Assembly (NCBI RefSeq): GCF_003470205.1
Contig: NZ_QWKP01000214.1
Span: 1 to 64,000, forward strand
Direction of reading: 5' to 3'
DNA length: 64,000 nucleotides
Source: Cellulomonas rhizosphaerae
GTDB taxonomy: Bacteria; Actinomycetota; Actinomycetes; Actinomycetales; Cellulomonadaceae
In this document: positions 1-64,000 of the stretch, piece by piece
How positions within the stretch are numbered: position 1 is the first letter of the stretch
How the letters are laid out: every line of letters starts with the position of its first letter
The notes under the pieces: model-generated
What the model saw: only the letters and a program-made list of their open reading frames with translations
Told to the model about the DNA's origin: nothing
Database searches by the model: none
Made by a program: the position numbers and the translations under genes

Positions 1-218
1 CGCTGCGCCGCCTGCGCGAGGCCGGTGCCGCGCGCCTGGCCCGGCACGGCGTGGCGCTCGCCGACCCCGCCGCCGCGTCGCGCGCGCGTGAGCTCGTCGG
101 CGACCGCGCCTACGTGACCCTGACCCGCCACTCCCACCCGCTGCCCAGCGTCGCCGACGCGCGGCACACCATCGGCGCGCTCGAGCGTCTCGGATCGAAC
201 AGCCCGGAGACCCCATGA
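1..218 (+). CDS. C-terminal fragment, probable DUF4350 membrane protein (partial)
   Basis: The reading frame starting at base 3 is open from the window edge and ends in TGA at 216-218. It gives about 71 residues ending in ALERLGSNSPETP. The stop overlaps the ATG of the following MoxR gene in an ATGA arrangement. In actinobacteria the gene directly before moxR-DUF58 is usually a DUF4350 membrane protein, whose cytoplasmic tail would look like this Arg/Ala/Leu-rich segment. That assignment rests on gene order, because no diagnostic motif is visible in the fragment. The true start lies upstream of the window. Confidence 0.5.
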   Translation, partial: LRRLREAGAARLARHGVALADPAAASRARELVGDRAYVTLTRHSHPLPSVADARHTIGALERLGSNSPETP

Positions 219-1198
219 CGAACCCCCTGCCCGTTGCCGACGTCGCCTCCGCCGGGCGCGCCGTCCTCGACGAGGTCGCGACGGCCGTCGTCGGCATGCG
301 CGAGCCCCTGCGCGTCGCGCTCGCGGCCGTGCTCGCCTCGGGCCACGTGCTGTTCGAGGACGTGCCCGGGCTCGGCAAGACGCTCGCGGCACGCTCGCTC
401 GCCACCGCGCTCGGCCTGGAGTTCCGGCGCGTGCAGTGCACGCCCGACCTGCTGCCCTCGGACATCACCGGGTCGAGCGTGTTCGACCCCGCGACCACGT
501 CGTTCGAGTTCCGCCCGGGCCCCGTGTTCGCCGGCCTCCTGCTGGCCGACGAGATCAACCGGACCGCCCCCAAGACGCAGTCCGCCCTGCTCGAGGCCAT
601 GGCCGAGCGCCAGGTCACGGTCGACGGCGTGACCCACCGGCTGCCCCTGCCGTTCCACGTGTTCGCGACGAGCAACCCGGTCGAGTACGAGGGCACCTAC
701 CCGCTGCCCGAGGCGCAGCTCGACCGGTTCATGGTCCGCCTCGCCGTGGGCTACCCCGAGCGGGACGCGGAGGTCGACGTGCTCGCGCGGCGGCTCGAGC
801 GCCGGGCCGAGGGCGCGCCCGTGCGCACGGTGGTCGACGGCGAGACCCTGCTCGGGATGCAGGCGGGCGTCGAGGCGGTCGCGGTCGACCCCGACGTGCT
901 GCGCTACTGCGTGGACCTCGCCGCGGCCACCCGCGAGCACGCGGCGGTCGAGGTCGGCGCCTCGCCGCGCGGGTCGCAGGCCCTCGTGCTGGTCGCCCGC
1001 GCGCTCGCCGTGCTGGACGGGCGCGACTTCGTCGCCCCCGAGGACGTCAAGACCGTCGCGGTCCCGACGCTCGCGCACCGCATCTCGCTCACGCCGCAGG
1101 CCTGGGCGGGCGGTGTCGCGCCGCAGCGCGTGGTCGCCGAGGTGCTGCGGTCCGTCCCGGGTCCGACCACGGCGCGGCGCGTCCCGGCCGACGCGTGA
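215..1198 (+). CDS. MoxR-family AAA+ ATPase
   Basis: This 327-residue protein has the length and layout of MoxR chaperone-like ATPases. Walker A (DVPGLGKT) is at about residues 49-56, Walker B (ADEINR) at 111-116, and a sensor-1-like ATSNP at about 151-155. An AAA lid domain follows. MoxR ATPases act in the cytoplasm and are thought to remodel or activate partners, typically the von Willebrand-like DUF58 protein encoded next door. Here the DUF58 GTG start overlaps this stop by four bases, so translation is probably coupled. The ATG at 215 overlaps the upstream stop. The client substrate is unknown. Confidence 0.93.
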   Translation: MTNPLPVADVASAGRAVLDEVATAVVGMREPLRVALAAVLASGHVLFEDVPGLGKTLAARSLATALGLEFRRVQCTPDLLPSDITGSSVFDPATTSFEFRPGPVFAGLLLADEINRTAPKTQSALLEAMAERQVTVDGVTHRLPLPFHVFATSNPVEYEGTYPLPEAQLDRFMVRLAVGYPERDAEVDVLARRLERRAEGAPVRTVVDGETLLGMQAGVEAVAVDPDVLRYCVDLAAATREHAAVEVGASPRGSQALVLVARALAVLDGRDFVAPEDVKTVAVPTLAHRISLTPQAWAGGVAPQRVVAEVLRSVPGPTTARRVPADA

Positions 1199-2484
1199 AC
1201 GAACGCTGGACGCGAGCACGCGCCACGACCGCCGCGGCGGTCGTGGGTGCCGTGCTGCTCCTCGCCGGCGCGCTGCTGGGGAGGCCCGACGTCGCGGTGC
1301 TCGGCGCCGCGCCCGTGGTGGCTGCGGTGCTCGACTGGCGGCGGCGGCCCTCGCAGGAGGTGCGGGTCCGGGTCGACGCGCCCGACGAGTCCCCGCCCGC
1401 GGGTGTCCTCGCGGCCGACGTGACCGTGACCGCGCCCGCCGGGGCCGCTGCGGTGCTGATCGGCGTGCGGCGGCACGACGACGAGCTCGACGAGGTGCTC
1501 GTCCGCGTCGACGGCACGCGCGTGCTGCCGCTCGTCGTGCACACCCTGCGCACCGGGCCGCAGCCCCTGGCCGAGGTCGACGCCCTGGGGATGGGTGTCG
1601 GTGCGGCCAGCGTGTCCGAGCCCGCGGAGCCCGCGGCGCGGTCCGTCGTCGTGCTGCCCGCGACCCGACCGCTCGACGAGCTCCCGCTGCCCCCGCGGCT
1701 GCGCGGCCTGACCGGCGGCCACGACTCGCGCCGTCCGGGCGAGGGTGGGTCGCTGCGCGACGTCCACCAGTTCGCGCCAGGCGACCGGCTGCGCCGCATC
1801 GACTGGCGCGTGACGGCCCGGCGCTCGCCGCGCCTGCAGGAGCTGTACGTGCGCCGCGAGCACGCGCTGGCCGAGGCCGTCGTGATGCTCGTCGTCGACT
1901 CGCGCGACGACGTCGGCCCCGACCCCGCCACCTGGCGCGGCACGGTCCGACCCGCGACGAGCGACTCGACCTCGCTCGACCTCGCCCGGCAGGCCGCCGC
2001 ATCGGTCGCGCAGGGCTTCCTCGCCGTGGGTGACCGCGTGGGCCTCGACGACCTCGGCGCGCTGCGCCGACCCCTGCCGCCCGGCGGCGGGCGGCGTCAG
2101 CTCGACCGGATCCGGCAGGCGCTCGCGGTGACCTCGCCCGAGGGCGAGCCGCGCCGGCGGGTGCGGGCTCCGCAGATCCCTTCCGGCGCGCTCGTCGTGG
2201 TGTTCTCGACGTTCCTCGACGACGACGCGGCCGCCGTCGCCGCCCAGTGGCGGCGCACCGGGCACCGCGTGGTGGCGGTCGACGTGCTGCCCGCGCTGCG
2301 CGACAAGCATCTCGACGACAAGCAGCGGCTCGCGGTGCGGCTCGTGCGGATGACGCGCGAGGACCGGCTCGCCGCGCTCGCGGACGCGGACGTCGAGCTC
2401 GTCGCGTGGCGCAGCTCGCCGGGTGTCGGCCTGGCCCGGCTCGCCCGCCGGGCCCAGCGGCGCGTCGGGGCGGGGGCCCGATGA
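1195..2484 (+). CDS. DUF58 domain protein, MoxR partner
   Basis: The product is about 429 residues and starts at a GTG overlapping the MoxR stop (GTGA). The same frame stays open far upstream, but that part is a shadow of moxR. Two hydrophobic N-terminal segments lie at about residues 13-46. The DUF58 signature (DVHQFAPGDRLRRIDWRVTA) sits near residues 187-206, followed by a vWA-like region containing MLVVDSRDD. DUF58 proteins are membrane-anchored partners of MoxR ATPases and often work with transglutaminase-like or DUF4129 proteins in envelope processes. The stop overlaps the ATG of the next gene, so this is the middle of a tight operon. Confidence 0.9.
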   Translation: MNERWTRARATTAAAVVGAVLLLAGALLGRPDVAVLGAAPVVAAVLDWRRRPSQEVRVRVDAPDESPPAGVLAADVTVTAPAGAAAVLIGVRRHDDELDEVLVRVDGTRVLPLVVHTLRTGPQPLAEVDALGMGVGAASVSEPAEPAARSVVVLPATRPLDELPLPPRLRGLTGGHDSRRPGEGGSLRDVHQFAPGDRLRRIDWRVTARRSPRLQELYVRREHALAEAVVMLVVDSRDDVGPDPATWRGTVRPATSDSTSLDLARQAAASVAQGFLAVGDRVGLDDLGALRRPLPPGGGRRQLDRIRQALAVTSPEGEPRRRVRAPQIPSGALVVVFSTFLDDDAAAVAAQWRRTGHRVVAVDVLPALRDKHLDDKQRLAVRLVRMTREDRLAALADADVELVAWRSSPGVGLARLARRAQRRVGAGAR

Positions 2485-3014
2485 GCACGACGCCCGAGGC
2501 CCGGCTCGCGACCGGTGCGACCGTGCCGGCCACCCTGCTGCGCGCCGTGCTCGGCGTCGTGGTCGCGGCGATGGTCGTCGTCGGGTGGGCGGCGGACCGC
2601 GACCTGCTCGCGGCCGTCGTGGTCGTCGCGCTCGGGCTCGGGGTGTTCGTCGCGCTGCGGCCGTGGTCGGTCGTGACCGCGGTCTGCGCCGGGCTCGCGG
2701 GCTTCCTCGTCCTCGTCGGCGGTGCGGCGTCGCTGCCCACCGTGATGCTGCTCGTGCTGCTGGTGCACCTCGCGACGTGGGGGTCGGCGCTTGCCGCCCG
2801 GACCTCGTGGCGCGGTCGCGTCGAGGTCGCGGTCGTGCTGGACGGGCTGCGGTCGGTCGCGCGCGTGCAGGTGGGGGCACAGGTGCTCGCGGTGGTCGCG
2901 GTGCTGCTCGCGGGCGCGGACCTCGGCGCCGCCGACGTGTGGCGGGCCGCGGCGATGCTCGCCGCGATCGGCGTCGCGGTGCTTGCGCTGCCGCGGTCCC
3001 CGTCCGCGGGCTGA
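2481..3014 (+). CDS. hypothetical integral membrane protein of the moxR operon
   Basis: A 177-residue, very hydrophobic protein with about five to six predicted transmembrane segments rich in Val, Ala and Leu. The ATG overlaps the DUF58 stop by four bases, so it belongs to the MoxR operon. No catalytic motif is visible. A small polytopic membrane protein after DUF58 is common in actinobacterial MoxR operons and may belong to a membrane complex with DUF58, but this is inferred from position only. Confidence 0.8.
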   Translation: MSTTPEARLATGATVPATLLRAVLGVVVAAMVVVGWAADRDLLAAVVVVALGLGVFVALRPWSVVTAVCAGLAGFLVLVGGAASLPTVMLLVLLVHLATWGSALAARTSWRGRVEVAVVLDGLRSVARVQVGAQVLAVVAVLLAGADLGAADVWRAAAMLAAIGVAVLALPRSPSAG

Positions 3015-3092
3015 GGCGTCCACAGCCCCGTCGCGCGCCCGCCCGGTCCACAGTCCGGGTCCGCCGCCGGCCGCGTGGTCCGGGTGCCTGCC

Positions 3093-3098
3093 TACCGT
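3093..3098 (+). promoter_or_regulatory. -10 box TACCGT, leaderless start
   Basis: TACCGT is followed by a 6-nt spacer and then the ATG at 3105. This places the expected transcription start on the start codon, the geometry of actinobacterial leaderless mRNAs. No Shine-Dalgarno sequence precedes the ATG. Confidence 0.6.
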
Positions 3099-3104
3099 CG
3101 CCCC

Positions 3105-3311
3105 ATGTTCGACGACCCCGTCCCTCTCCTGCTGTCCGCCCTCGACGGAGCCGGGCGTGCGCGCCGGGCGCTGATGGCGGCGGGGGCTGTGCCGTGGGGC
3201 GGCGCGGTCGCCGTGCGGTACCGGGCCGAGATCGACGGCGCCGTGCTCGAGGCGGCGGCGCTGGACCGGGCGGTCGGTGAGCTCGTCGCGCTCGCGGGCT
3301 GCCGGGCGTGA
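3105..3311 (+). CDS. small hypothetical protein upstream of GHSQGG hydrolase
   Basis: A 68-residue protein, MFDDPVPLLLSALDGAG onward, mostly helical by composition and ending in CRA. ATG 3105 was chosen because of the -10 box immediately upstream; an earlier in-frame GTG at 3075 would place the -10 inside the gene. Its stop overlaps the GTG of the following hydrolase, so the two are probably co-translated. I do not recognise a domain. The pairing of a small helical protein with a larger protein that has a WXG100-like N-terminus recalls type VII-linked or toxin-type gene pairs, but nothing proves it. Confidence 0.6.
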   Translation: MFDDPVPLLLSALDGAGRARRALMAAGAVPWGGAVAVRYRAEIDGAVLEAAALDRAVGELVALAGCRA

Positions 3312-4756
3312 GCGAGGTGTGGGGTGGGGATGGTGTGCGGGCGGTCGGCGGCCCCGGCCCGACCGTCGTCGAGCTGCGTGATCTCGATGCCGCCGCTGCC
3401 GCGCTCGGGGCGGCCGGCCGCGCCCTGCGGGGGTGCGCGGCGGACCTGCGTGCGGTCGCGCGGGCGGTCGACGCCCCGGTGCTGCTCCTGGAGCCCGAGC
3501 CCGCGCCGTACCCGTTCGACGCCGCGCGCGCCGAGGCGCTGGCCTCGACGGCGGGCTCGGCCGCGGCGCGGGCGGACGACCTGGTCCGGCGGCTGCGGCG
3601 GGTGGTCGAGCTGTACGTCGAGGCCGAGTCGTGGGTGGCGCGCACGCTGCGGGAGGTGGCGGGTGTCCAGGCGCAGGTGGTGGGCGAGCTGCCAGGGGTG
3701 TGGGCGGCGGGGGCGCCGGTGGTCCCGGTCGTCGTCGCGGCGGCAGCGGGTCGCGCCGTGGCCGGCGACCCGCGTGCGCTCGTCGGCGAGCAGGTGCCGT
3801 CCTGGCTCGTCGGGCCGACCGCGGGGTTCCTGCGGGGTGCGCTGCCCGGTGGTCGCGTGCCCGTCCGCGACCCGCTCGGGGCTCTGGCGGGCGAGGTCGC
3901 GGGCGGTGACCCGGTGCCCACGGCGCTCGTCCCGCGTCCCGATCCGCCCGGGCTGCCCGCGCCGCGGTCGGTCGCGGACGTCCTGCGCAACGTCTCCGCG
4001 TCCTACCCGGAGGCCCACGGGGGAGCGCCCGGGACCGCGCCGTCGACGATCTCCGTGCAGCGACTGACCCACCCCGACGGGAGCCACGGCTGGGTGGTCG
4101 AGATCCCGGGCACGCAGAGCGCGGCGTTCGGCGGCGACGTGGCCACGGACATGACGACGAACGCGCGCCTGGTCGCGGGGCTGCCCGACGACATGTCGAG
4201 CGGCGTCCTGCACGCGCTGCGGGACGCGGGCGTGCCGCCCGACGAGCCCGTGCTCCTCGCCGGGCACAGCCAGGGCGGCATGGTCGCGGTCGCGGCGGCG
4301 TCGCTCGCGGCGGGCGCGTACGACGTGCGGGCGGTGCTCACCGCGGGCTCGCCCGACGTCCCGCGCGCGGTTCCCGCCGGCGTCCAGGTGCGGCACTACC
4401 GGATCGACGAGGACCTCGTGCCGCAGACGGACGGGCGGCCGAACGCCGTCGGCCGCGACGTCGTGGTCGTGCGGCGCAGCATCGGGGCCGCCCACCTGGC
4501 GCACGCGCACTCGCTCGAGCAGTACGTGCGCACGGCCGAGCTCGCGGACTCCCGGCTCGCGGGGAGCCCCGCCCTGCGCGGCTTCGACGCCGAGCTCGCC
4601 CGCGTGCTCGGGCCGCCGGGGACGACGGCGCAGACGCGGCAGTTCTCGGTCACGCGCGCACCGGACGCGGTCGCGACGGACCCGACGACCGGGCGCCGGC
4701 GGGTGCCCCGCCTCGACCCGGCGCCCGAGGTCAGGAGCGGCGGCTCTCCGGGATGA
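3308..4756 (+). CDS. alpha/beta hydrolase with WXG100-like N-terminal helical region
   Basis: A 482-residue protein starting at a GTG that overlaps the previous stop. Residues about 20-120 are Ala/Arg-rich amphipathic helices around VVELRDLDAAAAALG, resembling WXG100/PPE-type helical modules. The C-terminal half is an alpha/beta hydrolase with the nucleophile elbow GHSQGG near residues 318-323 and a candidate catalytic His in HAHSLEQY near 399. No signal peptide is seen, so export would need a type VII-like route or the protein is cytoplasmic. The 3' end overlaps the convergent holin-like gene by 26 bp. Esterase or lipase activity is likely; the substrate is unknown. Confidence 0.75.
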   Translation: MSEVWGGDGVRAVGGPGPTVVELRDLDAAAAALGAAGRALRGCAADLRAVARAVDAPVLLLEPEPAPYPFDAARAEALASTAGSAAARADDLVRRLRRVVELYVEAESWVARTLREVAGVQAQVVGELPGVWAAGAPVVPVVVAAAAGRAVAGDPRALVGEQVPSWLVGPTAGFLRGALPGGRVPVRDPLGALAGEVAGGDPVPTALVPRPDPPGLPAPRSVADVLRNVSASYPEAHGGAPGTAPSTISVQRLTHPDGSHGWVVEIPGTQSAAFGGDVATDMTTNARLVAGLPDDMSSGVLHALRDAGVPPDEPVLLAGHSQGGMVAVAAASLAAGAYDVRAVLTAGSPDVPRAVPAGVQVRHYRIDEDLVPQTDGRPNAVGRDVVVVRRSIGAAHLAHAHSLEQYVRTAELADSRLAGSPALRGFDAELARVLGPPGTTAQTRQFSVTRAPDAVATDPTTGRRRVPRLDPAPEVRSGGSPG

Positions 4757-5114
4757 GGACCGAGAGCGCGAAGCTGACGATCGAGATGATCAGGCCGCCG
4801 AGCACCGCCCACCAGAAGTCGTCGACGCGCAGGCCCCAGTTGGTGAACTCCGTGATCCAGGCGGTCAGCATGAGCATGAGCGCGTTGACCACGAGCGTGA
4901 ACAGCCCGAGCGTGAGGATGTACAGCGGGATCGACAGGATCGCGACGATCGGCTTGACGATCGCGTTGACCAGCCCGAACACGAGCGCGATCAGCGCGAT
5001 GATGCCGATGTGCTCCCAGGTGGAGTCGTACCCGACGATGTCCAGGCCGGACAGCAGGAGCGTCGCGAGCCAGATGGCGACGCCGTTGATGATCACGCGC
5101 AGCAGGAAGGCCAT
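4731..5114 (-). CDS. phage-holin-4-2-like (PF04020-type) membrane protein
   Basis: A 127-residue protein with four transmembrane segments: MAFLLRVIINGVAIWLATLL, then IIALIALVFGLVNAIVKP, ILTLGLFTLVVNALMLML and a last hydrophobic stretch before PESRRS. The NAIVKPIVAILSIPL segment is typical of the small Phage_holin_4_2 family, common on bacterial chromosomes outside prophages. Function in chromosomal members is unknown, and nothing nearby suggests a prophage. It is tail-to-tail with the hydrolase and starts 42 bp from the divergent aminotransferase gene. Confidence 0.85.
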   Translation of the reverse strand: MAFLLRVIINGVAIWLATLLLSGLDIVGYDSTWEHIGIIALIALVFGLVNAIVKPIVAILSIPLYILTLGLFTLVVNALMLMLTAWITEFTNWGLRVDDFWWAVLGGLIISIVSFALSVLIPESRRS

Positions 5115-5156
5115 GCCGCGATCCTGCCATCTCCGGGTGGTGGCATGCTGGCACCC

Positions 5157-6224
5157 GTGACCCGCGTCCCCTTGCGCCAGGCCCTCGCAGACCTCCCGCC
5201 GTACGTCCCGGGCGGGCGCGCCCCGGTCGGCGCTGCGGCGTTCAAGCTCTCCTCCAACGAGAACCCGTACCCGCCGCTGCCGTCGGTGGTCGCGGCGATC
5301 GTCGACGCCGCCGCGGACGTCAACCGCTACCCGGACATGTACGCGACCGAGCTGTCCGAGGCGATCGCCGCGTCGCTGGGGGTTGCCCCGGAGACGATCG
5401 TGACCGGCTGCGGCTCGGTGGCCGTGCTGGGCCACGTGCTGGCCGCGGTCTGCGAGTCCGGCGACGAGGTCGTCGTCCCCTGGCGCTCCTTCGAGGCGTA
5501 CCCGATCGCGATCTCGCTGGCCGGCGCGACGGGTGTTCGCGTCCCGCTCGCGCCCGGCGGGCGGCTCGACCTCGAGGCCATGGCGGCCGCGGTCACGCCG
5601 CGCACGCGCGTGGTGCTGGTCTGCACCCCCAACAACCCCACGGGCCCCGCGGTGCACGCCGACGAGCTGGCCACGTTCCTCGCCGCGGTCCCGGGCGACG
5701 TGCTCGTCGTGCTGGACGAGGCCTACGTCGAGTTCGTCCGCGACCCCGACGTGCCCGACGGCCTGGCCGTCTTCGCCGACCACCCGAACGTCGTCGTGCT
5801 GCGGACGTTCTCCAAGGCCTACGGGCTGGCGGGCCTCCGGGTCGGCTTCGCGGTCGCGCGCCCGCGCCTGGCCGCCGGCATCCGCGCGGCGTCGACGCCG
5901 TTCGGGGTGTCGCACGCGGGCCAGCTCGCCGCGCTCGCCTCGCTGCGGGCCACCTCGGAGCTGCTGGCACGCGTGGATCGCATCGTCGGGCAGCGCACCC
6001 GCCTGCTCGACGGCCTGCGCGCCCAGGGCTGGGAGGTGGCCGACAGCCAGGCCAACTTCGTCTGGCTTCCGCTCGGCGAGGCGGCTACCGGCTTCGCGGA
6101 GCGGTCCGCGCGGGCGGGCGTCATCGTGCGGCCGTTCGCGGGCGACGGTGTGCGCGTCAGCGTCGGCGAGCCCGAGGCCGTGGACCTCTTCCTCGAGATC
6201 GCGGAGGCCGCCCACGCGCGCTGA
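5157..6224 (+). CDS. hisC: histidinol-phosphate / aromatic aminotransferase (HisC/Pat-type, class I PLP)
   Basis: A 355-residue class I/II aminotransferase. It begins VTRVPLRQALADLPPYVPG and contains the substrate-end motif KLSSNENPYPPLP, the NNPTGP loop, DEAYVEF and the PLP lysine in FSKAYGLAGLR at about residue 220. GTG 5157 is preferred over ATG 5145 because it aligns with the usual family N-terminus and has a CATGCT -10-like box 7 nt upstream. It stands alone outside a his operon. Such actinobacterial copies are often Pat, a phenylalanine/aromatic aminotransferase. Its position before a 2-oxoacid dehydrogenase operon is compatible with 2-oxoacid production from amino acids. Confidence 0.88.
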   Translation: MTRVPLRQALADLPPYVPGGRAPVGAAAFKLSSNENPYPPLPSVVAAIVDAAADVNRYPDMYATELSEAIAASLGVAPETIVTGCGSVAVLGHVLAAVCESGDEVVVPWRSFEAYPIAISLAGATGVRVPLAPGGRLDLEAMAAAVTPRTRVVLVCTPNNPTGPAVHADELATFLAAVPGDVLVVLDEAYVEFVRDPDVPDGLAVFADHPNVVVLRTFSKAYGLAGLRVGFAVARPRLAAGIRAASTPFGVSHAGQLAALASLRATSELLARVDRIVGQRTRLLDGLRAQGWEVADSQANFVWLPLGEAATGFAERSARAGVIVRPFAGDGVRVSVGEPEAVDLFLEIAEAAHAR

Positions 6225-6297
6225 GGAGGGTCGGCGAGGAGTCTGTCGGGAGTCCACAAGACGCGCGGCGCAGCGTTGTCGGAGGGCTTCTGCCGCA

Positions 6298-6330
6298 ACC
6301 TACGGTTCCGTAGGCTACGGTGACGTAGGT
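6298..6330. promoter_or_regulatory. tandem palindromic operator upstream of 2-oxoacid dehydrogenase operon
   Basis: Two adjacent inverted repeats occupy this segment. The first is a perfect 16-bp palindrome, CCTACGGTTCCGTAGG (6299-6314). The second is CTACG-GTGA-CGTAG (6315-6328). The outermost arms ACCTACG and CGTAGGT are also complementary. The symmetry and half-site length fit a TetR-type repressor. It lies 66-98 bp before the E1-alpha GTG. No regulator gene is adjacent, so the regulator would act from elsewhere. Confidence 0.6.
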
Positions 6331-6395
6331 TCGAGTCCCCCGCTCGGACGGACCGGTGCGGCCACCTGGCTGCGGGCACGCGAAGGAGCTACCGC

Positions 6396-7598
6396 GTGAG
6401 CTCGACCTCCATCCCCGAGAGCCAGACACCCACGACCCCCACCCCTGGGTCGGACGCGTCGACGGCGGGCCCCCTGACCACGGACGGGCTCGTCCAGCTG
6501 CTCGACCACGAGGGCCGTCGCGTCGCGAACCCGACGTACGACGCCCTCGTCGCCCACCTCGATGCCGACGCCCTGCGCGCGATGTACCGCGACATGGTGC
6601 TCGTGCGGCGGTTCGACACCGAGGCGACCGCGCTGCAGCGCCAGGGCGAGCTCGCCCTGTTCGCCCAGGCGCTCGGCCAGGAGGCCGCACAGATCGGCTC
6701 GGGGCACGCGCTCGCCCCGCAGGACCACGTGTTCCCCAGCTACCGCGAGCACGGCGTGGCGCACACCCGCGGCGTCGACCTCACCGACGTGCTGCGCCTG
6801 TTCCGCGGCGTCGATCACGGCGGCTGGGACCCCGTGGCGCACGGCTTCCACCTCTACACGCTGGTCATCGGCTCGCACACGTTGCACGCCACGGGCTACG
6901 CGATGGGGGTCCAGCGCGACGGCGACGTCGGCACCGGCGACCCGGCGCGCGACACCGCGGTGGTCGCGTACTTCGGCGACGGCGCGACCTCGCAGGGCGA
7001 CGTGAGCGAGGCGCTCGTGTTCGCCGCGGTGAACGAGGCTCCCGTGGTGTTCTTCTGCCAGAACAACCAGTGGGCCATCTCCGAGCCGACGACGAACCAG
7101 TCGAAGGTGCCGCTCGCCGACCGCGCCCCCGGCTTCGGCATCCCCGCGGTCCGGGTCGACGGCAACGACGTGCTGGCCAGCTACGCGGTCACGCAGGAGG
7201 CCCTGCAGCGCGCACGCTCGGGCGGTGGGCCCACGTTCATCGAGGCGTTCACGTACCGGATGGGCGCGCACACCACGTCCGACGACCCGAGCCGCTACCG
7301 CTCGTCGGAGGAGGAGGAGCACTGGCGTCGTCGCGACCCCATCGACCGCCTGCGCACCTACCTCGAGGGTCTCGGCCAGCTCCCGACGTCGTTCCTCGAC
7401 CAGCTCGACGCCGAGGCGGACGCCCTCGGCGAGCGCATCCGCACCACCGTCCGGGCGATGGGCCGCCCGTCGGCCGCCTCGATGTTCGAGCACGTCTACG
7501 CCACGCCGCACTCCGTGGTCGAGGCCGAGCGCACCTGGTTCGAGGGCTACGAGGCCTCGTTCCTCGATGCGCAGCACGGCGAGGGGAGCCACCGATGA
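6396..7598 (+). CDS. 2-oxoacid (branched-chain/pyruvate) dehydrogenase E1 component, alpha subunit
   Basis: A 400-residue protein starting at GTG with the Shine-Dalgarno GAAGGAG 7 nt upstream. The thiamine diphosphate motif runs from FGDGATSQGDVSEA (about residue 193) to NNQWAISEPT (about 226), and RMGAHTTSDDPSRY is typical of the E1-alpha phosphorylation-loop region. It decarboxylates a 2-oxoacid and reductively acylates the E2 lipoyl group as an alpha2beta2 tetramer. The overlapping E1-beta gene and following E2 complete the operon; E3 is not here. The heterotetrameric arrangement favours branched-chain 2-oxoacids, but pyruvate cannot be excluded. Confidence 0.93.
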   Translation: MSSTSIPESQTPTTPTPGSDASTAGPLTTDGLVQLLDHEGRRVANPTYDALVAHLDADALRAMYRDMVLVRRFDTEATALQRQGELALFAQALGQEAAQIGSGHALAPQDHVFPSYREHGVAHTRGVDLTDVLRLFRGVDHGGWDPVAHGFHLYTLVIGSHTLHATGYAMGVQRDGDVGTGDPARDTAVVAYFGDGATSQGDVSEALVFAAVNEAPVVFFCQNNQWAISEPTTNQSKVPLADRAPGFGIPAVRVDGNDVLASYAVTQEALQRARSGGGPTFIEAFTYRMGAHTTSDDPSRYRSSEEEEHWRRRDPIDRLRTYLEGLGQLPTSFLDQLDAEADALGERIRTTVRAMGRPSAASMFEHVYATPHSVVEAERTWFEGYEASFLDAQHGEGSHR

Positions 7599-8617
7599 CC
7601 GCGACGACCGCCGCCGCCCCGGTCGACGCGTTCACCGGCACGCAGCGTCTGACCTTCGCGAAGGCGATCACGCTGGGCCTGCGGCGCGCGCTGGCCGACG
7701 ACCCGAACGTGCTGCTCATGGGCGAGGACATCGGCAAGCTGGGCGGCGTCTTCCGCGTCACCGACGGGCTGCAGGCCGAGTTCGGCGCCAAGCGCGTGGT
7801 CGACACCCCGCTCGCGGAGTCCGGCATCATCGGCACCGCGATCGGCCTGGCCATGCGCGGCTACCGCTCGGTGTGCGAGATCCAGTTCGACGGCTTCATC
7901 TTCCCGGCGTTCGACCAGATCACCACGCAGCTGGCCAAGATGCACTACCGCTCGCGCGGCCGGCTCACGCTGCCCGTCGTCATCCGCGTGCCCTACGGCG
8001 GCGGCATCGGCGCGGTCGAGCACCACAGCGAGTCGCCCGAGGCCCTGTTCGCGCACACGGCCGGCCTGCGGGTCGTCACGCCGTCGAGCCCCGCGCAGGC
8101 GTACGCGATGATCCAGGAGGCCGTGCGGTCCCCCGACCCGGTGCTGTTCTTCGAGCCCAAGGGCCGGTACTGGGAGAAGGGCGACGTCGACCTCGACGCG
8201 CCCGCGACGAATGGCCTCGACGGCGCGCGCGTGGTCCGCCAGGGCACCGACATCACGCTCGTCGCCTACGGCCCGACCGTGCAGACCGCGCTCAAGGCGG
8301 CCGACACCGCGGCCGCCGAGGGGACGAGCATCGAGGTCGTCGACCTGCGCGCGCTCTCGCCGCTCGACACCGCGACGGTGGCCGCCTCCGTCCGCAAGAC
8401 CGGTCGCTGCGTCGTCGTCCACGAGGCGCCCGTGCTCTACGGCACCGGCGCCGAGGTCGCCGCCCGCGTGACGGAGGAGTGCTTCTTCCACCTGCAGGCG
8501 CCCGTGCTGCGCGTCGGGGGCTTCCACACGCCGTACCCGGTGGCCAAGATCGAGCACGACTACCTGCCGAGCCTCGACCGCGTGCTCGACGCGGTGGACC
8601 GCTCGCTCGCCTTCTGA
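7595..8617 (+). CDS. 2-oxoacid dehydrogenase E1 component, beta subunit
   Basis: A 340-residue protein whose ATG overlaps the E1-alpha stop (ATGA), giving stoichiometric coupling. It shows the transketolase pyrimidine-binding region (MGEDIGKLGGVFRVTDGL, then DTPLAESGI) and the C-terminal transketolase domain with YGPTVQTALKAA and HEAPVLYGTGAEVAARV. Together with the alpha subunit it forms the thiamine-dependent E1 of a pyruvate or branched-chain 2-oxoacid dehydrogenase complex. Length and motifs are normal. Confidence 0.93.
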   Translation: MTATTAAAPVDAFTGTQRLTFAKAITLGLRRALADDPNVLLMGEDIGKLGGVFRVTDGLQAEFGAKRVVDTPLAESGIIGTAIGLAMRGYRSVCEIQFDGFIFPAFDQITTQLAKMHYRSRGRLTLPVVIRVPYGGGIGAVEHHSESPEALFAHTAGLRVVTPSSPAQAYAMIQEAVRSPDPVLFFEPKGRYWEKGDVDLDAPATNGLDGARVVRQGTDITLVAYGPTVQTALKAADTAAAEGTSIEVVDLRALSPLDTATVAASVRKTGRCVVVHEAPVLYGTGAEVAARVTEECFFHLQAPVLRVGGFHTPYPVAKIEHDYLPSLDRVLDAVDRSLAF

Positions 8618-8632
8618 CCGAGGAGTCCGACT

Positions 8633-10033
8633 GTGCCCACCTTCCAGCAGTTCCCGCTGCCCGACGCGGGTGAGGGGCTGACCGAGGCCGAGATCGTCGC
8701 CTGGCAGGTAGCCGTGGGGGACCGCGTCGAGGTCAACCAGACGATCGTCGAGATCGAGACCGCGAAGTCGCTCGTCGACCTGCCCAGCCCGTGGGCCGGC
8801 GTGGTCACGCAGCTGCTCGTCGCGCCCGGCACGACCGTGGACGTGGGGACGCCGATCATCGAGATCGACACCGACCCGGACGGTGCGGCCGCGCCCACCG
8901 AGCCGCCCGTCGTCACGGGGTCCGTGCGACACGTCGGCGGCGCCGAGCGGCACCGAGGGGTCGAGCCCGGCGGGGCCGAGGAGATGGAGGCGGCGCGCGA
9001 GGCGAGCGCGCCGGCACCGGAGCCTGCCGCGAAGCCCGAACCCGTGCTCGTCGGCTACGGGCTGGCCGAGGGCGGCACGGGTCGGCGCCCGCGCGGCACC
9101 GAGGCCGCCGCGCCCGCGCCGCGGAGCCCGCACGCGCTGGCCAAGCCGCCCGTGCGCAAGCTGGCCCGCGAGCTCGGGGTGTCCCTCGACTCCGTGACGC
9201 CCACCGGCCCCGGCGGCATCGTCACGCGCGAGGACGTCCTGGCGATGAGCGCGCAGGCCGAGGCCCGCACGCTCGCGACGTACGCGGGCGACGAGCAGCC
9301 GTGGCTCGCGTCGGGCACGGTCTCCTCCGACGGCCGCCAGACGCGCGTGCCGGTGAAGTCGGTGCGCAAGCGGACCGCGGAGGCGATGGTCGCGAGCGCG
9401 TTCAGCGCCCCGCACGTCACGGTGTTCCACACGATCGACGTCACGCGCACGATGAAGCTCGTCGAGCGGCTGCGCGCCGACCGCGAGTTCGCCGACGTGC
9501 GCGTCACGCCGCTGCTCATCGCGGCCAAGGCGCTCATGCTCGCGATCCGGCGGCACCCGGAGATCAACGCGTCGTGGGACGACGCCAGCCAGGAGATCGT
9601 CTACAAGCACTACATCAACCTCGGCATCGCGGCCGCGACGCCGAGGGGCCTCGTCGTGCCGAACATCAAGGACGCGCACCGCCTGACGCTGCGCGAGCTC
9701 GCCGACGGGATCGCGCAGCTCACCGCGACCGCGCGCGCGGGCCGCGTGACGCCCGCGGACATGTCCGACGGCACGATCACGATCACCAACGTGGGCGTGT
9801 TCGGCATCGACACGGGCACGCCGATCCTCAACCCGGGCGAGGCCGCGATCCTCGCGTTCGGCGCCATCCGCGAGCAGCCGTGGGTGCACAAGGGCAAGAT
9901 CAAGGTCCGCCACGTGACCCAGCTCGCGCTGAGCTTCGACCACCGGCTGGTGGACGGCGAGCTCGGGGCGCGCGTGCTGGCCGACGTGGCGCGTGTGCTG
10001 GCCGAGCCCGCGCACGGGCTCGTCTGGGGCTGA
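8633..10033 (+). CDS. 2-oxoacid dehydrogenase E2 component (dihydrolipoyl acyltransferase)
   Basis: A 466-residue protein starting at GTG 15 bp after E1-beta, with a GAGGAG Shine-Dalgarno. It has one N-terminal lipoyl domain with the lipoylated lysine in EIETAKSLVDLP at about residue 45. An Ala/Pro/Glu-rich linker follows, then an E1/E3-binding domain near 166-202 (VRKLARELGVSLDSVTPTG). The acyltransferase domain carries the catalytic SFDHRLVDG motif near 433-441. The single lipoyl domain is typical of branched-chain-type E2. It transfers the acyl group to CoA. The gene ends the operon at a short inverted repeat facing a convergent gene. Confidence 0.93.
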   Translation: MPTFQQFPLPDAGEGLTEAEIVAWQVAVGDRVEVNQTIVEIETAKSLVDLPSPWAGVVTQLLVAPGTTVDVGTPIIEIDTDPDGAAAPTEPPVVTGSVRHVGGAERHRGVEPGGAEEMEAAREASAPAPEPAAKPEPVLVGYGLAEGGTGRRPRGTEAAAPAPRSPHALAKPPVRKLARELGVSLDSVTPTGPGGIVTREDVLAMSAQAEARTLATYAGDEQPWLASGTVSSDGRQTRVPVKSVRKRTAEAMVASAFSAPHVTVFHTIDVTRTMKLVERLRADREFADVRVTPLLIAAKALMLAIRRHPEINASWDDASQEIVYKHYINLGIAAATPRGLVVPNIKDAHRLTLRELADGIAQLTATARAGRVTPADMSDGTITITNVGVFGIDTGTPILNPGEAAILAFGAIREQPWVHKGKIKVRHVTQLALSFDHRLVDGELGARVLADVARVLAEPAHGLVWG

Positions 10034-10053
10034 CCGCCGCTACCGGGCGGCGG
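10034..10053. terminator. short inverted repeat between convergent genes
   Basis: CCGCCG and CGGCGG arms are separated by 8 nt immediately after the E2 stop and overlap the end of the convergent membrane protein gene. There is no T-tract. It is a weak candidate for a bidirectional terminator. Confidence 0.35.
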
Positions 10054-10438
10054 GTGACCGCCGCTCGACGAGGAAGGCCGCGACGGCCAGCACGATCGCG
10101 GCCGCCTCGACGATCGCGCACGCCCAGATGTCGAACCCCTGCCACTCCTCGTGCACGCCCATGAAGCCGGACGAGGTGGTCGACAGCAGGAACGCGCCCA
10201 GGGTCGACGCGCCGAACCCGGCGGCCAGGAACAGCGGGATCCAGTGCCGCCAGACCAGGACGAGCAGGCCGATCGCGAGCCCCGCGACCGCGTTGATCAT
10301 GAACGCGTCGCCGACGCGGGTGTTCTTCATCCCGTCGGCCCACAGGTCCAGGTGGATGACCGCCGAGAGCAGGACGCACGCCGAGAGCAGGCCTCGCAGG
10401 AGCGCCGACCCGGCCGCGGGACCGCGAAGCCAGGCCAT
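10040..10438 (-). CDS. hypothetical 4-TM membrane protein
   Basis: A 132-residue protein with four hydrophobic segments. The first follows MAWLRGPAAGSALLRGLL; the others include FMINAVAGLAIGLLVL and IVEAAAIVLAVAAFLVERR. A HLDLWADG motif follows the first helix. It lies 3 bp after the Rieske lipoprotein gene on the same strand and is probably co-transcribed with it. No family is recognised with certainty; it resembles small DoxX-like or unclassified actinobacterial membrane proteins. It could help anchor the Rieske protein, which is inference. Confidence 0.75.
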   Translation of the reverse strand: MAWLRGPAAGSALLRGLLSACVLLSAVIHLDLWADGMKNTRVGDAFMINAVAGLAIGLLVLVWRHWIPLFLAAGFGASTLGAFLLSTTSSGFMGVHEEWQGFDIWACAIVEAAAIVLAVAAFLVERRSPAAR

Positions 10439-10441
10439 GGC

Positions 10442-10888
10442 TCAGGCCTTCCCGGCGAACACGGCGTCACCGTCGACGTGCACGTCGAACGGCGAGAGGC
10501 CCTCGGTCGCGGGGCCCGCGAGCACCGCGCCCGTGAGGTCGAACCGCGAGCCGTGGCACGGGCAGTCGAGCTCGCCGTTGCCGGGCACGACCGTGCAGCC
10601 CTGGTGCGGGCAGATCGAGGAGTAGGCCGTGACCGCGCCGGCCGTGGCCTGCACGAGCAGGAGCTTGTCGCTGCCCGACGTCACCGACAGCGCGCCGCCG
10701 ACGGGGATGTCGGCGACCTTCGCGAGCGAGCCGTCCGCGGCCTGGGTGGCCGCCGGCGTGTCCGAGCCGCCACCGCCGCACGCGGCGAGCACGGCCACGC
10801 CGGCCGCGGCCGCGGTCACGACCCCCGCCCGCGTGAGCATCTGACGTCGGTCCAGGCATCCGGTACAGGTGGTGCCGTGCTCGTGCAT
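10442..10888 (-). CDS. Rieske [2Fe-2S] lipoprotein
   Basis: A 148-residue protein starting at ATG with GGAGG upstream. The N-terminus has a twin-arginine-like LDRRQMLTRAGVV, a hydrophobic stretch and a lipobox-like LAAC near residue 36, so it is probably exported folded and lipid-anchored. The Rieske cluster ligands are CPHQGC and CPCHGS in the C-terminal half. Such short proteins act as extracytoplasmic electron carriers outside the bc1 complex. A Cys pair (CTGC) at residues 8-11, before the signal, is unusual. The partner oxidoreductase is not obvious; it sits between a multidrug exporter and a small membrane protein. Confidence 0.9.
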   Translation of the reverse strand: MHEHGTTCTGCLDRRQMLTRAGVVTAAAAGVAVLAACGGGGSDTPAATQAADGSLAKVADIPVGGALSVTSGSDKLLLVQATAGAVTAYSSICPHQGCTVVPGNGELDCPCHGSRFDLTGAVLAGPATEGLSPFDVHVDGDAVFAGKA

Positions 10889-10931
10889 CGTCGCCTCCGG
10901 GGGTCGGGTGTCGCAGGTCTGCCCTGCGAAC

Positions 10932-12719
10932 CTAGCCGCGCTCCCTGGGAGCCGCCTCTGAATCGGCGGCGGCGGGGTGGGGTGATTCCTGAGCGGCCAG
11001 CGTCGTCGTCGCCCCGACGGCGGTCACCCCCGCCGGTGCGGCGGCCGTGGCCCTGGCGTGCTCGTCGGCCATCCGACCCTCGATGCCCGAGACGTTCCGC
11101 AGCGGCAGCTCCGGCAGCAGGATCGCGAGCACGACGCCGATGACCAGGGCGATCGCGGTGAGGATCATGACGAGGTCGACCGACTGCGCGAAGCCGTCGA
11201 GGATCGGCTTGGCGAGGCGCTCGTCGAGCGCGCTGATGAACGCGGAGTCGTCGAGGGAGAGGCCGCCGCCGCCCTTCAGCGCCTGGAGCACGGGCGCGTT
11301 CGCCGGGTCGTTCAGCACCGCCGGGTCCTGCAGGGCGGCCTTGAACGCCGGGGTCTGGCCCGCCTTGGCGAACGCCTGCGTGATGTTGGACCCCACAGTC
11401 GAGAACAGCACCGAGAGGAAGATCGCCGTGCCGAGCGTCCCGCCCATCTGGCGGAAGAACAGCGACGACGAGGTCGCCACGCCCATGTCGCGCACCGCCA
11501 CCGCGTTCTGCACCGCGAGCACCAGCGGCTGCATCGTGAACCCGAGGCCGAGCCCGAACAGCACCGAGGCGCCGAAGATGTACGGCAGCTCCGTGCCCGC
11601 GTCGACCCGGGAGAACGTCAGCGCGCCGAGGACCATGAGCACCGTGCCGGCGACGGGGAAGAGCTTGTACCGGCCGGTCCGCGACGTCGTCTGGCCCGCG
11701 ATGATCGAGCCCGCCATGATGCCGACCGTGAACGGGATGAGCGTGAGGCCGGCCTCGGTGGGCGACTGGCCCTTGACGATCTGCAGGTACAGCGGCAGCG
11801 TCGCGAGCCCGCCGAACATGCCGAGGCCGATGACCGTGTTCGCGCCGGCGCCGACCGAGAACGTGCGGTTGCGGAACAGGTAGAGCGGCAGGATCGCGTC
11901 GGCCTTCGCGCGCCGCTCGGCGAGCAGGAACAGCGCGATGCCGACGACGCCGACCGCGTAGGCGGTGGCCGCCTTGCCCGAGCCCCAGCCCCAGTAGCGG
12001 CCCTGCTCGGCGACGACCAGGAGCGGCACGAGCGCGACGACGAGGGCGAGCGCGCCCTGCCAGTCGATGCGGTGCTCGACCTTCTGCAGCGGCGGCAGGT
12101 GCAGCACGCGCCAGATGACGAGGATGCCGATGAGCCCGATCGGCACGTTGATGAGGAACACCCAGCGCCAGCCGTCGATCCCGAGGATCGTGTCGGCGCC
12201 GGCGAAGAACCCGCCGACCACCGGGCCGAGCACCGAGGACGTGCCGAACACCGCGAGGAAGTACGCCTGGTAGCGGGCACGCTCACGCGGCGCGACGAGG
12301 TCGCCGAGGATCGTGATCGCGAGCGACATCAGGCCACCGGCCCCGAGCCCCTGCAGGCCGCGGTAGACCGCGAGCTGGTACATCGAGTCGGCCGTGCCCG
12401 AGAGCAGCGAGCCCACTACGAACAGCGAGATCGCCAGCATGTAGAACGGCTTGCGGCCGTAGACGTCGGAGAGCTTCCCGTACAGCGGGGTCGAGATGGT
12501 CGCCGTGAGCAGGTAGGCCGTCGTGACCCAGGCCTGCAGCGACAGCCCGTGCAGGTCGTCGCCGATCGTGCGGATCGACGTCGCCACGATCGTCTGGTCG
12601 AGCGCGGCCAGGAACATGCCGATCATCAGGCCGCCGAGGATCGTGAGGATCTCGCGGTGGGTGGGGGGACGGAAGCCGGAGGCGTTCTCGGGCGCGGCCG
12701 TGGTGCTGCTCTGCGACAT
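10932..12719 (-). CDS. MFS multidrug exporter, DHA2 (EmrB/QacA) family
   Basis: A 595-residue protein with about 14 transmembrane segments. ATG 12719 was chosen because it starts MSQSSTTAAPEN and has GAGAAGG a few bases upstream; a longer frame to 12815 lacks support. Family motifs include LAALDQTIVATSIRTIGDDL in TM1 and GKLSDVYGRKPFYM (motif A) between TM2 and TM3. A large loop rich in Ala and Asp lies near residues 440-500. It should export drugs or toxic organics by proton antiport. The upstream region contains a LacI-like palindrome (12822-12835), but a TetR or MarR partner is not adjacent. Confidence 0.92.
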   Translation of the reverse strand: MSQSSTTAAPENASGFRPPTHREILTILGGLMIGMFLAALDQTIVATSIRTIGDDLHGLSLQAWVTTAYLLTATISTPLYGKLSDVYGRKPFYMLAISLFVVGSLLSGTADSMYQLAVYRGLQGLGAGGLMSLAITILGDLVAPRERARYQAYFLAVFGTSSVLGPVVGGFFAGADTILGIDGWRWVFLINVPIGLIGILVIWRVLHLPPLQKVEHRIDWQGALALVVALVPLLVVAEQGRYWGWGSGKAATAYAVGVVGIALFLLAERRAKADAILPLYLFRNRTFSVGAGANTVIGLGMFGGLATLPLYLQIVKGQSPTEAGLTLIPFTVGIMAGSIIAGQTTSRTGRYKLFPVAGTVLMVLGALTFSRVDAGTELPYIFGASVLFGLGLGFTMQPLVLAVQNAVAVRDMGVATSSSLFFRQMGGTLGTAIFLSVLFSTVGSNITQAFAKAGQTPAFKAALQDPAVLNDPANAPVLQALKGGGGLSLDDSAFISALDERLAKPILDGFAQSVDLVMILTAIALVIGVVLAILLPELPLRNVSGIEGRMADEHARATAAAPAGVTAVGATTTLAAQESPHPAAADSEAAPRERG

Positions 12720-12821
12720 CGGACCTTCTCGAGCGTTCGGGGGACGGAGGAGGATCGGCGGGCACTGGCCCGCAGTGCACAACACTGGCCCGGGGCGGTC
12801 ATGTTCCCCAAGCACATTCTT

Positions 12822-12835
12822 GGAAAGCGCTCTCC
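12822..12835. promoter_or_regulatory. LacI-family operator-like palindrome
   Basis: GGAAAGCGCTCTCC is a 14-bp near-palindrome (one mismatched base pair) with the central AGCGCT typical of LacI-family operators. It lies 103-116 bp upstream of the exporter ATG and 33-46 bp upstream of the likely start point of the divergent membrane protein gene, so it could serve either. The regulator is unknown. Confidence 0.45.
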
Positions 12836-12855
12836 CGCTGGGAGCCCGGAGCCGT

Positions 12856-12861
12856 TAGGGT
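12856..12861 (+). promoter_or_regulatory. -10 box TAGGGT, leaderless start
   Basis: TAGGGT is 6 nt before GTG 12868, so transcription would begin at the start codon. Confidence 0.6.
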
Positions 12862-12867
12862 TGCCCG

Positions 12868-13512
12868 GTGGTCACCCCGACGAGCGGAGCGCTGCGGTTC
12901 GCGCGCGCCCTCGTCGCCGCGTCCGTCGTCGTCGCCCTGGCCTGCGGGGCGCACGTCCTGGGCGGCGGCTCGGTGCCCGCTCCCCTCGTCGTCGCGGCCC
13001 TCGTCGCCCTGGTCCTGGCCGGTGCCGTCGCCCTGACGGGGCGGCGGGTCGGGCTCGTCGGCGCCGTCGTCGCGCTGTCCGTCGCGCAGGTCGCGCTGCA
13101 CTCCGCGCTCTCGCTCCTCGAGGGGTTCGGGTGCGCCGCGCTCGTGCCGACGGGCCGGCACGCGGGCATGGACCACGCGGCGCACGCCGCCTACCTCGCG
13201 ACGACGGGCTGCGGCTCGGCGGTCGGCCACGCGACGCTCATGCCGATGTTCGGCGCGTGGGCGATGGTCGCGGCGCACGGGCTCGCCGTCGTGGCGTGCG
13301 CGCTCGTCGTGGCCGGCGCGGACCGGGCGTTGGACTGGCTCGCGGCGTGGCTCCGGCCGCTCGTCGCGCGGTTCGACGCCACGGTCCTTCCCGCCTGGGC
13401 CGAGCTGCCCGTCGCGGTCGAGCACGACTCCTTCGAGCGCCAGACGTGGCGCGGCGTGGTCCCGCTGCGGGGGCCGCCCGCCTGGCAGTCACCGGTGCCG
13501 TCCGCCCTCTGA
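12868..13512 (+). CDS. His-containing membrane protein of the copper cluster
   Basis: A 214-residue protein with about five transmembrane segments and a soluble C-terminal tail after TWRGVVPLRG. Between helices is a histidine-rich loop (GRHAGMDHAAHAAY) followed by HATLMPMFGAWAMVAAHG, a His/Met pattern fitting copper handling. It is followed by YcnI, CopC and CopD-CtaG genes on the same strand, and such proteins often accompany ycnI in actinobacteria. The GTG start fits the -10 box placed for a leaderless transcript. The copper role is inferred from residues and neighbours. Confidence 0.78.
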   Translation: MVTPTSGALRFARALVAASVVVALACGAHVLGGGSVPAPLVVAALVALVLAGAVALTGRRVGLVGAVVALSVAQVALHSALSLLEGFGCAALVPTGRHAGMDHAAHAAYLATTGCGSAVGHATLMPMFGAWAMVAAHGLAVVACALVVAGADRALDWLAAWLRPLVARFDATVLPAWAELPVAVEHDSFERQTWRGVVPLRGPPAWQSPVPSAL

Positions 13513-13609
13513 GGCCGAGCGGCGCCCTGCACGTGCCGCCACCCGTCCGGCGGCTCGTCGGCGACGAACGCCCGATGAGCCCGCCGGAAGCCATCGCGAA
13601 GGAACCACC

Positions 13610-14296
13610 ATGCCTCGTCGTCCCCTGCAGACCGCCGCCGCCGCCCTCGTCGGGCTCGGCCTCGTCGTCCTGCCGGCCACCGCCGCCTCCGCCCACGTCC
13701 GGGTCATCCCGGAGACCACCGCCGCCGGCGCGTGGACCGTCCTGACGTTCCGCGTCCCGAACGAGAAGGACGCGGCGACCACCACGAACGTGGTCATCGA
13801 CCTGCCCACCGACACCCCGCTGTCCCACGTCGGCACCCGGCCCGTGCCCGGCTGGACCGCCGAGGTGCAGACCGGCAAGCTGCCCGAGCCCGTCGACGTC
13901 GAGGGCGCGACGATCACCGAGGCGCCGCTGCACGTGGTGTTCACGGCGTCGCCCGACGCGGCGATCGGGGCAGGTCAGTTCCAGGAGTTCGAGCTGCAGG
14001 TGGGGCCGCTGCCCGCGGCCGGCACCGAGCTGCTGCTGCCCGCGCACCAGACCTACTCCGACGGCACGGTCGTCGACTGGGACGAGCCGACGACCGGGAG
14101 CGAGGAGCCCGAGAGCCCGGCGCCCGAGCTGACGATCACGGCAGCGGAGGGCGACGCGCACCACGCGTCGGCCCCCGCAGCCTCGGAGTCGTCGTCGGAC
14201 GCGGGCCTCTGGTTCGGGGTCGGGGGGCTCGTCCTCGGAGCGGCCGCGCTCGTCGTGGCCCTCGTCACGGGCCGCCGACGCCAGGTTCAGCCGTGA
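13610..14296 (+). CDS. YcnI-type (DUF1775) copper-binding membrane-anchored protein
   Basis: A 228-residue exported protein. The signal peptide MPRRPLQTAAAALVGLGLVV... ends before AHVRVIPETTAAG, so the mature chain would begin at or near a His, as in YcnI where the N-terminal His binds Cu(II). The DUF1775 beta domain covers about residues 30-160. A Ser/Pro/Glu-rich linker and one C-terminal transmembrane helix (WFGVGGLVLGAAALVVALV) ending in GRRRQVQP follow. GAAGGAACCACC precedes the ATG. It acts outside the membrane as a copper chaperone or storage protein; the next gene encodes CopC. Confidence 0.92.
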   Translation: MPRRPLQTAAAALVGLGLVVLPATAASAHVRVIPETTAAGAWTVLTFRVPNEKDAATTTNVVIDLPTDTPLSHVGTRPVPGWTAEVQTGKLPEPVDVEGATITEAPLHVVFTASPDAAIGAGQFQEFELQVGPLPAAGTELLLPAHQTYSDGTVVDWDEPTTGSEEPESPAPELTITAAEGDAHHASAPAASESSSDAGLWFGVGGLVLGAAALVVALVTGRRRQVQP

Positions 14297-14316
14297 CGTG
14301 GGGGATCCTGGGACAC

Positions 14317-14940
14317 ATGCGTCGTCGAACTGCACCAGCCGCCGGGCTCGTCGTCGGGCTGCTGCTCGCCCTGGGGGTCGTCGCGGCGCCCGCCGCGCAG
14401 GCGCACGACGAGCTCGTGAGCGTCGACCCCGCGGACGGCAGCACGGTCGACGCGCCGCCCGAGCGCGTGACGCTGACCTTCGAGGAGCCGGCCGTCGCGC
14501 TCGGCACGGTGATCGAGGTCAAGGGTCCCGACGGCAGCGTCGTCAGCACCGGTGACGCCGAGCTGGTCGACAGCACCGTGAGCCAGGCGCTCGTCGGGGA
14601 CCTGCCGGCGGGGGAGTACGCCGTGACCTGGCGTGTGACGTCGCAGGACGGCCACGCGGTGTCGGGGACGTTCGGGTTCACGGCGTCGACCGGTGCGCGG
14701 CCGGTGCCCACGGAGGCGCCGACGGCGTCCGCGGGGGTCGCTGAGCAGGCGACGCCCACGCCGTCCGCCTCGGCCGTGCCGGTTGCGGCGCCGTCGTCGT
14801 CCGACTCCGACAGCCGGTCGCCCGCGCTGCTGGTCGTGGGCGCGGGCCTGCTGATCGGCATCGCGTTCGGGCTGCTGGGCTGGATGCGCGCTCGTCGTCG
14901 GCGCACCACCCCTGCTCCCGGGGGCAGCGACCGCCCGTGA
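14317..14940 (+). CDS. copC: CopC-domain periplasmic/extracellular copper-binding protein
   Basis: A 207-residue protein: signal peptide (MRRRTAPAAGLVVGLLLALG), then AHDELVSVDPADGSTVD, placing the conserved copper-ligand His at the mature N-terminus. The CopC beta-barrel runs to about residue 125 and ends with SQDGHAVSGTFGFTA, which carries the second His ligand. A Thr/Ser/Pro linker and one C-terminal membrane helix before a basic tail follow. An in-frame GTG at 14293 overlaps the ycnI stop but would push the signal peptide inward, so ATG 14317 is preferred. It overlaps the CopD-CtaG gene and probably delivers copper to it. Confidence 0.92.
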   Translation: MRRRTAPAAGLVVGLLLALGVVAAPAAQAHDELVSVDPADGSTVDAPPERVTLTFEEPAVALGTVIEVKGPDGSVVSTGDAELVDSTVSQALVGDLPAGEYAVTWRVTSQDGHAVSGTFGFTASTGARPVPTEAPTASAGVAEQATPTPSASAVPVAAPSSSDSDSRSPALLVVGAGLLIGIAFGLLGWMRARRRRTTPAPGGSDRP

Positions 14941-17030
14941 CCGACACGCGCCGCGGCGACGCCCGTCCCGCCCGCCCCGTCGTCGACGGGGCCGGCGGGG
15001 CGGGTGCCGCCGCGCCCGCAGCGCCCGCGTCGCCCTGGCGGGTCGTCGCCCTGGTGCTCGCCGCGATCGTGGCGGTGGTCGTCGCGGTCGCGTTCTCCGG
15101 GGCCGCGCTGCCCGAGCTGCTGCGCGATCCCGGCGCGGCCGTGCGGTGGGGGCTGCCGATCACCACGACGCTCACCGACCTCGCCGGGTCGGTCGCGCTC
15201 GGTGCACTCGTGCTCGCGGTGTGCGTGCTGCCGCGGGCGGGCTCGTCGGACCGCGGTCGGGGTGAGCGCGCGGAGGGGCGGGCGTACCCCCGCAGCCTGC
15301 TGGTCGCGGGCTGGGCCGCCGGGGTCTGGACCCTCGCGTGCGTCGTGAACCTCGTGCTCAAGTACGCCTCCGTGGCGGGTCGGCCGCTCGATTCCGCGTC
15401 GTTCGGGCAGGAGCTCGGGCTGTTCGTCACGCAGATCGAGCTGGGCCGCACCCTGCTGCTCATCACGACCGTCGCGGCCGTCGTCACCGCGCTCGCCCTC
15501 GTCGTCGCGACCCCCACGGGCGCCGCCTGGACCGCCGCGCTCGCCCTCGTCGCGCTGTGGGAGCAGGCGCAGCTCGGCCACGCGGCCGGCGCCGCGAGCC
15601 ACGACCTGGCGACCTCCTCCATGCTGCTGCACCTGGTGGGTGCGGCGATCTGGATCGGGGCGCTCGCGGCCCTCGCGCTGCTCGTGCGGCGGATCGGCAC
15701 CGACCTGTCCGCGTCGGTGGCGCGGTACTCGTCGATCGCGGCCTGGTGCTTCGTGGCGGTGGCGGTCTCGGGGACCGTCAACGGGGTGATCCGGCTCAGC
15801 TCCTGGTCCGACCTCGGCACCTCGTACGGGATCCTGCTGCTCGCCAAGATCGCGCTGTTCGGGGTGCTGGGGCTGCTCGGGCTCGCGCACCGCCGAGCGG
15901 TCATCCCCCGGCTGGCCGGGGGCTCGGCCGGGCGTGCGGGGACCGCGTTGTTCTGGCGGCTCGTGCTCGTCGAGCTCACCGTCATGGGGGCCGTGTCGGG
16001 GGTCGCGGTCGCGCTCTCGTCGACCGCTCCGCCCGTCGCCGAGGTGCCGCCCGCGGACCCGACGCCCGCCTACCGCCTGACCGGCCACGCGCTGCCGCCC
16101 GAGCCGACCCTCGAGCGCTGGTTCACCGAGTGGCGGTGGGACCTGGTGCTCGCGTCGGCCGCCGTCGCGGGGGTCGTCGTGTACTGGCGCTGGGTGCTGC
16201 GGCTGCGCCGTCGGGGCGACTCGTGGTCGTGGGCGCGGACGGCGTCGTGGACGTTCGGCATGGTGCTGTTCTTCTGGGTGACGTCCGGTGGGCCGTCGCT
16301 GTACGGGCACGTCCTGTTCAGCGCGCACATGCTCCAGCACATGCTGCTCGCGATGGTCATCCCCCTGTTCCTCGCGGTGTCCGCGCCCGTGACGCTCGCG
16401 CTGCGCGCGCTGCCCAACCGCTCCGCGACCCTCCGGGGCGACGTCTCCCGCGGCCCGCGCGAGTGGATCCTCGTCATGGTCAACAGCCACGTCGGCCGGT
16501 TCCTCGCGAACCCCCTGGTCGCGTCGCTGAACTTCATCGGCTCGATGCTGGTCTTCTACTACTCGGGCATCTTCGAGTGGGCGCTGCGCAGCCCGGTCGG
16601 CCACCTCGCGATGGTCGTGCACTTCTCGCTGGCGGGGTACCTGTTCGTCAACGCGATGATCGGCATCGACCCCGGCCCGAAGCGCCCGCCCTACCCCCAG
16701 CGGCTGCTGCTGCTGTTCGCGACGATGGCGTTCCACGCGTTCTTCGGTGTGACCCTCGTGGGTGGCGACTCGCTGCTCGTGGCCGACTGGTTCGGCCTCA
16801 TGGGCCGCCCGTGGGGCGAGTCGGCGATCGCCGACCAGCAGACCGGCGGCGCGATCACCTGGGGCATCGGCGAGATCCCGACCCTGGTGATGGCGATCGG
16901 CGTCGCGGTCGCCTGGTCCCGCGACGACGAGCGCGCCGCCCGCCGCCGCGACCGCCGCGTGGACCGCGACGGCGACACGGAGCTGGACGACTACAACGCC
17001 ATGCTCACCCGCCTCAACAACACCCCCTGA
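14937..17030 (+). CDS. CopD-CtaG fusion, copper import and cytochrome oxidase assembly membrane protein
   Basis: A 697-residue polytopic protein starting at a GTG that overlaps the copC stop. The N-terminal half (about 40-360) is a CopD-type copper resistance domain with eight or so helices; the loop containing LGHAAGAASHDLATSSML provides His/Met residues. The C-terminal half (about 400-670) is a CtaG/caa3-assembly domain with LFSAHMLQHMLLAMVIPLFL and HFSLAGYLFVNAMIGIDPGP. Such fusions are common in actinobacteria and are thought to take copper from CopC into the membrane for the CuA/CuB centres of cytochrome oxidase. The last gene of the cluster; no clear terminator is visible after it. Confidence 0.92.
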   Translation: MTDTRRGDARPARPVVDGAGGAGAAAPAAPASPWRVVALVLAAIVAVVVAVAFSGAALPELLRDPGAAVRWGLPITTTLTDLAGSVALGALVLAVCVLPRAGSSDRGRGERAEGRAYPRSLLVAGWAAGVWTLACVVNLVLKYASVAGRPLDSASFGQELGLFVTQIELGRTLLLITTVAAVVTALALVVATPTGAAWTAALALVALWEQAQLGHAAGAASHDLATSSMLLHLVGAAIWIGALAALALLVRRIGTDLSASVARYSSIAAWCFVAVAVSGTVNGVIRLSSWSDLGTSYGILLLAKIALFGVLGLLGLAHRRAVIPRLAGGSAGRAGTALFWRLVLVELTVMGAVSGVAVALSSTAPPVAEVPPADPTPAYRLTGHALPPEPTLERWFTEWRWDLVLASAAVAGVVVYWRWVLRLRRRGDSWSWARTASWTFGMVLFFWVTSGGPSLYGHVLFSAHMLQHMLLAMVIPLFLAVSAPVTLALRALPNRSATLRGDVSRGPREWILVMVNSHVGRFLANPLVASLNFIGSMLVFYYSGIFEWALRSPVGHLAMVVHFSLAGYLFVNAMIGIDPGPKRPPYPQRLLLLFATMAFHAFFGVTLVGGDSLLVADWFGLMGRPWGESAIADQQTGGAITWGIGEIPTLVMAIGVAVAWSRDDERAARRRDRRVDRDGDTELDDYNAMLTRLNNTP

Positions 17031-17089
17031 CCCCGGCGGCCCGGTCCCCCCGCCCAGCCCGGCTACCGCAACCCCCGAGATCTCTCCGC

Positions 17090-17145
17090 CGAGCAGGTGA
17101 TTACGCACGCTTCGCGGGCTGGAAGCGTGCACAACCACCTGCTCG
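17090..17145. repeat. REP-like hairpin A flanking the AbiEi/DUF559 gene
   Basis: An imperfect inverted repeat of two 24-nt arms (17090-17113 and 17122-17145; 21 of 24 positions match) with an 8-nt loop. Both arms read, in one orientation, CGAGCAGGTG.TT..GCACGCTTC. The same 24-nt motif recurs twice more as hairpin B at 18163-18218. It lies 37 bp before the start of the enclosed gene. Confidence 0.85.
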
Positions 17146-17181
17146 ACGGCCGTGGGCAGTCGGGGTTGGGGATGACCGGGG

Positions 17182-18207
17182 ATGCGGCGGCGTCAGGTGC
17201 GGTGGAGTGGGGGCGTGTCTCGGGGAATCGTCGTGCCGGTCGGGCTGCTTGCCGTGGCCGTGCGGCAGGCGGGGCTCGTGTCCTCGGAGCAGTGCGCCGC
17301 CCACGGCGTGGCCCGTGGTGCCCGGACGCGGCTGGTCTCGGCGCGCAGGTGGAGCCAGCCGACGCGGGGAGTCTTCGACACCGTGGTCTCCCCGCCGCAC
17401 GAGCGGCACCCGGACGAGCGCCGCCGCCGGGCCGCGTGGCTCGGAATGTTGGCCTACGGGCCGAGTGCGATCGCCGTCGGCGCGTGCGCCTTGGCGCTCC
17501 ATGGTGTCGCCGGTCTGCCAATCGTCGTCCAGCCGGAGGTCACGCTGGCCGATGGATCGCGCCTGCGATCCCGAGATGGCATCCGGCTCCGGCAGTTCGC
17601 GGGGGTGACGACGGTGGTCGTGGACGGCCGTCGAATCGCGTCGGTCGAGGCGGCGCTGATCCAGGCGTTGCCGGCGTTGGCGCGCACGCACGCGGTCGCG
17701 ATCCTCGACAGCGCGCTCAACAAGCGGCTCCTGGACCTGGAGGGGATGGCGCGCGTCAAGGCGGGGGTCCGCGGGCGACGAGGCGCGGCACGGCTGGAAC
17801 CGTGGTGGAGGCTGGTCGACGGGCGTTCGGAGTCACCACTGGAGACGGACGCACGCCTGCGATGCCTCGACGCGGGCATCGCGCCCGACGACCTGCAGGT
17901 GGTCATTCGTGACGACGGCGGACGGTTCGTCGGGCGGGGCGATCTCGGTTGGCGGCTGCGCGACGGGCGATGGCTGCTCGTCGAGATCGACGGTCGCGAG
18001 GTCCACGACACCCCACAGGCGTTGTACTCCGACCGCACCCGCCAGAACCGCCTCCTCCTTACCGGCCGCGTCGACCTGCTCCGCTTCATCCGCGCCGACT
18101 TCCCCCACCACCTCGTCGCGACGATCCGCCAACACCTCGCGCTCGACGCCGCGAACTCCCGCCGACCAGGCCGTGATGCACGCTTCGATGCCCGGATGCG
18201 TGCGTAA
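17182..18207 (+). CDS. AbiEi-like winged-helix plus DUF559/Vsr-like nuclease-fold protein
   Basis: A 341-residue protein. Residues about 25-75 (LAVAVRQAGLVSSEQCAAHG to TRGVFDTV) look like the winged helix of AbiEi-type antitoxins. Residues about 215-310 resemble the DUF559/Vsr PD-(D/E)XK fold: Glu in SPLETDAR (~219), Asp in VGRGDLGWR (~253) and Glu in LVEIDGREVHD (~267) could form the metal site, and the chain ends with DRTRQNRLLLTGRVDLLRF. No AbiEii-type toxin gene is adjacent, so it is an orphan. It is bracketed by two matching hairpins, the downstream one overlapping its last 15 codons. Nuclease activity is inferred, not shown. Confidence 0.8.
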   Translation: MRRRQVRWSGGVSRGIVVPVGLLAVAVRQAGLVSSEQCAAHGVARGARTRLVSARRWSQPTRGVFDTVVSPPHERHPDERRRRAAWLGMLAYGPSAIAVGACALALHGVAGLPIVVQPEVTLADGSRLRSRDGIRLRQFAGVTTVVVDGRRIASVEAALIQALPALARTHAVAILDSALNKRLLDLEGMARVKAGVRGRRGAARLEPWWRLVDGRSESPLETDARLRCLDAGIAPDDLQVVIRDDGGRFVGRGDLGWRLRDGRWLLVEIDGREVHDTPQALYSDRTRQNRLLLTGRVDLLRFIRADFPHHLVATIRQHLALDAANSRRPGRDARFDARMRA

Positions 18208-18218
18208 CGACCTGCTCG
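18163..18218. repeat. REP-like hairpin B flanking the AbiEi/DUF559 gene
   Basis: An imperfect inverted repeat of 24-nt arms (18163-18186 and 18195-18218; 19 of 24 match) with an 8-nt loop. The right arm, read on the minus strand, is CGAGCAGGTCGTTACGCACG followed by CATC and matches the left arm of hairpin A at 21 of 24 positions. It overlaps the 3' end of the enclosed coding sequence. Confidence 0.85.
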
Positions 18219-18272
18219 ACCGGCCGGTCGCCAGGAGGGTGGGTGGGGTATCGGGCGTGATAGGACGTACGG

Positions 18273-20336
18273 GTGACTGATGCTGCCTCGCCGTTCCATG
18301 ACCTTGATGCCTATGTCGCCATCCCCCGGGTCTCCGGGCTGAAGCTGTCGCCCGACGGGACGCGGCTCGTGACGGCGGTCGCCACGCTCGACGCGAAGGC
18401 GACGAAGTACGTGACCGCGCTGTGGGAGGTGGACCCGGCCGGCCAGAAGCCCGCAAGGCGCCTGACCAGGTCGGCCAAGGGCGAAGCCAGCGCGGCGTTC
18501 ACGCCCGCGGGCGACCTGCTGTTCACCAGCTCGCGCCCCGACCCGGACGCGAAGGAGCCGGACGACGAGGCCGGTCCCGCCCTGTGGCTGCTGCCCGCGG
18601 ACGGCGCCGAGGCGCGCGTCGTCGCGGATCGCGCGGCCGGGCTCGGCGGCGTCAAGGTTGCGGCGGACGCCGGGACGATCGTCGTCGGGTCGGACGTGCT
18701 GCCGTCGGCGGTCGACGCCGAGCACGACGAGAAGCTCCGCAAGGCCCGCACGGACAAGAAGGTCGCCGCGATCCTGCACGACGGCTACCCCGTCCGGTAC
18801 TGGGACCACGACCTCGGCCCGGCCCAGCCGCACCTGTTCACCGCCGACGTGCCGCAGTCCGTGACGGCCCCGCTGGCCGCCGCCACCGACCCGCGGCTCG
18901 AGCTGGCCGACGTGACGAAGGACGCCCGCGCCGCGCTCGTCGAGCAGGGGTACGCGATCAGCCCGGACGGCACGACGATCGTCACCGGCTGGACCGTGCC
19001 GGGCGCTAAGGGCGACCAGCGCTCGCAGCTCGTCGCGATCGACGTCGCGACGGGCGCGCGCCGCGTGCTGGTCGACGACGACGGCGCCGACCTCGGCAGC
19101 CCGGCCGTCAGCCCCGACGGCCAGTGGGTCGCCTACTCGCGCGAGACGATCTCGACCCCGTTCGAGGCGCCCGTCGTCCGGCTCGGCCTCGTGCCGCTCG
19201 CGGGCGGCGACGCGCGCGTCGTCGCGGACGGCTGGGACCGCTGGCCCCACTCGCCCGTCTGGCTCCCGGACAGCAGCGGGCTGCTGGTGCTGGCCGACGA
19301 GGACGGCCGGGGCCCCGTGTTCCGCGTCGACCTGGCCGCCGACGAGGTCACCCGCGTGACCAGCGACGCCGCGACGTTCACCGACGTCCAGGTCACGAGC
19401 GACGGCACCACGGCCTACGCGATCCGCGCGTCGTACGAGGCGCCCGCCCACCCGGTCCGCATCGACCTGGCCACCGGCGAGACGACGGCCCTCACGAGCC
19501 CGGTCGAGACCCCCGCGCTGCCCGGAACTCTCACCGAGGTCGAGACGACCGCGGAGGACGGCCGTCGCGTGCGTGCCTGGCTCGCGCTGCCTGACGGCGC
19601 GAGCGGCGCGGACAAGGCGCCGCTGCTGCTCTGGATCCACGGTGGCCCGCTCGGCTCGTGGAACGCCTGGTCGTGGCGCTGGAACCCGTGGCTGCTCGTC
19701 GCGCAGGGGTACGCCGTGCTGCTGCCGGACCCCGCGCTGTCGACCGGCTACGGCCAGGACATGATCCAGGTGGGCTGGGGCGCGTGGGGCAAGGCGCCCT
19801 ACACCGACCTGCTCGCGATCACCGACGCGGTCGAGGCCCGCGACGACATCGACGAGACCCGCACGGCCGCGATGGGCGGATCGTTCGGCGGCTACATGGC
19901 CAACTGGGTCGCCGGCCACACGGACCGGTTCCGCGCGATCGTCACGCACGCGAGCCTGTGGGCCCTCGACCAGTTCGGCCCGACGACGGACGCCGCGTTC
20001 TACTGGGCGCGGGAGATGACCGAGGAGATGGCGCTCGAGAGCTCGCCGCACCGCTTCGTCGACAAGATCGTCACGCCGATGCTCGTCGTGCACGGCGACA
20101 AGGACTACCGCGTGCCGATCGGCGAGGGCCTGCGCCTCTGGTACGAGCTGCTCTCGGCGTCCGGCAGCCCCGCCGGCGAGGACGGCCGCTCGGACCACCG
20201 GTTCCTGTACTTCCCCGACGAGAACCACTGGGTGCTCAGCCCGCAGCACGCGATCGTCTGGTACCAGGTGGTCGGCGCGTTCCTCGCGCAGCACGTGCTC
20301 GGCGAGGACGCGCAGTACCCCGACATCCTGGGCTGA
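18273..20336 (+). CDS. S9 family prolyl oligopeptidase-like serine peptidase
   Basis: A 687-residue protein starting at a GTG. The N-terminal two thirds (to about 420) is a seven-bladed propeller region with repeated PDG and SPDGQWVAYS motifs. The C-terminal alpha/beta hydrolase holds the catalytic triad: Ser in GGSFGGYMANW (~536), Asp in VHGDKDYRVP (~611) and His in DENHWVLSP (~651). No signal peptide is seen, so it is probably cytoplasmic and cleaves oligopeptides (acylaminoacyl peptidase or dipeptidyl peptidase type). A strong hairpin terminator follows. Confidence 0.92.
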   Translation: MTDAASPFHDLDAYVAIPRVSGLKLSPDGTRLVTAVATLDAKATKYVTALWEVDPAGQKPARRLTRSAKGEASAAFTPAGDLLFTSSRPDPDAKEPDDEAGPALWLLPADGAEARVVADRAAGLGGVKVAADAGTIVVGSDVLPSAVDAEHDEKLRKARTDKKVAAILHDGYPVRYWDHDLGPAQPHLFTADVPQSVTAPLAAATDPRLELADVTKDARAALVEQGYAISPDGTTIVTGWTVPGAKGDQRSQLVAIDVATGARRVLVDDDGADLGSPAVSPDGQWVAYSRETISTPFEAPVVRLGLVPLAGGDARVVADGWDRWPHSPVWLPDSSGLLVLADEDGRGPVFRVDLAADEVTRVTSDAATFTDVQVTSDGTTAYAIRASYEAPAHPVRIDLATGETTALTSPVETPALPGTLTEVETTAEDGRRVRAWLALPDGASGADKAPLLLWIHGGPLGSWNAWSWRWNPWLLVAQGYAVLLPDPALSTGYGQDMIQVGWGAWGKAPYTDLLAITDAVEARDDIDETRTAAMGGSFGGYMANWVAGHTDRFRAIVTHASLWALDQFGPTTDAAFYWAREMTEEMALESSPHRFVDKIVTPMLVVHGDKDYRVPIGEGLRLWYELLSASGSPAGEDGRSDHRFLYFPDENHWVLSPQHAIVWYQVVGAFLAQHVLGEDAQYPDILG

Positions 20337-20374
20337 TCGGGCGACGAGCGAGCTCTCCGGGTGCGAGGTCGGCC

Positions 20375-20411
20375 GGGTCGCGCCAGGCTCTCCCCTGAGC
20401 CGGCGCGACCC
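20375..20411 (+). terminator. hairpin terminator after S9 peptidase
   Basis: Arms GGGTCGCGCC (20375-20384) and GGCGCGACCC (20402-20411) pair perfectly. GGCTC and GAGCC extend the stem inward around a small loop. It lies 39 bp after the peptidase stop and has no T-tract, as is usual in high-GC actinobacteria. Confidence 0.8.
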
Positions 20412-20441
20412 CCAGCGCCGACCCGACCCGAAGGAGTCCCC

Positions 20442-20669
20442 ATGGGCATCGGTGGTGGCATCGCCCTCATCGTCATCGGCGCGATCCTGTCGTTCGGCGT
20501 CAAGGACGCGATCGACGCCGTGAACCTCGAAGTGATCGGCTACATCTGCATGGGCGCCGGCGTCCTGGCGCTGATCCTCGCGATCGCGCTCAACGCGCAG
20601 CGCAGCAACACCACGCACCGCGAGGTCGTCGAGCACCGCGAGGTGCCGCCGGCCCCTCCGCAGGTCTGA
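20442..20669 (+). CDS. small DUF6458-type membrane protein
   Basis: A 75-residue protein with two transmembrane helices: MGIGGGIALIVIGAILSFGV, then LEVIGYICMGAGVLALILAI. A charged tail, NTTHREVVEHREVPPAPP, follows. The ATG has a clear GAAGGAG Shine-Dalgarno. The MGIGGGI...IGAIL start is characteristic of the DUF6458 family of actinobacterial small membrane proteins, whose function is unknown. It stands alone between two hairpin terminators. Confidence 0.85.
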   Translation: MGIGGGIALIVIGAILSFGVKDAIDAVNLEVIGYICMGAGVLALILAIALNAQRSNTTHREVVEHREVPPAPPQV

Positions 20670-20677
20670 TTCGATCG

Positions 20678-20714
20678 CGTGCGGGGCGCCTACGCCTGAA
20701 GGGCGCCCCGCACG
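20678..20714. terminator. bidirectional hairpin terminator
   Basis: A perfect 13-bp stem, CGTGCGGGGCGCC (20678-20690) with GGCGCCCCGCACG (20702-20714), and an 11-nt loop. It lies between the convergent DUF6458 and anti-sigma genes and includes the last codons of the latter. Confidence 0.8.
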
Positions 20715-21409
20715 ATCGAGTCCCCCGAGTGGGCCGGGTTGCCGTCGAACGGCTCCTGCGAGATGTCCACCACCGAGTACTGCGACAGGTCGAGCCCGGC
20801 CGGCAGGTCGAAGCGGCCCGACGAGCCCTCGAGCGTCCCGATGCTCACCAGGCCCTTGACGTCCGGGGTCAGGAGCCAGACCTCGCGGAACCCGTCGTCG
20901 TCGGACTTCTCGTCGACGTCGACGACCAGGACCCGGGTGCCGTCGCGCGACGTCTCGACCTTGGCGGTCCCCTGCGCGGACCAGCCGGGCAGCGGGTCGA
21001 GCGTCGCGGTCGCGACGACCGAGGCCGTGCGGTCGTCGCGCGTCAGGGCCCAGCCCACACCCGCGCCGCCGACGATGATCCCGGCGGCCGCCGCCCCCGC
21101 GATCCAGCCCCAGGCGCGCGAGCGCCGACGCGGGGCGAGGGGGACGACGACGGGCGCAGGCGTCGGGGCGGCAACCGGCGCCAGGTCCAGCTCCGCGGCG
21201 ATCCGCTCCCAGACCTGAGGGCCCGGCGTCACGAGCTCGGTGTCCGCGGCCCGGGCCAGCCCGACCACCTCCGCCAGCGCGGCTATCTCGTCGCCGCACA
21301 GCTCGCACTCCTGCACGTGGGCGCGATCGGCCGTGGTGCCGGCCTCCTCGCCGAGGGCGAGGAGGGCGAGCACGTCGTCGTCCACGTGGAACTCATCGAA
21401 CGGCACCAT
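20690..21409 (-). CDS. RskA-like anti-sigma factor
   Basis: A 239-residue protein. The cytoplasmic N-terminus has the zinc anti-sigma motif H-x3-C-x2-C (HVQECELC, about residues 31-38). One transmembrane helix (WGWIAGAAAAGIIVGGAGVGW) lies near 101-121. The extracytoplasmic C-terminal region matches the RskA domain: WSAQGTAKVETSRDGTRVLV, VWLLTPDVKG and YSVVDISQEPFDGNPAHSGDSI. It should bind the SigK-like sigma factor encoded just upstream (start overlaps that stop by 17 bp) and release it after proteolysis. Last gene of the four-gene operon. Confidence 0.92.
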   Translation of the reverse strand: MVPFDEFHVDDDVLALLALGEEAGTTADRAHVQECELCGDEIAALAEVVGLARAADTELVTPGPQVWERIAAELDLAPVAAPTPAPVVVPLAPRRRSRAWGWIAGAAAAGIIVGGAGVGWALTRDDRTASVVATATLDPLPGWSAQGTAKVETSRDGTRVLVVDVDEKSDDDGFREVWLLTPDVKGLVSIGTLEGSSGRFDLPAGLDLSQYSVVDISQEPFDGNPAHSGDSIVRGALQA

Positions 21410-22022
21410 CCACCTCCCATCGGTTGCGCAGCCGAGCGAGACTACGCCGCACGTGGCTCTTCACGGTGCCGAGCGGCAGGTCCAACCGGGTGGCGATCTG
21501 GTCGTGCGTCAGGTCCTCGTAGAACGCGAGGCGCAGGATCGTGCGCTGCGGGTCGCCGAGGCGGGCGAGCTCGTCGGCGACGACGACGCGGTCGACGACC
21601 CTGTCGTCGGCTGCTGCCACGTGCTCCTCGCGGGGTTCGGCCGCCGCGACGAGCCGGCGGTCGCGGGCCCGGCGCTCGTGCGCGTCGGCGACCGCGTGCC
21701 GCGTGATGCCGATGAGCCAGGCGGGCAGCCGGGAGCGGGTGGGGTCGAAGCGGTGCCGGCCGCGCCAGGCGTCGACGAACACCTGCTGCGTGACCTCCTC
21801 GGCGTCGGCCGTGGTGCCGAGCGAGCGCAGGGCGATCGTGTGGACGAGCGCGGACCAGCGGCGGTAGGCCTCCCGGATCGCGGCCTCGTCTCCCGCGGCG
21901 AACGCGGCGCCGAGCTCCTCGACGCCCTCGCCGTCGGGGTCGAGGCGGTGCGGGTGGGGGACGGGCGGGTCAGGGACCGCGCGCAGGGGAGCGCCCGGTC
22001 GATCAGGGTCCTTCCCGCTCAC
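21393..22022 (-). CDS. SigK-like ECF RNA polymerase sigma factor
   Basis: A 209-residue ECF sigma factor when started at GTG 22022, which has GAGGAGGGG six bases upstream; a GTG at 22082 would add 20 residues without a ribosome site. Region 2 spans ALVHTIALRSLGTTADAEEV to PAWLIGITRHAVAD, and region 4 contains LRLAFYEDLTHDQIATRLDL and GTVKSHVRRSLARLRNRW. The pairing with an RskA-type membrane anti-sigma factor defines the SigK (ECF19-like) group. The likely regulon includes its own operon with the DUF4397 protein and sortase, as mycobacterial SigK controls the MPT70/MPT83 surface antigens. Confidence 0.92.
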   Translation of the reverse strand: MSGKDPDRPGAPLRAVPDPPVPHPHRLDPDGEGVEELGAAFAAGDEAAIREAYRRWSALVHTIALRSLGTTADAEEVTQQVFVDAWRGRHRFDPTRSRLPAWLIGITRHAVADAHERRARDRRLVAAAEPREEHVAAADDRVVDRVVVADELARLGDPQRTILRLAFYEDLTHDQIATRLDLPLGTVKSHVRRSLARLRNRWEVDGAVR

Positions 22023-22085
22023 GCACCCCTCCTCGATCGATCGGGTCTCGTCCGGCGGGACCAGGGCGGCCACCGCGTGCACGGG

Positions 22086-22739
22086 TCATCCACCGATCGG
22101 GTCAGCGGTGACGACGACGTTGTCCGCATAGTGCCCGATCTTCGCGTTCCACGCTCCTCCACACGTCACCAGGACGAGCCGGGGAGCCCCGTCGCGCCCG
22201 AACCAGGCGTCCAACGGGGCCTGGTCCTTGGGGATCTTCTCGACCGAGGCGACCCGGTACCGGAGCTGCGTGCCGTCGTCGGTCGTCACCACGACGCGGG
22301 CGCCGACGGAGACGTCCCGCAGCTGCGCGAACGGCCCGATCCCGCTCAGCCGCGAGTCGACGTGCGCCGCGAGCAGCGCGTTCCCCTCGTCGGCACCCGG
22401 CGCCGGCCCGAAGCGGTACCAGCCGACCTCGGTCGCGTCCGGCGGCAGCTCCATCGAGCCGTCGTCGGCCACTCCCACGGGAATCACGGTCATGTCGATG
22501 TCGACGCTCGGGACCGCGAGCCGCACCGGCGGTGCTGTGGGGTCAGCCGCCGGTGCGGTCGCGTCCTGGACCGGGACCTCGGGCACGGCCGCAACGGTCG
22601 GCACGGGCGTCGGCCCGGGCGGCGCCGACGACACCACCGGTGCGGGTTCCTGCGCGGTGCTGGGGGAGCACGCGGTCAGGAGCCCGACGAGCAGGGCGCC
22701 GAGGAGCGCCCCGCCCGTCCGGTGGTGTCGTCGTGCCAT
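22086..22739 (-). CDS. class F-type sortase
   Basis: A 217-residue exported protein. The N-terminus carries a signal-like segment ending in a lipobox-like LLTACS. A Pro/Val/Ala linker follows, then a sortase barrel from VRLAVPSVDIDMTVIPVGV. The catalytic His is in LLAAHVDSRLSG and the Cys in LVLVTCGGAWN. The final strand reads HYADNVVVTADP, and I cannot place the catalytic Arg with confidence. Such sortases link surface proteins to peptidoglycan. It lies 2 bp after the DUF4397 gene, whose C-terminal helix and basic tail make that product the obvious candidate substrate. Confidence 0.85.
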   Translation of the reverse strand: MARRHHRTGGALLGALLVGLLTACSPSTAQEPAPVVSSAPPGPTPVPTVAAVPEVPVQDATAPAADPTAPPVRLAVPSVDIDMTVIPVGVADDGSMELPPDATEVGWYRFGPAPGADEGNALLAAHVDSRLSGIGPFAQLRDVSVGARVVVTTDDGTQLRYRVASVEKIPKDQAPLDAWFGRDGAPRLVLVTCGGAWNAKIGHYADNVVVTADPIGG

Positions 22740-22741
22740 GG

Positions 22742-23578
22742 TCAGCGCTGCGCGTCTGCGCGACGACGGCCGACGATCGCGAAGCCGGCCACGCCCAGCG
22801 CCGCGAGGGCGCCCAGCGCGAACGGCCAGACCGGCGTGGAGCCGGAGTCGGCGACGAGGCCGAGCTCACCGGCCTGCACGCCGCTCGGGTCGCCGTGCAG
22901 CCCGTCGATCACCTGCGTGGCCAGGGCCAGCGTGGAGGGGTCGGCGGTCGCGTCGCCCCACGCGTACAGGATGGTGTTCGTGCCCTCGGCGACCTTGACG
23001 TCGGCCGGGCCGAGCAGCGCGGGCTCCGTGGTGCCGGCCGCGACGACGCTCGCCGAGACCGTGCCCGCGGGCAGGTTCAGCACCTTCTCGTCGGGGTTCT
23101 CGAGGCCGCTGATGACCGCGTCGGAGCCGGCCAGCACGTCGACGGCCGGAGCCGCCGCGACGTGGCGGACCGTGATCCGGCCCTCGCCCGCCTTGGTGGT
23201 CGAGGTGTCGTTGGTGAAGAGCGTCGCGGTCGGGTCGCCGGACGCGTCGAGGTGCGCGACGGCCGTGTAGCTCTTGCCGGCCGCGAGCTCGAGGTCGACC
23301 GGGCCGATCGCCGGGTCGCTGTCGTCCTTCGCGTCGGCCGCAGTGATGGCCACCGTGTACGTGCCCGCGGGCAGGTCGAGCGGGCCGGCGAGCTTGCCGG
23401 GCTTGAAGTCGTCCAGGGTGAGCTTGCCGTTGACCCAGACGTCGACGGTGAGGCCGGGCACGCCGTGCAGGACGGAGAGCTTGGCGTCGTCCGCCGCTGA
23501 GGCGGGTCCGGCGGTGACGGCGACGGCGGCGAGGGCGAGAGCCGCGGCGGCGGTGCCGGCGAGAAGTCGAGAGCGCAT
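22742..23578 (-). CDS. DUF4397 surface protein, probable sortase-linked or membrane-anchored
   Basis: A 278-residue protein from ATG 23578 (GGAAGGAC upstream). The signal peptide ends near AGPASAADDAKLS. Two DUF4397 repeats follow, starting at SVLHGVPGLTVDVWVNG and RVTVRHVAAAPAVDVLAG-like segments near residues 36 and 138. The C-terminus is a membrane helix (VWPFALGALAALGVAGFAIV) plus the basic tail GRRRADAQR, the layout of a sortase sorting signal. No LPxTG or LAxTG is present; LVADSG precedes the helix. It is the first gene of an operon with a sortase, a SigK-like sigma factor and RskA. Confidence 0.88.
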   Translation of the reverse strand: MRSRLLAGTAAAALALAAVAVTAGPASAADDAKLSVLHGVPGLTVDVWVNGKLTLDDFKPGKLAGPLDLPAGTYTVAITAADAKDDSDPAIGPVDLELAAGKSYTAVAHLDASGDPTATLFTNDTSTTKAGEGRITVRHVAAAPAVDVLAGSDAVISGLENPDEKVLNLPAGTVSASVVAAGTTEPALLGPADVKVAEGTNTILYAWGDATADPSTLALATQVIDGLHGDPSGVQAGELGLVADSGSTPVWPFALGALAALGVAGFAIVGRRRADAQR

Positions 23579-23680
23579 GGTGCGTCCTTCCGGGAGCAGC
23601 GCCGGGATGGCGCCTGACTCCCCCTCTTCCCTCCGGGACCGCGATCCGGATGCACCCCCGTTGCATCCATCGGGCGACGA

Positions 23681-23699
23681 TGTAGGCAAGCCTTACCTT
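23681..23699. promoter_or_regulatory. DtxR/IdeR-type iron box upstream of heme oxygenase
   Basis: TGTAGGCAAGCCTTACCTT matches the 19-bp DtxR/IdeR consensus (TTAGGTTAGGCTAACCTAA) with the conserved symmetric AGGC...CCTTACCT core. It lies 52-70 bp upstream of the heme oxygenase GTG, so iron-replete repression is expected. Confidence 0.8.
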
Positions 23700-23750
23700 C
23701 ATGACGTACGCTTCCTGACAGATCGTCATCAACAAGTAGCAGGAGTGTTC

Positions 23751-24425
23751 GTGACCACCACTGCCGTCCGTCCGGCCGACGAGGCCACCGCCGTCCCGCT
23801 CTCCCTCGCGCTGCGTGAGGGCACCCGCGCCGAGCACGAGAGCGCGGAGAGCAGCGGGTTCGTCGAGCAGCTCCTCGGCGGCCACCTGGACCGCGACGCG
23901 TACGCCGCGCTCGCCGTCCAGCAGCTCGCGGTCTACACCGCGCTCGAGGCCGCCGGTGCCCGCCTGGTCGCTGCCGGCGCGGACCGCGGTCTCGTGTTCG
24001 ACGAGCTGACCCGCGTCCCGGCCATCGAGACCGACCTCGCCTACCTGCTGGGCGACGACTGGCGCGAGCGGGTCGTGTTCCTGCCCGCGACGCTCGCGTA
24101 CACGCAGCGCCTCGAGGCCTGCGGCGACGACCTGTCGCTCTACGCCGCGCACGCCTACACGCGCTACCTCGGCGACCTGTCGGGCGGCCAGATCATCAAG
24201 CGGATGATGCAGCGGCACTACGGGTTCGAGCAGGACGGCATCGCGTTCTACGACTTCCCGGAGATCCACAAGCTCAAGCCGTTCAAGGACGTCTACCGCG
24301 AGCGACTGGACGCCCTGCCGCTCGACGAGGCGCAGCGCGAGGCCGTCGTCGAGGAGGCGCGCGTCGCCTTCCGCCTCAACCAGGCCGTGTTCGCCGAGCT
24401 CGGAGCCGCCCGCGCGCAAGCGTGA
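23751..24425 (+). CDS. hmuO: biliverdin-producing heme oxygenase
   Basis: A 224-residue protein starting at a GTG with AGGAG six bases upstream. It has the heme-ligand His in REGTRAEHESAE, and the distal-helix motif YTRYLGDLSGGQIIKRMM with the flexible Gly residues. These and its length are typical of HmuO. It opens heme to biliverdin, CO and Fe(II), freeing iron in the cytoplasm. The DtxR/IdeR box upstream indicates induction under iron starvation. No heme transporter is adjacent, so it is a separate iron-regulated unit. A strong GC hairpin overlaps its stop codon. Confidence 0.95.
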   Translation: MTTTAVRPADEATAVPLSLALREGTRAEHESAESSGFVEQLLGGHLDRDAYAALAVQQLAVYTALEAAGARLVAAGADRGLVFDELTRVPAIETDLAYLLGDDWRERVVFLPATLAYTQRLEACGDDLSLYAAHAYTRYLGDLSGGQIIKRMMQRHYGFEQDGIAFYDFPEIHKLKPFKDVYRERLDALPLDEAQREAVVEEARVAFRLNQAVFAELGAARAQA

Positions 24426-24436
24426 CGCGCGGGCGG
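24406..24436 (+). terminator. GC-rich hairpin at the end of hmuO
   Basis: CCGCCCGCGCG (24406-24416) pairs perfectly with CGCGCGGGCGG (24426-24436) around a 9-nt loop containing the stop codon. A terminator is likely; there is no T-tract. Confidence 0.7.
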
Positions 24437-24506
24437 ACGGGTGACGTGATGCCGCAGGTCGCCCGATCGTGTCGTGCGGACGGCCGGCGTGGACGATGAT
24501 GGCCCC

Positions 24507-25925
24507 GTGACACGACGCGGCGCCGCCTCGCCGGGCGCGCGTGCGGGACGACGTTCCGCCGCGGCCCTCGTCGGCGTACGCGGGCTCGCCCTCGCGGCGC
24601 ACCGGCTCGACCGGTGCCGCACCCTCGAGGACGTGCAGCAGGCGACGAGCCGGATGGGCGTCGAGGTGCTCGCCGCGCGTCGCGTCGCGTTCTGCCGCAT
24701 CGAGCAGGACACGAGCCGCATCCTCGACATCACGCCGCAGCCCACCGATCCGCGGCTGCTGTGGATGGTGCGCTCGTCGTACCGCGCCGACGACCGCCCC
24801 GCCCTGCGCGCGCTGATCAGCGACCGGGCAAGCTGGGTCGCGCACGCGGTCGACATCGAGGGCCAGCCCGTCGCCGAGGGCGACGAGGAGGCTGGGGACG
24901 CCGTCGAGATCGCGACCCTCAACGAGGTCGACGCCGGGTCCGCGCTCGCCGCGCCCATCATCGTCAACGGTGCCGTCTGGGGCCAGATCTACGCGGTCAA
25001 GGCCGTCGGCGACGGCCTGTTCACGGTCGACGACGTGGCGCGCGCCGAGGTGCTCGCCGCGCTCGCGGCCGGTGCCGTGGCTCGCGTCGACCTCGAGGAC
25101 CAGGTGCGCCACCTCGTCGCGGACGACCCGCTGACGGGCCTGGCCAACCGTCGCGTGGCCGACTCCGTGGCCGAGTCCGCGCTGGAGTCGGGCGACGAGA
25201 CCTGCATCGTCATGTGCGACGTCGACGGGCTCAAGCGCGTCAACGACCAGATGGGCCACGACGCGGGCGACGACCTGCTGCGCACGGTCGGCGACGTGCT
25301 GCGCCGGGTCGCGGACTCGCTGCCGGGCACCACCGCGGCACGCATCGGCGGCGACGAGTTCGCGCTGGTCACCGTGGGCCGCAAGCGGGCCGAGGTCGCC
25401 GAGACGATGGCCACGACGCTCGCGATGTACCCGCTGCCGCACGGCGCCGCGATCTCCTACGGCCTCGCGTCGACCGCCGTCTCTGGGCCGGTCTCGGCCC
25501 GCCAGCTCTTCCGACGCGCCGACGTCGAGCAGTACCGCGCCAAGCGGGCCCGTGCGCGCCGGCTCAAGGTCGCGACCCCGACCGCCGACCCCGCCGTGAC
25601 CGCCGAGCGCGTCGTCGTCGTCGGCTCGGCCGCGATCGCCGCCGCGCAGTCCGGCGTCGTGCCGCGCCTGTGCGCGCTGGCCGCCGCCGTGACCGAGACC
25701 ATGGGCGGCTCGGCGTGGGCCGTGCTCATGCAGCGCGGCGACGAGCGCTCCGCGATAGCCCGCGGCGGCAGCCCGTCCGACCTCGAGCGCGACCAGTCGA
25801 CGACGACGTTGGAGCACGGGCCGTGGCTCGTGGAGATCGGCGTCTCGTCGACCGCGGCCGAGGGCGGCGTGGTGAAGTCCGCGCTCGACGCGCTGACCGC
25901 CGTCGCCGTGATGGGCGCGAGCTGA
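24507..25925 (+). CDS. GAF-GGDEF diguanylate cyclase-like protein
   Basis: A 472-residue protein started at GTG 24507. Residues about 15-190 form a GAF-like sensor region (RTLEDVQQATSRMGVEVLAA to GQIYAVKAVGDGLFTVDDV). A GGDEF domain follows, from VADDPLTGLANRR, with the intact active-site motif RIGGDEFALV, so it could make c-di-GMP. It is degenerate after SYGLAST. A further region of about 130 residues (SAAIAAAQSGVVPRLCALAA to ALTAVAVMGAS) looks like a second partial GAF domain. No transmembrane segment is seen, so it is soluble. It converges on the NHL gene with only 2 bp between stops. Confidence 0.85.
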   Translation: MTRRGAASPGARAGRRSAAALVGVRGLALAAHRLDRCRTLEDVQQATSRMGVEVLAARRVAFCRIEQDTSRILDITPQPTDPRLLWMVRSSYRADDRPALRALISDRASWVAHAVDIEGQPVAEGDEEAGDAVEIATLNEVDAGSALAAPIIVNGAVWGQIYAVKAVGDGLFTVDDVARAEVLAALAAGAVARVDLEDQVRHLVADDPLTGLANRRVADSVAESALESGDETCIVMCDVDGLKRVNDQMGHDAGDDLLRTVGDVLRRVADSLPGTTAARIGGDEFALVTVGRKRAEVAETMATTLAMYPLPHGAAISYGLASTAVSGPVSARQLFRRADVEQYRAKRARARRLKVATPTADPAVTAERVVVVGSAAIAAAQSGVVPRLCALAAAVTETMGGSAWAVLMQRGDERSAIARGGSPSDLERDQSTTTLEHGPWLVEIGVSSTAAEGGVVKSALDALTAVAVMGAS

Positions 25926-25927
25926 GC

Positions 25928-27760
25928 TCAGCCATGCAGCGGTAGCGACAGGGTCGCCGCTGCGCCCGCGACGAGCCGGACCGGGACCCCCCAGTCCTGC
26001 GCGTTGAGGTGGCACGCGGGGTACTCGATCGCCGGGTCGTCGTCGCAGCTCGCCGCGTGCGCCGTGACGTGCAGGACGCCCTCGCTCACGTCGGGGTTGA
26101 GCCGCAGGGTGCGCAGCAGCGGGACGTCGTCGCCCGCGCCGTCGAGCAGCAGCTCCGGCGGGGTCGACGAGACCTGCAGGCGGGTCGAGGGTCCGTAGCG
26201 GTCGTCGTACTTCTGACCCGTGGCGGGCGTGAACACCACGTCGAGCGCGACCTCGCCGGGAGCCAGGTCCGTGACCGGGCGCTGCGTGCGGTGCGTGCCG
26301 CCGTCCACGTGCTCGCCCGCCGCGAGCGGGATGCGCGTGATGCGGTGCGCGGCCGACTCGACGACGAGCAGGCCGTCGGGCAGCACGACGAAGCCGCTCG
26401 GCTCGGCCAAGCCCGACGCGATCGTCGTGACCTCGTCGTCGGCGTACCGGCGCACGGCACCGTTGTACGTGTCCGCGACCGCGACCGACCCGTCGGGCAG
26501 CACCGCGACGCCGAGCGGGTGCTGGAACCGGGCCTCGGCGGCCGGACCGTCGCGGTGGCCGAAGTCGAACAGGCCCTCGCCGACCGCGGTGTGGATCGTC
26601 AGTGGATCGGTCTCGACCCAGCGCAGGGAGGACGTCTCGGAGTCGGCGAGCCAGATCCGCCCGTCCGCCCCGACGGCCAGGCCCGAGGGCTGCGCGAACC
26701 AGGCCTCGGGGCCGGGGCCGTCGAGCAGGCCCTCGTTCATCGTGCCGGCGACGTGCGTGATCGCCCCTGCCGCGGGGTCGAACGTCCACAGCGTGTGGTT
26801 GCCGGCCATCGCGACGAGGAAGGCGCCGAGGTCCTGCGACCACACCACGTCCCACGGCGAGGACAGCTTGTGGCTCCGGGCGCCCTCGCCGGAGACGTTG
26901 TCCGCCGCGCCCACCATGTACTGCTCGCCGGTCCCGGCCACGGTGGTGACGACCCCGTCGGCGAGCCGCACCCCGCGCAGGACATGGTTGACCGTGTCGG
27001 CGACGAGAACGTCGTAGTCGGGCCCCAGTCCTGACGGGACGAGGCACAGGCCGTTCGGCTCGTTGAACCGGGCCTCGTCGGGGCCGCCGTCGACGAGGCC
27101 ACGTCCGCCCGAGCCGATGCGGCGGACCAGCGTCTCGGCGTCGGGGGCCAGCTCGGCGAGCGAGTGGTGGCCCGCGTCCGCGACCAGCAGGTTGCCGTTC
27201 GGCAGGGCGATCGCCTTGGCCGGGAAGCGCAGCGTGCCGGACGTGGGCTCGGGCGCGACGTACGGGCCGTCGCCGCGGTGCAGCGTGCCCTTGGTCGCGT
27301 GCTCCGCGACGAGCTCGTCGACCAGGATCTCGACGTTGCGCCGGTGCCCCTCGCCGGCCATCTGCGCGACGACGTAGCCCTCGGGGTCGATGACGACGAG
27401 GGTCGGCCAGGCGCGCGCGGTGTACGCGGACCAGGTCACGAGGTCCGGGTCGTCGAGCACGGGGTGGTGGACGCCGTACCGCTCGACCGCCGCGGCCAGC
27501 GCGACCGGGTCGGCCTCGTGCACGAACTTCGGCGAGTGCACGCCGACGATCACGAGGACGTCGCGGTGGGCCTCCTCGAGCTCGCGCAGCTCGTCCAGGA
27601 CGTGCAGGCAGTTGATGCAGCAGAACGTCCAGAAGTCGAGGATCACGATCTTGCCGCGCAGGTCCGCGAGGGTGACGTCGCGGCCGCCGGTGTTGAGCCA
27701 GCCGCGCCCGACGAGCTCGGACGCACGGACGCGGGGAAGACGAGCAGACGGGGTGGTCAC
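25928..27760 (-). CDS. thioredoxin-like protein with NHL repeat beta-propeller
   Basis: A 610-residue protein starting at GTG. Residues about 20-165 are a thioredoxin/TlpA-type domain with a redox CxxC variant in FWTFCCINCLHVLDEL and WPTLVVIDPEGYVV. The rest is an NHL propeller with repeated patterns such as FNEPNGLCLVP, LSSPWDVVWS, FAQPSGLAVGADG and FQHPLGVAVLPDG. A C-terminal beta domain follows. This is the actinobacterial NHLRC2-like architecture. No signal peptide is seen. A redox-linked scaffold role is plausible but unproven. It follows an 79-residue protein gene by 17 bp and is probably co-transcribed. Confidence 0.88.
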   Translation of the reverse strand: MTTPSARLPRVRASELVGRGWLNTGGRDVTLADLRGKIVILDFWTFCCINCLHVLDELRELEEAHRDVLVIVGVHSPKFVHEADPVALAAAVERYGVHHPVLDDPDLVTWSAYTARAWPTLVVIDPEGYVVAQMAGEGHRRNVEILVDELVAEHATKGTLHRGDGPYVAPEPTSGTLRFPAKAIALPNGNLLVADAGHHSLAELAPDAETLVRRIGSGGRGLVDGGPDEARFNEPNGLCLVPSGLGPDYDVLVADTVNHVLRGVRLADGVVTTVAGTGEQYMVGAADNVSGEGARSHKLSSPWDVVWSQDLGAFLVAMAGNHTLWTFDPAAGAITHVAGTMNEGLLDGPGPEAWFAQPSGLAVGADGRIWLADSETSSLRWVETDPLTIHTAVGEGLFDFGHRDGPAAEARFQHPLGVAVLPDGSVAVADTYNGAVRRYADDEVTTIASGLAEPSGFVVLPDGLLVVESAAHRITRIPLAAGEHVDGGTHRTQRPVTDLAPGEVALDVVFTPATGQKYDDRYGPSTRLQVSSTPPELLLDGAGDDVPLLRTLRLNPDVSEGVLHVTAHAASCDDDPAIEYPACHLNAQDWGVPVRLVAGAAATLSLPLHG

Positions 27761-27777
27761 TGATCAAGTGAACACGA

Positions 27778-28017
27778 CTACGCGTGCGACCTGAGAATCG
27801 GGAACGAGGCGTCGGACGGATACCGCAGGGCGACGACATTGTCGGCAGACGGAGCGAGATCGCCGTCGGAGCCGACCTCGCCCAACCCGAGCACAACACC
27901 CGTGTTCTCTGACGTGATCGTGATCGCTGGGCACCACCAGTCGCCAGCATCGGACCAGGGCCGGTAGTCCAGGGTCACCGTCTCGATTCGTCGGCCCACG
28001 AGGGCGGACCACCTCAT
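27778..28017 (-). CDS. small hypothetical protein (DUF6188-like)
   Basis: A 79-residue frame from ATG 28017 (MRWSALVGRRIETVTLDY) to TAG at 27778. It is rich in Trp and aromatic residues (DYRPWSDAGDWWCPAITITS) and looks like a compact beta protein. It resembles DUF6188-type small proteins, but I cannot confirm this. It lies just upstream of the thioredoxin-NHL gene on the same strand and 34 bp from the divergent patatin gene. Longer starts in the same frame would overlap the patatin gene antisense and are rejected. Confidence 0.6.
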   Translation of the reverse strand: MRWSALVGRRIETVTLDYRPWSDAGDWWCPAITITSENTGVVLGLGEVGSDGDLAPSADNVVALRYPSDASFPILRSHA

Positions 28018-28051
28018 CACGCGGAGCGCGCCCGTGTGCCACGATCCGAGG

Positions 28052-28870
28052 GTGACCATCGGACTCGTGCTGGGCGGCGGAGGGGTGCGCGGCGCCGTGC
28101 AGGTGGGCATGCTGCGCGCGCTGTTCGAGGCGGGCATTGTGCCGGACACGATCGTCGGGACGTCGATCGGCGCGATCAACGGTGCGGCTGTCGCGCACGA
28201 CCCGACGATCGCGGTCGTGGACCGGCTCGTCGAGGCGTGGGCCTCGCCCGCCGCGGCCGCGATCTACGGCGACTCGTGGCCCAAGCAGCTGCGCCGGCTC
28301 GCGAAGTCGCGCACGCACCTCAACGACCCTGCGCCGCTGCGCGCGCTGCTGGTCGACATGCTCGGCGAGGAACCGACGTTCGAGGCGCTCGCCGTCCCGC
28401 TGGCGGTCACAGCCGCGAGCATCGAGCGCGCCGCCGAGCGCTGGTTCGACTCCGGGCCGCTGATCCCCGCGGTGCTCGCCTCGTCGTCGGTGCCCGGCAT
28501 CCTGCCCGCGACCGTGATCGACGGCGAGCACTTCGTCGACGGCGGCATCGTCAACTCCATCCCGCTCGGCGAGGCGATCCGCCGTGGTGCGACGCGGGTG
28601 TACGTGCTGCAGGTCGGGCGGATCGAGGAGTCGCTCGTGGCGCCGGACAAGCCCTCGGACGTGGCGCGCGTGAGCTTCGAGATCGCGCGCCGGCACCGGT
28701 TCTCCCGGGAGATCGACATGGTCCCGGAGGGCGTCAGCGTGCACGTGCTGCCGAGCGGCGGCGCCAAGCCGGGCGACGAGAAGCTCACGTCCTACCGGAA
28801 GCTGGACGCGACCCGGGCGCGCATCGACGCCGCGTACGAGGCGAGCGCGCGCTACCTGGCGCAGTCGTGA
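28052..28870 (+). CDS. patatin-like phospholipase (RssA-type)
   Basis: A 272-residue patatin domain protein starting at GTG 28052. The oxyanion motif is GLVLGGGGVRG near residues 4-14, the nucleophile elbow GTSIGAING with Ser near 42, and the catalytic Asp in FVDGGIVNSIPLG near 168. There is no signal peptide. It is a probable cytoplasmic serine lipid acyl hydrolase. Its stop overlaps the GTG of a PlsC-like acyltransferase, suggesting paired de-acylation and re-acylation of phospholipids. Confidence 0.9.
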   Translation: MTIGLVLGGGGVRGAVQVGMLRALFEAGIVPDTIVGTSIGAINGAAVAHDPTIAVVDRLVEAWASPAAAAIYGDSWPKQLRRLAKSRTHLNDPAPLRALLVDMLGEEPTFEALAVPLAVTAASIERAAERWFDSGPLIPAVLASSSVPGILPATVIDGEHFVDGGIVNSIPLGEAIRRGATRVYVLQVGRIEESLVAPDKPSDVARVSFEIARRHRFSREIDMVPEGVSVHVLPSGGAKPGDEKLTSYRKLDATRARIDAAYEASARYLAQS

Positions 28871-29916
28871 TCTGGCGACTGCCGCCGCGCTGGGTGCGGC
28901 GCGTGGTGCTGGCTCCGCTCCTGCTCGTCGTCGCGCTCGTCTGGCTGCCCGTGGGCGTGGTGCTCGTGGTGCTCGTCGGCGGCGTCATCACGTGGCTGCT
29001 GCCCGGGAAGCTGCGGATCACGCGCATCCTGTGGATGGCGACGTTCTACCTGTTCTGGGACGCGGTCGTCATCGCCGCGGCGTTCGGGCTGTGGGTCGCG
29101 TCCGGCTTCGGCTGGGCGATCCACCGCCCCCGCTTCCAGCGCGCGCACTACGTGCTCGCCGGGCGGATGCTGCAGGTCCTGTTCTGGCAGGTGCGCTGGA
29201 CGCTGCGCCTGACGATCGACGTGCAGGACGCCGACGTGGGCACCGTGCTGACCGGCCGCCCGATCATCGTCGCGAGCCGGCACGCGGGCCCGGGCGACTC
29301 GTTCATCCTGGTCCACGCGCTGCTCAACTGGTTCGACCGCGAACCGCTGATCGTCCTCAAGGACACCCTGCAGTGGGACCCGGCGATCGACATCCTGCTC
29401 AACCGTCTCCCGACCCAGTTCGTCACGCCGCACTCCGCGCGCCGGGACGGTGCCCCGGGGCTGTCGTCAGCCGTCGGCGACCTGGCTGAGCTGCTCGACG
29501 ACCGCAGCGCGCTGCTCATCTTCCCCGAGGGCGGCAACGTCACGCCGCGCCGCCGGACGGCTCGGATCGAGGCGCTGCGCGCCAAGGGACGCGACGACCT
29601 GGCCGAGCAGGCGGAGCAGATGGTCAACGTCATGGCCCCGCACGCGGGCGGCCTGCTCTCCGCGCTCGACGCCGCGCCGACCGCGGGCGTCGTGTTCGTC
29701 GCGCACACCGGCCTGGACCGGCTCGTGACCACGCGGGACATCTGGCGCGAGCTGCCGATGGACAAGCGGATCATCATGAAGGGCTGGTCGGTCGACGCGG
29801 CCGACATCCCGCGCGACCTGGCGGCGCAGGAGGAGTGGCTGTTCGCCTCGTGGCTGCGCACGGACCAGTGGATCGCGGCCAACGACCCGGTGGGGACGTC
29901 GGTTCAACCGCGGTGA
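28867..29916 (+). CDS. 1-acyl-sn-glycerol-3-phosphate acyltransferase-like membrane protein (PlsC family)
   Basis: A 349-residue protein starting at a GTG that overlaps the patatin stop. The first 100 residues contain two to three membrane helices (VVLAPLLLVVALVWLPVGVV, then ATFYLFWDAVVIAAAFGLWV). The acyltransferase HX4D motif is SRHAGPGDSF near 139-144, and LLIFPEGGNVTPRR near 218-231 is the second PlsC block. The long N-terminal membrane part is unlike E. coli PlsC but common in actinobacteria. It probably re-acylates lysophospholipids next to the co-translated phospholipase. Confidence 0.85.
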   Translation: MIWRLPPRWVRRVVLAPLLLVVALVWLPVGVVLVVLVGGVITWLLPGKLRITRILWMATFYLFWDAVVIAAAFGLWVASGFGWAIHRPRFQRAHYVLAGRMLQVLFWQVRWTLRLTIDVQDADVGTVLTGRPIIVASRHAGPGDSFILVHALLNWFDREPLIVLKDTLQWDPAIDILLNRLPTQFVTPHSARRDGAPGLSSAVGDLAELLDDRSALLIFPEGGNVTPRRRTARIEALRAKGRDDLAEQAEQMVNVMAPHAGGLLSALDAAPTAGVVFVAHTGLDRLVTTRDIWRELPMDKRIIMKGWSVDAADIPRDLAAQEEWLFASWLRTDQWIAANDPVGTSVQPR

Positions 29917-29966
29917 ACGCGGGCGGTGCCCGGCATCCACGGCACCGATGGGCTGCCGTCCGCCAG

Positions 29967-30074
29967 CTAGAGCCCACCGAAGACGTCGCTCAGCACCATG
30001 CCGATGCGCTGCACCAACCTGCGCCACCACGGACGCGAGTCGGGGACACCGTGGCGCCCGAGTCGCGCACTCAT
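29967..30074 (-). CDS. possible 35-residue peptide, translationally coupled
   Basis: An ATG at 30074 overlaps the stop of the 69-residue membrane protein gene (ATGA), opening a 35-codon frame that ends in TAG. The peptide starts MSARLGRHGVPDSRPWWRRL and ends SDVFGGL, is basic and Trp-containing, and could be amphipathic. Support is limited to the start/stop overlap and the absence of another gene in this stretch. No homology is recognised. Confidence 0.35.
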   Translation of the reverse strand: MSARLGRHGVPDSRPWWRRLVQRIGMVLSDVFGGL

Positions 30075-30280
30075 CGCTCAGCCGTTCGCGCGTGGCGTGG
30101 TGAATGCCGGAGGTATCGCTTGGCCATCCACAGCGTGAGGGCAACGTACGCGGCGATCGGGAGCAGGAACCAGAGCGAGCGTTCAAGCAGGTAGTCGGTC
30201 AGGACGAACAGCGGCAGGCTCGTCGAGAGCATCACAACGGCCACGATCGGGGCCACGTGGTGACGCCATAGCCGGTCCAT
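30071..30280 (-). CDS. small two-TM membrane protein
   Basis: A 69-residue protein from ATG 30280 with an AGGAAGGA Shine-Dalgarno. It has two hydrophobic helices (VAPIVAVVMLSTSLPLFVL and LWFLLPIAAYVALTLWMA) and a basic tail (KRYLRHSPRHARTAER). It follows the methyltransferase gene by 23 bp on the same strand. Function unknown. Confidence 0.72.
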   Translation of the reverse strand: MDRLWRHHVAPIVAVVMLSTSLPLFVLTDYLLERSLWFLLPIAAYVALTLWMAKRYLRHSPRHARTAER

Positions 30281-30303
30281 CTGCGGTCCTTCCTGACCGA
30301 GGG

Positions 30304-31443
30304 TCAGGCCCGGTCGAGCACGTAGATGCGCGGGTGGTGGCCCTTGGCGAACACGCGCGTGACCTCGCGGGTCGTCCACTGGTCGGTCTCGCGCAGGCAG
30401 CGGTCCATGACCTTGATCTCGTGCGTGAGCACGACGAGCCGTGCCCCCGGCGCGGCGAGGCGGTGGGCCGCGCGCAGCAGGTCCGCGTGCAGCTCCGCGT
30501 TGGTGGCGTGCGAGCCGTGCAGCGTGCCCCACGGCGGGTCGGCGAGCAGCAGGTCGTAGCCGCCCTCGAGCTGGGGGTCGCGGATGTCGGCCGTGATCAG
30601 CTGGGCCTTGCGGGCCAGCGACGCGGCGGCGAGGTTCTCGGTGGCGGCGGCGATCGCGTCGGGTGCGTCGTCGATGCCGACGGCCGCCGCGGCGGGACCG
30701 GCGAGCAGGCGCTCGATCAGCAGCGTGCCCGAGCCGCACATGAGGTTGACGACCCGGTCCTCGGGCACGACGCCGGCGATGCGGGTCATGGCCGCGGCGA
30801 TCGTCGCGTTCGCGGCGCCCGGGTAGTCGGCCGCGCGCCAGGGGCGGGCGGACAGCGGGCGGTTGCCGACCCGGACCAGGACGTCCCAGCCGGGGTCGGC
30901 CTCGCCGCGCGCGGGGCCGCGACGGACGCGGACGACGAGCTCGCCGTCCTTCTCGTCGTACTTCAGGCCGGTGGCGGCGTTCAGCTCCGAGGCCAGGCGG
31001 GCGAAGACCGACGAGTCGCTGCCTGCCGCCTCGAAGCGGAAGGTCGACGAGCCCGCGACGCGCAGCGAGGAGTACATCGCCTCGACGATCCGGGCCAGGT
31101 GGTCGCCGCTCGTCAGCGACTTGGGGCGCGGCACGTCGAAGTGCAGGACGAGGAACACGGCGACCGCGGTGGTCAGCCGACGCGTGTGGGCGAGGGGGTT
31201 GCTGATCGCGACCGCGAGCGCGTCGTCGCGGCCTGCGACGGGAGCGGCCGGCCGGCGCGGGTGCAGCACCGCGGTGACCTCGTCGGCCAGGACGTCGCCG
31301 AGCCCGGGCAGGAACGTGACCTCGATTCGGGTCTCGCGCACCTGCTCGTCGCGTGAGGGTGCGCCGCGGCGGGTGGGCGTGGGGCGGCCGTGGTGACGCA
31401 CGCCGGAGGGCCGCCGGCCGCGGCCGGACGAGGGGGTCGGCAC
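30304..31443 (-). CDS. THUMP/Rossmann-type nucleic-acid methyltransferase (TrmN/RlmL-like)
   Basis: About 379 residues if started at GTG 31443, which directly follows the TetR stop; GTG 31341 (VRETRIEVTFLPGLGDVLAD) is an equally good start and gives 345 residues. The C-terminal half is a class I SAM methyltransferase: motif I VNLMCGSGTLLIE, an acidic residue in AAVGIDDAPD, and the catalytic NPPY-type motif as LLLADPPWGTLHGSH. A THUMP-like N-terminal region is likely. The DPPW motif fits exocyclic amino group methylation of rRNA or tRNA guanosine. It is probably in an operon with tetR. Confidence 0.8.
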   Translation of the reverse strand: MPTPSSGRGRRPSGVRHHGRPTPTRRGAPSRDEQVRETRIEVTFLPGLGDVLADEVTAVLHPRRPAAPVAGRDDALAVAISNPLAHTRRLTTAVAVFLVLHFDVPRPKSLTSGDHLARIVEAMYSSLRVAGSSTFRFEAAGSDSSVFARLASELNAATGLKYDEKDGELVVRVRRGPARGEADPGWDVLVRVGNRPLSARPWRAADYPGAANATIAAAMTRIAGVVPEDRVVNLMCGSGTLLIERLLAGPAAAAVGIDDAPDAIAAATENLAAASLARKAQLITADIRDPQLEGGYDLLLADPPWGTLHGSHATNAELHADLLRAAHRLAAPGARLVVLTHEIKVMDRCLRETDQWTTREVTRVFAKGHHPRIYVLDRA

Positions 31444-31444
31444 G

Positions 31445-32050
31445 TCAGGCGGGGACGAGCACGGGTGCGCCGACGGCGCGGAGCACGAACGCCTCGGTCT
31501 GGGCGATCGCGCGCTCGCGGGCGGGGCCGTCGTCGGGCACGCCGCGACCGGACAGGCACGCGTTGACCAGCGGGACCGTGGTGTCGAGGTCCTGCTCGGG
31601 GAAGGCGCCCGACGCGATGCCGGCCGCGAGGATCTCGCGCAGCACCTGCTCGACCACGACGACGTGCTCGCGGACGCGCTGCTGCGTGGAGCGGGACAGC
31701 ACCGAGCGCAGCTCCGGGCCGGGGGCCACGTGGTAGACGCGCTTGAGTTGCGTCTGCTGGCGGACGTAGGTGCGCAGCTGCTCGACGGGGTCGTCGATGT
31801 CGTCCAGCGCGCGCTGCAGCGTCGCGGCGTACTGGTCGGTCTCGTGAGTGATGAAGCCGACGAGGAGCGCTTCCTTGTCCGGGAAGTGGTTGTAGACCGC
31901 CGTGCGGCCGACGCCGGCCGCCTGCGCGATCTCGGCGAGGGTGATGGCGTCGAAGCCCTGCTCGGCCATGAGGGTCGACAGCGCCGCGAAGAGCTTCTGG
32001 CGGGTCTGCTCACGGTGCTCGTGCAGCGATCCGCCGATGATCTTGGGCAT
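31445..32050 (-). CDS. TetR-family transcriptional regulator
   Basis: A 201-residue regulator from ATG 32050 (MPKIIGGSLHEHREQTRQKL). The helix-turn-helix is TLAEIAQAAGVGRTAVYNHF near residues 35-54, followed by PDKEALLVGFI. The C-terminal ligand-binding region is all-helical. An upstream extension in frame lacks support. It precedes the methyltransferase gene and faces the divergent GAF regulator 157 bp away. Its target is not evident. Confidence 0.9.
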   Translation of the reverse strand: MPKIIGGSLHEHREQTRQKLFAALSTLMAEQGFDAITLAEIAQAAGVGRTAVYNHFPDKEALLVGFITHETDQYAATLQRALDDIDDPVEQLRTYVRQQTQLKRVYHVAPGPELRSVLSRSTQQRVREHVVVVEQVLREILAAGIASGAFPEQDLDTTVPLVNACLSGRGVPDDGPARERAIAQTEAFVLRAVGAPVLVPA

Positions 32051-32206
32051 GGTGACATCGTCGCACGCCGCGTCAGAAAAACCCACCAGACCGGGGGTGA
32101 TCCGCGTGACCCACACCGACCCTTCACGTGCCCTCGCCCTGCCGGAACTGGACACGCGTCCCTACACTCGAGGTGGTCCCGACGACGACGTCGGCCAGGA
32201 GGTGCG

Positions 32207-33448
32207 ATGAGCGCAACCACCGTGAGTGCGGCGCACGACGAGTTCGTGACGACCGGGCACGCGCCCGGCCGGTCCGTGCGCCGCGTGGTGGCCGACTCCT
32301 GGCGCCGCAGCCGCCGCAGCGGCGTCGATCCCGAGCAGTCCTCGCCGCCGGTCGACGTCAGCGCGAACGACCTGGCCGGCCTGCGCCGCGAGCACCCGCT
32401 CTCGGTCGCGCTGCCGATCGTGCGCCAGCTCCTGCTCGACCGCGACCCCGGCTGGGTCGCGGCGCTCACCGACCAGACCGGCCGGCTGCTGTGGGTCGAG
32501 GGCGACGCGCGCGTGCGCCGGCAGGTCGAGGTCGCCGGCTTCGTCGCGGGAGCGGTGTGGCGCGAGGACTGCGCGGGCACCAACGCGCCCGGCACGGCGC
32601 TGGCCACCAACCGCGAGGTGCAGGTCATCGGCACCGAGCACTGGGCGCGGCCGGTCCAGCCGTGGAACTGCGCGGCGGTCCCAGTGCACGACTCCGCCGG
32701 CCAGGTGCTGGGCGTTCTCGACGTGACCGGCGGCTCCGTGGTCGCGTCCGGGCTCGCGATGCAGCTGGTCCGCGCGACCGCGGCCGCCATCGAGGCGACG
32801 ATCGCGTCGCGGCCCACCGGCGGCACCTCGGCCGTCCCCGTCGGGCCGCCCGTCCCGTCGCTGCACGTGCTCGGCGGCCAGGTCGGGACGCTCGGGCTCG
32901 ACGCCGCCGCGCACCGCCTGGGCGGCCGGCACGCCGAGATCCTGCTGCTGCTGGCCGAGCACCCCGCGGGCCTGTCCGGAGACCAGCTCGCGGTCCTGCT
33001 CTCCGACGCGGAGCTGTCCGACGTAACGGTCCGGGCGGAGGTGTCCCGCCTACGCCGGCTCGTCGGGCCGCTGCTCAGCGAGTCGCGGCCCTACCGGCTG
33101 ACACGCGCGGTTCGCACGGACGTCGACGTCGTGCGCGACGCCCTGGCCGTGGGCGACACCACCCAGGCGCTGTCCGCGTACACCGGGCCCGTGCTGCCGC
33201 GGTCGGTCGCCCCTGGGGTCGAGAAGCTGCGGACGCGGCTGGCCGACGAGCTCCGCGCCGCGGTGCTCGCGTCGCGCGACCCGCAGCTGCTCGCGCGGTG
33301 GGCGGCGTCCGACGAGGGCGCCGACGACTGGGCCGCGTGGGCCGCCCTCGCCTCGTCGAGCGTGCCCGGCTCGGCGCACCACCTGCGCGCGCACGCCCAG
33401 CTCGTCCGCCTCGAGCGCGAGATCGGTCGGCGTCACCCGGTCGGGTGA
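32207..33448 (+). CDS. GAF-domain transcriptional regulator of the aldehyde dehydrogenase locus
   Basis: A 413-residue protein from ATG 32207 with CAGGAGG upstream. Residues about 20-205 match the N-terminus of AcoR-type regulators: [20 protein letters not shown], then a GAF region with [19 protein letters not shown] and [18 protein letters not shown]. In place of the AAA+ domain, the C-terminal part is a winged-helix-like segment ([35 protein letters not shown]), as usual for actinobacterial versions, which work with sigma-70 polymerase. It probably senses an aldehyde or alcohol and activates the ALDH gene downstream. Confidence 0.85.
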
Positions 33449-33498
33449 ACTTGCCCCGTCGAACTGCGATGATCACGGGCCGCGCGCACGCTGGACGG

Positions 33499-33687
33499 AT
33501 GACCGAGTCACACGTCCACCTCACCGACGACGACGTCCGCGCAGCACGGCGGGCGTGGTTGGCGGCCCACGAGGAGGATCCCGACTCGGGTCGGACGGCG
33601 CGGCTGCACGACGGGTACCGCCGCGTGGTCAACGCCCAGGCGCAGCAGATCGCGGACGACTTCCGGGCGCGGCGGGCCGAGCGCTAA
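33499..33687 (+). CDS. small hypothetical protein between regulator and ALDH
   Basis: A 62-residue protein, [20 protein letters not shown] onward, charged and helical, ending in [14 protein letters not shown] 33499 has a CACGCT -10-like element upstream; an earlier in-frame ATG at 33469 is possible. The composition suggests a small DNA-binding-like or coiled helical protein, but no domain is recognised. It lies between the GAF regulator and the aldehyde dehydrogenase genes. Confidence 0.65.
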
Positions 33688-33692
33688 GGCGG

Positions 33693-33727
33693 GTGCAACG
33701 GTCGTGCAACGTGCCGCGGCCTACCGT
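33693..33727 (+). promoter_or_regulatory. direct-repeat activator site and -10 box upstream of aldehyde dehydrogenase
   Basis: GTGCAACG occurs at 33693-33700 and again at 33704-33711, 11 bp apart (one helical turn), ending 10 bp before a TACCGT -10 box (33722-33727). The repeats cover the -35 position, as expected for an activator site. The adjacent GAF regulator is the natural candidate. A CCGGACG/CGTCCGG hairpin (33758-33777) lies in the leader. Confidence 0.5.
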
Positions 33728-33797
33728 GCGGGAGGATCGCGGCAAGGGTGCCGCGCCCCGGACGCCTCGTCGTCCGGATGACCTGCCAGGAGGCGCG

Positions 33798-35321
<1,524 letters not shown>

Positions 35322-35347
35322 CCGAGCCGAGCACGAACCAGCCCGAT

Positions 35348-35427
35348 CTAGCCGCACTTGTGACGGAAGTGCGCCCCTGAGGCTCCGTGGGGCCTCAGGG
35401 GACGACACCCGTCACAAGTGCGGCTAG
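35348..35427. repeat. 80-nt nested inverted repeat within the ALDH-DUF779 operon
   Basis: The outer arms CTAGCCGCACTTGTGACGG (35348-35366) and its exact complement (35409-35427) form a perfect 19-bp stem. Inside, CCCCTGAGGC (35374-35383) pairs perfectly with 35392-35401. The left shoulder also has GCACTT...AAGTGC. The structure fills the gap between the ALDH stop and the DUF779 start. It could be an attenuator, an mRNA-processing element or a small mobile palindrome. Confidence 0.85.
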
Positions 35428-35449
35428 GTGGGGCCAGGAAGGGAGCGCG

Positions 35450-35839
35450 ATGGGACTGCCCGAGCGGGTCGCGGTGACCGACGAGGCCGCCACGATGCTG
35501 CGCCGGCTGCGCGAGCAGCACGGCGAGCTGATGTTCCACCAGTCCGGCGGCTGCTGCGACGGCTCGTCGCCGATGTGCTTCCCGCAGGGGGAGTTCTTCA
35601 CGGGCGACGTCGACGAGCACCTCGGCGACCTGGACCTCGGCGACGGGGTGGTCGTGCCCGTGTGGATGACCAAGGCGCAGTACGAGTACTGGAAGCACAC
35701 GCACCTGACGATCGACGTCGTCAAGGGCCGCGGCGCGGGCTTCTCCCTCGAAGCCCCCGAGGGCGTGCGGTTCCTCATCCGCTCGCGCCTGCTGACCGAC
35801 GACGAGTACGGCGAGCTGCACACCGCGGGGGTCGTGTAG
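35450..35839 (+). CDS. DUF779 protein, aldehyde dehydrogenase companion
   Basis: A 129-residue protein with the DUF779 signature FHQSGGCCDGSSPMCFPQGEF and later MTKAQYEYWKHTHLTIDVV. The Cys pair plus third Cys could bind metal. DUF779 genes occur next to ExaC-type aldehyde dehydrogenases in many bacteria, and the protein may mature or support that enzyme; the mechanism is not established. The ATG has GGAAGGGAG upstream. It lies 128 bp after the ALDH gene, across the nested hairpin. Confidence 0.92.
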   Translation: MGLPERVAVTDEAATMLRRLREQHGELMFHQSGGCCDGSSPMCFPQGEFFTGDVDEHLGDLDLGDGVVVPVWMTKAQYEYWKHTHLTIDVVKGRGAGFSLEAPEGVRFLIRSRLLTDDEYGELHTAGVV

Positions 35840-35845
35840 CCGAGA

Positions 35846-35851
35846 TACCGT
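35846..35851 (+). promoter_or_regulatory. -10 box TACCGT, leaderless start
   Basis: TACCGT is 6 nt before ATG 35858, implying its own leaderless transcript for the DinB gene despite the short distance to DUF779. Confidence 0.6.
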
Positions 35852-35857
35852 GCGGGG

Positions 35858-36397
35858 ATGACGACGCCGGCCGCCGCCCCCGCCATCGAGCCCGACGAGA
35901 AGGACTGGACCTGGGTCCTGCGCGAGCGCTGCCCGGAGTGCGGCTTCACCGCGGCCGACGCCGACACCACGGCCATCGGCGGCACGGTCCGCGATCTCGC
36001 GCCCCGCTGGGTCTCGGCCCTGCACCGCACCGACGCGCGCGAGCGCCCCGAGCCCACCACCTGGTCGACGCTCGAGTACGGCGCGCACGTCCGCGACGTG
36101 TTCCGGGTCTTCGACGGCCGCCTCGCGCTCATGCTCGCCGAGGACGACCCGCTGTTCGAGAACTGGGACCAGGACGCCACCGCGCTCGCGGACCGCTACG
36201 ACCTGCAGGACCCGACGGTCGTGGCCGACGAGCTCGCGGACGCGGCCGATGCGATCGCGGACCGGTTCGACTCCGTGGCCGACGACGCCTGGGAGCGCAC
36301 GGGCCGCCGCTCGAACGGGTCGGAGTTCACGGTGACCACGCTCGGCCAGTACTTCCTGCACGACGTGGTCCACCACCTGCACGACGTGCACGCCTGA
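35858..36397 (+). CDS. DinB-like four-helix metal-binding protein
   Basis: A 179-residue protein. The N-terminal Cys pair RCPECGF is followed by a DinB-type four-helix bundle with candidate metal-ligand His residues in YGAHVRDVFRVF and HDVVHHLHDVHA. In actinobacteria this family includes mycothiol-dependent transferases and isomerases. Here the Cys pair near residues 26-29 is an additional feature common to a subgroup annotated simply as DinB family. The leaderless -10 marks it as a separate unit. Confidence 0.82.
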   Translation: MTTPAAAPAIEPDEKDWTWVLRERCPECGFTAADADTTAIGGTVRDLAPRWVSALHRTDARERPEPTTWSTLEYGAHVRDVFRVFDGRLALMLAEDDPLFENWDQDATALADRYDLQDPTVVADELADAADAIADRFDSVADDAWERTGRRSNGSEFTVTTLGQYFLHDVVHHLHDVHA

Positions 36398-36399
36398 AG

Positions 36400-36456
36400 T
36401 TGTCCACAGGGTTCGTCCACAGGCGGTGGGTAGTGCGGGTGAAAGCCTGTGGACAA
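36400..36456. promoter_or_regulatory. cluster of DnaA-box-like sequences forming an inverted repeat
   Basis: TTGTCCACAGG (36400-36410) and CCTGTGGACAA (36446-36456) are exact complements. A third partial copy, CGTCCACAGGC, lies between them. TTGTCCACA is the actinobacterial DnaA-box form. The cluster sits 69-125 bp upstream of the next gene. It is too small for an origin; it may titrate DnaA, regulate the gene, or act as a hairpin. Confidence 0.5.
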
Positions 36457-36512
36457 ACTCGCCGAACCGGTGGATGACGCGGGCCAAAAACACGGCCGAA
36501 ACAATGTCTCGC

Positions 36513-36518
36513 TAGCGT
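36513..36518 (+). promoter_or_regulatory. -10 box TAGCGT, leaderless start
   Basis: TAGCGT is 6 nt before ATG 36525. Confidence 0.6.
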
Positions 36519-36524
36519 CCGGCC

Positions 36525-37388
36525 ATGAGCCAGGTCTGGGGTGTTCCCGCAGAGCTCGACGGGCAGCACGTGGTCGCCCTGCCGAGAGGTACGGATGTGC
36601 TCGCGCTTGCCGGCGCGTGGTTCGCCGGGGCGTCCTGGGAGGCGGCGCCGGTCGCCAGCGCCCCCGCGACGAGGATGGCCGGCGCGCGGTTCCGCGGCGT
36701 GGTCGTCCAGGAGGCGTCCGCCGCGACGCTGGGTCGGCTCCGGCTCGGTGACGCGGGCGTGCTCGTCGGCCCCGCGCCCTCGCCCGACCACGACGTGTAC
36801 GGCCTCGCCGAGGGCAGCGACCCCGCGGTCGGCTGGATGACCGCGGCGGCCCGGCGGACCGGCGGGCTCGTCGTCGCGCCGGACCGCTCGCGCTCGCTCG
36901 TCCCCGACCGGCACGCGGACGTGAGCCTGACCCTGTGGTCGGCCCAGCCGATGGCCGCGGTCGACGCGGTCCCGCTGGTGCGCCCGGCCCTGGCCGGTGC
37001 GCGCGTCGGGCCGGTCGACCTGCCGCGGCCGAACGGCACCGCCGACACCGGGCCGCAGCCGTTCGGCGTGACCGCGATGTTCGACTACGACGGCGCCGTG
37101 ACGCTCACGATGCGCCGCCAGACGGACGGGCCGGTCGTCCTGGGCAGCCTCGACTGGCGCGAGCACGGTCCGTGGGCCTACCGCGTGGTGTGGGAGCCGC
37201 TCGAGCCGGGCGAGCTCGAGACCGAGACGCCCTCGCCGCTGCACGTCATCGCGCGGGACCGGGTCATGCCGTCGATGGCCCGCGTGATCGCCGCGCTGTG
37301 GCGGGCGGTCGGGGGGACGGTGGTGGACGCGGGCGGGTTCGTCGTGACGCCCGACGAGCTGCGCGAGCGCGCGACGCCGCACCGCTGA
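36525..37388 (+). CDS. hypothetical protein, paralog of the protein encoded at 57772
   Basis: A 287-residue soluble protein with no recognised domain. It is a full-length, shorter paralog of the 377-residue protein at 57772-58905: both open with a (V/L)LALP segment, then A..FA.A.WE; both have AARR.GG and a later DLTL or LTLW stretch; both end with YRV.WEP, ARA/IAALWRAVGG and a G/ADF(L/V)V.P.(D/E)L tail. The family is therefore at least two-copy in this genome. Preceded by a DnaA-box-like repeat and a leaderless -10. Function unknown. Confidence 0.75.
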   Translation: MSQVWGVPAELDGQHVVALPRGTDVLALAGAWFAGASWEAAPVASAPATRMAGARFRGVVVQEASAATLGRLRLGDAGVLVGPAPSPDHDVYGLAEGSDPAVGWMTAAARRTGGLVVAPDRSRSLVPDRHADVSLTLWSAQPMAAVDAVPLVRPALAGARVGPVDLPRPNGTADTGPQPFGVTAMFDYDGAVTLTMRRQTDGPVVLGSLDWREHGPWAYRVVWEPLEPGELETETPSPLHVIARDRVMPSMARVIAALWRAVGGTVVDAGGFVVTPDELRERATPHR

Positions 37389-37392
37389 CGGG

Positions 37393-38313
37393 TCAGGCGA
37401 ACGGCTCGGAGCCGGCCGGCACCAGGTCCACCGCGACGCTGAGCCGCGACCCCGAGCCCTCGGTGAAGATCACGCCCCGCAGCGGCGGGACGTCCTGGTA
37501 GTCGCGCCCCCAGCCGAGCACCACGTACCGGTCGTCGACGAACTGGTCGTTGGTCGGGTCGATGTCCACCCACCCGGCACCCGGCACCCAGGCCGAGACC
37601 CACGCGTGCGAGGCGTCGGCCCCGCGCAGCTTCTCGCGCCCCGCCGGCGGTCGCGTCTCGATGTGCCCCGAGACGTAGCGCGCGGGCAGCCCGTGGGCGC
37701 GCAGCGCGGCGATCATCAGGTGCGCGAAGTCCTGGCACACGCCCGCGCCCTGGGCCAGCAGCTGGGCCTGCGTGGTCGAGACCGTCGTCGATCCGGACCG
37801 GTAGGCGAGCTCGGTGCGGATGCGGTGCGCGAGGTCGACGAGCAGCTCGCCGAGCGGCCGGTCCGGCGTGAAGGAGGGGGCTGCCCATGCCCGGACCTCG
37901 TCGCCCGGCACCGCGTGGGTCGACGGGAGCACCAGCTCGCGGAGCGCGACGAGCACGTCCGGCGAGACGGCCGCCGCCGAGTCGCCCGTCTCGACCGACC
38001 GCGCGGTGTCCTCCCAGGTCACGGCCGGCAGCGAGTCGAGCGACGCGGCGACGCGGCTGACCTCGATCGTCGACCGCGCGGTGACCACGAGCCGCGTGTG
38101 CGCGCGGGTCACGCCGTAGTACGTGGTCCGGTTCCCGTAGTAGTCGATGTGGGTGGAGGTGTCGGCGGGCGTGGGGTCGACCTCGACGGTCGCCGCCAGC
38201 ACGGCCTGCCCCGGGAGGTCGCGCGGCGTCATCGTCGTGCGGCCGTAGGAGTCGGTGACCGGGCCGCCGTAGGTGTACGTGGTGCGGTGCACGAGGTCGT
38301 AGGTGCGGGTCAC
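37393..38313 (-). CDS. transglutaminase-like protein (bacterial TGase N-terminal type)
   Basis: A 306-residue protein from GTG 38313, which overlaps the upstream stop (GTGA). The N-terminal region VTRTYDLVHRTTYTYGG is the usual bacterial transglutaminase N-terminal domain. The catalytic triad is Cys in GAGVCQDFAHLM, His in ASHAWVSAWVPG and Asp in DIDPTNDQF. It always accompanies circularly permuted ATP-grasp and alpha-E proteins, as here. It is probably an amide-forming or cleaving enzyme acting on an unknown peptide-like product, in the cytoplasm. Confidence 0.92.
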   Translation of the reverse strand: MTRTYDLVHRTTYTYGGPVTDSYGRTTMTPRDLPGQAVLAATVEVDPTPADTSTHIDYYGNRTTYYGVTRAHTRLVVTARSTIEVSRVAASLDSLPAVTWEDTARSVETGDSAAAVSPDVLVALRELVLPSTHAVPGDEVRAWAAPSFTPDRPLGELLVDLAHRIRTELAYRSGSTTVSTTQAQLLAQGAGVCQDFAHLMIAALRAHGLPARYVSGHIETRPPAGREKLRGADASHAWVSAWVPGAGWVDIDPTNDQFVDDRYVVLGWGRDYQDVPPLRGVIFTEGSGSRLSVAVDLVPAGSEPFA

Positions 38314-40784
38314 GGGCGGTCCACCTCGTCGGCCGCGTCCCACGGGTCCTCGAGCGCGCGGCTCGGGCCGGGCCGCGCGAAGTGCACGCGCTGGATCTCG
38401 TCGGCCGCCGAGCGCAGCCGCCACGACATCGACTCGAGCGCCTCGCCCAGGCGGTCACGGCGCCCGTCAGCCTCCGCGACGGTCGCGGGGTCGAGCTCCG
38501 CGACCAGGTCGGCGACGTCCGACAACAGGTGCTCGGCACCCGGCACGGTGCCCAGGTCGTCCTGCAGCCGGTCGAGCTGGAACGCGAGCGCGCGCGGGTT
38601 GGTGCGGTCGAGCAGCAGCAGGTCCAGGACCGCGGCGACGCCGGCGCCCGAGTTGTAGCGGCGGCGGAACGTGATCGACGAGTCGTGGGACAGCACGACG
38701 GCGTCGACGAGGAAGCCCTCGACGGCCGGCGGCCGGTGCTCGACGAGCGTCGCCTGCAGGTGCTCGACGACGTGCTGCGCGCGCTCGATGCGGCGGCCCG
38801 CGTCGAGGAACCGCCAGCCGACGTCGCGGACCAGCCCCTCGGCCGCGATGCCCGCCACGGCGTGCAGCGCCTCGAGCACCTGGTCCAGCACCGGCCGCAG
38901 CCCCGCGGTGGCCAGGCGGGGGTCGTCGAGACGGCCGAGGTCCAGCGCCTCGTCGGGCGACGGTCGCCGCCTGCCGCGCTCCGCGCGCAGGACCCGCTCG
39001 ATGCGGGCCAGGGGGCCGAACGTGTCGCTCGAGAGCTGGTCGCGGACGGTCGCTGCCGACGAGCCGAGGCGGCGCAGTGCCGAGGCGACCGAGGTCGCGG
39101 TGCGGGCCTCGAGGGTCAGCTCGCGCAGGCTCGCGCCGGTGCGCTCGTCGTCGGGCTCGAGGCCGCCGATCAGGACGGACAGCGCGCGCCCTCCGGCCGA
39201 GCGTGGCCGCGCGTGGAAGTCGTCCCAGCGGTCGACGACGACGCGGAGCAGCCGCGCGCGATCCTCGGCGCGCTCGGCGTACCGGCCCATCCACCACAGG
39301 TTCTCGGCGGTGCGCGGCGAGATGCCGGCTCCCTGGCGCCGGCTGCCCGCGGAGATCTCGAGCGACGTGTCCTCGGCGGCCTGCTCGGTCTGGCTGGACA
39401 GCACCCAGACGTCCTTGGCGACGGCGCCGGACGACGACGACACCACGGCCGACCCGGCCACGCGCGCGAGCCCACCGGCCATCACGGCGTACGAGCCGCG
39501 GTGCGCGACCGCGTACGTGCGCAGCATCGCGGCCTGCGAGCCCCCGACGCCGTCCGATCGGTGACCCGGCTCCTGGCCCGCCCAGGCCCACGGCTCGGCG
39601 GCGATCCTGGCCGCGAGCTGCTCGCGCGCGGCAGCGTCGAGGGTCCAGCCCTGGATGAGGCCGGGCGCGGTGCGGCGCACCGTGGGCAGCACGACGAGCT
39701 CGTCGAGGTGCGCGAGCACGTGCGAGAGGCTCGCGGGCTCCCCGCACCACCAGGTGGGTGCGGACGGCAGCGCGAGGTCCTGGTCGAGGATCGTCCGGGC
39801 CAGGCGCGGCAGGTAGGCGAGCAGCGCCGGGTTCTCGAGCACCGAGGCGCCCAGCGGGTTGACGACGCTCACGTTCCCCGCGCGCAGGGAACGCACCAGG
39901 CCGGGCACGCCGAGCCGCGAGCCGGTGCGCAGGTCGAGCGGGTCGCACCACTCGGCGTCGACGCGGCGCAGCACCACGTCGACCGGCTCGAGCCCGTCGA
40001 GCGCGCGCAGCCAGACGCGGCCGTCGCGGACCAGCAGGTCGGTGCCCTCGACGAGCGGCAGGCCGAGCATCGAGGCGAGGTAGGCCTGGTCGAACGCGGT
40101 CTCGCTGGCCGGCCCGGAGGTGAGCAGCACGATCCGCGGCTGCTCGGCGTGCGCCGGGGCGACGTCGCGCAGCGCCGCGCGCATCGCGTGGAAGAACGGG
40201 CCGATGCGCTGGATCGAGGCCTGCCGGTAGACGTTCGCGAGCACCTGCGAGACGACGCGGCGCCCCTCCATCGCGTACCCGGCGCCGGACGGCGCCTGCG
40301 TGCGGTCGGCGACGGCCCGCCAGCCGCCGGCCGGGTCCCGCACGAGGTCGGTCGCGGTGAGCACGAGCTCGCGCCCGCCGGGCAGACGCAGCCCGTCGAC
40401 CGCGCGCAGGAACCCGGGGTGCGCGACGACGGACGTCGGCGGCAGCAGCGAGTCCGTGAGGAGGCGGCGCGCGCCGTAGACGTCCTGCAGCACCGCGTCG
40501 AGCAGCTCCGCGCGCTGCACCAGGGCCGCGTCGAGGTCCGACCACTCGGCCTCGTCGACCGTGACCGGCGCGGGGTCGAGGCGCCACGGACCCGCGCCCT
40601 CGGGGCGGTCGGCGCCGTAGGTGACGCCGTGGTCCGCGAGCAACCGCTCGGCGTCCTCCCGGGCGCGCGCGAGGGTCGCCGGATCGGGGGCGTCGGCCGG
40701 GTCGGCGAGCCAGCCCCAGTCGGGGCGGTGCTCGGGAGGGCTCCCGTCCGCGGCCGGCCGCGGGGACGAGAGCAGGTCGGTCAC
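38310..40784 (-). CDS. circularly permuted ATP-grasp / alpha-E domain fusion
   Basis: An 824-residue protein from GTG 40784. Residues about 60-490 form a circularly permuted ATP-grasp type 2 domain with GAGYAMEGRRVVSQVLANVY and VVNPLGASVLENPALLAYLP. Residues about 510-824 are an alpha-E domain: SPRTAENLWWMGRYAERAED, LDRLQDDLG and PRALAFQLDRLQ. In many genomes these are two genes; here they are one. ATP-grasp/alpha-E/transglutaminase loci are predicted to make a small peptide or amide product, but the chemistry is not known. It overlaps the transglutaminase gene. Confidence 0.92.
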   Translation of the reverse strand: MTDLLSSPRPAADGSPPEHRPDWGWLADPADAPDPATLARAREDAERLLADHGVTYGADRPEGAGPWRLDPAPVTVDEAEWSDLDAALVQRAELLDAVLQDVYGARRLLTDSLLPPTSVVAHPGFLRAVDGLRLPGGRELVLTATDLVRDPAGGWRAVADRTQAPSGAGYAMEGRRVVSQVLANVYRQASIQRIGPFFHAMRAALRDVAPAHAEQPRIVLLTSGPASETAFDQAYLASMLGLPLVEGTDLLVRDGRVWLRALDGLEPVDVVLRRVDAEWCDPLDLRTGSRLGVPGLVRSLRAGNVSVVNPLGASVLENPALLAYLPRLARTILDQDLALPSAPTWWCGEPASLSHVLAHLDELVVLPTVRRTAPGLIQGWTLDAAAREQLAARIAAEPWAWAGQEPGHRSDGVGGSQAAMLRTYAVAHRGSYAVMAGGLARVAGSAVVSSSSGAVAKDVWVLSSQTEQAAEDTSLEISAGSRRQGAGISPRTAENLWWMGRYAERAEDRARLLRVVVDRWDDFHARPRSAGGRALSVLIGGLEPDDERTGASLRELTLEARTATSVASALRRLGSSAATVRDQLSSDTFGPLARIERVLRAERGRRRPSPDEALDLGRLDDPRLATAGLRPVLDQVLEALHAVAGIAAEGLVRDVGWRFLDAGRRIERAQHVVEHLQATLVEHRPPAVEGFLVDAVVLSHDSSITFRRRYNSGAGVAAVLDLLLLDRTNPRALAFQLDRLQDDLGTVPGAEHLLSDVADLVAELDPATVAEADGRRDRLGEALESMSWRLRSAADEIQRVHFARPGPSRALEDPWDAADEVDRP

Positions 40785-40966
40785 ACCCGGGAGTCTGGCC
40801 TATGTGCGGCCGCCTCCGCGCGTGCGGCTCGCCCCCTGGCCTGGCGGGTCGCCCGTTCGCGCGGCGTCCGGCTCGCTACGGTCGGCGTGCTCGCCGAGTG
40901 CGGCGCAGACGTGCTGCGGGGACTCGGGTGGTTTCCTCCGGCGTTCCGGCCTGCGTTCCGAACCGG

Positions 40967-42910
40967 TCAACCGCCGCGGTTCGGGGGCTCGAAGTGGATG
41001 CCGTCGTGCCCGGCCTGCTCCTCGGCGCGGATCACGTGCATCGCCGCGTTGATGAGGGCCAGGTGCGTGAACGCCTGCGGGAAGTTGCCCAGGTGCCGGC
41101 CGGAGCGCGGCTCGATCTCCTCGGCGTACAGGTTGAGCGTGCTCGCGAACGAAAGGAGCCGCTCGCACAGAGCGCGGCCGCGGTCGAGCTCGCCGATCTC
41201 GACGAGAGCCGAGACCAGCCAGAACGAGCAGATGGTGAACGTGCCCTCCTCGCCGGAGAGGCCGTCGTCGGTCTCCTCGACGCGGTAGCGCAGCACGAGG
41301 CCGTCGACCGTGAGCTCGTCGGCGATCGCCAGGACGGTCGCGCGGACGCGCTCGTCGTCGGGCGGCAGGAACCGCAGCAGGGGGACGAGCAGCAGCGAGG
41401 CGTCGAGCGCGTCGGACCCGTAGCGCTGCACGAACACGCCGCGCTCGTCGACGCCGTTGGCGCAGATGTCCGCGTGGATCTCGGCGGCGAGCTTGCCCCA
41501 CTGCTCGGCGAAGTCGGGCTCGTCGTGCAACCGGGCGAGGCGGGCGCCGCGGTCGAGGGCGACCCAGCACATGAGCTTGCTCGACGTGAAGTGCTGCGGC
41601 TCGCCGCGCACCTCCCAGATGCCGCGGTCGGGCTCGTGCCAGTGCTTGATGGCCTCGTCGACCTGCCGCTTGAGGATCGGCCACAGCGCCTCGGGCAGCT
41701 GCTCGCGGGACTTGGTGTGCAGGTAGACCGAGTCCAGCACCGCGCCCCACACGTCGTGCTGGCGCTGGTCGTACGCGCCGTTGCCGATGCGCACGGGGCT
41801 TGCGCCCTCGTACCCGGTCAGGTGGTTGAGCTCGTGCTCCTCGAGCGTGTCCTCGCCGCCGACGCCGTACATGATCTGCAGCTCTCTGTTGTCCCGGCAG
41901 ACGTCGTGGATGAACGCGAAGAAGTCGTTCGCCTCGCGGTCCAGCCCGAGCGTGTACAGCCCCCACAGGGCGAAGGTCGAGTCGCGGATCCAGGCGTAGC
42001 GGTAGTCCCAGTTGCGCTCGCCGCCCGGTGTCTCGGGCAGGCTCGTCGTGGCCGCGGCGAGCAGCGCACCCGTCGGCGCGTACGTCAGGCCCTTGAGCGT
42101 GAGCGCGCTGCGCTGCAGGTACGTGCGCCACGGGTGGTCCGGGAAGACGCCCTGCGTGATCCACTCGCGCCAGAACTCCTGCGTGCGCCACAGCATGTCC
42201 GCCGCCTCGTCCCACGTCGACGGAGCGGGCAGGGGCGACCAGGAGAGCGCGACGTACGCCTTGTCGCCGTTGGTCATCCGCGTGCGCGCCGACGCGGTGC
42301 GGCCGTCGATCCCGAGCCGCAGGCTGGACGTGAGCCGCAGCGTGGGGCCGCCGACCTCGGGGTCGGGCACGGCCTGGATCTCCTTGTACCCCGTGCCGAC
42401 GTAGTCCCAGCGGGCCTCGGATCGCGCGTAGTTCGGTGCGGGCGCGCACGTGACCTCGAGGTCGACCGTGCCGCTGATGCACGTGATGGTGCGCAGCAGG
42501 ATGTGCTCGGCGTCGTCGTCGGTGGGGGTCCGACGATGCGTGGCGGAGCGCTCCTGCTCGTTGTGCCACGGCCCCATGACCATCGCGTCGCGCACGACGA
42601 GCCACCCCGTGGGGGTCTGCCACGTGGTCTCGAGCACGAGCGTGCCGGGCAGGTATCGGCGCGCGGTCGGCACCCGGATGCCGTGCGGGCCCACCCGGAA
42701 GGAGCCGGCGCTGCGGTCCAGGTTCGCCGCGAAGATGCTCGGCGAGTCCGGCCGCGGGACGCACATCCACTCGACCGCGCCCGCGGGGGAGATCAGGCAG
42801 TTCGACTCGCAGTCGGACAGGAACGCGTAGCTCGCGATGGGCGGGAAGCTGGACCGGGATCCCGTGTCGGAGGGCGTGCCGTGCGCGGGAGGAGGTGTCG
42901 CGGGAGCCAT
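40967..42910 (-). CDS. glycoside hydrolase family 15 (glucoamylase/trehalase-like)
   Basis: A 647-residue cytoplasmic protein. The N-terminal super-beta-sandwich begins IASYAFLSDCESNCLISPAG. The catalytic (alpha/alpha)6 barrel contains NWDYRYAWIRDSTFALWGL, GIWEVRGEPQHFTSSKLMCW with the likely general acid, and DGLSGEEGTFTICSFWLV with the likely general base. This is the actinobacterial/mycobacterial trehalase-like GH15 group; glucoamylase or glucodextranase activity is also possible. It stands alone, 182 bp before the ATP-grasp gene on the same strand, that interval holding no recognisable feature. Confidence 0.88.
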   Translation of the reverse strand: MAPATPPPAHGTPSDTGSRSSFPPIASYAFLSDCESNCLISPAGAVEWMCVPRPDSPSIFAANLDRSAGSFRVGPHGIRVPTARRYLPGTLVLETTWQTPTGWLVVRDAMVMGPWHNEQERSATHRRTPTDDDAEHILLRTITCISGTVDLEVTCAPAPNYARSEARWDYVGTGYKEIQAVPDPEVGGPTLRLTSSLRLGIDGRTASARTRMTNGDKAYVALSWSPLPAPSTWDEAADMLWRTQEFWREWITQGVFPDHPWRTYLQRSALTLKGLTYAPTGALLAAATTSLPETPGGERNWDYRYAWIRDSTFALWGLYTLGLDREANDFFAFIHDVCRDNRELQIMYGVGGEDTLEEHELNHLTGYEGASPVRIGNGAYDQRQHDVWGAVLDSVYLHTKSREQLPEALWPILKRQVDEAIKHWHEPDRGIWEVRGEPQHFTSSKLMCWVALDRGARLARLHDEPDFAEQWGKLAAEIHADICANGVDERGVFVQRYGSDALDASLLLVPLLRFLPPDDERVRATVLAIADELTVDGLVLRYRVEETDDGLSGEEGTFTICSFWLVSALVEIGELDRGRALCERLLSFASTLNLYAEEIEPRSGRHLGNFPQAFTHLALINAAMHVIRAEEQAGHDGIHFEPPNRGG

Positions 42911-42991
42911 GTCTCAGCGTGCTGCATCGCTGACACCCTTGTCAGCCCCCCGCCCTGTGACGTGGTTCGCCCCGCTGCCACGGCGTTGCCG

Positions 42992-43040
42992 GTTGTGTTC
43001 AGCGTTGATGCCGCTCTGTGCAATCAACGCTGAACACAAC
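42992..43040. terminator. perfect 18-bp hairpin terminator
   Basis: GTTGTGTTCAGCGTTGAT (42992-43009) and ATCAACGCTGAACACAAC (43023-43040) are exact complements with a 13-nt loop. It begins 2 bp downstream of the decarboxylase stop and precedes the GH15 gene on the same strand. It is AT-richer than its surroundings and lacks a T-tract. Confidence 0.75.
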
Positions 43041-43041
43041 G

Positions 43042-44406
43042 TCACTCCGCCAGTGCGCGGCGGACCGCGTCGACCGTGGAGGCTACCGCACTCGCGTCCG
43101 TCGCCCAGTTGCTCACCGAGAAGCGGACCACGGCGCGGCCGCGCCAGCGCGAGGGGTAGGCGTAGGCCACGCCGTCGTCCCGGATGCGCGCGGCGAGGGC
43201 CGTCGTCGCGTCGTCGTCGGCCAGGGCGACGCAGACCTGGGTGTAGACGACGTCGTTGACGACCTCGATCTCCGGCAGGGCGGCCAGCCGGGTGGCCAGG
43301 TCGACGGCCGCGGCGTGCAGCCCGTCGACGAGCGCGGCGACGCCCGACCGCCCGAGCGTGGCCAGCACCGCCCACACCGGCACGCCGCGGGCCCGGCGGG
43401 ACATCTCGGGGACGTACTCGTGCGGGTCGTGGCCGGTCGCGGCGGCGGGCAGATAGCTCGCGGTCGCGCCGAACGACGCGCGGGCGGCCGCCTGGTCCGC
43501 GACGATCGCCAGGCCGCAGTCGTACGGGGTGTTGAGCGTCTTGTGCGCGTCCGTGGCCCACGAGTCGGCGCCCCCGTAGCCGCTGGTCAGGTGCGCGAGG
43601 CTCGGTGATGCGCCGGCCCACAGGCCGAAGGCGCCGTCGACGTGCACCCAGGCGCCGGCCTCGTGCGCGACGGCGATCGCGGCGGCCATGTCGTCGAAGG
43701 CGCCCGAGTGCAGGTTGCCGGCCTGCAGGCACACGATCGTCGGGGACTCGTCCAGGGCGGCGGCCAGCGCGCCGACGTCGATGCGGCCCTGCTCGTCGGC
43801 CGGCACGAGCTCGGCCGCGCCGAGGCCCAGGTACCGTGCCGCGATGTCGACCGACGCGTGCCGCTCGGCGCCGGCGATCCAGCGCACGCGCGGCCCGCCG
43901 CTCAGCCCGCGGGTCGCGACGTCCCAGCCCGCCCGCGCGAGCAGCCGGTCCCGGCCGGCGCCCAGCCCGACGAAGTTCGCCATCGTCGCGCCCGTCACGA
44001 ACCCGACCCCCGCGTCGGCGGGCAGCCCGAGCAGGTCGAGAAGCCAGGTGGCAGCGAGCTCCTCGACCGCGGCGGTGCCGGGCATCGGCGTGCGCATCGC
44101 GGCGTTCTGGTCCCACGCGCCGACGAGCCAGTCCGCGGCCAGCGACACCGGGTACGTCCCGCCGATCACCCAGCCGTAGAACCGTGGCGACTGGCTCGCC
44201 AGCAGGCCGGGCTCGACCGCCTCGACGAGCCGGGCGACGACGTCGCGCGGGTCCTGCGGGTCGGCGGGCAGGTCGGGTCCGAGGGCCTCGACCACCTCGG
44301 GGATGGCCGACGAGGCGGGGATGGGCCGCTCCGGCATGCCGGTGAGCCACTCGACGGCGCTGCGTTGCGCGAGATCGAGCAGCTCGGCGTAGTCGGCCGA
44401 CGACAT
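43042..44406 (-). CDS. pyridoxal-dependent decarboxylase (aromatic-L-amino-acid decarboxylase group)
   Basis: A 454-residue class II decarboxylase from ATG 44406. It contains SQSPRFYGWVIGGTYPVSLA, VTGATMANFVGLGAGRD, AGAERHASVDIAARYLGLG, VHVDGAFGLW, and the PLP lysine in WATDAHKTLNTPYDCG. These place it with aromatic-L-amino-acid/tyrosine decarboxylase-like enzymes and PLP-dependent group II enzymes of actinobacteria; the exact amino acid cannot be read from sequence alone. A hairpin terminator follows at once. Confidence 0.88.
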   Translation of the reverse strand: MSSADYAELLDLAQRSAVEWLTGMPERPIPASSAIPEVVEALGPDLPADPQDPRDVVARLVEAVEPGLLASQSPRFYGWVIGGTYPVSLAADWLVGAWDQNAAMRTPMPGTAAVEELAATWLLDLLGLPADAGVGFVTGATMANFVGLGAGRDRLLARAGWDVATRGLSGGPRVRWIAGAERHASVDIAARYLGLGAAELVPADEQGRIDVGALAAALDESPTIVCLQAGNLHSGAFDDMAAAIAVAHEAGAWVHVDGAFGLWAGASPSLAHLTSGYGGADSWATDAHKTLNTPYDCGLAIVADQAAARASFGATASYLPAAATGHDPHEYVPEMSRRARGVPVWAVLATLGRSGVAALVDGLHAAAVDLATRLAALPEIEVVNDVVYTQVCVALADDDATTALAARIRDDGVAYAYPSRWRGRAVVRFSVSNWATDASAVASTVDAVRRALAE

Positions 44407-44450
44407 GCTGCGAGTGTTCTCCTGGCGAGGGACGCAGGTCAACGTCCGCG

Positions 44451-44720
44451 TCAGTCGCGGATCGAGAATCCCGCCGTGTCCGGCTCGTCGGCGTCCTGCA
44501 CCTCGACGGACGTCACGACCGCGCCGGGCGGACCGGTACGGAACCACGCCACCAGCCGCTCGACCGCCTCGTCGTCCCCGCCGAGGAACGCCTCGACGCC
44601 GCCGTCGTCCCGGTTGCGCACCCAACCGCGGACGCCGAGCCGCTCCGCCTCCGCGCGCGCCGACCAGCGGAACCCCACGCCCTGGACCGAGCCGGTCACG
44701 ACCACCCGCCTGCTGCTCAT
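44451..44720 (-). CDS. acyP: acylphosphatase
   Basis: An 89-residue protein of normal family length. The phosphate-binding loop is GSVQGVGFRWSA with the catalytic Arg, and the catalytic Asn is in GWVRNRDDGGVEAFL. It hydrolyses acyl phosphates in the cytoplasm. ATG 44720 is preferred; the codon before it is a GTG. It lies 44 bp upstream of the decarboxylase gene on the same strand. Confidence 0.92.
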   Translation of the reverse strand: MSSRRVVVTGSVQGVGFRWSARAEAERLGVRGWVRNRDDGGVEAFLGGDDEAVERLVAWFRTGPPGAVVTSVEVQDADEPDTAGFSIRD

Positions 44721-44809
44721 CACGCCAGTCTCGACCTCCCCCTCCCTGTACGCCTCGCGCGGGGCGGTCCTACGCTGCCGAGATCACCCGCTCAGTGAGG
44801 AGCACGGAC

Positions 44810-45169
44810 ATGGCCCACGGCGACATCACCCACATCGACATCCCGGCCGACGACATCCCGCGCGCGATCGCCTTCTACCGCGAGCTGTTCGGCTGGGACA
44901 TCAAGGAGTACCCCGGCTACGAGGGCTACCCGATGTGGACGGCCCCCAACACGATCAGCGGTGGCGGCATCAGCCCGCGCGACGACGTGCTGAAGAGCCC
45001 GCGCAGCTACGTCGAGGTCGACTCGATCGACGAGTCGCTCGCCAAGGCGGTCGAGCTCGGCGGCACGGTGGTCACGCCCAAGCAGGAGATCTCACCGACC
45101 AGCTGGTGGGCCTCGTTCACGGACTCGGAGGGCAACCAGCTGGCCCTGTACGAGGGGACGACGGCATAG
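44810..45169 (+). CDS. VOC (glyoxalase/bleomycin resistance) family protein
   Basis: A 119-residue protein with paired beta-alpha-beta-beta-beta modules: ITHIDIPADDIPRAIAFYRE, FGWDIKEYPGYEGYPMW, and the C-terminal SWWASFTDSEGNQLALYEG. The metal-ligand pattern (His near residue 8, Glu in NQLALYEG) is partly present. It has the length of a single VOC protein. GTGAGGAGC precedes the ATG. The substrate is unknown. Confidence 0.88.
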   Translation: MAHGDITHIDIPADDIPRAIAFYRELFGWDIKEYPGYEGYPMWTAPNTISGGGISPRDDVLKSPRSYVEVDSIDESLAKAVELGGTVVTPKQEISPTSWWASFTDSEGNQLALYEGTTA

Positions 45170-45172
45170 CGT
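45167..45172 (+). promoter_or_regulatory. -10 box TAGCGT, leaderless start
   Basis: TAGCGT overlaps the stop codon of the VOC gene and is 7 nt before GTG 45180. Confidence 0.55.
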
Positions 45173-45179
45173 CGCCGCC

Positions 45180-45971
45180 GTGACCGCACTCCCGCTCGAG
45201 CTGCGCGGCGACTGCTCGCGCTGCGTGGGCCTGTGCTGCGTGGCGTCCTCCTTCCGCCGGTCGTCGGAGTTCGCGTTCGACCGCGAGTTCGGCGACCCGT
45301 GCCGCAACCTGCAGGGCGACGACCGGTGCGCGATCCACGCGTGGCTGCGGACGAGTGGGATGTCCGGCTGCACCACGTACGACTGCTTCGGCGCCGGGCA
45401 GCGGGTCACGCAGCAGCTGTACGGCGGCCACAGCTGGCGCGAGGGGGCAGCCGTCGCGGACGAGATGTTCGCCGACTTCCGGGCCGCCCAGACCGTGCAC
45501 GAGCTGCTCTGGTACGTCGCCGACGGGCTCGAGCGGATGAGCGCCGGGCCCGTGCACGAGCGGCTGCGGGCGCTGGCCGACGAGCTCGACGCGCTGATGG
45601 TCACGAGCGAGGCCTTGCGCTCGGTGGACACCCTGGCGCTTCCCGCCGTCGTGGCGCCTGCGCTCGACGAGGTCGTCGCCCTGGTCGGGGGAGGCGGCCC
45701 CCAGCACAGACGAGCCGACCTGGCCGGCCGTCGCCTGACCGACCTGCGAGGCGCATGCCTGCGCGGCGCGAGCCTGCTGGGCGCGGACCTGCGGGGTGCC
45801 GACCTGCGCGAGGCGGCCCTGCTCGGCGCCGACCTGCGGGGATCCGACCTGCGCGGCGCGGACCTGTCGACCGCGCTGTTCGTCACGCCGCGCCAGGTCG
45901 CGTCGGCGAGCGGGGACGCGACGACGCGGCTGCCCGCGCGCCTGGGGGCACCGCCGCAGCGGTGGGGATGA
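45180..45971 (+). CDS. Cys-cluster domain fused to pentapeptide repeats
   Basis: A 263-residue protein. Residues about 10-75 carry a YkgJ-type cysteine cluster: DCSRCVGLCC, then DPCRNL, DRCAIH, SGCTTYDC. This could bind Zn or an Fe-S centre. A helical middle follows. Residues about 180-240 are pentapeptide repeats: DLAGRRLTDLRGACLRGASL, then LLGADLRGADLREAALLGAD and so on, a right-handed quadrilateral helix that can mimic DNA. GTG 45180 fits a leaderless -10. The fusion occurs in other actinobacteria; function unknown. Confidence 0.85.
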   Translation: MTALPLELRGDCSRCVGLCCVASSFRRSSEFAFDREFGDPCRNLQGDDRCAIHAWLRTSGMSGCTTYDCFGAGQRVTQQLYGGHSWREGAAVADEMFADFRAAQTVHELLWYVADGLERMSAGPVHERLRALADELDALMVTSEALRSVDTLALPAVVAPALDEVVALVGGGGPQHRRADLAGRRLTDLRGACLRGASLLGADLRGADLREAALLGADLRGSDLRGADLSTALFVTPRQVASASGDATTRLPARLGAPPQRWG

Positions 45972-45979
45972 CGCACACG

Positions 45980-46741
45980 TCAACCCCGAGGGACGTGCTC
46001 GGCGAGGAAGTCGTCGACCGCTCGGTGGTACGCATCGGGCTGGTCGCGCCGCACGCAGTGGCCCGCGTCGGCGACCACGACGGTCCGGACGAGGTCGTTG
46101 CGAAAGCCGTCCGGCCGCGGCGCCATCGCCGCGTCCGGAGGGACGACGAGAAGGGTGGGGACGCGGACGGCGTCGAAGAGCGACTCCCAGGCGGGGTCGC
46201 CGAGCACGAGGCCGCGCTCGATGTATGACCGGTCGACGAGCGGCTTGCAGTCCGCCCACGCCTCGATCTCGGTCCGGCTCCATGGGGTCTCCCGCAGCGC
46301 CCGCTCCACCTCGGCGCCGCGGTCGGCCATCGCGTCGAGGAAGGCGAGGTTGCCCGCGACGAAGTCAGGGTCCGGCGTGTAGCCGCTCGGCTTCGCGGGG
46401 TCCTCGAGCACGAGCGCCGCGATACGGTCCGGCCGGGCGAGCGCGGCGCGCAGTCCGAGCAGTCCGCCCAAGGAGTGGCCGACGAGCGCCACGGGTCCGG
46501 GCTGAGCATCCAGGAGCGCCAGCACGTCGACCAGCAGGACGTCGGGCGCCGAGGCCGTCTGGTCACGCGAGAACCGCGGCGAGCGTCCGTGCCCCCGCAG
46601 GTCCGGCGCGACGACGTCCCACCGGTCACCCCAGTGCTGCACGAGGTCCGGCCAGGTCGTGCCGGCATCGGTGAGGCCGTGCAGCAGCACGACGGTCGGT
46701 GCGTCGGGGCTGCCGTACCGGTGGACCGCGAGCGACTCCAT
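45980..46741 (-). CDS. alpha/beta hydrolase
   Basis: A 253-residue alpha/beta hydrolase fold protein. The oxyanion region is VVLLHGLTDAGTTWP, the nucleophile elbow GHSLGG near residue 92-97, the acid is likely Asp in PPDAAMAPR, and the catalytic His is in VVADAGHCVRRDQP. There is no signal peptide, so it is probably a cytoplasmic esterase, lactonase or peptidase; the substrate is not evident. A TACGCT -10 lies 8 nt upstream. It converges on the pentapeptide gene with 8 bp between stops. Confidence 0.88.
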   Translation of the reverse strand: MESLAVHRYGSPDAPTVVLLHGLTDAGTTWPDLVQHWGDRWDVVAPDLRGHGRSPRFSRDQTASAPDVLLVDVLALLDAQPGPVALVGHSLGGLLGLRAALARPDRIAALVLEDPAKPSGYTPDPDFVAGNLAFLDAMADRGAEVERALRETPWSRTEIEAWADCKPLVDRSYIERGLVLGDPAWESLFDAVRVPTLLVVPPDAAMAPRPDGFRNDLVRTVVVADAGHCVRRDQPDAYHRAVDDFLAEHVPRG

Positions 46742-46796
46742 GAGTCAGCAGCGTAGGTCGCCCCATCCGCGAGCGAGCGACACGCACTCCCGCCGC

Positions 46797-46802
46797 TACT
46801 CT
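46797..46802 (+). promoter_or_regulatory. -10 box TACTCT, leaderless start
   Basis: TACTCT is 6 nt before ATG 46809. Confidence 0.55.
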
Positions 46803-46808
46803 CCGTGC

Positions 46809-47243
46809 ATGGTTCTGCCACTGACGGTGACGCGCGAACGGACCGTTCCTCCGCAGCCTGCGGAGGACGTGCGCTGGACCGTTCGGCTGCAGCGGGGTGA
46901 CCGGTTCCCGGGTTGGGGCTGGATCGACCGGATCGACTCCGCGACATCCGGGTGGAACGACGACATCGGGATCTTGGTCGTCATCATGGGCACGCTCAAC
47001 GCGCTGACCGTGCCCTCACGCCTGGCCCGGCGGCTCGCCTACCGGAGACAGGGACGCTGCGACTGGGACGTGCTCGTCTATCGGGGTTGGGCCGGGATCC
47101 AGCATCAGCGCGACGCCGTCCACCGCGAGCGGTGCGACGACCTCGATGCCGCAGCACTCCGGGGGGGAGTTGATCTGGTCATCACTCACGAGCGACGACC
47201 GCGTGACGCCTCGGGAGCGGTGACGCCACGCTTCCATCTCTGA
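46809..47243 (+). CDS. hypothetical protein
   Basis: A 144-residue protein, MVLPLTVTRERTVPPQPAED onward. It contains a Trp-rich stretch (RWTVRLQRG, FPGWGWIDRIDSATSGWNDD) and a single hydrophobic stretch near GILVVIMGTLNAL. The C-terminal half is basic (RLARRLAYRRQGRCDWDVLV). No family is recognised. ATG 46809 was chosen from the leaderless -10; an upstream extension overlaps the divergent hydrolase. The gene begins the window's AT-richer patch. Confidence 0.6.
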   Translation: MVLPLTVTRERTVPPQPAEDVRWTVRLQRGDRFPGWGWIDRIDSATSGWNDDIGILVVIMGTLNALTVPSRLARRLAYRRQGRCDWDVLVYRGWAGIQHQRDAVHRERCDDLDAAALRGGVDLVITHERRPRDASGAVTPRFHL

Positions 47244-47333
47244 ACGGAGCGGGTTCCCTTCGCGTCGAGACCACGTGGCAGGTTCGCGCGGAGTGCTGGA
47301 GTGACACCGGGTAACACCCGTGACGCACTCCCT

Positions 47334-47382
47334 ACTGTCACGAACTGTCACGAACTGTCACGAACTGTCACGAACTGTCACG
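47334..47382. repeat. 10-bp tandem repeat, five copies
   Basis: ACTGTCACGA is repeated head to tail: four full units from 47334 to 47373 and a fifth of nine bases (47374-47382). The period equals one turn of DNA. A small CGGGT-aac-ACCCG hairpin lies just before (47308-47320), and a terminator directly follows. Confidence 0.9.
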
Positions 47383-47384
47383 GC

Positions 47385-47416
47385 GAGAGGCCGCCACCTT
47401 GCGGTAGCGGCCTCTC
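47385..47416. terminator. hairpin terminator of the sigma/partner operon
   Basis: GAGAGGCCGC (47385-47394) pairs with GCGGCCTCTC (47407-47416) around a 12-nt loop. It lies 38 bp after the stop of the minus-strand partner gene and follows the tandem repeat. Confidence 0.7.
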
Positions 47417-47453
47417 TCGGTGGTTCCTCGAGCCCGGTGGGTGAAGACCGGAG

Positions 47454-48491
47454 TCAGCGCCCCGTGTCTTCGTCGTCAGTCATCCCTGCTGTCGCGATCT
47501 GGGTGTTGTCGAGCGCGACGTGCTCGACGGCAGCCGCCAGTTCGGTGAGTCGCTCGATGCCTCCCGCGCCATTGAGCACGTAACCGAGCCCGTCGGCGTT
47601 CCACCACAGCTGCCCGTTCGAGGTGTAGGCCGCGACGTGGCCGTTCACCGTTGTCAGGGTCGTGTAGGAGGCCGCGCGTGAGGCGACCTCGACGGGGGAA
47701 TGACTCGCAAGCACAACCTGGAGCCCGATCCGCTCGTCACCCTGCCCATACGTCACCGACCACGTCCGCGTCGTCAGGCTCTCATCAGGCACCGGCACCT
47801 CGGCGGTGTTCCACGCCCTCGGGACCGTTGGCGCTGCAACGTGGCCGCGCTCGAAGCTGAGGGCGTTGAGTGTCGCGGTGAGCTGCTTGTCGTCGAGCCC
47901 GCTGGCCTCGGCGTACCACCGCTCATTGCCCTCGCTCCAAGACAGGACTCGCTCGCCGTCACTAAGCGTGAGCAAGCGCCCACTCGTTCCTCTCACCTGC
48001 AAGTCAACGATGCCCTCCTGTCCCTCGTAGGGGTTGGGCACGTCCGCCCAGATGGTGATGGCACGCAGGCTCGGGGCGGTCGAGTACAGGACGGCGACCG
48101 GGGCGACCTGCGCGCAGTCGGCGGTGGACTGGGTCAGTGCGGCCGTCCGCAGCGACGGTAGGTCAGGCGACGAGATCACCGCCGCCAGCCTCGCGGCGTC
48201 GGGAGTCCGCGACCACTGGTCGCGGGGAAGCGCGCCGTCGCCGCCGCCTTCGTTGCAACGATCTGGTCCTTCTGCCTGCGCCACGCCCACGAACCCGTCG
48301 GGGCCGCTGGTGGGATGCCCAGGCAGGGCTCCGATCCCGAGGACGAGCGTGGCGGCGACAGCGCCGACCACCCCGACGCCGCGGGCGCGGCGGTGGCGCC
48401 GGATCGTGCGGGCGCGGTGCTGGATGGTTTCGATGGGCAGCGCTTGTGCGTCTTCGATCGCGCCCAGGTCGGTCAGGAAGTCGGTGGTCAT
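47454..48491 (-). CDS. membrane partner (putative anti-sigma) of ECF sigma factor
   Basis: A 345-residue protein from ATG 48491 overlapping the sigma-factor stop (ATGA). The first ~37 residues are cytoplasmic (FLTDLGAIEDAQALPIETIQ) with a basic stretch. One transmembrane helix (GVGVVGAVAATLVLGIGALP) follows, then a large extracytoplasmic region rich in Thr and Trp (AITIWADVPNPYEG, WWNADGLGYVLNGAGG). There is no HxxxCxxC zinc motif. Gene order and topology suggest an anti-sigma factor or sigma-dependent surface protein. Codon use appears less GC-biased than its neighbours. Confidence 0.7.
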   Translation of the reverse strand: MTTDFLTDLGAIEDAQALPIETIQHRARTIRRHRRARGVGVVGAVAATLVLGIGALPGHPTSGPDGFVGVAQAEGPDRCNEGGGDGALPRDQWSRTPDAARLAAVISSPDLPSLRTAALTQSTADCAQVAPVAVLYSTAPSLRAITIWADVPNPYEGQEGIVDLQVRGTSGRLLTLSDGERVLSWSEGNERWYAEASGLDDKQLTATLNALSFERGHVAAPTVPRAWNTAEVPVPDESLTTRTWSVTYGQGDERIGLQVVLASHSPVEVASRAASYTTLTTVNGHVAAYTSNGQLWWNADGLGYVLNGAGGIERLTELAAAVEHVALDNTQIATAGMTDDEDTGR

Positions 48492-48991
48492 GGTCGGTCC
48501 CCGTTCATCGCAGGTTCGAGCAGTGCGGCTAGGTGCTTGCGGGCCCGCGACAGCGTGGTCGCGACGGTCCCCCGGGAGACATTCATTGCTGCGGCGACCT
48601 CGGCTTCTGGCAGGTCGGCGACGTACCGCAGCGCAATAGCGGTTCGGGCGCGCGGTGAGAGCTGCGCAACGGCCCGCCACAGTGCGGTGTCGGGCGGCTC
48701 GGGTGGCGGGACCGGCGCTTGGCGCGTCCGAGCCTGGTGTCGCTGCTCGAGCGCAGTCCTTCGCCACGAGCGCCGCACTTGGTTCAACGCGGTGGCGTAG
48801 ACCCAGCCCCCGGGCGAGTCCATGCCTGATACCCGCCCCCAGTGAACGAGCGCCAGCGCGAATGCCTCCGCGGCGGCCTCTTCACCGAGACCGGCGTCCC
48901 CGGTCGCCATCGTCATCGCCTGCCGTACCCGCGGGAACTCCCGCCGGTACCAGCCCTCGAACTCGAGCGCCGGTGGATCGTGTCGTCTCAT
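48488..48991 (-). CDS. ECF RNA polymerase sigma factor
   Basis: A 167-residue ECF sigma factor from ATG 48991. Region 2 is WYRREFPRVRQAMTMATGDA to GGWVYATALNQVRRSWRR; region 4 contains LSPRARTAIALRYVADLPEA and NVSRGTVATTLSRARKHLAA. It is small and has no C-terminal extension, like SigE-type actinobacterial sigma factors. It overlaps the membrane partner gene downstream. A 405-bp non-coding stretch lies upstream, where its promoter must be. Confidence 0.88.
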   Translation of the reverse strand: MRRHDPPALEFEGWYRREFPRVRQAMTMATGDAGLGEEAAAEAFALALVHWGRVSGMDSPGGWVYATALNQVRRSWRRTALEQRHQARTRQAPVPPPEPPDTALWRAVAQLSPRARTAIALRYVADLPEAEVAAAMNVSRGTVATTLSRARKHLAALLEPAMNGDRP

Positions 48992-49396
48992 ACCCGATCA
49001 AGCCTCAGCGGTCGACGGATGTTGACATGTCCAGCGCTCCGCCGACAACCCGACACCGCTCCTAGAGTCGACCACACGCGGCACGGTACGTCGCCATCGG
49101 GGCCTGCATCGGGCGACGTGGCCAATCGCTGCAGCGAAGGCCGTAGCGCCGCAGCAATTGCGGGACGGTCCTAGATCGCGGTACGTCGTTGTTCCGACGG
49201 TGCAGCGTGGCCGGAGGCAGGAAGCGTGACGGCGCTTGGCCGTCCGAGTCCCGTCGCCGCTGACGCAGGCGAGGGCGGCGAAGTTGTCCTGGTCACCCAC
49301 ACGCAGGTGAGACCTGAGGATGGCGACGTCCTAGGGGAGGCCCTAGGGCCCTGGCCTGCGGCAACTGGCGACAGCTAGGGGTCGTTGACCCGAGGG
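48992..49396. other. 405-bp non-coding interval
   Basis: No convincing gene is found between the ECF sigma gene and tRNA-Gly. It looks less GC-rich than the rest of the window. The only structure is CCTAGGG-GAGG-CCCTAGG at 49330-49347, which may be the transcription terminator of the tRNA gene. It presumably holds the sigma-factor promoter near 49000. Confidence 0.6.
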
Positions 49397-49467
49397 AGCG
49401 GGTGACGGGAATCGAACCCGCGCTATCAGCTTGGGAAGCTGAAGTTCTGCCATTGAACTACACCCGC
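49397..49467 (-). tRNA. tRNA-Gly (anticodon CCC)
   Basis: On the minus strand the sequence starts GCGGGTGTAGTTCAATGGC and ends CACCCGC plus discriminator T. The 7-bp acceptor stem GCGGGTG/CACCCGC is perfect. The anticodon stem TCAGC/GCTGA encloses loop TTCCCAA (anticodon CCC). The T-arm has GGTTCGATTCC. CCA is not encoded. Confidence 0.95.
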
Positions 49468-49568
49468 ACGAGCGTCGACCGGAGCCGCAGGGACCCCCGC
49501 CGTCGTCGGCCCGGTCAGCATACCCGGACCTCCGCGACCGACGAACTCCGCATGTGAGAAGGTCGAGC

Positions 49569-50171
49569 GTGCCTCGAACGATCCGCCCGTTCCACCCGTC
49601 CGACCTCGGTGCGATCTACCGCATCTGCCTGCTCACCGGGCACGCCGGCGGGGACTCCTCGCACCTGTACCGCAACCCGGACCTGCTCGCGCACCTGTAC
49701 GCGGGGCCGTACCCGGTGGCGGACCCGGGGATGACGTTCGTCGTCGCGGACGACGAGGGGATCGCGGGCTACATCGTCGCGACGGCGGACTCCGCCGGCT
49801 TCGAGCGCTGGCGCGAGGAGCACTGGTGGCCGGTGCTGCGCGAGCAGTACCCGCTCGTCGAGGACCCGAAGAACGGCACCGAGGACCACGTCCTCGTCGG
49901 GCGGATCCACGAGACGTGGGACGACCTGCCGGTGTACGCCGAGTACCCCGCGCACATGCACATCGACCTGCTGCCCCGCGTGCAGGGGCAGGGCCTCGGT
50001 CGGCAGCTGATCGAGACGCTGGCCGTGGCGCTGCGCGAGCGGGGGGTACGCGGGCTGCACCTGGGCGTGTCCCTCGAGAACCCGGGCGCGATCGCGTTCT
50101 ACCACCGCGTCGGGTTCGAGACGCTCGAGACCCGCGACTGGGGACTGCTGCTCGGCCTGCGCCTGGAGTGA
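49569..50171 (+). CDS. GNAT-family N-acetyltransferase
   Basis: A 200-residue acetyltransferase started at GTG 49569, which has AGAAGGTCGAG upstream; GTG 49554 is an alternative. It begins VPRTIRPFHPSDLGAIYRIC. The acetyl-CoA loop is RVQGQGLGRQLIETL, and NPGAIAFYHRVGFETLE is the C-terminal GNAT motif. The Tyr/His-rich middle (EEHWWPVLREQYPL, EYPAHMHIDLLP) resembles the acetyltransferase region found with O-GlcNAcase-like proteins. The substrate is unknown. A bidirectional hairpin follows. Confidence 0.88.
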   Translation: MPRTIRPFHPSDLGAIYRICLLTGHAGGDSSHLYRNPDLLAHLYAGPYPVADPGMTFVVADDEGIAGYIVATADSAGFERWREEHWWPVLREQYPLVEDPKNGTEDHVLVGRIHETWDDLPVYAEYPAHMHIDLLPRVQGQGLGRQLIETLAVALRERGVRGLHLGVSLENPGAIAFYHRVGFETLETRDWGLLLGLRLE

Positions 50172-50174
50172 CGA

Positions 50175-50204
50175 ACGGCCCGCACCCGCGAGGGTACGGG
50201 CCGT
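50175..50204. terminator. bidirectional hairpin terminator
   Basis: ACGGCCCG and CGGGCCGT arms with an inner ACCC-gcga-GGGT stem form a nearly continuous hairpin between convergent genes. Confidence 0.8.
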
Positions 50205-50218
50205 CCGTGAGCCGGGTG

Positions 50219-51037
50219 TCAGGACGTCGGCATGTCCACGATGTCCGAGGCGGCGGGCGCCTCGACGGCGACCTTCTTGCCCCAGTCGGTCATCGTCATC
50301 TCGGTCGTCGTGCCGGCCTGGTCCATGACCATCTTGCGCGGCTTGTTGTCCGGGCCAATCCAGTACGTGTAGGTGAAGGTCGCGGGGATCGCGTCGCCGG
50401 CGGCCTTGATCGTGTCGGCCATCGGGCCGGTGATCTTCGTCGTGTCGACGACGACCTTGTACGGCTGCGCGTCGACGCCGTCGAGCTTCTCGGTCGCGCC
50501 CGACTTCTCGACGCTGACCACGGCGTCCTCCATGGCCTTGACCGAGGCGGACGGGTCCATCTGGTCGGTGACGCCGGCGAAGCTCTTCGCCATCTCGTTC
50601 GAGTCGTCGCTCGGGTCGACCTTGATGAACTTGTCCTGCGAGAGCTCGCCCAGGTTCATGTACCAGATCCCGTCGACGACGCGGACCTCCATGTCCATGC
50701 CCTGCGAGCTCATCGTCATCGCCATCGCGATGTCGTCACCCTTGACCGCGGCGTCGCCCTCGGCGGTCATCGCGACGGTGCCGTTCGCGGACGTCTTCAT
50801 GACGGTGTGGTAGCTGGCGTCGTTCGCCATCGAGCCGGCGACGACCTCCATGAAGTTGTCGGCGGTCAGCTCGCTCGAGGCGGCTTCGCCCGAGGTGTCG
50901 TCGTCCGCAGGTGCGGAGGTGGACGAGGCCCCGGAAGGCTTCGACGACGCGTCGTCGGACGCGCCGGAACAGCCGGCGAGGGAGAGCATCGCCGCGACGG
51001 AGGCGGCGACGAGGGCGGTGGAGCGGCGAGCACGCAT
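50219..51037 (-). CDS. LppX/LolA-like lipoprotein
   Basis: A 272-residue lipoprotein. The signal peptide ends at lipobox LAGCSG near residue 23. A Ser/Ala/Asp-rich linker follows, then a domain from SELTADNFMEVVAGSMANDA with TEGDAAVKG-type strands and WYMNLGELSQDKFIKVDPSD, ending in MTDWGKKVAVEAPAASDIVD. This is the LppX/LprG/LolA-like half-barrel pattern that binds lipids or acts as a surface lipoprotein in actinobacteria. It is monocistronic, between a terminator and a 135-bp upstream region with no other gene. Confidence 0.8.
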   Translation of the reverse strand: MRARRSTALVAASVAAMLSLAGCSGASDDASSKPSGASSTSAPADDDTSGEAASSELTADNFMEVVAGSMANDASYHTVMKTSANGTVAMTAEGDAAVKGDDIAMAMTMSSQGMDMEVRVVDGIWYMNLGELSQDKFIKVDPSDDSNEMAKSFAGVTDQMDPSASVKAMEDAVVSVEKSGATEKLDGVDAQPYKVVVDTTKITGPMADTIKAAGDAIPATFTYTYWIGPDNKPRKMVMDQAGTTTEMTMTDWGKKVAVEAPAASDIVDMPTS

Positions 51038-51172
51038 GGCGGAGAGTCCCCCTGGGTAGTGGTCCTGAACCCCGACATCGTGACACGGAACGGTCGTGAC
51101 CTGGGGATCGGCTGTGCGTGCAGGGCGGGCGAAATCTGCAGAACCGCAGGTCAGCGGCTTAGGTGCCCGAGG

Positions 51173-52165
51173 CTACACCGAGACGCGGAACGTGAAGCTC
51201 CCCGTGCGCTCCTCGCCGGGCTCGAGCACGAACACGCCCGTGCCGGGCACGCCCGCACCGTGCAGCGCGAAGCCGCCGTTGACGTTGGTCACGGGCTCGA
51301 TCGCGAAGCACGCGCGCCGGCGGGGCGCGTAGACCACGAGGTGCTCGTAGATCGGGTCGGCCCGCACGTCGAGCGTCACGCCAGCCTCGGGGTACGTGAC
51401 CCGCACGTCGCGCCAGTCCCGCAGGACGTCGTCGATGAACGCGGACCCCAGCGCGCGCGGCGAGCTGAAGTCCGCCCGCGCCGGCACCGCTCCGGCGGCG
51501 CCGGTCGCCATCCCGTGGTCGAGCGGGTAGCCGCGGCCGGTCGGGATGTGCACGACGGGCTGCCCCGGCGGGCAGATCGGGGTCTGCTCGTGCGCGGGGT
51601 GCAGCGAGCGCTGCAGGTACGGGTGGTGCCCGAACCCCGCGGGGAACGACGACGTGTCGGTGTTGCGCACGCTCGTCGTGACTCGCAGCGCGTCGTCGAC
51701 GACCTCGTAGCGGATGCGAGAGGCGAACCGCCACGGGAAGTTCACGCCGACGAGCGACGACGTCTCCAGCTCGAGGTCGATCGACGACTCCGACTGCTCG
51801 ACGACGGACCACGCCGAGTACCGCACGGCGCCGTGGATCGCGGTGCCGTCGGCGCCGTTGCGCTGCAGCTGCCACGTCCGCCCGCCGAACGAGAGCACGC
51901 CCTCGCGCAGCCGGTTGGACCACGGCACCATCGGGAAGCTCGCGCACTTCTCGGGGTCGCCGATCGCGCTGCGCCGGGTGGGGCGCAGCAGGTCGCGCCA
52001 CACCCCGTCCGCGGTGCGGATACGGCCGGCCGTGAGCGCCGCCCCCGAGAGGGGGGCGACGTCCAGCTCCCACGTGCTGCTGCGCAGCGTCGTCACGCGC
52101 GGGTCGGCGGGCGTTGTGGCGGGCGCGGGAGGGGGCACAACAGACGGCGCCTCGAGCAGCGTCAT
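51173..52165 (-). CDS. galM: aldose 1-epimerase
   Basis: A 330-residue protein from ATG 52165. It has the family order WSNRLREGVLSFGGRTWQLQ, then the substrate His pair in FPAGFGHHPYLQRSL, and the Glu base in CFAIEPVTNVNGGF. It interconverts sugar anomers. It lies 40 bp downstream of cellobiose phosphorylase on the same strand. Phosphorolysis releases beta-glucose and alpha-glucose-1-phosphate, so a mutarotase here makes functional sense. An extended frame upstream has no start-site support. Confidence 0.9.
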   Translation of the reverse strand: MTLLEAPSVVPPPAPATTPADPRVTTLRSSTWELDVAPLSGAALTAGRIRTADGVWRDLLRPTRRSAIGDPEKCASFPMVPWSNRLREGVLSFGGRTWQLQRNGADGTAIHGAVRYSAWSVVEQSESSIDLELETSSLVGVNFPWRFASRIRYEVVDDALRVTTSVRNTDTSSFPAGFGHHPYLQRSLHPAHEQTPICPPGQPVVHIPTGRGYPLDHGMATGAAGAVPARADFSSPRALGSAFIDDVLRDWRDVRVTYPEAGVTLDVRADPIYEHLVVYAPRRRACFAIEPVTNVNGGFALHGAGVPGTGVFVLEPGEERTGSFTFRVSV

Positions 52166-52205
52166 GCCTGCGTCACCTCCCCCTGCCCACCGACCGCCGG
52201 AGCGG

Positions 52206-54656
52206 TCAGAGGGTGACCTCGACCCGGACCGTGGAACCGGCGGGCGCGTAAGGGACGGTGTTGCCCTCGATCGGCGTCCCGTCGACGACGAGCGCGCCAC
52301 GCGAGCCCTGGGCGCCCGAGTTGGTCACCGAGATCTCGTACGTCGCGCCGCGTGCCACGCGGGTGACCGTGAACGTCGGGACGTCCGGGCCGATCTGCGG
52401 GTCGACGACGAGGCCGTCGTAGTCGGTCCGCACGCCCAGCAGGTGCTGGGAGACGGCGACGAAGTTCCACGCCGCGGTGCCCGTCAGCCAGGAGTTCTTG
52501 GCCTCGCCGTGGCGGACCGCCTCCTTGCCGGCGATCATCTGCGCGTAGACGTACGGCTCGAGCTTGTGGACCTCGGAGATGTCCTCGCGGTAGGCCGGCG
52601 TGATCCGCTTGTAGTAGTCGAACGCGCGGTCACCGCGGCCCAGGACGGTCTCGCCGATGATCACCCAGGGGTTGTTGTGGCAGAAGATGCCACCGTTCTC
52701 CTTGTAGCCGGGCGGGTAGGTCGAGACCTCGCCGAGCTGCACCTGGTAGGTCGTGTACGCCGGGTACTGCAGCACCATGCCGTGGTCGGTCGCGAGCAGC
52801 TCGCCCACCGAGTCGAGCGCCTGCTCGGCCGCGCCGGACTCCAGCCCGATGCCGGCCATCGTCGCGAAGCCCTGCGGCTCGATCCAGATCTTGCCCTCGG
52901 GGTCCGCGTCCGTGCCGACGGGCGTGCCGTAGTAGTCGTACGCCCGCAGGAACCACTGGCCGTCCCAGCCGTCCTTGAGCACGGCGGTGCGCATCTCCTC
53001 GACGAGCTCCTCGGCGCGCGACGACACGTCGGCCAGGCCGCGGCGCGCGGCGAGGTCGGCGTACTGCTGGCCGTAGAGCACGAACTGCGCGGCGATGAAC
53101 ACCGACTCCGCGGCGCCGCCGGCCTGGTTCTCCGTCGTCTGGAACGACTCGCCCGGCGTGGTGGAGAAGCAGTTGAGGTTGAGGCAGTCGTTCCAGTCGG
53201 CGCGGCCGATGAGAGGCAGACCGTGCGGGCCGCGGTTCTCGACCGTGAACTCGAATGAGCGCGTCAGGTGCTCGAACAGCGGGACCTCGGAGCCGGGCTC
53301 GTTGTCGAACGGCACGGGCTCGTCGAGGATCGAGAAGTCGCCCGTCTCCTTGACGTACGCGGCCACGCCGGCGATGAGCCACAGCGGGTCGTCGTTGAAG
53401 CCCGAGCCGATGTCGTTGTTCCCGCGCTTCGTCAGCGGCTGGTACTGGTGGTACGCCGAGCCGTCCGCGAACTGCGTCGAGGCGATGTCGATGATCCGCT
53501 CACGCGCACGCTCGGGGATCAGGTGCACGAAGCCGAGCAGGTCCTGGTTGGAGTCGCGGAAGCCCATGCCGCGGCCGATGCCGGTCTCGAAGAACGAGGC
53601 CGAGCGCGACATGTTGAACGTGACCATGCACTGGTACTGGTTCCAGACGTTGACCATCCGATCGAGCTTCTCGTCGGTCGACCTCACCGAGTACGTCGAG
53701 AGCAGGCCCGTCCAGTGCGCGCGCAGTGCCTCGAAGGCGGCGTCGGCCTGCTCGGCGGTGGCGAACCGGCCCAGCAGGTCGTGCGCGCGCTGACGGTTGA
53801 TCAGCTGGTGGTCGTCGTCGGCCCACTTCTCCTCGTCCGGGTTCTCGACGTAGCCGAGGGTGTAGACGAGGTCGCGGGACTCGCCCGGCGCGAGCGTGAG
53901 CTTCACCGAGTGCGAGCCGATCGGGTACCAGCCCGAGGCGACCGAGTTGGCCGAGACGCCCGAGCGCGGCACGGCGGCCTCGCCGAGGCCGTTGTACTGG
54001 CCGACGAACGTGTCGCGGTCGGTGTCGAACCCGTCGGCGGGCGTGTTCACGCCGAACACCGCGTAGTGGTCGCGGCGCTCGCGGTACTCGGTGCGGTGGT
54101 AGATCGCGGACCCGTGGGGGCCCTCCTGCTCGATCTCGACCTCGCCGATCGACAGGTTGCGCTGGTAGTTCGTCTGGTCGTCCTGCGCGTTCCACAGGCA
54201 GAACTCGACGAACGAGAAGAGCGTGACGGTCTTCTCCGCGTCGGTGTCGTTGGTGACCGTGACGCGCTGGATCTCCGCGTCCTCGCCCAGCGGGACGAAG
54301 AACAGCGTGTCGACGGTCAGGCCGCCGCGCGAGCCCGTGATGCGGGAGTAGCCCAGGCCGTGGCGCGCCTCGAAGTGGTCGAGGTCGGCCTTGACCGGCA
54401 GCCAGGACGGGGTCCAGACGTCGCCCTCGTCGTGCACGTAGAGGTAACGGCCGCCCGCGTCCGCGGGGATGTTGTTGTAGCGGTACCGCGTGAGGCGACG
54501 CATCTTGGCGTCCCGGTAGAACGAGTAGCCACCGGCCTGGTGGGACACGAGCGAGAAGAACTTCTCCGACCCCAGGTAGTTGATCCACGGGTACGGCGTG
54601 TGCGGGGTGGTGACGACGTACTCACGTGCGTCGTCGTCGAAGTACCCGTAGCGCAT
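52206..54656 (-). CDS. cbp: cellobiose phosphorylase, GH94
   Basis: An 816-residue protein, close to the 822 residues recalled for the Cellulomonas uda/gilvus enzyme and very similar throughout (N-terminus [40 protein letters not shown]). The catalytic acid Asp490 lies in [13 protein letters not shown], exactly as numbered in those enzymes. It splits intracellular cellobiose with phosphate into alpha-glucose-1-phosphate and glucose. GAGGGG precedes the ATG. The CebR-like operator 103 bp upstream suggests repression relieved by cello-oligosaccharides. No sugar transporter is adjacent. Confidence 0.97.
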
Positions 54657-54758
54657 TGGTCAAGCCCCTCGCGTGCTCGTCAGGATCACGCACTTCCCCC
54701 GGCGGTCCCGGCCGCTGTGCCGGTCCCTCGCCGCGGGGACGGCGTGGATATCAGTGGT

Positions 54759-54774
54759 GTGGGATCGCTCCCAC
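54759..54774. promoter_or_regulatory. CebR/LacI-type operator upstream of cbp
   Basis: GTGGGATCGCTCCCAC is a 16-bp palindrome with one central mismatch. It contains TGGGATCGCTCCCA, which differs by one base from the CebR consensus TGGGAGCGCTCCCA recalled from Streptomyces and Cellulomonas-type actinobacteria. It is 103-118 bp upstream of cbp and is expected to control cbp-galM. No LacI gene is in the window. Confidence 0.8.
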
Positions 54775-54820
54775 GCAGCCCACGGACGAGAGCATAGCCC
54801 CCCGCCCGTGGGCCGTCACG

Positions 54821-55258
54821 TCACCTGGTCGGGGCCTTCTCCCTGACGGGCGTGCGTGAGAGGGTGCTCGCGCGCCGGGCGTGCCGCGGGTCGAGGCCGC
54901 CGACGACGATCGCGCCGACCACGCCGTGCATCACGGACAGCGTGATGGCGGCGCCTGCCGACGAGGCTCCGAGCGGACCCAGCAGCGAGACCGCGAGGAT
55001 GACGCCGCAGGTCACGCGCCATCCGACGGGGGCCGCGCAAGGATCGAGACCGACGCGGTCGGCTCGTCGGGCGAACAGCGTGCGCACCGGCCAGGCAGCC
55101 AGCACGACGAGGGCCGCGAGGACGACGACCGCCGCGGGGCCGACCGTGGAGCCGGGGACGGCGAGCTCGACGCCGAGGACCGGGACGGCGACCGCCCACA
55201 CGGCGAGCGCACCGAGGGGTGCGGCCAGGACGACGGACCAGACGGGGACGGGGCGCAT
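54821..55258 (-). CDS. DUF6069-like 4-TM membrane protein
   Basis: A 145-residue protein from ATG 55258 with AAAGGAGGG upstream. It has four hydrophobic segments (VWSVVLAAPLGALAVWAVAV, VVVLAALVVLAAWPVRTLF, WRVTCGVILAVSLLGPLG, LSVMHGVVGAIVVGGL) and a basic tail. This resembles DUF6069, a family of small actinobacterial membrane proteins. It lies 141 bp from the divergent sensor kinase gene, which may regulate it. Confidence 0.75.
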   Translation of the reverse strand: MRPVPVWSVVLAAPLGALAVWAVAVPVLGVELAVPGSTVGPAAVVVLAALVVLAAWPVRTLFARRADRVGLDPCAAPVGWRVTCGVILAVSLLGPLGASSAGAAITLSVMHGVVGAIVVGGLDPRHARRASTLSRTPVREKAPTR

Positions 55259-55387
55259 GGCGTCCCTCCTTTCCTAGACGGGGTGGTGCGGTCCTCCGAC
55301 GCTCCCGCCCCGGCACCGCCCTCCGCCTCGGCCGGGCGTTCCCCGCACCCCCTCCTTTGGTCGGTCGCCGGCTCGGGCCGTGGTTCC

Positions 55388-55393
55388 TACGCT
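55388..55393 (+). promoter_or_regulatory. -10 box TACGCT, leaderless start
   Basis: TACGCT is 6 nt before ATG 55400. Confidence 0.6.
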
Positions 55394-55399
55394 CGGGTC

Positions 55400-56515
55400 A
55401 TGGACATCGACTGCCCCCCGCCGCGACTCGGTCGCGTGCTGGTCCCGGCGCTCCTGGTGCTCGCGGCCCTGACCGCGCTCACCGTGTGGGCGGCCGGCTC
55501 CGACGGCACGCGGGCGACCCCGCTCGTGCTGGACGCCCTGGCCGGGCTGCTCGCGCTCGCGGTGCTGCTCATGGTCACGTCCCGGCCGCTGCTGGCGGGG
55601 GTGCTGCTCGGTGCGCTCGCGGCGGTCAGCCCCGCCGCAACGCCGTCCGCGACGGCCGGGGTGCTGGTCGCCGCGCGCTGGTTCCCGTTGCGCACCGCGC
55701 TGCAGGTCGCGCTCGCGAGCGTCGTCGGGCACGCGATCCAGGGGCTCTGGCCGCCGATCGGCATGCCGTACGGGTGGTGGCTGGTGTGCGACGTCGCGGT
55801 GCACGCGGCGCTCGTCGGCTGGGGTGCGTACGGCCGCGCCCGGGCGACCGCGGTGCAGCTGTGGCGCGAGCGCGCGCAGCGGGCCGAGCGCGAGCAGGCC
55901 AGCCGGGTCGAGGAGGCGCGGGTCGCCGAGCGCACCCGGATCGCCCGGGAGATGCACGACTCGCTCGCGCACCGGCTCTCGCTGCTGGCGACGACTGCGG
56001 GGGCGCTCGAGTACCGGCCAGACCTGAGCCCCGAGCAGGTGGCCGCCGCGGCGGGCGTGGTCCGGGCGGGGGCCGGGGAGGCGCTCGAGGACCTGCGGGC
56101 GGTGATCGGCGTGCTGCGCGAGCAGCCCGACGAGCTCCGGCCGGCGCCGGGCCTCGGCGACCTGGATGCGCTCGTCGCCCAGTGGCGCGACGCGGGGATG
56201 GTCGTCGAGCTCGACCAGGCTGCGCCCGACGTGCCCCCCGCGGTCGGGCTGGCCGCGTACCGGGTCGCCCAGGAGGGGCTGACCAACGCGCACCGGCACG
56301 CACCCGGCTCGCGCGTGCGCGTCGCTGTCGGCGCGCGTGACGGCGGGCTCGTCGTCGACGTGCGCGACTCGGGCGGTCGCATCCGCCCGGGGTCGACGCC
56401 CGGCGCCGCCGCCGGGCTCATCGGGTTGCGCGAGCGGGTCGAGCTGCTCGGCGGTGCGCTGACCGCCGCCCCGACGAACGACGGCTTCGTCCTCGCCGCC
56501 TGGATCCCCGCATGA
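55400..56515 (+). CDS. sensor histidine kinase, HisKA_3/NarL class
   Basis: A 371-residue kinase. The N-terminal ~150 residues contain about five membrane helices with short loops, so it probably senses the membrane or a ligand within it. A coiled linker (RERAQRAEREQASRVEEARV) leads to the HisKA_3 motif RTRIAREMHDSLAHRLSLLA with the phosphorylated His at about residue 186. The HATPase domain has AAYRVAQEGLTNAHRHAPGS and GLIGLRERVELLGGAL. The stop overlaps the response regulator ATG. The target genes are unknown; the divergent membrane protein is one candidate. Confidence 0.92.
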   Translation: MDIDCPPPRLGRVLVPALLVLAALTALTVWAAGSDGTRATPLVLDALAGLLALAVLLMVTSRPLLAGVLLGALAAVSPAATPSATAGVLVAARWFPLRTALQVALASVVGHAIQGLWPPIGMPYGWWLVCDVAVHAALVGWGAYGRARATAVQLWRERAQRAEREQASRVEEARVAERTRIAREMHDSLAHRLSLLATTAGALEYRPDLSPEQVAAAAGVVRAGAGEALEDLRAVIGVLREQPDELRPAPGLGDLDALVAQWRDAGMVVELDQAAPDVPPAVGLAAYRVAQEGLTNAHRHAPGSRVRVAVGARDGGLVVDVRDSGGRIRPGSTPGAAAGLIGLRERVELLGGALTAAPTNDGFVLAAWIPA

Positions 56516-57165
56516 GCGTCCGGGTGCTCGTGGTGGACGACGACGCGCTCGTGCGGTCCGGGCTCACGCTCATGCTCGACGGCGCCGAGCAGGGCGCGAT
56601 CGTCGTCGTCGGGGAGGCGGCCGACGGCTCCCAGGTGCCCGCGGCGCTCGACGCGCACCGCGCCGACGTCGTGCTCATGGACCTGCGCATGCCCGGCACT
56701 GACGGTGTCGCGGCGACCCGGACCGTGCGCGGCCGCACCGACCCGCCGGCCGTCGTCGTGCTCACCACGTTCGACACGGCCCCCGAGATCGAGGGCGCGC
56801 TGCGGGCCGGCGCGGCCGGCTACCTGCTCAAGGACGCCGAGCCCGCGCGGATCGTCGCCGCCGTCCTGGCGGCCGCAGCGGGGGAGCCCGTGCTCTCGCC
56901 GCAGGTCGCCCGGCACCTCATGGACGCGGCCGCGCGGGCCGGTGGTGAGCGGGAGCGCGCACGCGCCGCGCTCGCGCTGCTGACCCCGCGCGAGCAGGAC
57001 GTCGTGCGGGCCGTCGCGCGCGGCGAGAGCAACACCGGCGTGGCCCGGACGCTGTTCCTCAGCCTCCCGACGGTCAAGGCCCACGTGTCGAGCGCGCTGC
57101 TCAAGCTCGGGCTCGAGAACCGCACGCAGCTCGCGCTTCTGGTCCACGACGCGGACCGGGTCTGA
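56512..57165 (+). CDS. NarL/LuxR-type response regulator
   Basis: A 217-residue response regulator. The receiver has RVLVVDDDALVRSG and the phospho-acceptor Asp57 in VVLMDLRMPGTDG, with Lys in GYLLKDAEP. The C-terminal LuxR helix-turn-helix is LTPREQDVVRAVARGESNTG and SLPTVKAHVSSALLKLGL. The ATG overlaps the kinase stop, so the pair is coupled. Confidence 0.95.
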   Translation: MSVRVLVVDDDALVRSGLTLMLDGAEQGAIVVVGEAADGSQVPAALDAHRADVVLMDLRMPGTDGVAATRTVRGRTDPPAVVVLTTFDTAPEIEGALRAGAAGYLLKDAEPARIVAAVLAAAAGEPVLSPQVARHLMDAAARAGGERERARAALALLTPREQDVVRAVARGESNTGVARTLFLSLPTVKAHVSSALLKLGLENRTQLALLVHDADRV

Positions 57166-57183
57166 GCGGGGCGTCCGCGGGGC

Positions 57184-57189
57184 TACCGT
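57184..57189 (+). promoter_or_regulatory. -10 box TACCGT, leaderless start
   Basis: TACCGT is 6 nt before GTG 57196. Confidence 0.6.
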
Positions 57190-57195
57190 TGGCCC

Positions 57196-57771
57196 GTGCT
57201 GCTCTCCGACCGTGACATCAGAGCCGAGCTCGAGTCGGGCCGCGTCGCCCTCGAGCCCTACGACGCCGCCATGCTGCAGCCGTCGAGCATCGACGTGCGC
57301 CTCGACCGGTACTTCCGGCTGTTCGACAACCACAAGTACCCGTACATCGACCCCGCGACCGACCAGCCCGAGCTCACGCGGCTCGTCGAGGTCACGCCGG
57401 GCGAGTCGTTCGTGCTGCACCCCGGCGAGTTCGTGCTGGGCTCGACCTACGAGCAGGTCACGCTGCCCGACGACGTCGCGGCGCGCCTCGAGGGCAAGTC
57501 GTCGCTCGGCCGCCTCGGCCTGCTCACGCACTCCACGGCCGGGTTCATCGACCCCGGCTTCAGCGGCCACGTGACGCTCGAGCTGTCCAACGTCGCGACG
57601 CTGCCGATCCTGCTGTGGCCCGGGATGAAGATCGGGCAGATGTGCTTCTTCCGCCTCTCGTCGGCGGCCGAGAACCCCTACGGCTCGAGCGCCTACGGCT
57701 CGCGCTACCAGGGGCAGCGGGGCCCGACAGCGTCCCGCTCCTGGCAGAACTTCCACCGCACGGACGTGTAA
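57196..57771 (+). CDS. dcd: dCTP deaminase
   Basis: A 191-residue protein starting at GTG with a leaderless -10. It opens [19 protein letters not shown], and has the active-site segments [20 protein letters not shown] and [20 protein letters not shown], with a [16 protein letters not shown] tail. This is the actinobacterial type that converts dCTP to dUTP and may also hydrolyse it to dUMP, supplying thymidylate. The next gene begins at the base after its stop (TAA-GTG). Confidence 0.95.
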
Positions 57772-58905
57772 GTGGCACTCCCGCGCCTGCCCCTGGCCGA
57801 CGACCCGCAGCTGCCGGGCCGGCACCTGCTCGCCCTGCCCGAGGGGATCGACTCCGAGGAGGTCGAGGTGCTGGCCGCGAGCCGGTTCGCGGCCGCGCGC
57901 TGGGAGCCCGTCGGCGACGTGCCCGCCCAACGAGGTCGCCGGCCGCTGACCGCCGCGTTCGGCATCCGGATCACCGCGGCCCCGGCCGCCCCCGTGCTGC
58001 GGCTCTCGCGGCACTCGACGCTGACCGGCCCGTACGGCGTGACGCCCGACGACATCGTCGCGCTCGGCCTGCCGTCCGCCACGGGCCAGGTGTACGACGT
58101 GGCGTGCACGCGCGAGCGCGGCGACAAGCCGTACCCGGGAGGGGACCGCGACGGCATCAACCGTGCCTTCGCCGACGGGCTGCCCGTGCGCGAGGAGCAG
58201 CGCGTGGTGCAGTGGCTCGTCGACGCCGCCCGGCGCCTCGGCGGCTCGGTGCGGGTCGGGGGCCGCGGGACGATCCTCGCGCCGGACATCGAGGGCGCGA
58301 TCGACCTCACGGTGCTGACGGACCGCTGGGTCGAGCCGAACGAGGCGCTCGCCATCGTGCAGAGCGCCGTCCCTCGCGCTCGCCTGTCGGTGCCGCCCCG
58401 GGCCTGGGACGGTCCTCTCGAAGGGGCGGGCCGCCATGCCATCGGCGACTCCCCGCACGGCGTCACGGAACCGGGCGGCCGGGGGCTGCGTGCGGCGCTC
58501 GACCAGCACGGCGTGCGCGACCCCGACGAGCGACGCCGGCTGCTCGCGGAGGCCGCGGCCTTCGACGAGATGATGCTCTCCGCCCCGCAGGCGGCGCAGA
58601 CGTTCGGGGTGCTCGTCGACCTGGGCGTGGACGGCATGATCGCGGTCGAGGTGGGCGAGCCCGACGAGGTCCCGCCGCTGCTGCAGGCCGTCGAGTGGGC
58701 CCAGCGCGGGGTCGTCGCGTACCGCGTGCACTGGGAACCCGTGGTCGTCGACGAGCTCGAGGCCGAGCGCCCGACGCTCGAGCACCGCGTGGCCCGTCGT
58801 CGGGCCGCCTCGACGTTGCACGCGGTCGCGCGCGCGGTGCACCAGGCCGTCGGCGGCGAGATCGCCGACGAGGCCGACTTCCTCGTCGATCCCCGCGACC
58901 TCTGA
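57772..58905 (+). CDS. hypothetical protein, longer paralog of the protein at 36525
   Basis: A 377-residue soluble protein starting at the base after the dcd stop, so it is probably translated together with dcd. It shares the layout of the 287-residue protein at 36525: LLALPEGIDSEEVEVLAASR, WLVDAARRLGGSVRVGG, GAIDLTVLTDRWVEPNEALA, and the C-terminal VAYRVHWEPVVVDELEAERP with AVHQAVGGEIADEADFLV. It has an extra middle part (from about 210 to 290) absent from the other. No known domain is recognised. Confidence 0.78.
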   Translation: MALPRLPLADDPQLPGRHLLALPEGIDSEEVEVLAASRFAAARWEPVGDVPAQRGRRPLTAAFGIRITAAPAAPVLRLSRHSTLTGPYGVTPDDIVALGLPSATGQVYDVACTRERGDKPYPGGDRDGINRAFADGLPVREEQRVVQWLVDAARRLGGSVRVGGRGTILAPDIEGAIDLTVLTDRWVEPNEALAIVQSAVPRARLSVPPRAWDGPLEGAGRHAIGDSPHGVTEPGGRGLRAALDQHGVRDPDERRRLLAEAAAFDEMMLSAPQAAQTFGVLVDLGVDGMIAVEVGEPDEVPPLLQAVEWAQRGVVAYRVHWEPVVVDELEAERPTLEHRVARRRAASTLHAVARAVHQAVGGEIADEADFLVDPRDL

Positions 58906-58976
58906 CTCCTTGACCCTCCGGGTCGTCAGGCCCTACGTTCCGACCGGGCGATCTGCCCGGATCGAGGGGGCTCGTG

Positions 58977-59510
58977 GTGATACGACGGTCTGTCCTGCGC
59001 GGAGTCGCGATCGGCGCGGTGGGTCTGCTGGCGGTGGGCGCGACGCAGCAGTCCGCGTCCGCGACGTACTACGACGGCGGGATGCCGTCGCTGAGCTTCA
59101 CGGTCCGGCCGGTCAACGTGAACGACGTGTGGATCGGCTACCTCGACACCGCGCGCGGCTACTGGAACGCGACGAGCGCAGGCACGCACATCACGCGCAC
59201 GACGACGTCGAAGAACACCTACACCGCGGGCCGCTGGAACTACAGCTGGGGCGGTCGCTACACGCCCACCGGCAGCGGCTCGGGCCGCACCTTCACCATC
59301 GAGGTCAACGTGCAGTACCTCGAGGCGCGCGCCGGCTCGAGCCTCAAGACCTGGATCCTGTCGACCAGCACGCACGAGCTCGGGCACGCGCTCAAGCTGG
59401 CCGACAACCCCGGCACGACGAGGGCGTCGCTCATGAAGTACGACCGCGACCCCGCCAAGATCTACAAGCCGCAGTCCTACGACATCAGCGAAGTGGTGAA
59501 GTACTCATGA
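58977..59510 (+). CDS. secreted matrixin-like zinc metalloprotease
   Basis: A 177-residue protein when started at GTG 58977 (GAGGGGG six bases upstream; GTG 58974 also possible). A signal peptide (VIRRSVLRGVAIGAVGLLAV) ends near QQSASATYYDGG. The zinc motif HELGHALKLAD (His near residue 133) is the metzincin form HExxHxxxxxD, with the Met-turn as TRASLMKYDRD. It is small for a matrixin and has no visible propeptide Cys switch. The stop overlaps the ATG of a lipoprotein gene, so the two products may act together. Confidence 0.85.
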   Translation: MIRRSVLRGVAIGAVGLLAVGATQQSASATYYDGGMPSLSFTVRPVNVNDVWIGYLDTARGYWNATSAGTHITRTTTSKNTYTAGRWNYSWGGRYTPTGSGSGRTFTIEVNVQYLEARAGSSLKTWILSTSTHELGHALKLADNPGTTRASLMKYDRDPAKIYKPQSYDISEVVKYS

Positions 59511-60085
59511 GGGCTCTGCTCGTCCTTGTCGCGGCGGCCGGGCTCGCGCTCGCGGGCTGCTCGTCGTCCCCCGAGGTCGTCTCCTCGACCGCCGACTACC
59601 CCTCCTACGAGACGCCGCAGGACATCGTCGACGCCGCGGACGTCGTGGTCCGCGGCACCGTCACGGGCTCGCGGGTCAAGGAGGACCAGCCGATCGTCTC
59701 GACCGTGGGCGACCCGTCGGTCAACCCGCAGGCGGGCCTCGACGAGGTCACCGACGTGCCGGGGATCGTCGTGACGATCTCGACCGTGCGGGTCGAGGAG
59801 GTCCTCAAGGGCGACGTGGCCGTCGGGGACGTCATCGAGGTGGCGCAGCTCGGCGGCCTCTACGAGGGGGTGCGGTACGTCGAGACGTCGACGGTCGCTC
59901 TGGAGGAGGGGAGCGACGACTACGTGCTGCTGCTCGCCGACCACGGGCCGGGCGTGCCGTACGACCTGCTGCACCCGGTGCAGGCGATGTACACGGTCGA
60001 CTCGGGCGATCTCGATCCCGTCGCGCCCGACAACGACGTGGCCGTGGACACCGTCGACGACCTGGCGCAGCTCGCCCAGGAGTGA
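59507..60085 (+). CDS. hypothetical lipoprotein coupled to the metalloprotease
   Basis: A 192-residue lipoprotein: signal MRALLVLVAAAGLALAGCSS with lipobox LAGC near residues 15-18. Mature part: TPQDIVDAADVVVRGTVTGS, ISTVRVEEVLKGDVAVGDVI, and DYVLLLADHGPGVPYDLLHP. The pattern of repeated TVTG and EEVLKG strands resembles small beta-barrel OB-fold-like domains in actinobacterial lipoproteins. It overlaps the protease stop by four bases. It may inhibit, tether or be processed by that protease; this is inferred only from coupling. Confidence 0.75.
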   Translation: MRALLVLVAAAGLALAGCSSSPEVVSSTADYPSYETPQDIVDAADVVVRGTVTGSRVKEDQPIVSTVGDPSVNPQAGLDEVTDVPGIVVTISTVRVEEVLKGDVAVGDVIEVAQLGGLYEGVRYVETSTVALEEGSDDYVLLLADHGPGVPYDLLHPVQAMYTVDSGDLDPVAPDNDVAVDTVDDLAQLAQE

Positions 60086-60089
60086 GCCG

Positions 60090-61985
60090 TCAGGCCGCCG
60101 CGGCCGGCTCGCGGAACTGGGTGCGGTAGAGCTCGGAGTACAGCCCGCCCGCGGCGATGAGCTCCGCGTGCGTACCGGTCTGCACCACCCGGCCGGCCTC
60201 GACGACGACGATCGCGTCGGCCTTGCGCACCGTGGAGAGGCGGTGGGCGATCACGAGCGACGTGCGGCCGACGAGGGCCTCGTCGAGCGCGGCCTGCACG
60301 GCGGCCTCCGACTCCGAGTCGAGGTGCGCGGTGGCCTCGTCGAGCACCACCACGTCGGGGGCCTTGAGCAGCAGTCGCGCGATGGCCAGGCGCTGGCGCT
60401 CGCCGCCGGACAGCCGGTAGCCGCGGTCGCCGACGACGGTCTCGATCCCCTCGGGCAGGCTCGCCACCAGCGTCCACACGTGGGCCTGGCGCAGCGCGCG
60501 CTCGAGGTCGGCGTCGGTCGCCTCGGGGCGGGCCAGGCGCAGGTTCGCGGCGATCGTGTCGTGGAGCAGGTGCGCCTCCTGGCTGACCACGCCGACGGTC
60601 GCGCGCAGCGACTCCTGGGTGACGTCGCGCAGGTCGTGGCCGGCGATCCGGACCGCACCGCGCGTCGGGTCGTACATGCGCGTGACCAGCTGGGAGATGG
60701 TCGTCTTGCCCGCGCCCGACGGGCCGACGATCGCGACCATGTGCCCCGCGGGGACGCGGAACGTGATGTCGTGCAGGGTGTCGGCGACCGGGTCGTGGCT
60801 CAGGGTCGCGACCGCCTCCAGGGAGGCGAGGGAGACCTCGTCGGCCGCGGGGTACCGGAACCCGACGCCCGCGAGCTCGACGTCCGCGCCCCGCTGGGCG
60901 ACCGCCGTACGCACGTCGCCCGCGTCGGGCTTGTCGGTGACGGTCGGCTGGAGGTCGAGCACCTCGAGCACGCGCTCGAAGCTGACCAGCGCGGTCATGA
61001 CGTCGACCTGGACCGTGGACATCGCGGTCAGGGGGCCGTAGAGGCGGCCGAGATAGGCGGCCAGCGCGACGACGACGCCGACGGTGAGCTCGCCGCGGAT
61101 GGCCATGACGCCGCCCGCGCCGTAGATGATCGCGATCGCGACCGAGGCCAGCGTGGTCAGGCCGACGCGGAACCACGTCGCGTAGAGCGACCGGGTGACG
61201 CCGATGTCCCGCACGCGGGCGGCCTGGGTGGCGTACGCGGCCGACTCGCGGGCGGGGTCGCCGAAGATCTTCACCAGGTGCGCGCCGGCGACGTTGAACC
61301 GCTCCTGCATGATCTGGGCCGCGTCGGCGTTGCGCTCGTAGCTCTCGCGCGTGACGGCGGCGATCCGCTTGCCGAACCACCGCGCCGGCAGCACGAACGC
61401 CGGCAGCAGCACGAGCGACAGCGCGGTCAGCTGCCAGGACATCGAGAACATCGCGGCGAGCACGAAGACCACGGTCAGGGTGTTGCTCACGACGTTCTGC
61501 AGCGTCGAGGTGAACGCCTGCTGTGCGCCGAGCACGTCGCCGTTGAGCCGCTGCACGAGCGCGCCGGTGCGGGCACGGCTGAAGAACGCGAGCGGCATGC
61601 GCTGCACGTGGTCGTAGACCTCGGTGCGCAGGTCGTAGATGAGCCCTTCGCCGATCTTCGACGAGACGTAGCGGTCGGCGACGCTCAGGCCCGCGCCGAG
61701 CAGGGCGAGCCCAGCGATGGCCGAGGCGAGGACGACGACCTGGCGGGTGTCGCCGGTGCTGATGCCGTGGTCGATGAGGTTCTTGACCAGCAGCGGGGTC
61801 AGGGCGCCGGCCGCGGCCTCGAGGGCGATGAGCCCGACGAACAGCGCGAGCTGCCAGCGGTACGGGCGCGCGAACGCGAGGATGCGGCGCAGCGTGTCGC
61901 GGGTGAGGCGGCGGTGGGTGACCGCGCCGTCCTTGAAGAAGCCGCGCATCACCTGCGGGCCGCCTGAGCCGAGGGGGGTGGACAT
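60090..61985 (-). CDS. ABC exporter, fused membrane and ATPase domains
   Basis: A 631-residue half-transporter from ATG 61985 with GGAGGCGCC upstream. Six membrane helices occupy about residues 40-340. The ATPase domain has Walker A VGPSGAGKTT near 412-421, signature LSGGERQRLAIARLL near 520, Walker B VVVLDEATAHLD and switch HRLSTVRKAD. It works as a homodimer or with a partner not seen here. Substrates may be drugs or lipids. The divergent MarR regulator 103 bp away is the likely controller. Confidence 0.93.
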   Translation of the reverse strand: MSTPLGSGGPQVMRGFFKDGAVTHRRLTRDTLRRILAFARPYRWQLALFVGLIALEAAAGALTPLLVKNLIDHGISTGDTRQVVVLASAIAGLALLGAGLSVADRYVSSKIGEGLIYDLRTEVYDHVQRMPLAFFSRARTGALVQRLNGDVLGAQQAFTSTLQNVVSNTLTVVFVLAAMFSMSWQLTALSLVLLPAFVLPARWFGKRIAAVTRESYERNADAAQIMQERFNVAGAHLVKIFGDPARESAAYATQAARVRDIGVTRSLYATWFRVGLTTLASVAIAIIYGAGGVMAIRGELTVGVVVALAAYLGRLYGPLTAMSTVQVDVMTALVSFERVLEVLDLQPTVTDKPDAGDVRTAVAQRGADVELAGVGFRYPAADEVSLASLEAVATLSHDPVADTLHDITFRVPAGHMVAIVGPSGAGKTTISQLVTRMYDPTRGAVRIAGHDLRDVTQESLRATVGVVSQEAHLLHDTIAANLRLARPEATDADLERALRQAHVWTLVASLPEGIETVVGDRGYRLSGGERQRLAIARLLLKAPDVVVLDEATAHLDSESEAAVQAALDEALVGRTSLVIAHRLSTVRKADAIVVVEAGRVVQTGTHAELIAAGGLYSELYRTQFREPAAAA

Positions 61986-62026
61986 GAGGCGCCTCCGGGG
62001 GGTCGTCGAGCTGTCTTGCGCCGATG

Positions 62027-62084
62027 GTGAGGCTAACTCACTATGTGCCTGGTTCACAACCGCGCGAGGGTTCGGTAGCCTCAC
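62027..62084. promoter_or_regulatory. inverted repeat in the ABC exporter-marR divergent region
   Basis: GTGAGGCTA (62027-62035) and TAGCCTCAC (62076-62084) are exact complements. The right copy overlaps the marR -10 box (TAGCCT, 62076-62081), 7 nt before GTG 62089. These are plausible half-sites for MarR autorepression and control of the exporter. Confidence 0.5.
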
Positions 62085-62088
62085 GGCC

Positions 62089-62523
62089 GTGAGCACCCAT
62101 CCGACCGACGGCGCACCCGGGGAGTTCCTCGACCTGCTCTACGGCATCCTGCACTCGCTGCGGCGCGAGACGGCCGTGCTGCTGCGCTCCGTAGGAACCA
62201 CGCCGGGGCAGCTGCGATTCCTGCGGACCCTCTCGCGCTGCGACTCGCCGCAGCGCCTGGGCGAGATCGCCGAGCGGCTCGACGTCGCGCCGCGGTCAGT
62301 GACCTCGAAGGTGGACCAGGCCGAGTCCGACGGGCACGTGCGCCGGATCCCCGACCCGACCGACCGGCGCGCGACGCTCATCGAGCTCACGCCCGAGGGG
62401 CGCGAGCTGCTGGCGGCCGTGGCGGTGCAGCAGCACCAGGGGGCCGCCGAGCGGCTGAGCGTGCTCTCGGACGCTGACCGCGCGACCCTCGTCGACCTGC
62501 TCCGCCGCGTCAACGACGCCTGA
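62089..62523 (+). CDS. MarR-family transcriptional regulator
   Basis: A 144-residue winged-helix regulator from GTG 62089. The recognition segment is RLGEIAERLDVAPRSVTSKV, followed by the wing GHVRRIPDPTDRRATLIELT. It has normal MarR length. It is divergent from the ABC exporter and likely represses it. It has no Shine-Dalgarno; a TAGCCT -10 indicates leaderless transcription. It converges on the VOC gene with 3 bp between. Confidence 0.93.
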   Translation: MSTHPTDGAPGEFLDLLYGILHSLRRETAVLLRSVGTTPGQLRFLRTLSRCDSPQRLGEIAERLDVAPRSVTSKVDQAESDGHVRRIPDPTDRRATLIELTPEGRELLAAVAVQQHQGAAERLSVLSDADRATLVDLLRRVNDA

Positions 62524-62526
62524 GCC

Positions 62527-62874
62527 TCACGCCGGGCTGACCACGCACCACTCGTTGCCCTCGGGGTCGGCCAGCACCTGGAACGAGCCGGCGACGTCGT
62601 CGTGGCGCGTGCCGATGCGGGTCGCGCCCAGCTCCTCGGCCTGTGCGGTGGCCGACTCGAGGTCGTCGACCAGGACGTCCAGGTGCAGGCGGTTCTTGGT
62701 CGACTTGGGTTCGGGCACGCGCTGGAAGGCGATCAGGGGCGAGCCCGGCGCCTGCAGCCGGCACCAGTCGGGGTCGCGCAGCTCCGGGGTGCCGCCGAGG
62801 ACGTGGGACCAGAAGGTCGCGAGGGCCAGCGGGTCGGCGCAGTCGACGACGACCTCGTCGAGCCGGCCGATCAT
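62527..62874 (-). CDS. VOC (glyoxalase-like) family protein
   Basis: A 115-residue protein, MIGRLDEVVVDCADPLALAT onward, with WSHVLGGTPELRD, LHLDVLVDDLESATAQAEEL and the final ADPEGNEWCVVSP. This is the glyoxalase-like subfamily common in actinobacteria, often of unknown substrate. Its ATG overlaps the stop of the Fe-S protein gene upstream, so it belongs to that operon. Confidence 0.88.
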   Translation of the reverse strand: MIGRLDEVVVDCADPLALATFWSHVLGGTPELRDPDWCRLQAPGSPLIAFQRVPEPKSTKNRLHLDVLVDDLESATAQAEELGATRIGTRHDDVAGSFQVLADPEGNEWCVVSPA

Positions 62875-64000
62875 GCGGAGGTCTCCGCTTCCCGGACGCG
62901 GTCGAGCAGGAGCAGCGCGATGTCGGTGACCTCGGGGACGCCGACCACGTCGGTGGCAGCGGCAGCGGCTGCGACGCCGTCGCTCAGCATCACCGTGCAG
63001 AACGGGCACGCCGTCGCGACGACGTCCGCGCCGGTGCCGATGGCCTCGGTCGCGCGCGTCGTGCTGATCCGCGTGCCGATCGACTCCTCCATCCACATGC
63101 GCGCGCCGCCCGCGCCGCAGCAGAAGGACTGCTCGCGGTTGCGGGGCATCTCGGCGACGGTCACGCCCGGCAGCGAGTCGAGCAGCTCGCGCGGCGGGGA
63201 GTAGATCTCGTTGTGCCGGCCCAGGTAGCAGGGGTCGTGGTAGGTGACGCTGGTGGCCTCCTGCGGGGCCGGCCGGAGCCGCCCGTCGGCGACCAGGGTG
63301 TTGAGCAGCTCGGTGTGGTGCAGCACCTCGTACCGGCCGCCGAGCTGGGGGTACTCGCGTGCGATCGTGTTGAAGCAGTGCGCGCACGTGACGACGATCC
63401 GCCTCGCACCGACCTCGTTGAGGACCTCCACGTTGGCGCTCGCGAGCATCTGGTAGAGCAGCTCGTTCCCGGCTCGTCGGGCGGGGTCGCCGGTGCAGCC
63501 CTCGCCGTCGCCCAGCACCGCGAAGCTGACGCCGGCCGTGTGCAGCAGCTCCGCGACGGCCCTCGTCGTGCGCTTGGCGCGGTCCTCGTACGCACCCGCG
63601 CAGCCCACCCAGAACAGGTACTCGACGTCGTCGGCGGACTCGACGTCGGCGCCGACGACCGGCACGTCGAACTCCAGCCCCTTGGCCCAGTCGAGCCGCG
63701 CGCGGGCCGGGAGCCCCCACGGGTTGCCCTGGCGCTCGAGCTTGGTGAACGCGCCGCCGAGCTCCTTGGGGAACGCCGACTCCATGAGCACCTGGTAGCG
63801 GCGCATGTCGACGATGGCGTCCACGTGCTCGATGTCGACCGGGCACTGCTGCACGCACGCGCCGCACGTGGTGCAGGCCCACAGGGCGTCGGGGTCGATG
63901 ACGCCGCCGCCGATGAGGTCGAGGCCCGCGTGCGACTCGTCGGCCGCGCGCAGGTACGGGGCCGTCGCCGCGGCGTGGTCGCGCAGCGCGAGCGTGACGA
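62871..64000 (-). CDS. heterodisulfide-reductase-related Fe-S oxidoreductase (partial)
   Basis: The frame is open from the stop at 62871 through the window edge, at least 376 residues. It has a 4Fe-4S motif TTCGACVQQCPVDIEH, and two CCG-type cysteine-rich domains: WVGCAGAYEDRAKRTTRAVA ... VVTCAHCFNTI, and YHDPCYLGRHNEIY ... EQSFCCGAGGARMWMEESIG. These bind an Fe-S centre in HdrB-like subunits. Homologues in actinobacteria usually have an N-terminal membrane part for quinone-linked electron transfer, which would lie outside the window. The VOC gene is co-transcribed downstream. The electron donor is not evident. Confidence 0.85.
   Translation of the reverse strand, partial: VTLALRDHAAATAPYLRAADESHAGLDLIGGGVIDPDALWACTTCGACVQQCPVDIEHVDAIVDMRRYQVLMESAFPKELGGAFTKLERQGNPWGLPARARLDWAKGLEFDVPVVGADVESADDVEYLFWVGCAGAYEDRAKRTTRAVAELLHTAGVSFAVLGDGEGCTGDPARRAGNELLYQMLASANVEVLNEVGARRIVVTCAHCFNTIAREYPQLGGRYEVLHHTELLNTLVADGRLRPAPQEATSVTYHDPCYLGRHNEIYSPPRELLDSLPGVTVAEMPRNREQSFCCGAGGARMWMEESIGTRISTTRATEAIGTGADVVATACPFCTVMLSDGVAAAAAATDVVGVPEVTDIALLLLDRVREAETSA

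Follow-up and report, generated by a model that had tools for sequence, protein, structure and literature searches.

In the 64,000-nucleotide stretch of Cellulomonas rhizosphaerae DNA analysed here (hereafter the window), an acetaldehyde dehydrogenase gene, exaC, is followed on the same strand by a gene for a DUF779 protein, and a long palindrome lies in the gap between them. The features of the locus are the following:

32207 to 33448, + strand: GAF-domain regulator with a DhaR-like N-terminal part, upstream of exaC (start taken from the gene caller)
33798 to 35321, + strand: exaC, acetaldehyde dehydrogenase (NF050026, 956 bits, cut-off 900; PF00171)
35341 to 35434, no strand assigned: whole dispersed palindromic element, 94 nt (inverted repeat and family model R1)
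35348 to 35366, + strand: 5' arm of the perfect 19-bp outer stem, CTAGCCGCACTTGTGACGG (sequence reading and RNA fold)
35374 to 35383, + strand: 5' arm of the 10-bp inner stem, CCCCTGAGGC (sequence reading and RNA fold)
35392 to 35401, + strand: 3' arm of the 10-bp inner stem, GCCTCAGGGG (sequence reading and RNA fold)
35409 to 35427, + strand: 3' arm of the perfect 19-bp outer stem, CCGTCACAAGTGCGGCTAG (sequence reading and RNA fold)
35436 to 35445, + strand: purine-rich ribosome-binding site of the DUF779 gene, right after the hairpin (by eye)
35450 to 35839, + strand: DUF779 gene (PF05610, 2.8e-45)

The reading of the two genes as an aldehyde dehydrogenase and DUF779, already made in the first-pass annotation, is borne out by the NF050026 score over the cut-off and by the PF05610 match. 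For the regulator, the GAF match (PF01590) was obtained on the longer open reading frame 31664-33448, and the similarity to DhaR (NF008485) is weak and under the cut-off (66.5 bits; cut-off 551). Only 15 nt separate the end of the element from the ATG of DUF779, so that a promoter between the two is unlikely, and no sigma-70-like promoter was recognised in 33400-36000. Taken together, this spacing and the lack of a recognised promoter suggest that DUF779 is probably transcribed by read-through from exaC.

The perfect 19-bp outer stem enclosing a perfect 10-bp inner stem at 35348-35427, as first annotated, is read directly from the sequence: 35348-35366 pairs with 35409-35427 at 19 of 19 positions, and 35374-35383 with 35392-35401 at 10 of 10. 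Imperfect arms reach out to 35341-35434 (46-nt arms, 83% complementary), the longest of the 47 inverted-repeat pairs found in the window at the settings used. The predicted RNA fold of 35321-35460 has an energy of -92.7 kcal/mol (z -9.0), a stability equalled by 0 of 200 shuffles, and when the 115 nt past each called stop were folded, exaC came first of 60 in the window with a z of -12.8, the next being -6.95. A search of the region against Rfam 15 returned three matches at E<=1, all far under the gathering score. No T-run, the U-tract of an intrinsic terminator, is present 3' of 35434, which makes efficient intrinsic termination less likely, and a scan of 33400-36000 recognised no U-tailed terminator at the hairpin, its sole terminator-like site being another one at 35295-35311.

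As the first annotation had proposed to check for mobility by a sequence search, dispersed copies were looked for and found, both in the same genome and in relatives. The nucleotide search recovered diverged copies elsewhere in the window's own genome (G000) and gave matches with 7 of the 60 genomes of the genus, G000 counted among them; one of these seven, G039, has a 26-nt match only and none with the covariance model, probably a chance match. The covariance model was built from 21 copies of G000 and Cellulomonas sp. PhB150 (G031), towards which it leans, and was run on 12 chosen genomes; in each of them scoring covered the 150 best first-look candidates, and each site gives two matches, one per strand. 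The window copy, itself among the 21, matches model positions 1-94 with an E of 2.5e-19. Among these best 150 candidates per genome, 16 matches were obtained in G000, 46 in PhB150, 38 in Cellulomonas sp. HZM (G023), 20 in G002, 22 in G024 and 16 in G040, corresponding to about 8 sites in G000 and 23 in PhB150, and 0 in G039, G051, G020, G010, G025 and G008; the family was thus recovered in 6 of the 12 genomes. The number in G000 may be an underestimate, since this is a draft genome of 223 contigs and palindromes break assemblies. A conserved core, GCACTTGTGAC, is present in both arms, and the core span is 66-70 nt in 72 of 75 copies and 78 nt in three copies of G040. The exact core pattern was found in 17 stretches of an 84,980-species collection, which possibly does not hold the window's own genome, 10 of them in HZM and 7 in PhB150. 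The element belongs to an old family of intergenic palindromes dispersed in Cellulomonas, recovered from six genomes so far. In the open-licence literature we encountered no description of this palindrome family or of a hairpin at the exaC-DUF779 site and found no paper on REPIN with RAYT in Actinobacteria, and Cellulomonas is unmentioned in the main text of the RepRanger paper (PMC12306157).

The orientation of the neighbouring genes, taken from our own gene caller, covers 77 copies of the about 79 sites implied by the model: 47 lie between co-directional, 14 between convergent and 13 between divergent genes, one lies within a called ORF and two are unassigned. In some of the 74 copies found between called genes, as much as 40 nt overlaps the end of such a gene. 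These orientations are not significantly different from those of the window gene pairs (42 co-directional, 9 convergent and 8 divergent), convergent pairs being commoner among the copies when the comparison is made with gaps of at least 60 nt (14/74 vs 3/64, p 0.017). Since the orientations are close to those of all window gene pairs, the family taken together is not one of terminators, and a terminator-only reading was rejected on the 13 copies between divergent genes. At the exaC-DUF779 site itself, partial attenuation may be compatible with the missing U-tract. A partial terminator or attenuator, at which some polymerases would stop at the hairpin and DUF779 expression would be lowered, possibly alongside a protective role, is in agreement with the position of the hairpin past the exaC stop and with the accessible part of PMC8355165, where most terminator-like hairpins of M. 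tuberculosis, and some in Streptomyces, are described without a plain U trail. Our hairpin resembles these U-less structures in being G+C-rich and close behind a stop codon; it differs from them by the next start codon lying 15 nt away and by the family copies between divergent genes. With these copies and the stem lacking a following T-run both counting against it, we consider attenuation possible, on the unlikely side.

An extra GCACTT/AAGTGC pairing had been read as allowing cruciform or branched forms. In the window copy GCACTT (35354-35359) is indeed able to pair with AAGTGC (35367-35372); across the family the branched form went unsupported, as the observed CACT/AGTG arm-internal pairing of the 150 family arms was reached by 978 of 2000 shuffles. 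All four CACT/AGTG pairs are present in 32 of the 150 arms, and per genome a weak lean is seen in G000 (118/2000 shuffles) and G031 (199/2000). The arm-internal (clover or branched) fold was rejected, as covariation gives it no support overall across these arms.

Coordination between the two arms was assessed on 75 copies, leaving out L101 (inside an ORF) and L109 (a duplicate of L108). In the outer 12 nt, the own arms of a copy match better than shuffled ones (6/2000 shuffles reach the observed value); by genome, the value is reached by 0, 12 and 60 of 2000 shuffles in G031, G000 and G002, no own-arm advantage appears in G024 (268/2000) or G023 (1446/2000), and in G040 the arms match each other worse than chance (2000/2000). 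The inner 9 nt show no arm-arm coordination overall (1921/2000). A uniform arm-arm covariation was rejected, since it holds in three genomes, fails in two and is reversed in one. The two copies L108 and L109 of HZM (contig C14) are the same palindrome in two opposite orientations, both on one contig and beside like neighbouring genes, either a duplication or an assembly artefact. The perfection of the arms, from which selection or recent insertion had been argued, is true of the window copy; it does not extend to the family, many copies of which carry recurrent arm mismatches, the arms of G040 falling below chance.

Arm sequences at orthologous sites vary between lineages (e.g., CTAGCCGCAC, ATCCCGCCGC, CAGCGGCAC), with pairing largely kept. 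Among the 414 cells given by 18 orthologous pairs and 23 arm columns, 279 are unchanged, 79 carry one-sided changes, 38 are double changes paired in both and 18 are double changes with a broken pair, these being raw counts without a shuffled control in which several pairs share a site. Such a pattern would fit pairing selection, arm correction or family-wide homogenisation alike. Lineage-specific arms at shared sites are also what would be expected with a co-evolving binding protein and, together with the conserved core in both arms and the 13 of 77 copies between divergent genes, they would speak for a DNA-level element (a protein-binding or nucleoid site, or a cruciform) acting in either orientation and beside any genes, alone or along with the other roles. 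This would leave unexplained the hairpins of other sequence found in the same slot of congeners, and we regard it as rather improbable.

The recent insertion put forward in the first-pass annotation is contradicted by the sites of the relatives. PhB150 carries the element at the same exaC-DUF779 site between the same genes, 96% identical, and HZM has a family member in this gap, of its own arm subtype and behind an additional hairpin of other sequence. The same three species also share a family copy in the nrdD-nrdG gap, recognisably similar in its centre and different in its arms. Judged from these shared sites, the element is old and stable in position at exaC-DUF779, not newly inserted. Among 18 further site pairs compared between PhB150 and G000 (a list that leaves out the exaC site, itself also shared), 6 are shared, 9 have no element in G000, one (L088) lies in a larger gap and two (L028 and L090) are unjudgeable, their alignments not spanning the site; the cleanest empty sites are L022, L026, L087 and L093, the other empty ones coming from messy alignments. 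The flanks of two other PhB150 copies, L025 and L091, have no match in G000. For L022 and L087, loss in G000 is the simplest reading, since in G002 both sites hold the element between the same two genes.

All 49 core matches with at most one mismatch in G000, PhB150 and HZM lie inside full palindromes, as checked by eye against the model matches, and no solo core was found outside palindromes in these three genomes; the reversed control pattern matched five times in HZM and 0 times in the other two, and more diverged ends would escape the search. Insertion-sequence ends as the source were rejected on this ground, no insertion sequence with such ends being seen. A Y1/RAYT transposase (PF01797) was found in 0 of the 12 genomes, the control finding it in 5 of 14 named genomes, E. 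coli included, and a RAYT association was rejected as well. MITEs are small inverted-repeat elements of nearly constant size and many copies. The family resembles them in each of these respects, and differs from them in that no insertion sequence with such ends was seen. At the filled and empty pairs of PhB150 and G000 no target duplication was clear by eye, in flanks that have diverged close to the element ends. A MITE-like palindrome of recent insertion would agree with this dispersal at nearly constant size and with the presence and absence differences between sister species; set against the site common to PhB150 and HZM, the probable losses at L022 and L087, the 49 cores inside full palindromes and the missing Y1 transposase, it appears very improbable.

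REP sequences are short, imperfect, intergenic palindromes, and REPINs carry them as inverted arms around a spacer that form one long hairpin and are non-coding (accessible part of PMC3116915). Like REP and REPIN, the family is dispersed, extragenic and palindromic, with no coding capacity. Unlike them, it has no RAYT/Y1 transposase in the 12 genomes searched and no single cores outside palindromes in three genomes, and its arms are not supported as small hairpins themselves. A palindrome family without a Y1 transposase raises the question of its spreading route.

The exaC-DUF779 gap was compared across the genus, where DUF779 was found in 32 of 60 genomes. In all of the 30 loci examined, an exaC-like C-terminus lies upstream and the gap folds into a hairpin, the best stem beginning 7 to 92 nt past the exaC stop. 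The gap stems form 15 sequence groups (blastn E 1e-2) or 21 (1e-4). High G+C makes hairpins common. Against dinucleotide shuffles (200 per exaC gap, 100 per control gap), the best stem was superior at p<=0.01 in 25 of 30 exaC gaps vs 3 of 20 other gaps between co-directional genes in the window (Fisher p 2e-6, related loci being treated as independent), L041, L043, L044, L045 and L053 missing this level, and at least one member reached it in 14 of the 15 or 18 of the 21 groups. This stem test came after a first z test over 90 nt, which cut off long hairpins and gave z<-3 at 16/30 exaC stops vs 5/63 control stops (medians of -3.03 and -0.72). Four hairpin pairs were selected by eye for comparison: L048/L049 show three double changes that are still Watson-Crick and three one-sided changes, L055/L057 one double change plus a one-sided one by which L057 loses a pair, L040/L042 one-sided changes only, and L183/L187 one double change turning a mismatch into a pair. 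Some gaps of about 43-51 nt contain little beyond the stop, the hairpin and the ribosome-binding site; being nearly filled in this way, they make read-through transcription likely. In L046 (G021) and L170 (G086) the DUF779 matches carry an in-frame stop (one TAG, one TGA), which could be an effect at the match end or decay.

In other genera of the order, the best-scoring 28 new loci from 79 matching genomes were considered, L167 and L169 being left out of the stem and z tests because the exaC C-terminus was unrecognised. Among the remaining 26 loci, which have a recognised exaC, 16 have room for a hairpin and 11 of these have a stem at p<=0.01; the other 10 gaps, of less than 40 nt, leave no space for such a hairpin, which is therefore inessential to the exaC-DUF779 pair. 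The slot is not unique either, since nrdD-nrdG gaps often have stems too: of 30 nrdG loci, 14 were dropped for an unrecognised nrdD end and one for want of an nrdG motif, and stems at p<=0.01 were obtained in 7 of the 15 remaining gaps, whose ends were set crudely. As congeners carry a hairpin in the same slot, often of different sequence, our comparison suggests that the shape and position of the hairpin matter more than its letters.

These data bear on the hypothesis of a selfish dispersed element without function at the slot, the hairpins of the congeners being coincidental or other selfish palindromes. At least three dispersed palindrome families exist in the window's genome, the copy orientations mirror those of all window gene pairs without a significant difference, and G000 has no element at 9 of the 18 compared sites filled in PhB150, all of which would be expected of such an element. 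The hairpins in 30 of 30 congener slots, in 15 to 21 sequence groups and with some compensatory changes, and the 96% identity of the exaC-DUF779 copy in PhB150 argue the other way, and we hold this hypothesis to be unlikely.

The origin of the other gap hairpins was followed by searching 18 of them against 20 same-genus genomes, and two have convincing further copies among the matches listed: that of G012 has five in its own genome, and that of G011, common to G006, has two in each of these two genomes. The examined copies of both repeats fold into hairpins, three of the five further G012 copies start at most 51 nt past a called stop, and neither repeat groups with the window's family by sequence. 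As judged by these sequence comparisons, three different dispersed palindrome families occupy the exaC-DUF779 slot in different lineages, from which we infer repeated recruitment. The unusually long gap of L041 (G002), about 334 nt, contains at least two palindromes, of which one has the arms ATCCCGCACGTCC; this one lies outside the listed model matches and shows a weak grouping with the family of the window, at E 1e-2 and not at 1e-4, so that it may be a diverged member. A bolder proposal, that a RAYT-less class of palindromes with arms changing together has been repeatedly domesticated as the exaC-DUF779 hairpin, can be put forward only tentatively and is on the unlikely side; if true, the co-changing arms would need either a process that corrects or homogenises arms or a binding factor co-evolving with them.

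We propose that the hairpin could act as an operon-internal mRNA structure which protects the exaC message, or marks a processing end, and makes the levels of ExaC and DUF779 differ, a proposal to which we give an even chance. In this model, exaC and DUF779 would be on one transcript, the hairpin past the exaC stop would block 3'-to-5' decay or mark the end left by processing, and the exaC part of the mRNA would outlive the DUF779 part, leading to unequal amounts of the two proteins. Dispersed palindromes would be ready-made sources of hairpins, repeatedly recruited into the slot. In E. coli operons, a strong structure after the upstream stop protects the upstream message, as described for malEFG in PMC5927463, which also names puf in a reference title. 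The malE-malF REP is an operon-internal hairpin of this kind. Our site resembles these operon-internal protective hairpins in having a stem-loop past the upstream stop, between two co-directional genes that are probably in one operon; it differs from them in that the hairpin sequence varies widely among congeners while the position is kept. A point against protection is given by the 13 of 77 family copies between divergent genes, where a 3'-protective role cannot apply. The regulatory or processing role suggested in the first-pass annotation thus gains indirect support, from the hairpins of the 30 congeners in 15 to 21 sequence groups and from some paired double changes seen in close relatives. 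The alternative drawn there between a regulatory element and an inserted palindrome was a false one, the hairpin being a copy of a repeat and quite possibly functional too.

A position kept while the sequence differs, sometimes through an unrelated repeat, offers a natural experiment that parts structure from sequence in operons. It makes testable the idea that post-transcriptional control in high-G+C bacteria draws on dispersed palindromes as raw material, and the need of a fixed ratio of DUF779, a little-studied partner, to acetaldehyde dehydrogenase.

Some minor observations were made on these repeats. Two copies of the window's family flank one gene in PhB150 (L021 and L147; contig C5), in HZM and in G024 (L113, L126 and L134), the gene beside the flanked one being presumably, as judged by eye, MetRS-like. 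In G000, where about 1.3 kb less separates the matching flanks, the flanked gene seems to be absent together with both copies. A second family of dispersed palindromes, with the arm CCGCCGAGCAGGTG..CACGCTTC, is present in the window at 17086-17149 and 18159-18223 and elsewhere in G000 and PhB150. A third one (GTTGTGTTCAGCGTTGAT / ATCAACGCTGAACACAAC) is found in the window at 42992-43040, with several copies in G000 and PhB150, some of them in neighbouring pairs.
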